The position numbers were made by a program, and so were the translations under genes. A DNA stretch of 12,615 nucleotides. Source: Pseudomonadales bacterium. Lineage in GTDB: Bacteria; Pseudomonadota; Gammaproteobacteria; Pseudomonadales; Azotimanducaceae. The notes under the pieces are model-generated. The model saw only the letters and a list, made by a program, of their open reading frames with translations, did no database searches and was not told the origin of the DNA. The stretch lies in NCBI GenBank assembly GCA_007128525.1, contig SKXG01000185.1, positions 1-12,615 on the forward strand, written 5' to 3'. Shown one piece after another: positions 1 to 12,615 of the stretch (positions are counted from its first letter, which is position 1; each line of letters begins with the position of its first letter).

Positions 1-20
1 CGATACAGCGGGTCGACCAT
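1..20 (-). CDS. Possible first codons of a gene cut by the window edge
   Basis: An ATG lies two bases beyond the zur stop codon and opens a frame reading Met-Val-Asp-Pro-Leu-Tyr to the edge of the window. The tight spacing to zur suggests an operon partner. In many gammaproteobacteria zur is followed by znuC, the ATPase of the zinc importer, so that is a natural guess, but six residues cannot identify it. The ribosome-binding site would have to lie in the zur tail (a weak GGAAG about 12 bases upstream). The call rests only on the ATG and its spacing. Confidence 0.3.
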
Positions 21-22
21 GG

Positions 23-457
23 TCAGGACGCTTCCGCAGTGCTCTGACAGTCCTGGCACAGGCCCTTGACCTCAACCGGGTCCGTCGAGGTGGTGAAGGC
101 CAGATCCGCGGCGCTGCGCGAGATACTGCGTTCAATGCCCCGATCTTCAAGCTCGAAGACGTTGGAGCAGTTCTTACACACCAGCAGCAGGCCACCATGA
201 CCCGGCTCGTGGCCATGGCAGGCCGTAAAGGCGTTCAGCGCCGCCACCCGATGCACCAGGCCGGCTGCAACCAGGAACTCCAGCGCCCGGTAAACGGTCA
301 CCGGCGCCGCGTTATCCCGGCTCTGCTTGAGCTGGTCGAGCAGCTCATAGGCCCCCAGTGGCGCGCCATGTGCACAGATCAGCGCATAGACCTCACGCCG
401 CAGCGGTGTGAACGACAGGCCACGATCAGCACACAGCTGCTCGGCATAAGCCATCAT
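23..457 (-). CDS. zur: Zinc uptake regulator Zur (Fur family)
   Basis: Cytoplasmic Fur-family repressor that binds DNA when zinc-loaded and shuts off zinc-uptake genes. Numbering from the ATG at 457 (144 aa), residues about 14-75 form the winged-helix DNA-binding domain, including TPLRREV and TVYRALEFL. The C-terminal half has the structural-zinc pairs C94/C97 and C134/C137. The four ligands of the regulatory site known from E. coli Zur (H77, C88, H96, E111) align with H69, C80, H87 and E102, which separates it from Fur, Mur and PerR. The start is uncertain. The frame stays open to a GTG at 583 overlapping the upstream gene, but that GTG has no ribosome-binding site. A TTG at 499 would add 14 residues. 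The ATG pair at 457/454 follows AGGA at good spacing and is preferred, although it leaves a short N-terminus. No Zur operator or zinc transporter gene is visible here. Confidence 0.92.
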   Translation of the reverse strand: MMAYAEQLCADRGLSFTPLRREVYALICAHGAPLGAYELLDQLKQSRDNAAPVTVYRALEFLVAAGLVHRVAALNAFTACHGHEPGHGGLLLVCKNCSNVFELEDRGIERSISRSAADLAFTTSTDPVEVKGLCQDCQSTAEAS

Positions 458-548
458 GCGTTCCTGCTCGGCGCGACTCGGTGTGTGTGCTTCGCTCAAT
501 GCATCGCCATACTGGACTGGATTCAGTGCGACTGTACCACCGGCGTCG

Positions 549-1334
549 TCAAAAGATGAAATTGACGCCCAGGAACGGCCCACTGAGATCGATATTACTG
601 CGATCCAGCCTGCTCATGTCATTGAGCTTCAGCTCATAGTGCCGCCAGCCACCTTCGACACCAAATCCGGCGCGGGTTTGCCAGCCACCGGAAACCATGC
701 TGTCGACAATGCGGTTGCCGCTATAGGCAATGGTGTCCACCTGTGCGCCAACCCAGAACCCGGTAAATGGCAGGTCCACGCGGGCCCGGCCGTGCACGAG
801 CGGCAGCACGCCACTGAACGACGCCCGCGCCTGCTCACCTTCACCGGCCAGTGTCAGCTCACCATCGACGTAGCGGAAGGTCAGACCAAGGTCCAAAGAC
901 AGCACGGTATCCCACAGGTTATAGAACAGCGTGGCATCCAGCTGATCAAGCTCCAGCTCACTGGCCACCTGGGCACCAGCGCTAAAGGTCTCACCGCGGA
1001 ACGAAATCTCCCGTTCCAGCTGATTGCGAGCTGACACATCGATCAAGGCGTACTGCGCACGCACGTTCGGAATCAGCGGAATCGGGTGCTTGAAGCTCGC
1101 ATAGATAAAGGTCTGGGTGTCCCGGCTGTAGTCCAGGTCGTCATCAACATCGATGCGCGTCGAGCCGGCCTGCACCGTACCGTCAAAGTTGCTGCTCCAA
1201 CCGGCCAACCCCAGTTCAACATCGACCAGGAACGCCTGCGCCTGAACGGTACCACCCAATAGGGCAACGGCTGCCAGGCTGCGAAGCCACGCGGATCGAC
1301 CGTTTCGCCTTGCGTGGCGCTTTGCATGATGCAT
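549..1334 (-). CDS. TIGR04219-family outer membrane beta-barrel protein
   Basis: Predicted 261-residue outer-membrane protein. It has a basic N-terminus (about 15 residues), a hydrophobic stretch and a signal-peptidase site after AQA at about residue 34. The mature part consists of alternating beta strands and ends in Asn-Phe-Ile-Phe, the terminal-aromatic signature of BAM-assembled barrels. An early acidic segment (DVDDDLDYSRD), then the block KHPIPLIPNVRAQY, are features I associate with the TIGR04219 family. The length (about 250-260 aa) also fits. The molecular role of that family is unknown. The start is set by AGGAG seven bases before the ATG. The gene lies 137 bases after the TonB receptor and its end is about 90 bases before the preferred zur start, so the three could share a transcript. 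No zinc-binding motif links it to Zur. Confidence 0.85.
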   Translation of the reverse strand: MHHAKRHARRNGRSAWLRSLAAVALLGGTVQAQAFLVDVELGLAGWSSNFDGTVQAGSTRIDVDDDLDYSRDTQTFIYASFKHPIPLIPNVRAQYALIDVSARNQLEREISFRGETFSAGAQVASELELDQLDATLFYNLWDTVLSLDLGLTFRYVDGELTLAGEGEQARASFSGVLPLVHGRARVDLPFTGFWVGAQVDTIAYSGNRIVDSMVSGGWQTRAGFGVEGGWRHYELKLNDMSRLDRSNIDLSGPFLGVNFIF

Positions 1335-1436
1335 ATCAGATCTCCTCAGCTGTACCTATGGCAGGCGCCCAGTATAGCCAGACAGCCAGGCCGCACTGTG
1401 CCTGAGCGCACATCGACAGCCCGGCATGTTACGCGA

Positions 1437-1459
1437 GCGCCGGGGCCAAAGCCCAGCGC
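1437..1459 (-). terminator. Imperfect GC-rich hairpin after the TonB receptor gene
   Basis: About a dozen bases past the receptor stop, the transcript can fold GCGC and GGGC against GCCC and GCGC (arms 1437-1440/1456-1459 and 1443-1446/1451-1454), with a small bulge between the two helices and a loop rich in T. No run of T follows, so it is not a textbook intrinsic terminator. It may attenuate transcription or stabilise the 3' end. Confidence 0.3.
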
Positions 1460-1471
1460 CCGCGTTCGATA

Positions 1472-3646
1472 TCAGATGCGCCAGTCTACAGTCAGGCCGA
1501 TACGCCGTGGCTCGCCAAGCTGCACATAATTGGTCGGCGAGTAGCCGTCGCGTGGATCATTGCCGAAGAAGAATCCGCGCACTGGATAGTCCTCATCCAG
1601 CAAGTTACGGGCCCAGATTTGCAGTGACCAGTTATCGTGGCGCCAGCCAGCCGTGAGATGCAGCAACTCATAGGCATCGGACTGTTCGTTGTGGCTGTCA
1701 GAGAAGTAGAAGCTGTCACGCCCCTCAACTTCCAATCGCGTGTAAAAATTGCCGGGGAACCGGTACTCACCCATTAGATGAAACTGATACGCAGGCGCGT
1801 GCGCCTGACGCCGGCCACGCAGACTGTCGCCTTGTGCATTGGTGTAGCTGCCATACTCGGCTCGCAACAATCCAAGTGCCGCCGACAAGTCCAACGCAGC
1901 CCATGGCTGCCACAACAACTCGCCTTCCAGACCGTAGTTCCGGCTGCCGCTTCCGGTGTTGCCCTTATAGGCAATGAACTCGGCGCTGCCGTCACCCCGC
2001 ACGCGCGTCTCCGATGTCGAGAGCTGGGCATCGTCACGCCACATGTGGAACAGGGTAAAGCGTCCCTGCACAGCATCATCCAGCCAGCCGCCTTTCAGGC
2101 CAAACTCCAGGTTATACAGACTCTCCGGATCAAAACGACGCAGATCTTCATCAAGATCACCATCAATATTGAAGCCCCCAACCTTGTAACCACGTGCCAG
2201 GCTGACATAGACCAGACGCTGGTTATCGAGTAGATAATCCAAGGCTACGTGCGCCCCGAATAAGTCGTCCTGCGGCGAGAAGCGCACATCATTGGAGTCA
2301 CTATAACGGGACCGATGCCGCTCATAGCGCATGCCGAGCGTCAGTCCCGTTCGATCAGACAGAGCACTTTCGGTCTGTCCGAACACAGCCTCCCGACGCA
2401 CGCTGTAGTCGCTCAGGAAAGGTTCAGCGAGAAAGGTGTAATCACGTCGCAGCGTCACTTCCTGGTCGTACCAGTAGATGCCAGCAACCCAATCCGTTGT
2501 ATCACTGAACAGGCGACCTTCCGGGCCCGACAACAGACGCAGTTCTGCGGTTGCCCGTGTCTGATCGCGCTGATAGTTGTCCGTTGAGCTATAACCGGCC
2601 GGATGAAATCCCTCAAAGGTCCAGTCTTCGTCATAGCCGTAGTCCACTTCGGTATCACTGAACGACATCAGCGCCTGAACCTGCACCTGATCACTGCCCT
2701 GCCAGGTGCTGCGCAACGCCGCATAGTCCGACAGCTGCTTATCGTGACCCGGCTCGTCCGACAGGGTGCGCCTGTTGTTGTCCAGTGAGAATGCATCATA
2801 GCCATTGTCGACATCGATGCGCCCCAGACTCAGATCAAAACGCCACTCAGGCGTTGGCTCCCACAGCACTCTTGTGCGCAGCGTCCGCTCATCAAAGTCA
2901 TTGGTGTCCTCTCTGTCGAGGAAGTCATTTTTCATAAAGCCGTCACTGCGATATTGCTCAGCGGCAATGCGAACCCTGAGTGTGTCCGTCAGCGGACCGC
3001 TGGCGAAACCAGCCAGTCCCAAACTGTTGTAATTGGCGACACGAGTCCGGACCCCAGCCTGAAACTCATCGGTGGGCGCATTGGTGACGATGTTGATCAT
3101 CCCGGCAAGGCCGGTGGCACCATAGCGAGTGCCTTGAGGGCCGCGAAAGATCTCGACCTGTTCCACGTCATAAAGTGTGCTGACAGCTGCAATGCCACTA
3201 AAGTCCACACCATCGATCAACGTACCAACACTGGCGTTGAGGGGCTCCGAGAACTCACTGCGCTCACCAATACCGCGCATCTGAAAGTAGCGTCCCCGCG
3301 AAGTGCCGGCCGCAAAATTCAGGTTCGGCGCCATGTTCAACACCTGCTCGAGGTGCTGCGCGTTACGCTGCTCGAGCTGAGCCTGGCCAAGCACCGACAG
3401 GCTCGCCGGCAGACTGTCGAGATCCGTCTCACGGAATTCCCCAGTCACGCGCAGCGTCTGCACCTGATCTTCATCCGCAGCTTCCTCAGGCTGGGCCTGC
3501 AGGACGGCCGCGTTGAACAGGCATGCCACACCGACAAAGGCTGTCACCAGCGCACGGGCGGCGATGCCTTGGTGGTCCGCAATGCCATGATAGAAAGGTG
3601 GTTCACCGCATGATGCGGTGGAAAATGCACGAGATCGCAACAACAT
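1472..3646 (-). CDS. TonB-dependent outer membrane receptor, predicted thiamin-regulated
   Basis: Outer-membrane active-transport receptor (724 aa), energised through TonB. Numbering from the ATG at 3646: hydrophobic signal core about 31-50, cleavage near LQA-Q (about 51), and a Ton-box-like segment (QVQTLRVTG) at about 61-70. A plug domain follows (about 75-190), with the conserved stretches VEIFRGPQGTRYG and GMINIVT. A 22-strand-type barrel fills the rest and ends in VDWRI, a position usually held by an aromatic residue. Length is normal for the family. The frame opens four codons earlier at a TTG (3658), but the ATG at 3646 has GGAG six bases upstream. The N-region before the signal core is unusually long (about 30 residues). 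A TPP riboswitch in the leader indicates repression by thiamin pyrophosphate, so the cargo is probably thiamin or a precursor. Without the riboswitch the plug and barrel would suggest only a generic siderophore, cobalamin or sugar receptor. No thiamin inner-membrane transporter or biosynthesis gene is adjacent. Confidence 0.9.
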   Translation of the reverse strand: MLLRSRAFSTASCGEPPFYHGIADHQGIAARALVTAFVGVACLFNAAVLQAQPEEAADEDQVQTLRVTGEFRETDLDSLPASLSVLGQAQLEQRNAQHLEQVLNMAPNLNFAAGTSRGRYFQMRGIGERSEFSEPLNASVGTLIDGVDFSGIAAVSTLYDVEQVEIFRGPQGTRYGATGLAGMINIVTNAPTDEFQAGVRTRVANYNSLGLAGFASGPLTDTLRVRIAAEQYRSDGFMKNDFLDREDTNDFDERTLRTRVLWEPTPEWRFDLSLGRIDVDNGYDAFSLDNNRRTLSDEPGHDKQLSDYAALRSTWQGSDQVQVQALMSFSDTEVDYGYDEDWTFEGFHPAGYSSTDNYQRDQTRATAELRLLSGPEGRLFSDTTDWVAGIYWYDQEVTLRRDYTFLAEPFLSDYSVRREAVFGQTESALSDRTGLTLGMRYERHRSRYSDSNDVRFSPQDDLFGAHVALDYLLDNQRLVYVSLARGYKVGGFNIDGDLDEDLRRFDPESLYNLEFGLKGGWLDDAVQGRFTLFHMWRDDAQLSTSETRVRGDGSAEFIAYKGNTGSGSRNYGLEGELLWQPWAALDLSAALGLLRAEYGSYTNAQGDSLRGRRQAHAPAYQFHLMGEYRFPGNFYTRLEVEGRDSFYFSDSHNEQSDAYELLHLTAGWRHDNWSLQIWARNLLDEDYPVRGFFFGNDPRDGYSPTNYVQLGEPRRIGLTVDWRI
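3604..3620 (-). repeat. Perfect 8-bp inverted repeat inside the receptor's first codons
   Basis: The early coding sequence contains CACCGCATCATGCGGTG, eight bases mirrored around a central base. It falls about 9-15 codons into the receptor gene, in the unusually long N-region ahead of the signal peptide. As RNA it can form a six- to seven-pair hairpin. It could slow early translation or belong to the riboswitch's expression platform, or it may have no function. Confidence 0.5.
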
Positions 3647-3650
3647 GGTC

Positions 3651-3678
3651 CACTCCAAGTCGATTTGCGATCCGGAGC
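3651..3678 (-). promoter_or_regulatory. Ribosome-binding site with a facing anti-SD stretch
   Basis: The Shine-Dalgarno GGAG (3653-3656) sits six bases before the receptor ATG. Eighteen bases upstream, CGCTCC can pair with GGAGTG through six base pairs, one of them G-U, which would hide the Shine-Dalgarno. This is a plausible gate for a riboswitch that acts on translation. The pairing is read from the sequence; its role is inferred. No intrinsic terminator with a T run is visible between the riboswitch and the gene. Confidence 0.4.
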
Positions 3679-3701
3679 GCCTAGCATGCGATAAGTGAAA
3701 T

Positions 3702-3715
3702 GCTTCGTGCGAAGC
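3702..3715 (-). other. Short hairpin between TPP aptamer and receptor gene
   Basis: GCTTCGCACGAAGC forms a five- to six-pair stem with a tight loop just downstream of the aptamer. No T run follows, so it is not an intrinsic terminator. It could be part of the expression platform or a spacer helix. Confidence 0.4.
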
Positions 3716-3720
3716 GAGAT

Positions 3721-3804
3721 ACCTATCCCTACGCCGGTATTGCCCGGATCAGGTTCAAAGGGTCCACCTTGTGGTGTCTCAGGCCTTGCGGCCTCCCCTT
3801 AGGT
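3721..3804 (-). promoter_or_regulatory. TPP (thiamin pyrophosphate) riboswitch, THI element
   Basis: The minus strand carries the hallmark THI-box blocks in order: GGGG, then CTGAGA, then ACCC, then GAACCTGATC, then CAATACC, then GGCGTAGGGA. The helices fit the known fold. P1 pairs ACCTA with TAGGT at the two ends. P2 pairs GGG with CCC, and P3 is AGGCC-GCAA-GGCCT. An extra stem (CCAC/GTGG) is present, as in many natural variants, and the P4/P5 arm closes through CCGG/CCGG. TPP binding normally represses the downstream gene, here the TonB receptor starting 74 bases away. The gap holds a possible Shine-Dalgarno-masking helix and no T-run terminator, so control of translation is more likely than termination. 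Confidence 0.96.
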
Positions 3805-4218
3805 TCGGGGCGCATTCTGCGCTAATGGGGCGGGTGACTCAAGCGCTTGTCCGAGGATCAACCGCTACATCTCCATTCTTCAAAACCGGCGGAGGCTTTA
3901 CCACTGCCGATCCGTGTCGGTGGGGCCGGTGGCGAGAGACGCCGTGAAGCCGTCCGTGGCGGCTTGCCCTCGCCATCCGTGGCTCGGGACACTCTGACGA
4001 GAGCCCCCACCCACGCCGAACGACATCGGAAAACCGACGTCGGGATTGAAGGGCTGCGCTGTAGCGGGTGGGCGTGGAGAGGCGTATGAGAACGTGGCCC
4101 CATCGTGCAGTGATGCCGGCAAAAAGCTGCCTCGTTGGCGCAACGTCGGACTCCCGACGGACCGCCTCTCCCCAAACGACTTTCTCAGGATTCCGCACAA
4201 CGCCCGCGCGCCACGGAG
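3805..4218. other. Non-coding, hairpin-dense intergenic block
   Basis: About 410 bases between the ligase's terminal stem-loop and the TPP riboswitch. All three minus-strand frames stay open for 100-119 codons, which shows GC-rich composition rather than a gene: none has a good ribosome-binding site or a recognisable protein pattern. The block is rich in short stem-loops: AAGCCG/CGGCTT (3947-3965), GCCA/TGGC inside CCC/GGG (3969-3988), CTCT/AGAG (about 3993-4004), a nine-pair stem with an AAAA loop and one mismatch (4021-4042), and CGTCGG/CCGACG (4144-4159). The motif TCCGTG recurs at about 3911, 3953 and 3976, each in or beside a loop. The receptor's promoter should lie in this block, but I could not pick a convincing -35/-10 pair. 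It may be a dispersed repeat or a structured RNA. Confidence 0.5.
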
Positions 4219-4270
4219 ACGTACCGTCGGAGTTGATGGCCGTCCCGGGCCATCAACTCCGACGGTACGT
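4219..4270. repeat. Perfect 23-bp inverted repeat after the acyl-CoA ligase gene
   Basis: Arms at 4219-4241 and 4248-4270 are exact reverse complements, separated by a six-base loop (GTCCCG). The element begins 16 bases past the ligase stop codon. As RNA it would form a very stable hairpin, suited to protecting or ending the ligase transcript, but no T run follows on the minus strand. It is longer and more perfect than most intrinsic terminators, so a palindromic mobile or repeat unit is the alternative. Confidence 0.8.
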
Positions 4271-4286
4271 TTACGGCACGAAACGG

Positions 4287-5930
4287 TCAGCCGCGCAAAT
4301 CCGGCAGCTTGTATCCTTTATCCGCCAGATCCGCCCGCACCACCTTCTTGTCCATCTTCCCGGTACTCGTCAACGGAATGGCATCGACGAACATCACATC
4401 ATCCGGCAGCTGCCATTTGGCAAAGGCCTTCGCACAATGCTCAATGACCTGCTCGGGCGTCACCTTGGCGCCCTCCGCAGGCACCACCACAGCGACCGGC
4501 CGCTCATCCCACTTCGGGTGTGGCTGCGCCACAACGCAGGCCTGGGCAACGCCGGACATGCCGACAATGTGATTCTCCAGATCAACCGATGAAATCCACT
4601 CACCACCGCTTTTGACGAGGTCCTTGGACCTGTCGGTGATGATCAGATATTCCTCTTCGTCGATCTTGCCGACATCACCGGTGATCAACCAGCCTTCGTG
4701 GAACTTGTCCGGCTGGTCGGTGTGGTAATAGGAATCACAGATCCACGGGCCGCGGATCAGAATCTCGCCGACGGCCTTGCCGTCATGCGGCAGCGGCTTG
4801 AAGTTCTCATCGAAGATCTCGATGTCCAGCCCCGGCATGGGTCTGCCGGCCTTGGCCAGGTTGGCGATAATCTGATCGTCGTCGAGCGCCAGATGCGAGC
4901 GTTTCATGATGCGCTTGGAAATGGTGGCCAGCGGGCTGGTTTCGGTCATCCCCCAGCCCTGCACCATCTCAACGCCGAGCTTCTCCCAATACCAGCGGAT
5001 CAAGGCTTCGGGGGCGGCGGCGCCGCCGCAGGTCACCCGTTGCAGGCTCGAGAAGTCGAACTGATCCGGCGCGGCATCGACGACGGCGCGCAGGCCCTGC
5101 CAGATGGTCGGCACACCAGCTGAAATGGTGACCTTCTCGTCGATGAGCATCTGCGCGATGCGCTTCGGATCCATGAACCGGTGCGGCAGCACGTGCTTGC
5201 TGCCCAACATGGTTGCCGCCCAGGGCACGCCCCAGCTCATGACGTGGAACATGGGCACAATGCTGAGGATGGTGTCGGCAGCGGACAACGCAATGGTGTC
5301 GGTCATGCCCAGCGTCAGCGTATGCAGATACTGCGACCGGTGCTCGTACTCCACGCCCTTGGGCTTGCCGGTGGTACCGCTCGTGTAGCACAGACCGAGC
5401 GGCGAGTTTTCATCGATGTCGGGCCAGTCGTACTCGGTGGGCTTGCCCTCAATAAAGGCTTCATAGTCGATGGGGTTCGGCAGCTCGGTCTTCCAGCCTT
5501 CACATCCCGGCTCGGTGGCAACCACGATGCGTTCGACGCTCGGCATGCGCCCTTTCAGCTTCTCAAGCAGTGGCAGCACGTCGGCATCAACGATGATGAT
5601 CTTGTCCTGCGCATGCTCGATGATGTACTCGAGGTCGGTGTCCGGCAGGCGCAGGTTCAGCGTGTGCAGCACAGCACCCATGGAGGCGATCGCATAATAG
5701 GCCTCCATGTGCCGGGCACCATTCCACATAAAGGTGGCCACCCGGTCACCGATACCGATACCGGCGTCGTGCAGGGCGTGGGCCAGCTGATGCGCGCGAT
5801 CACGGGTTTCCTTGTAGGTCTGCCGCCGGTAGCCGTCCGTGGTCGCGGTAACGATCTCCTCATCCGGCGCAACCTGAGCACCGCGTTCCAGCAAGCGGTG
5901 CATCAAAAGTGGCGTCTGCTGCATCCCCAT
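4287..5930 (-). CDS. AlkK-like medium/long-chain fatty acyl-CoA ligase
   Basis: Cytoplasmic or membrane-associated class I adenylate-forming enzyme (547 aa, full length). It activates a carboxylic acid with ATP to the acyl-AMP and then forms the CoA thioester, feeding beta-oxidation or lipid synthesis. Motifs: P-loop YTSGTTGKPKG at 182-192, QGWGMTETSP at 324-333, GWLITGDVG at 413-421, hinge region DRSKDLVKSGGEWISS at 433-448, and the adenylation lysine K525 in STGKMDKK. GGEWIS, PMFHVMSWG and KWDERP closely resemble Pseudomonas AlkK, which activates medium-chain fatty acids. The start is fixed by GGGGAGGA a few bases before the ATG. The gene begins 90 bases after the DUF3187 gene and may share its transcript. 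A perfect stem-loop follows its stop. Chain-length preference cannot be read from the sequence, and a short-chain or aryl acid remains possible. Confidence 0.93.
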   Translation of the reverse strand: MGMQQTPLLMHRLLERGAQVAPDEEIVTATTDGYRRQTYKETRDRAHQLAHALHDAGIGIGDRVATFMWNGARHMEAYYAIASMGAVLHTLNLRLPDTDLEYIIEHAQDKIIIVDADVLPLLEKLKGRMPSVERIVVATEPGCEGWKTELPNPIDYEAFIEGKPTEYDWPDIDENSPLGLCYTSGTTGKPKGVEYEHRSQYLHTLTLGMTDTIALSAADTILSIVPMFHVMSWGVPWAATMLGSKHVLPHRFMDPKRIAQMLIDEKVTISAGVPTIWQGLRAVVDAAPDQFDFSSLQRVTCGGAAAPEALIRWYWEKLGVEMVQGWGMTETSPLATISKRIMKRSHLALDDDQIIANLAKAGRPMPGLDIEIFDENFKPLPHDGKAVGEILIRGPWICDSYYHTDQPDKFHEGWLITGDVGKIDEEEYLIITDRSKDLVKSGGEWISSVDLENHIVGMSGVAQACVVAQPHPKWDERPVAVVVPAEGAKVTPEQVIEHCAKAFAKWQLPDDVMFVDAIPLTSTGKMDKKVVRADLADKGYKLPDLRG

Positions 5931-6011
5931 AGTGTCCTCCCCTGAACCTGTTCAAGTGATGTTGTGGTCCAGAGCGATACTATCAAGCAGATGCCGAATT
6001 GCCACTGCCTG

Positions 6012-6034
6012 CGAGCCGCGCTAATGCCGGCTCG
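6012..6034 (-). terminator. Seven-pair hairpin spanning the DUF3187 stop codon
   Basis: CGAGCCG (6012-6018) and CGGCTCG (6028-6034) are exact inverted arms around a nine-base loop that contains the TAG stop. There is no T run, so it is at most a weak pause or attenuator between the DUF3187 gene and the ligase downstream. Confidence 0.25.
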
Positions 6035-6998
6035 TCAGGGTCCAGTGCAGTGCCAGGTCTGCGCTGGAGTCGGGCCGGATGTCCTCGGTCAGTACCCAAG
6101 CCATGCTGAAGCGTGTGCCGTCGCGGCGGAACCCGAGCGAACCCAGCAGTGCATGGTAGCCAAGCTGGCGGAGCGCGCTGTCATAGAGCTGCTGATGGCT
6201 GTCGACCTGCAGCAAAAGCGACCAGTGCTGGCCCAGTCGGGCCTGCAGCCCCAGATGGCCCAGCCACAAGGTGCGCAACTGACGATCCGGCACCAGGTCC
6301 CCTTCACCCAGCAACACCATGCCACCGCCGGCTGAGAGCCCAAGCCGATGCCACCAAAACTGGGCCTGGCTGTACTCCAACCACAGGGCAAGATCGGTTG
6401 CGCCACTGCCGCTCATTCGGTCGCTGCTGCCGGTTGGCAGCTTGAGCTGCGCCCGTAACGCCAGCTGTCGCTCAGCATCCTGATGCAGTGCAGCCGCGAT
6501 GCCAAGCCGGACATCGCCGCTGCCACGCACTCGGGACTGCAGATCGACCCAGGCCTCGTCATCCACAATCAGTAAATAGTCGAACTGATTTCTCGGCACA
6601 CGCTCGCGGCCCACCGAATCAAATCCGAACAGGTCGTGAAAGCCATCAATCAGGCCATCCAGCACACCGCCGGAGTGCTGAACATGGGGATAGGCCACCC
6701 AGGCTTCCCATCCCGGCCGGAAGCCAAAGCGCATGGACCAGGTGGTCACCAGAGATTCACCGTCCAGGTAGAGCAGGTCGTCGTCGACGCCGTGACCGAG
6801 AAAGTTGTTGGCCGCATCGACACCAAGCCGGAATTCGACACCGGCGTCCGGCGCCAGCACGGCGCCGCCCCACATTCTGGGCAGACCGAACAACTGCGCC
6901 AGCGGCGCCTGATCGCGCACCCACAGCGGCGTGCCAGAGGCCGCAACTGTCTGTGCCGGAAGTACCACAAGCAACAGCATTGCCGCGAGCCAGCGCAT
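6021..6998 (-). CDS. DUF3187-family outer membrane protein
   Basis: Predicted exported barrel protein of 325 residues. The N-terminus RWLAAMLLLVVLPAQTVAA is a signal peptide with cleavage at about residue 20. The mature part follows the pattern I associate with DUF3187: an early RDQAPLAQLFGLPR block, a GLIDGFHDLFG block, and LKLPTGSSDRMSGSGATDLALWLEYS in the middle (the last split here as LKLPTG plus GSGATDLALW). Strand alternation fits an outer-membrane barrel. The family has no established function. The frame extends to 7115, but the ATG at 6998 is preferred because it starts exactly at a signal peptide and overlaps the synthetase stop as TGATG. That overlap implies translational coupling to the acyl-CoA synthetase, so a role in fatty-acid or hydrophobic-substrate passage is attractive but inferred. 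It is not a FadL homologue by any motif I can see. Confidence 0.85.
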   Translation of the reverse strand: MRWLAAMLLLVVLPAQTVAASGTPLWVRDQAPLAQLFGLPRMWGGAVLAPDAGVEFRLGVDAANNFLGHGVDDDLLYLDGESLVTTWSMRFGFRPGWEAWVAYPHVQHSGGVLDGLIDGFHDLFGFDSVGRERVPRNQFDYLLIVDDEAWVDLQSRVRGSGDVRLGIAAALHQDAERQLALRAQLKLPTGSSDRMSGSGATDLALWLEYSQAQFWWHRLGLSAGGGMVLLGEGDLVPDRQLRTLWLGHLGLQARLGQHWSLLLQVDSHQQLYDSALRQLGYHALLGSLGFRRDGTRFSMAWVLTEDIRPDSSADLALHWTLTSRH

Positions 6999-8611
6999 CA
7001 GTTGAACTGCCGGTCCTGTCCCTGCCAGTAGGGGGCTTTGAGTTCGGCTTTGAGAATCTTGCCGGCGCCGCTCTTGGGCAGTGGCGCCGCCTGTATGACA
7101 TAGCGCTTGGGGCACTTGTAGCCGGCAATCTGTGTACGGCAGGTCTGGTCGAGATCGGCTTCTGCCAGAATACGCCCGGCCTTGGGGACAACCACGGCTG
7201 CGACGGCCTCACCCCAGCGCTCATCAGGCAAACCGATGACGGCACACTCCAAAACATCCGGATGCTGGTACAGGGCGGCTTCCACTTCGGCGGAGTACAC
7301 GTTCTCGCCGCCTGTAACGATCATGTCCTTGACCCGATCGACCAGAAACAAAAAACCCTGTTCATCCAGGTAGCCGGCATCGCCCGTGTGCAGCCAGCCA
7401 TTGCGCAGCGTCTCGGCCGTCAGTTCGGGCTGGCCCCAGTAGCCTTTCATCACCATTGGGCCACGAACGCAGACCTCACCGACGGCACCGGTCGGAAGCG
7501 GCTGGTCGTTGCCATCCATGATCACCACCTCTGCCGTATAGACGGGTTTGCCGGCTGAACGCAGGTAGCCGGTATCCGGTCCGTCCGGGCGGTGGTAGCG
7601 CGCACCCAGCGTCGATATCACCGGCGCACTTTCGGTCATGCCATAACCCTGCATGAAACGGACCTGCGGCAGCCGGGCCATGGTCCGCTTAAGCAGCGCT
7701 TCCGGCATGGGAGACGCGCCATAGGTCAGCAACTGCAGGCTGGACAGATCGAACGCTGCCAGGTCGGGCTCGGTGTCCAAAGCCTGCAACAACAGATTCA
7801 GCATGGTCGGCACCACGATGGTCAACGTCACACGATGCCGGTGGATGTTCTGCAGGAAGCCGCGTGGCTCGAAGGTGGCCATGGGGACATGGCAACCGCC
7901 GGCCAGCGTGGTGGAGAATACGCGGGCGCCGCCTGCGACGTGGAACAACGGTGACACGTGCAGATGCACCGTATCCTCATCCATATCCATATTGGTCAGC
8001 GCCACCAGCGAATTCGCCATCAGGTTGTCGTGCGTCAGCATGACGCCTTTGGCACGACCCGTGGTGCCCCCGGTATAGAACAGGCAGGCCACATCGTCGC
8101 CGCCGCGGCAGGCATCGGCCACGGGCGCCTGGGTTTCGATGAGCGCCTCATAGTCCAGCGCATCTGCCACCGGCCCCGCAGCGGCAACTGAATCACCCGG
8201 AATCAGGATCAGCGCCTTGATCGAAGGACAGCGCGCCAGCAAATCCCGGGCAGCTGACAGGTGCCGCGCATCACACAGCAACACCAAAGGCCCAGCGTCA
8301 TCGAGGCAGTGCAGCTGTTCGGGCAGCGCCCAGCGGGTGTTGACGGGTACTGCGATGCCGCCGGCCCACAGCGTCGCATAGAAGAACTCAACATAGGGTG
8401 CACAGTTGTCAGCAAGCATGGCGACCCGGTCACCGGATTCCACACCAAGCGCATGGAAGGCACCGGCCAGGCGGGCAATGCGATCGGCGAACGCGGCCCA
8501 GGTCCAGGTTCGATCGCCGTCGACCAGGGCGGGCCGTTGCGGCTGCAGTCGCGCCGACCGGCGCACGGGCTGGGTCAGCTGGGCACGGAACAGATCTTGG
8601 GGCTCAGTCAC
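6998..8611 (-). CDS. Long-chain-type acyl-CoA synthetase
   Basis: Class I adenylate-forming enzyme (537 aa) that makes acyl-CoA from a carboxylic acid, ATP and CoA. Motifs: P-loop YTGGTTGRAKG at 179-189, PLFHVAGG at 221-228, QGYGMTESAP at 321-330, GWLHTGDAG at 405-413, DRVKDMIVTGGENVYS at 425-440, and the catalytic lysine K518 in GAGKILK. GGENVYS marks the broad long-chain or aryl-CoA ligase group rather than the GGEWIS group of its neighbour, so the two synthetases are not recent duplicates. The start is GTG with AGGAG nine bases upstream. Its promoter should be in the intergenic stretch above 8612. It overlaps the DUF3187 gene by one base. The exact acid is unknown: fatty acid is the default, but aromatic or terpenoid acids cannot be excluded. 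Confidence 0.92.
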   Translation of the reverse strand: MTEPQDLFRAQLTQPVRRSARLQPQRPALVDGDRTWTWAAFADRIARLAGAFHALGVESGDRVAMLADNCAPYVEFFYATLWAGGIAVPVNTRWALPEQLHCLDDAGPLVLLCDARHLSAARDLLARCPSIKALILIPGDSVAAAGPVADALDYEALIETQAPVADACRGGDDVACLFYTGGTTGRAKGVMLTHDNLMANSLVALTNMDMDEDTVHLHVSPLFHVAGGARVFSTTLAGGCHVPMATFEPRGFLQNIHRHRVTLTIVVPTMLNLLLQALDTEPDLAAFDLSSLQLLTYGASPMPEALLKRTMARLPQVRFMQGYGMTESAPVISTLGARYHRPDGPDTGYLRSAGKPVYTAEVVIMDGNDQPLPTGAVGEVCVRGPMVMKGYWGQPELTAETLRNGWLHTGDAGYLDEQGFLFLVDRVKDMIVTGGENVYSAEVEAALYQHPDVLECAVIGLPDERWGEAVAAVVVPKAGRILAEADLDQTCRTQIAGYKCPKRYVIQAAPLPKSGAGKILKAELKAPYWQGQDRQFN

Positions 8612-8744
8612 TCAAGTACTCTCCTGAGGGGCGGGCGCAGCCGGAAAGCCGGGTAGGATACTGGACAGAAGGCGGTGCGTCAGCGCAGCGACGCAAAGCC
8701 CTACTTGTCAGTGCCGACAACGCCCTGAAGTTTTCCACCAATGG

Positions 8745-8753
8745 TGTGGATAA
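8745..8753 (-). promoter_or_regulatory. DnaA box (perfect TTATCCACA)
   Basis: The minus strand reads TTATCCACA, the strong DnaA-binding consensus. Four bases away, at 8757-8765, lies TTATCCTCA with one mismatch in the same orientation, and a poorer two-mismatch copy (TTTTCCACC on the plus strand) lies at 8731-8739. Whether DnaA binds here is untested. Confidence 0.5.
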
Positions 8754-8918
8754 CTTTGAGGATAACTATGGGGAATCAGGTCCGAGGCCAGAGAATACGG
8801 GCACTGTGACAAATTGATTAAATTTTAGACAGAACCAATTTAAAGCTTATAAATCATTGAGTTAAGAGAACTACCTGAGCAACTGGATCAAGGATTCACG
8901 CTATCCCGCAACGCTACA

Positions 8919-8981
8919 GGCCGCTAACGGCCCACTGTGCATAACCGGTAAATTCGACACCAGCTACGTGAGTTAGCGGCC
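8919..8981. repeat. 10-bp inverted repeat with 43-base spacer
   Basis: GGCCGCTAAC (8919-8928) and GTTAGCGGCC (8972-8981) are exact reverse complements. The left arm also begins a smaller stem, GGCCG-CTAA-CGGCC (8919-8932). The arrangement recalls recombination or palindromic-repeat ends, but the arms do not match the attC box consensus and the spacer does not fold well. Confidence 0.55.
8936..8944 (-). promoter_or_regulatory. DnaA box (TTATGCACA)
   Basis: The minus strand reads TTATGCACA, matching the TTATNCACA consensus. It points the same way as the perfect box 190 bases away, with the AT-rich segment between the two. It lies between the arms of the 10-bp inverted repeat at 8919 and 8972. 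Confidence 0.4.
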
Positions 8982-9061
8982 GCTTACAAGTAAGTCCTGT
9001 AATCTGGCGGCCTACGACCAGATTGCCAAACAGATCACACCCCTTAACGGTGTTGTCTGCA

Positions 9062-9343
9062 TCATTCGAGCAGTTGGTCGGGGGGCAGACGCACCGCCTG
9101 CGGGTCCGCTGCATAGGGGCTGATCTCGGTAAACAACGCCGGGTCGAGTCGGACGGAGGCTTCGACCTGCTCGCGCTGGCCACGCTGCGCCAGCGTTCGC
9201 AGCGCCTCGGCAACAGCCTGATTCTGGCGAAGTTGCTCGGCGCTGTAGGGCTGCGCGGCCAGTGGTGATGTCAAAAGACCCGCCACCACCAGCGGCATCA
9301 GCCATTGCATGCCCTTCCTGAATCGGGCTCTGACAAGGCTCAT
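9062..9343 (-). CDS. Small exported protein of unknown function (93 aa)
   Basis: Not recognised. The N-terminus is basic (RARFRK) and is followed by a hydrophobic core, MPLVVAGLLTSPLAA, with a signal-peptidase-I site near AAQ-P (residues 29-32). That leaves a mature chain of about 62 residues, predicted helical at first (SAEQLRQNQAVAEALRTLAQRG), then ending in a proline- and acid-containing tail. There is no cysteine, so no lipobox or disulfide. The ATG overlaps the TpsB stop as ATGA, with GGAG eight bases upstream. An internal Met at 12 would give a more typical short signal peptide. Being last in a coupled TpsB operon, it could be a periplasmic helper for the transporter or a tiny cargo. 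It lacks the TPS domain of classical TpsA proteins. Confidence 0.75.
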   Translation of the reverse strand: MSLVRARFRKGMQWLMPLVVAGLLTSPLAAQPYSAEQLRQNQAVAEALRTLAQRGQREQVEASVRLDPALFTEISPYAADPQAVRLPPDQLLE

Positions 9344-11403
9344 GGTTGAAACTCCAGTGTCAGCAATAGCCGGGGACGGCGCGCCACCCCGCGGTCATTC
9401 GAAGACCGTTCAAACAGCGGCGAGGCTAGAAGGACCTCACCGGTCAGCGCCCCGAAGGGCCATTGCCAGTGCTGCTGCCAGCCGAGGCCTGCACTGTTCA
9501 GCCATAGCCATGGGTTGCGATCAAACTGGCGCTGCTGACGGCCATAGCGACTGTCTGCCAGCACAATCAGCGCACCGGAGGCCAGCCCCGGCGGCGTCCA
9601 GCGCCACTCGACGCGTGCACCTGCGGCGCTGTCAGCCGACAGCATGGGATCCCGGTACCCCGCTGAGGCACCGGCGCCCCCCAGACTGGTCTGCAGCGGA
9701 CCGGGCAACGCATCGTTCGCCAGCTGGGCATCCGACCGCAAACGCAACTTCTGCGTGCCGGGCAGCCAACTGCTGTCCAGCAACCGCCAGGCATCCAGCC
9801 TGGCGGTGGCACGTATCAGGTTGCCGCCGCTGTCGATGCCCCTGCCGTCACTGAGGCGGCCGATATCCAGGCCCAGCGTCGAACGCAGGGACAACCCTGC
9901 GCCAAGCGCGGCGCCGTCCAGAATCCGATCATGCTGCCAGTTCAGGCTGCCGACCCAGAACTGCTGATCCTGCAGCCCAAAATCTGCCGGCTCCACATGC
10001 AATTGCAGGTCATAGACGGCAAAGGCTGCCTCCAACTCATGCGAGCGCTGGCGGCTGCGCAGTAGCCGATGGTTCGAGGCCAGACGAATCAGGGCGACAT
10101 CGCCTTCGACGTCATTCGCACCGTCACTCCAGGTGAACCTGTCCAGCGCCAGATGCACGCCGGCACTGTGCCGGATGTTACCCAACGGCAGCTGATAGTC
10201 CAGATACCCCCCGCCACTGCCACCTGGATTGGCCCGCGTCAGCAGACCCACCGCCAGCACGTCAGCGCGACCGGCGAGGTTGTACCAGGAAAGGTCGGCC
10301 ATGACCCGGCCATGACCCAACTCCCGATTGCCATGATTGTCCATCCGAACGGCAGTGTCCCATCTGCGCTCGTAACCAACCTGCAGGTCCAGCTCAGTCG
10401 CGCCGGTTCGGCTGCCAGGCGCGAAACGGGCGCGGGCTGACACACCCGGCATCTCGTTGAGCTGATACACCACCGCCGCCACAGGCTCGTGTCGCACAAC
10501 CTGATCCATCTGCGGCGCCAACGCCTCGCGCGCCAGCTCGGCCGGGAATCCGCCCACCGTTCTGACATGGGCTGCCGACAGCTCACCCGGCAGCACTGCC
10601 AGCTCAACCACGCCGCCTGACACAGCCTGAACCGGCACATAGGCCACGGCGATGGGCAATGCCTGGGTGCGCAGGTGACGGGTCAGCTCTGCCGCCAGAC
10701 GTTCCAGCTCGACCACAGACAAACCGCGGCGAGCCTTCTGGGCATCAATCAGTGCTTTGAGCTCCTCGGCCCCCTGCGTGGTCAGTCGAGCGTCCGGGGC
10801 GTGCAAATCCAGAGAATCCAGCAACTCGCCGATCTGGCTCAGCTCAGCCGCCGTGAACCCATGCGTGCCCGGCATTCCGGCCAGCTGCATGGCGCGCAAC
10901 CGCTCGTCGATGAAGTCCTGCAGCGCATCACCATCCAAGCCCAATGCCGGCCAGTCCAGCGGTTGCAGAATGACACGATCGACATCCAGTCGCGGGCTGG
11001 TCAACGGGTTGGGATCGCGCGCCGCCACAGGTGGAATCTGCGAGGCTGTGGCATCGGTATCCGCTGCTCGGACCAAAGGAGCAAACATCCACATGGTCAG
11101 CATGAGCAGCAATCCGGCTCCCAGCCCTGTCAGCCAACGCCAGCGCCGCCGCGCCGGAAACAGCATGGGCCGCGCCGCCAGCGCCGGTGGCGGCAGCGGC
11201 CCGAGTTCGACACGCCGCCTGGTATCTTCGGTCACATCTTCAGCGCCGGCCTCGGACGCTGCCGGTGTGGGTTCCGCACTGAAGGCGTTGACGACATCGC
11301 GGCGAATACGCCTGTATTCCGCCCGTGACAGTTCACCAGCGGCATGGGCGCGCGCGATCCGCCGTAATCGTTCTGTAGCCGGGTCCAGTTTCAGCAGGCT
11401 CAT
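9340..11403 (-). CDS. TpsB/ShlB/FhaC-family outer membrane transporter with cytoplasmic N-extension
   Basis: Two-partner-secretion type transporter (687 aa; usual family length about 550-600). Residues 8-42 form a charged helical pair resembling a SHOCT motif (LRRIARAHAAGELSRAEYRRIRR). Then comes a Pro/Ala linker, a transmembrane segment at about 90-110 (GLGAGLLLMLTMWMFAPL), and a possible signal-peptidase site at VRA-A (112/113). A helical segment with no clear counterpart fills 140-225. A POTRA-like domain spans about 226-335, with the typical stretch AYVPVQAVSGGVVELAVLPG. The barrel runs from about 338 to the end, which is LEFQP rather than a terminal aromatic. Loop L6 reads GGAGASAGYRD where the family has VRGY, so the signature arginine is Ala581; Asp591 remains. 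The start is supported by GGGAG five bases upstream and an ATGA overlap with the FGE-like gene. No TpsA partner is in view. Confidence 0.85.
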   Translation of the reverse strand: MSLLKLDPATERLRRIARAHAAGELSRAEYRRIRRDVVNAFSAEPTPAASEAGAEDVTEDTRRRVELGPLPPPALAARPMLFPARRRWRWLTGLGAGLLLMLTMWMFAPLVRAADTDATASQIPPVAARDPNPLTSPRLDVDRVILQPLDWPALGLDGDALQDFIDERLRAMQLAGMPGTHGFTAAELSQIGELLDSLDLHAPDARLTTQGAEELKALIDAQKARRGLSVVELERLAAELTRHLRTQALPIAVAYVPVQAVSGGVVELAVLPGELSAAHVRTVGGFPAELAREALAPQMDQVVRHEPVAAVVYQLNEMPGVSARARFAPGSRTGATELDLQVGYERRWDTAVRMDNHGNRELGHGRVMADLSWYNLAGRADVLAVGLLTRANPGGSGGGYLDYQLPLGNIRHSAGVHLALDRFTWSDGANDVEGDVALIRLASNHRLLRSRQRSHELEAAFAVYDLQLHVEPADFGLQDQQFWVGSLNWQHDRILDGAALGAGLSLRSTLGLDIGRLSDGRGIDSGGNLIRATARLDAWRLLDSSWLPGTQKLRLRSDAQLANDALPGPLQTSLGGAGASAGYRDPMLSADSAAGARVEWRWTPPGLASGALIVLADSRYGRQQRQFDRNPWLWLNSAGLGWQQHWQWPFGALTGEVLLASPLFERSSNDRGVARRPRLLLTLEFQP

Positions 11404-12615
11404 GGAATCTCCCGCACCAGGCGGAAACCGGTCTGGGCATCCGGCCGACCATCGTGGTCTCGAGTGAACCCGGCATCACAGCGTGACAGCGGATCCGTAA
11501 ATGCACCACCGGCAGCACGCACCCGACCATGGTCCTCCACCCACTCCTGAACATTGCCCAGCAGATTGACCAGTCCAAAGTCGTTTCCGGCGCCCGCTGA
11601 AGCAGGCACCAGGCCAGCACCGCGCGAGACACCGGTCAGTTGTACCTGGCAGTTCCTATTCGGGTCCGGTTCACCGGCCTCAGCTGCCTGCCGCCACTCG
11701 CGCAGTGTCGGCAGCCGGTATCGAAATCCGGTTTGCTGGCTGAGCCAGTCTGCATAAGCCTGCGCCGTTTGCAGGCTGATGCCCGTGACCGGGAAGCCGG
11801 GGTCGCCACCCAACACACAGGCACCAGTGTCGGTGCAAAATGGCGCCAGCTCCCGCCAGCTGACCGCATAGCGCGTCATTGCAAAGCGACCGTTCTCAGC
11901 TTCCGGTATGACCACCAGACGTGGCCCGGACTGACCACTTGAAAAGCTATCCACACAAAAGCCACTACGACCCGGCTGATTGCCATTGCCAATCAGGTAG
12001 CGCATGGCACAGGGGTCAAAGCGCAACTCAGACACCAAAGGCAGCTCTCCCATGGCGCGCAGGGCAGACTGCTGCAGGGCAAGTGCGCGATCCTGGTCGA
12101 GTTCGGCCAGACGTCGCACACAATCGGCTACAGCCTGATCGATGCCGCCACGAATCTGCTCACGGCCCCAGGGATAGCGCTCCGAGAGTTGCGTATACAG
12201 GCGGCTCGCCGCCTGCGCATCCATGCGCTGACAGGACATCTGGGCAAACTGCGCCAGCTCCCGCTCCAGCTGCGCCTGCTGCGCCCGCCGCCGGGCGGCG
12301 GCATCCTGCGCATCACGTTGCCGCCGCTGTTGAGACAATGCGTCCTGACGCGGCTCAATCAGCGCCAGATCGAAAACGCGGGGTTGAGCAGCCTCGAGCA
12401 ATTCAGCCCCCAGTGCCAGTTCGCCCTGCCGGATCGCGTGATCCGCGGCCTGCAGATAGGCTTCTCCACTGGCCTGTGCGTACAAGGCCTTGCGCTGCGG
12501 ACTGTCGCTGACCAGTGCGAACTGATCCAGCCGGCTCTCCACGTCAACCAGCCATTCGCGGCCAGCCTCCGATGGCGTATCGACCGCCACACGCAGAAGC
12601 GCCTGCAGCGCGCTC
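11400..12615 (-). CDS. FGE/SUMF1-like domain protein, N-terminus beyond the window
   Basis: The frame is open to the window edge. A GTG at 12590 has no ribosome-binding site in view, and the codons upstream continue as Ser-Ala-Leu-Gln-Ala-Leu-Leu-Arg, so the gene is probably longer. Numbering from 12590: helical and coiled-coil-like region 11-180 (QQRRQRDAQDAAARRRAQQ), then an FGE-sulfatase-type fold at about 222-394 with FAMTRYAVSWRELAPFC, YRLPTLREWRQAAEAG, NLLGNVQEWVED and TGFRLVR. True formylglycine-generating enzymes have a Cys pair near the C-terminus; here only C371 is in that region, so sulfatase activation is unlikely. Six other cysteines between 120 and 314 could form disulfides, suggesting a periplasmic location. 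In known proteins this domain is sometimes fused after a Ser/Thr kinase and a membrane segment; the missing N-terminus could be one, which is inference. It is ATGA-coupled to the TpsB gene. Confidence 0.85.
   Translation of the reverse strand, partial: SALQALLRVAVDTPSEAGREWLVDVESRLDQFALVSDSPQRKALYAQASGEAYLQAADHAIRQGELALGAELLEAAQPRVFDLALIEPRQDALSQQRRQRDAQDAAARRRAQQAQLERELAQFAQMSCQRMDAQAASRLYTQLSERYPWGREQIRGGIDQAVADCVRRLAELDQDRALALQQSALRAMGELPLVSELRFDPCAMRYLIGNGNQPGRSGFCVDSFSSGQSGPRLVVIPEAENGRFAMTRYAVSWRELAPFCTDTGACVLGGDPGFPVTGISLQTAQAYADWLSQQTGFRYRLPTLREWRQAAEAGEPDPNRNCQVQLTGVSRGAGLVPASAGAGNDFGLVNLLGNVQEWVEDHGRVRAAGGAFTDPLSRCDAGFTRDHDGRPDAQTGFRLVREIP

Follow-up and report, generated by a model that had tools for sequence, protein, structure and literature searches.

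Introduction

TonB-dependent receptors linked to a TPP riboswitch, designated omr1, were reportedly predicted as thiamin receptors by Rodionov et al. in 2002. Genes of this kind with a TPP switch nearby occur in two clusters each of SAR86 and Flavobacteriales, and thiamin auxotrophy is common among aquatic bacteria (PMC10881298, in excerpt). The locus described here resembles omr1 in that thiamin auxotrophs have a TPP switch in front of a TonB receptor gene; unlike the omr1 kind, in which pnuT is a common though not universal operon member, it has no pnuT beside the receptor.

The genetic evidence that we found for thiamin crossing the outer membrane comes from Bacteroides thetaiotaomicron, which has the TPP-switched TonB receptor OMthi (BT2390) and PnuT (BT2396). 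When OMthi was deleted in a biosynthesis mutant, the EC50 for thiamin increased from 2.8 to 15.8 nM (PMC5613172, in excerpt). The available part of a review summarises this pair and cites heterologous expression in Escherichia coli in its support (PMC6977713). Our locus shares with OMthi a TonB receptor behind a TPP switch, but the genetic evidence of thiamin acquisition is that of OMthi, whose host, unlike ours, belongs to the Bacteroidota and is a thiamin prototroph.

A 2009 study pointed out putative thiamin receptors whose genes co-localise with pnuT, treating them as unproven, and distributed the thiamin candidates over more than one cluster, with several similarity regions (excerpt of PMC2771747). 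Linkage to pnuT is a property that these receptors have in common with relatives of the receptor studied here. Furthermore, the portions available of two later papers mention a TPP-regulated Variovorax operon with a receptor-like protein predicted for thiamin uptake (PMC10409787) and marine TonB receptor clusters labelled siderophore-and-thiamin by homology (PMC11095472). Among the literature matches listed, which were largely non-subscription papers, no title or abstract opening was recognised as belonging to experimental work on a thiamin receptor from the Proteobacteria.

Here, we analysed a stretch of 12,615 bases, called the window in the following, which is the entire contig C132 of a 2.60-Mb draft genome (444 contigs, 73% complete). 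An initial annotation had proposed a TPP riboswitch in front of a candidate outer-membrane thiamin receptor, and this proposal is now supported by a switch-receptor pair that is kept in relatives, by PnuT-like neighbours and by complementarity with thiC. On comparative grounds the pair is a well-supported member of the already known, predicted TPP-switched thiamin receptors, and better supported than before.

The window carries a TPP riboswitch and a TonB-dependent receptor gene

The covariance-model search suggested in the initial annotation confirmed the aptamer as real. Using cmscan, RF00059 matched over the full model (positions 1-105) with 71.5 bits and an E-value of 8.3e-13, above the gathering score of 54.3 bits (Table 1). 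This was the sole Rfam match reaching gathering scores in the whole window and the one RF00059 match in the 73%-complete draft assembly. Because of this score and because the switch-receptor pair is kept in relatives, a chance origin of the aptamer is excluded. Its pairing is conserved as well, with changes on both sides in six of 19 predicted pairs among 35 aptamers. The element and gene had been annotated at 1472..3804: the receptor end at 1472 was correct, whereas the Rfam match extends the aptamer to 3809. Likewise, the receptor is indeed the next gene after the switch, but the distance from the Rfam match to its ATG is 62 nt and not 74 bases. The 74-base gap implies an earlier end point of the aptamer.

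Table 1. Positions of the riboswitch, the receptor gene and its candidate substrate loops in the window
Feature	Position	Strand	Basis
TonB-dependent outer-membrane receptor, 724 aa, predicted omr1-kind thiamin receptor	1472..3646	(-)	ORF, Plug domain, AlphaFold2 model, Foldseek, orthologues behind TPP switches
TPP riboswitch aptamer (THI element, RF00059)	3709..3809	(-)	cmscan; conserved in relatives
Leader, aptamer match to start codon	3647..3708	(-)	
Predicted extracellular loop L3, residues 281-300, NGYDAFSLDNNRRTLSDEPG; candidate substrate site	2747..2806	(-)	Conservation and model
Residues 339-354, strand end and predicted extracellular loop L4; D339, D341 and W342 invariant	2585..2632	(-)	Alignment and model

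The receptor ORF starts with an ATG, with a TTG at 3658 as alternative start. The annotation as a TonB-dependent receptor was borne out by this ORF of 724 residues, by a Plug domain (PF07715, 7e-17, 62.3 bits against a Pfam cut-off of 23.9) and by an AlphaFold2 model built from 60 sequences, which yielded a TonB barrel with a pLDDT of 82 and a pTM of 0.85. With the Pfam profile for the barrel, PF00593, the window receptor had no match. Judging by the model, the receptor is an outer-membrane beta-barrel. By eye, its N-terminus shows a signal-like segment and a TonB-box-like TLRVTGEF.

Foldseek matched the model to solved TonB receptors (TM by query 0.60-0.75 among the 50 matches listed), the best of which were FyuA, FptA, FhuE and other siderophore receptors. 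They have the plug-and-barrel fold in common with the window receptor, but their identity to it is 13-20% among the 50 matches listed. FyuA, FptA, FhuE and their like have iron siderophores as substrates. One might therefore read the gene as a siderophore or metal receptor that lies by chance behind a TPP switch, and generic siderophore-receptor models do match (TIGR01783, TonB-dependent siderophore receptor, 164 bits); a Zur-like FUR protein at 23-583, two genes downstream, also fits such a reading. The TIGR01783 score, however, stays below the NCBIfam cut-off of 223.5, the linkage to the switch recurs over many families (see below), and in the nearest relative, G003, the gene next downstream of the receptor is enoyl-CoA hydratase-like. 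We consider a siderophore or metal receptor lying there by chance very unlikely. The Zur linkage, not kept in G003, was rejected as a clue to zinc; the FUR protein itself scores under the Zur model cut-off.

The seven other window proteins scanned comprise, in addition to the FUR protein, an outer-membrane protein (TIGR04219), a DUF3187 protein, an FGE-sulfatase-domain protein, two AMP-binding acyl-CoA ligase-like proteins and one ShlB/FhaC-type protein. In agreement with the initial annotation, neither a thi gene product nor a thiamin transporter was found among the eight scanned window proteins.

An SD-like GGAG lies a few bases before the receptor ATG on the minus strand. At 3702-3715(-), the hairpin GCTTCGCACGAAGC spans the start of the leader and is followed by a weak T-rich tail; the window leader holds one weak terminator-like hairpin against 0.6 expected in shuffles. 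In constrained folding of 31 leaders (the window and 30 relatives), comparing states with P1 formed and P1 blocked, formation of P1 lowered SD access by more than 0.1 in four leaders, raised it in one and left it unchanged in 26, the window leader included. Its anti-P1 stem GAUAGGU/ACUUAUC was equalled in strength by 71 of 200 shuffles; anti-P1 pairing beat the shuffles (10 or fewer of 200) in three of the 31 leaders, the window leader not among these.

The switch-receptor pair is conserved in the family and beyond

We searched 58 genomes for RF00059, the own one and those of 57 relatives, of which 36 belong to the same family and 21 to the same order (one per family); this run used stricter filters, at the cost of some weak matches. 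A TPP switch was present in 34 of the 36 family members and in 49 of all 58 genomes including the own. Where the downstream sequence was readable in the family (n = 32), the switch precedes an orthologue of the receptor in 30 cases and thiC in two (G001, G007); in G025 and G030 it lies at a contig end. Behind all 53 non-self switches we found the receptor 35 times (34 identified by ORF and blastp, and the one of G006 by tblastn), thiC ten times, a contig end twice and other genes six times: two thiD-like genes, one NMT1/THI5-like gene, two loci for binding-protein transport and a sodium-solute symporter. In G053, the thiC behind the switch comes after a thiD-like gene.

A single switch match was seen in 32 of the 34 switch-bearing family members; a second one precedes a solute-binding protein in G004 and a thiD-like gene in G034. 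Both family members with no switch match, G018 and G023, possess the receptor. The leader of G018 may be missing from the contig, since the receptor match begins 144 bases from the contig start. In G023, genes for an MFS protein and an acyl-CoA dehydrogenase precede the receptor, with no switch detected.

A PnuT-type gene follows the receptor in nine of 30 readable family members and in four of five order members; in the other 21 and one, respectively, none was found beside the receptor (the contig of G035 ends within the receptor). The description of the receptor as an isolated regulon member thus applies to the window, but not to these 9/30 and 4/5 relatives. As 32 of 34 family members have one switch and a PnuT-type gene is adjacent in only nine of 30, the receptor is often the sole gene seen behind a switch in the family. 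PF04973 (PnuT-type) had matches in 33 of the 36 genomes of the family. We nevertheless rejected the idea that PnuT accompanies the receptor throughout: by identities and by a tree built on 27 proteins (11 linked to a receptor and 16 of 26 others; bootstrap not settled), most of the unlinked PnuT-type proteins compared stand apart from the receptor-linked PnuT. The unlinked proteins may carry another substrate, so that 33/36 is no count of thiamin carriers. NCBIfam assigned the name PnuC to both kinds (five of six references, the sixth being probably off frame) and hence does not separate them. In 29 fetched regions, mostly around unlinked PnuT-type genes, the covariance model detected no aptamer.

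Genome contigs were also scanned with an alignment of 31 receptors, and the best 80 of 588 loci were used. Porticoccaceae, SAR86, Colwellia, Shewanella, Idiomarina and Methylophaga are among the groups represented, and a few of the records are alphaproteobacterial. With a covariance model derived from 35 aptamers linked to a receptor, that of the window among them, a switch was placed directly upstream in 72 of these best 80 of 588 loci, four of the matches being below 40 bits (L103, L106 with 19.3, L107 and L136). The other eight of the 80 are four loci starting at a contig edge (L121, L127, L156 and L166, the last with a match 3 kb downstream of the receptor) and four from Pseudoalteromonas; in three of the latter, the other strand carries a match at a distance of 1.1-1.2 kb. 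Within the same best 80 of 588, a PnuT-like gene, in one case cut, is present at 62 loci, and 35 have a kinase-like gene of the APH fold.

Of the 35 receptor-bearing switch places, 30 entered the receptor alignment and tree; L042, L062, L064 and L066 were excluded because their start was unclear, and L072 for want of a clean ORF. In a FastTree of 121 receptors, a partial paralogue of 387 aa grouped with the TPP-linked receptors, with a branch length of 4.92. We take this placement as an artefact; the tree still includes the row. Several further paralogue branches are long in the same tree.

Receptor and thiamin biosynthesis are complementary among relatives

thiC exceeded the cut-off in 17 of the 57 relatives, including two of the 36 family members. 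thiE did so in three family members (G001, G007, G034), and the same three have a strong ThiG; G020 shows a weak thiE match (35.6 bits against a cut-off of 145.1), and further PF05690 (ThiG) matches are partial and weak, though some exceed the low Pfam cut-off. ThiL, by contrast, exceeded the cut-off in the window genome (contig C318) and in 32 of the 36 family members; the four exceptions are G009, G017, where the matches were only partial, G026 and G029. TPK_catalytic was detected in one of 58 genomes, G029, adjoining a PnuT-type gene. In the window genome no thiC, thiE, strong thiG, TPK or PnuT-type gene was found, absences that weigh little at 73% completeness.

The receptor (E < 1e-100) was present in 39 of 40 thiC-less relatives and in none of the 17 thiC-bearing ones. 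The single exception, G050, has its switch before the NMT1/THI5-like gene, and the best receptor match in the thiC-bearing G001 has 30% identity (E 5e-47). Fisher's test gave p = 1e-13 for the 57 relatives, in which family members are not independent, and p = 3e-4 for the 21 order members with one genome per family. Among 186 non-self genomes sampled across the class, with at most five candidates scored per genome, so that carriers may be missed, the receptor (E < 1e-90) was present in at least eight, four of these eight with thiC (Fisher p = 0.08). A strict exclusion of receptor and thiC as a general rule was therefore rejected: it holds among the relatives and fails class-wide. Outside the order, the receptor co-occurs with thiamin biosynthesis too. 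The comparative data tie one receptor clade to the loss of thiamin synthesis across a family, and the switch-receptor pair is very probably the route of vitamin B1 intake in the relatives without B1-synthesis genes.

The gene content points to intact thiamin or a phosphate ester as the probable substrate

Four substrates had been considered in the initial annotation: thiamin, a phosphate ester, HMP and thiazole. This list can be narrowed. Of the 34 family members without thiC, 33 have neither thiE over the cut-off nor a strong thiG, so that HMP or thiazole would be unusable to them by the known route, pointing to intact thiamin or a phosphate ester as the substrate. The one thiC-less member that retains thiE and thiG, G034, speaks for a receptor importing HMP or thiazole: it has the receptor and a thiD-like gene, the latter behind a TPP switch of 51.2 bits, slightly below the cut-off, and has no PnuT-type gene. 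G034 might use HMP, but it is an exception, and against the gene losses of the other members we regard precursor import by the receptor as very unlikely.

A receptor importing mainly TMP or TPP, either dephosphorylated in the periplasm or used directly, would fit the ThiL counts given above, by which TMP should be usable. The APH-fold kinase-like gene at 35 of the best 80 of 588 loci, in turn, fits the entry of unphosphorylated thiamin, and the conserved extracellular loop described below is acidic, which would suit a phosphate poorly. Phosphate esters as the main substrate in place of free thiamin are thus unlikely, though less so than precursors. With ThiL kept and TPK absent, thiamin would require a thiamin kinase. 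This step might be provided by the APH-fold genes near some pnuT-type genes; the ThiK model (NCBIfam) matched the two that were tested weakly, far under its cut-off.

We consider it very likely that the TPP riboswitch represses a one-gene receptor unit and that the receptor brings in thiamin, perhaps together with its phosphate esters. Sufficient intracellular TPP would let the leader repress the receptor gene, and at low TPP the receptor would be made. Powered by TonB, it would move thiamin, and perhaps phosphate esters, into the periplasm. An inner-membrane carrier would presumably take over from there, in relatives of the PnuT type, with none found in the 73%-complete window genome, and thiamin would then be converted to TMP and TPP by a kinase and ThiL. 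Several observations count against this explanation: the missing PnuT-type gene just mentioned, the weak class-wide relation to thiC, the absence of a clear folding switch, and the receptors of G023, with no switch detected, and of the four Pseudoalteromonas loci, with none directly upstream.

Conserved acidic-aromatic loops form a candidate substrate site

We compared 111 receptors (the window, 30 relatives and the best 80 of 588 loci), a few of them partial; the rows are not independent, as L038 and L129 lie on one contig and some loci are near-kin of sampled relatives. In this set, 97 positions are at least 90% conserved. Loop L3 has a mean identity to the window receptor of 81%, compared with 42% over residues 196-723, and is the most conserved of 13 loops and turns compared. 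We find such conservation unusual for an outer loop. Taken over its full length, L4 shows less conservation (53% mean identity). D284, D302, D339, D341 and W342 are identical in all 111 receptors and D297 in 109.

In the AlphaFold2 model, the conserved residues are found in or near the loops after strands 268-280 and 321-339, whose extracellular side we infer from the pattern of long loops and short turns. The acidic-aromatic L3 and L4 loops are a candidate substrate site, which would suit the thiazolium cation. Altogether, the data leave intact thiamin or one of its esters as the predicted substrate and single out D284, D297, D302, D339, D341 and W342 as candidate-site residues. While the assignment will be no surprise to specialists, the receptor is a good candidate for the first structure of a proteobacterial thiamin receptor.

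A broader proposition would be that one thiamin site (NGYD...SDEPGxD in L3 and DxDW in L4) is common to a large proteobacterial receptor clade, that thiamin and iron receptors can be separated by sequence, and that the outer-membrane step is mostly the sole TPP-controlled step in the family and hence the sole regulated gate for B1. We put this forward tentatively, at slightly less than an even chance. The motif [YFW]xxDxDW was found in none of ten other TonB receptors, nine from the window genome (some partial) and one from G001. As a regular expression it misses seven of the 111 receptors, five from Shewanella and two from Ferrimonas; in these seven, Y336 is replaced by H, whereas D339, D341 and W342 are kept.

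Kinase-like and putative carrier genes in related genomes

In G029, a genome of the same family as the window genome, no ThiL was found over the cut-off, and a thiamin pyrophosphokinase gene overlaps a PnuT-type carrier gene. From this gene content, the final step to TPP has likely been swapped in G029. Kinase-like stretches were also observed beside carrier genes that lie apart from the receptor: at 13 of the 25 fetched family loci with an unlinked PnuC-type gene, an APH-kinase-like stretch is located close by on the opposite strand. Pfam assigned both tested stretches to APH, and the single one analyzed with the ThiK model (NCBIfam) gave a weak match under the cut-off. The unlinked PnuC-type gene and its neighbour may form a vitamin carrier-kinase pair.

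TPP switches and receptor loci

G034, another member of the family, carries one TPP switch before the receptor (L067) and another before a thiD-like gene (L052), the latter scoring 51.2 bits, which is under the cut-off. While thiE and thiG are present in this genome, neither thiC nor a PnuT-type gene was found there, making G034 a natural test case for precursor uptake by the clade of the window receptor.

In the family genome G023, genes for an MFS transporter and an acyl-CoA dehydrogenase directly precede the receptor orthologue; no TPP switch was detected at this orthologue and no PnuT-type match in the genome. Among the named relatives' loci, three from Pseudoalteromonas (L139, L145, L154) have no switch match directly before the receptor; theirs lies 1.1-1.2 kb from it, on the other strand. 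The sole match of L166 is situated 3 kb downstream of the receptor, and L112, L115 and L153 contain a second match elsewhere in addition to the one preceding the receptor.

Other features of the window

The first codons of the receptor contain a perfect inverted repeat, CACCGCAT-G-ATGCGGTG, and the N-terminal stretch holding it is missing from most aligned relatives. Elsewhere, a ShlB/FhaC-type (two-partner secretion) protein adjoins a FGE-sulfatase-domain protein.

Positions of the features described
Feature	Source	Location
Thiamin pyrophosphokinase and overlapping PnuT-type gene	G029	L191:3540-4776
Receptor locus	G023	L196:2070-6649
Unlinked PnuC-type gene with opposite-strand APH-kinase-like stretch	Family loci	L173-L175, L178-L180, L182, L183, L185, L187, L189, L190, L193
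Inverted repeat in receptor gene	Window	3604-3620
ShlB/FhaC-type and FGE-sulfatase-domain proteins	Window	9340-12590 (-)
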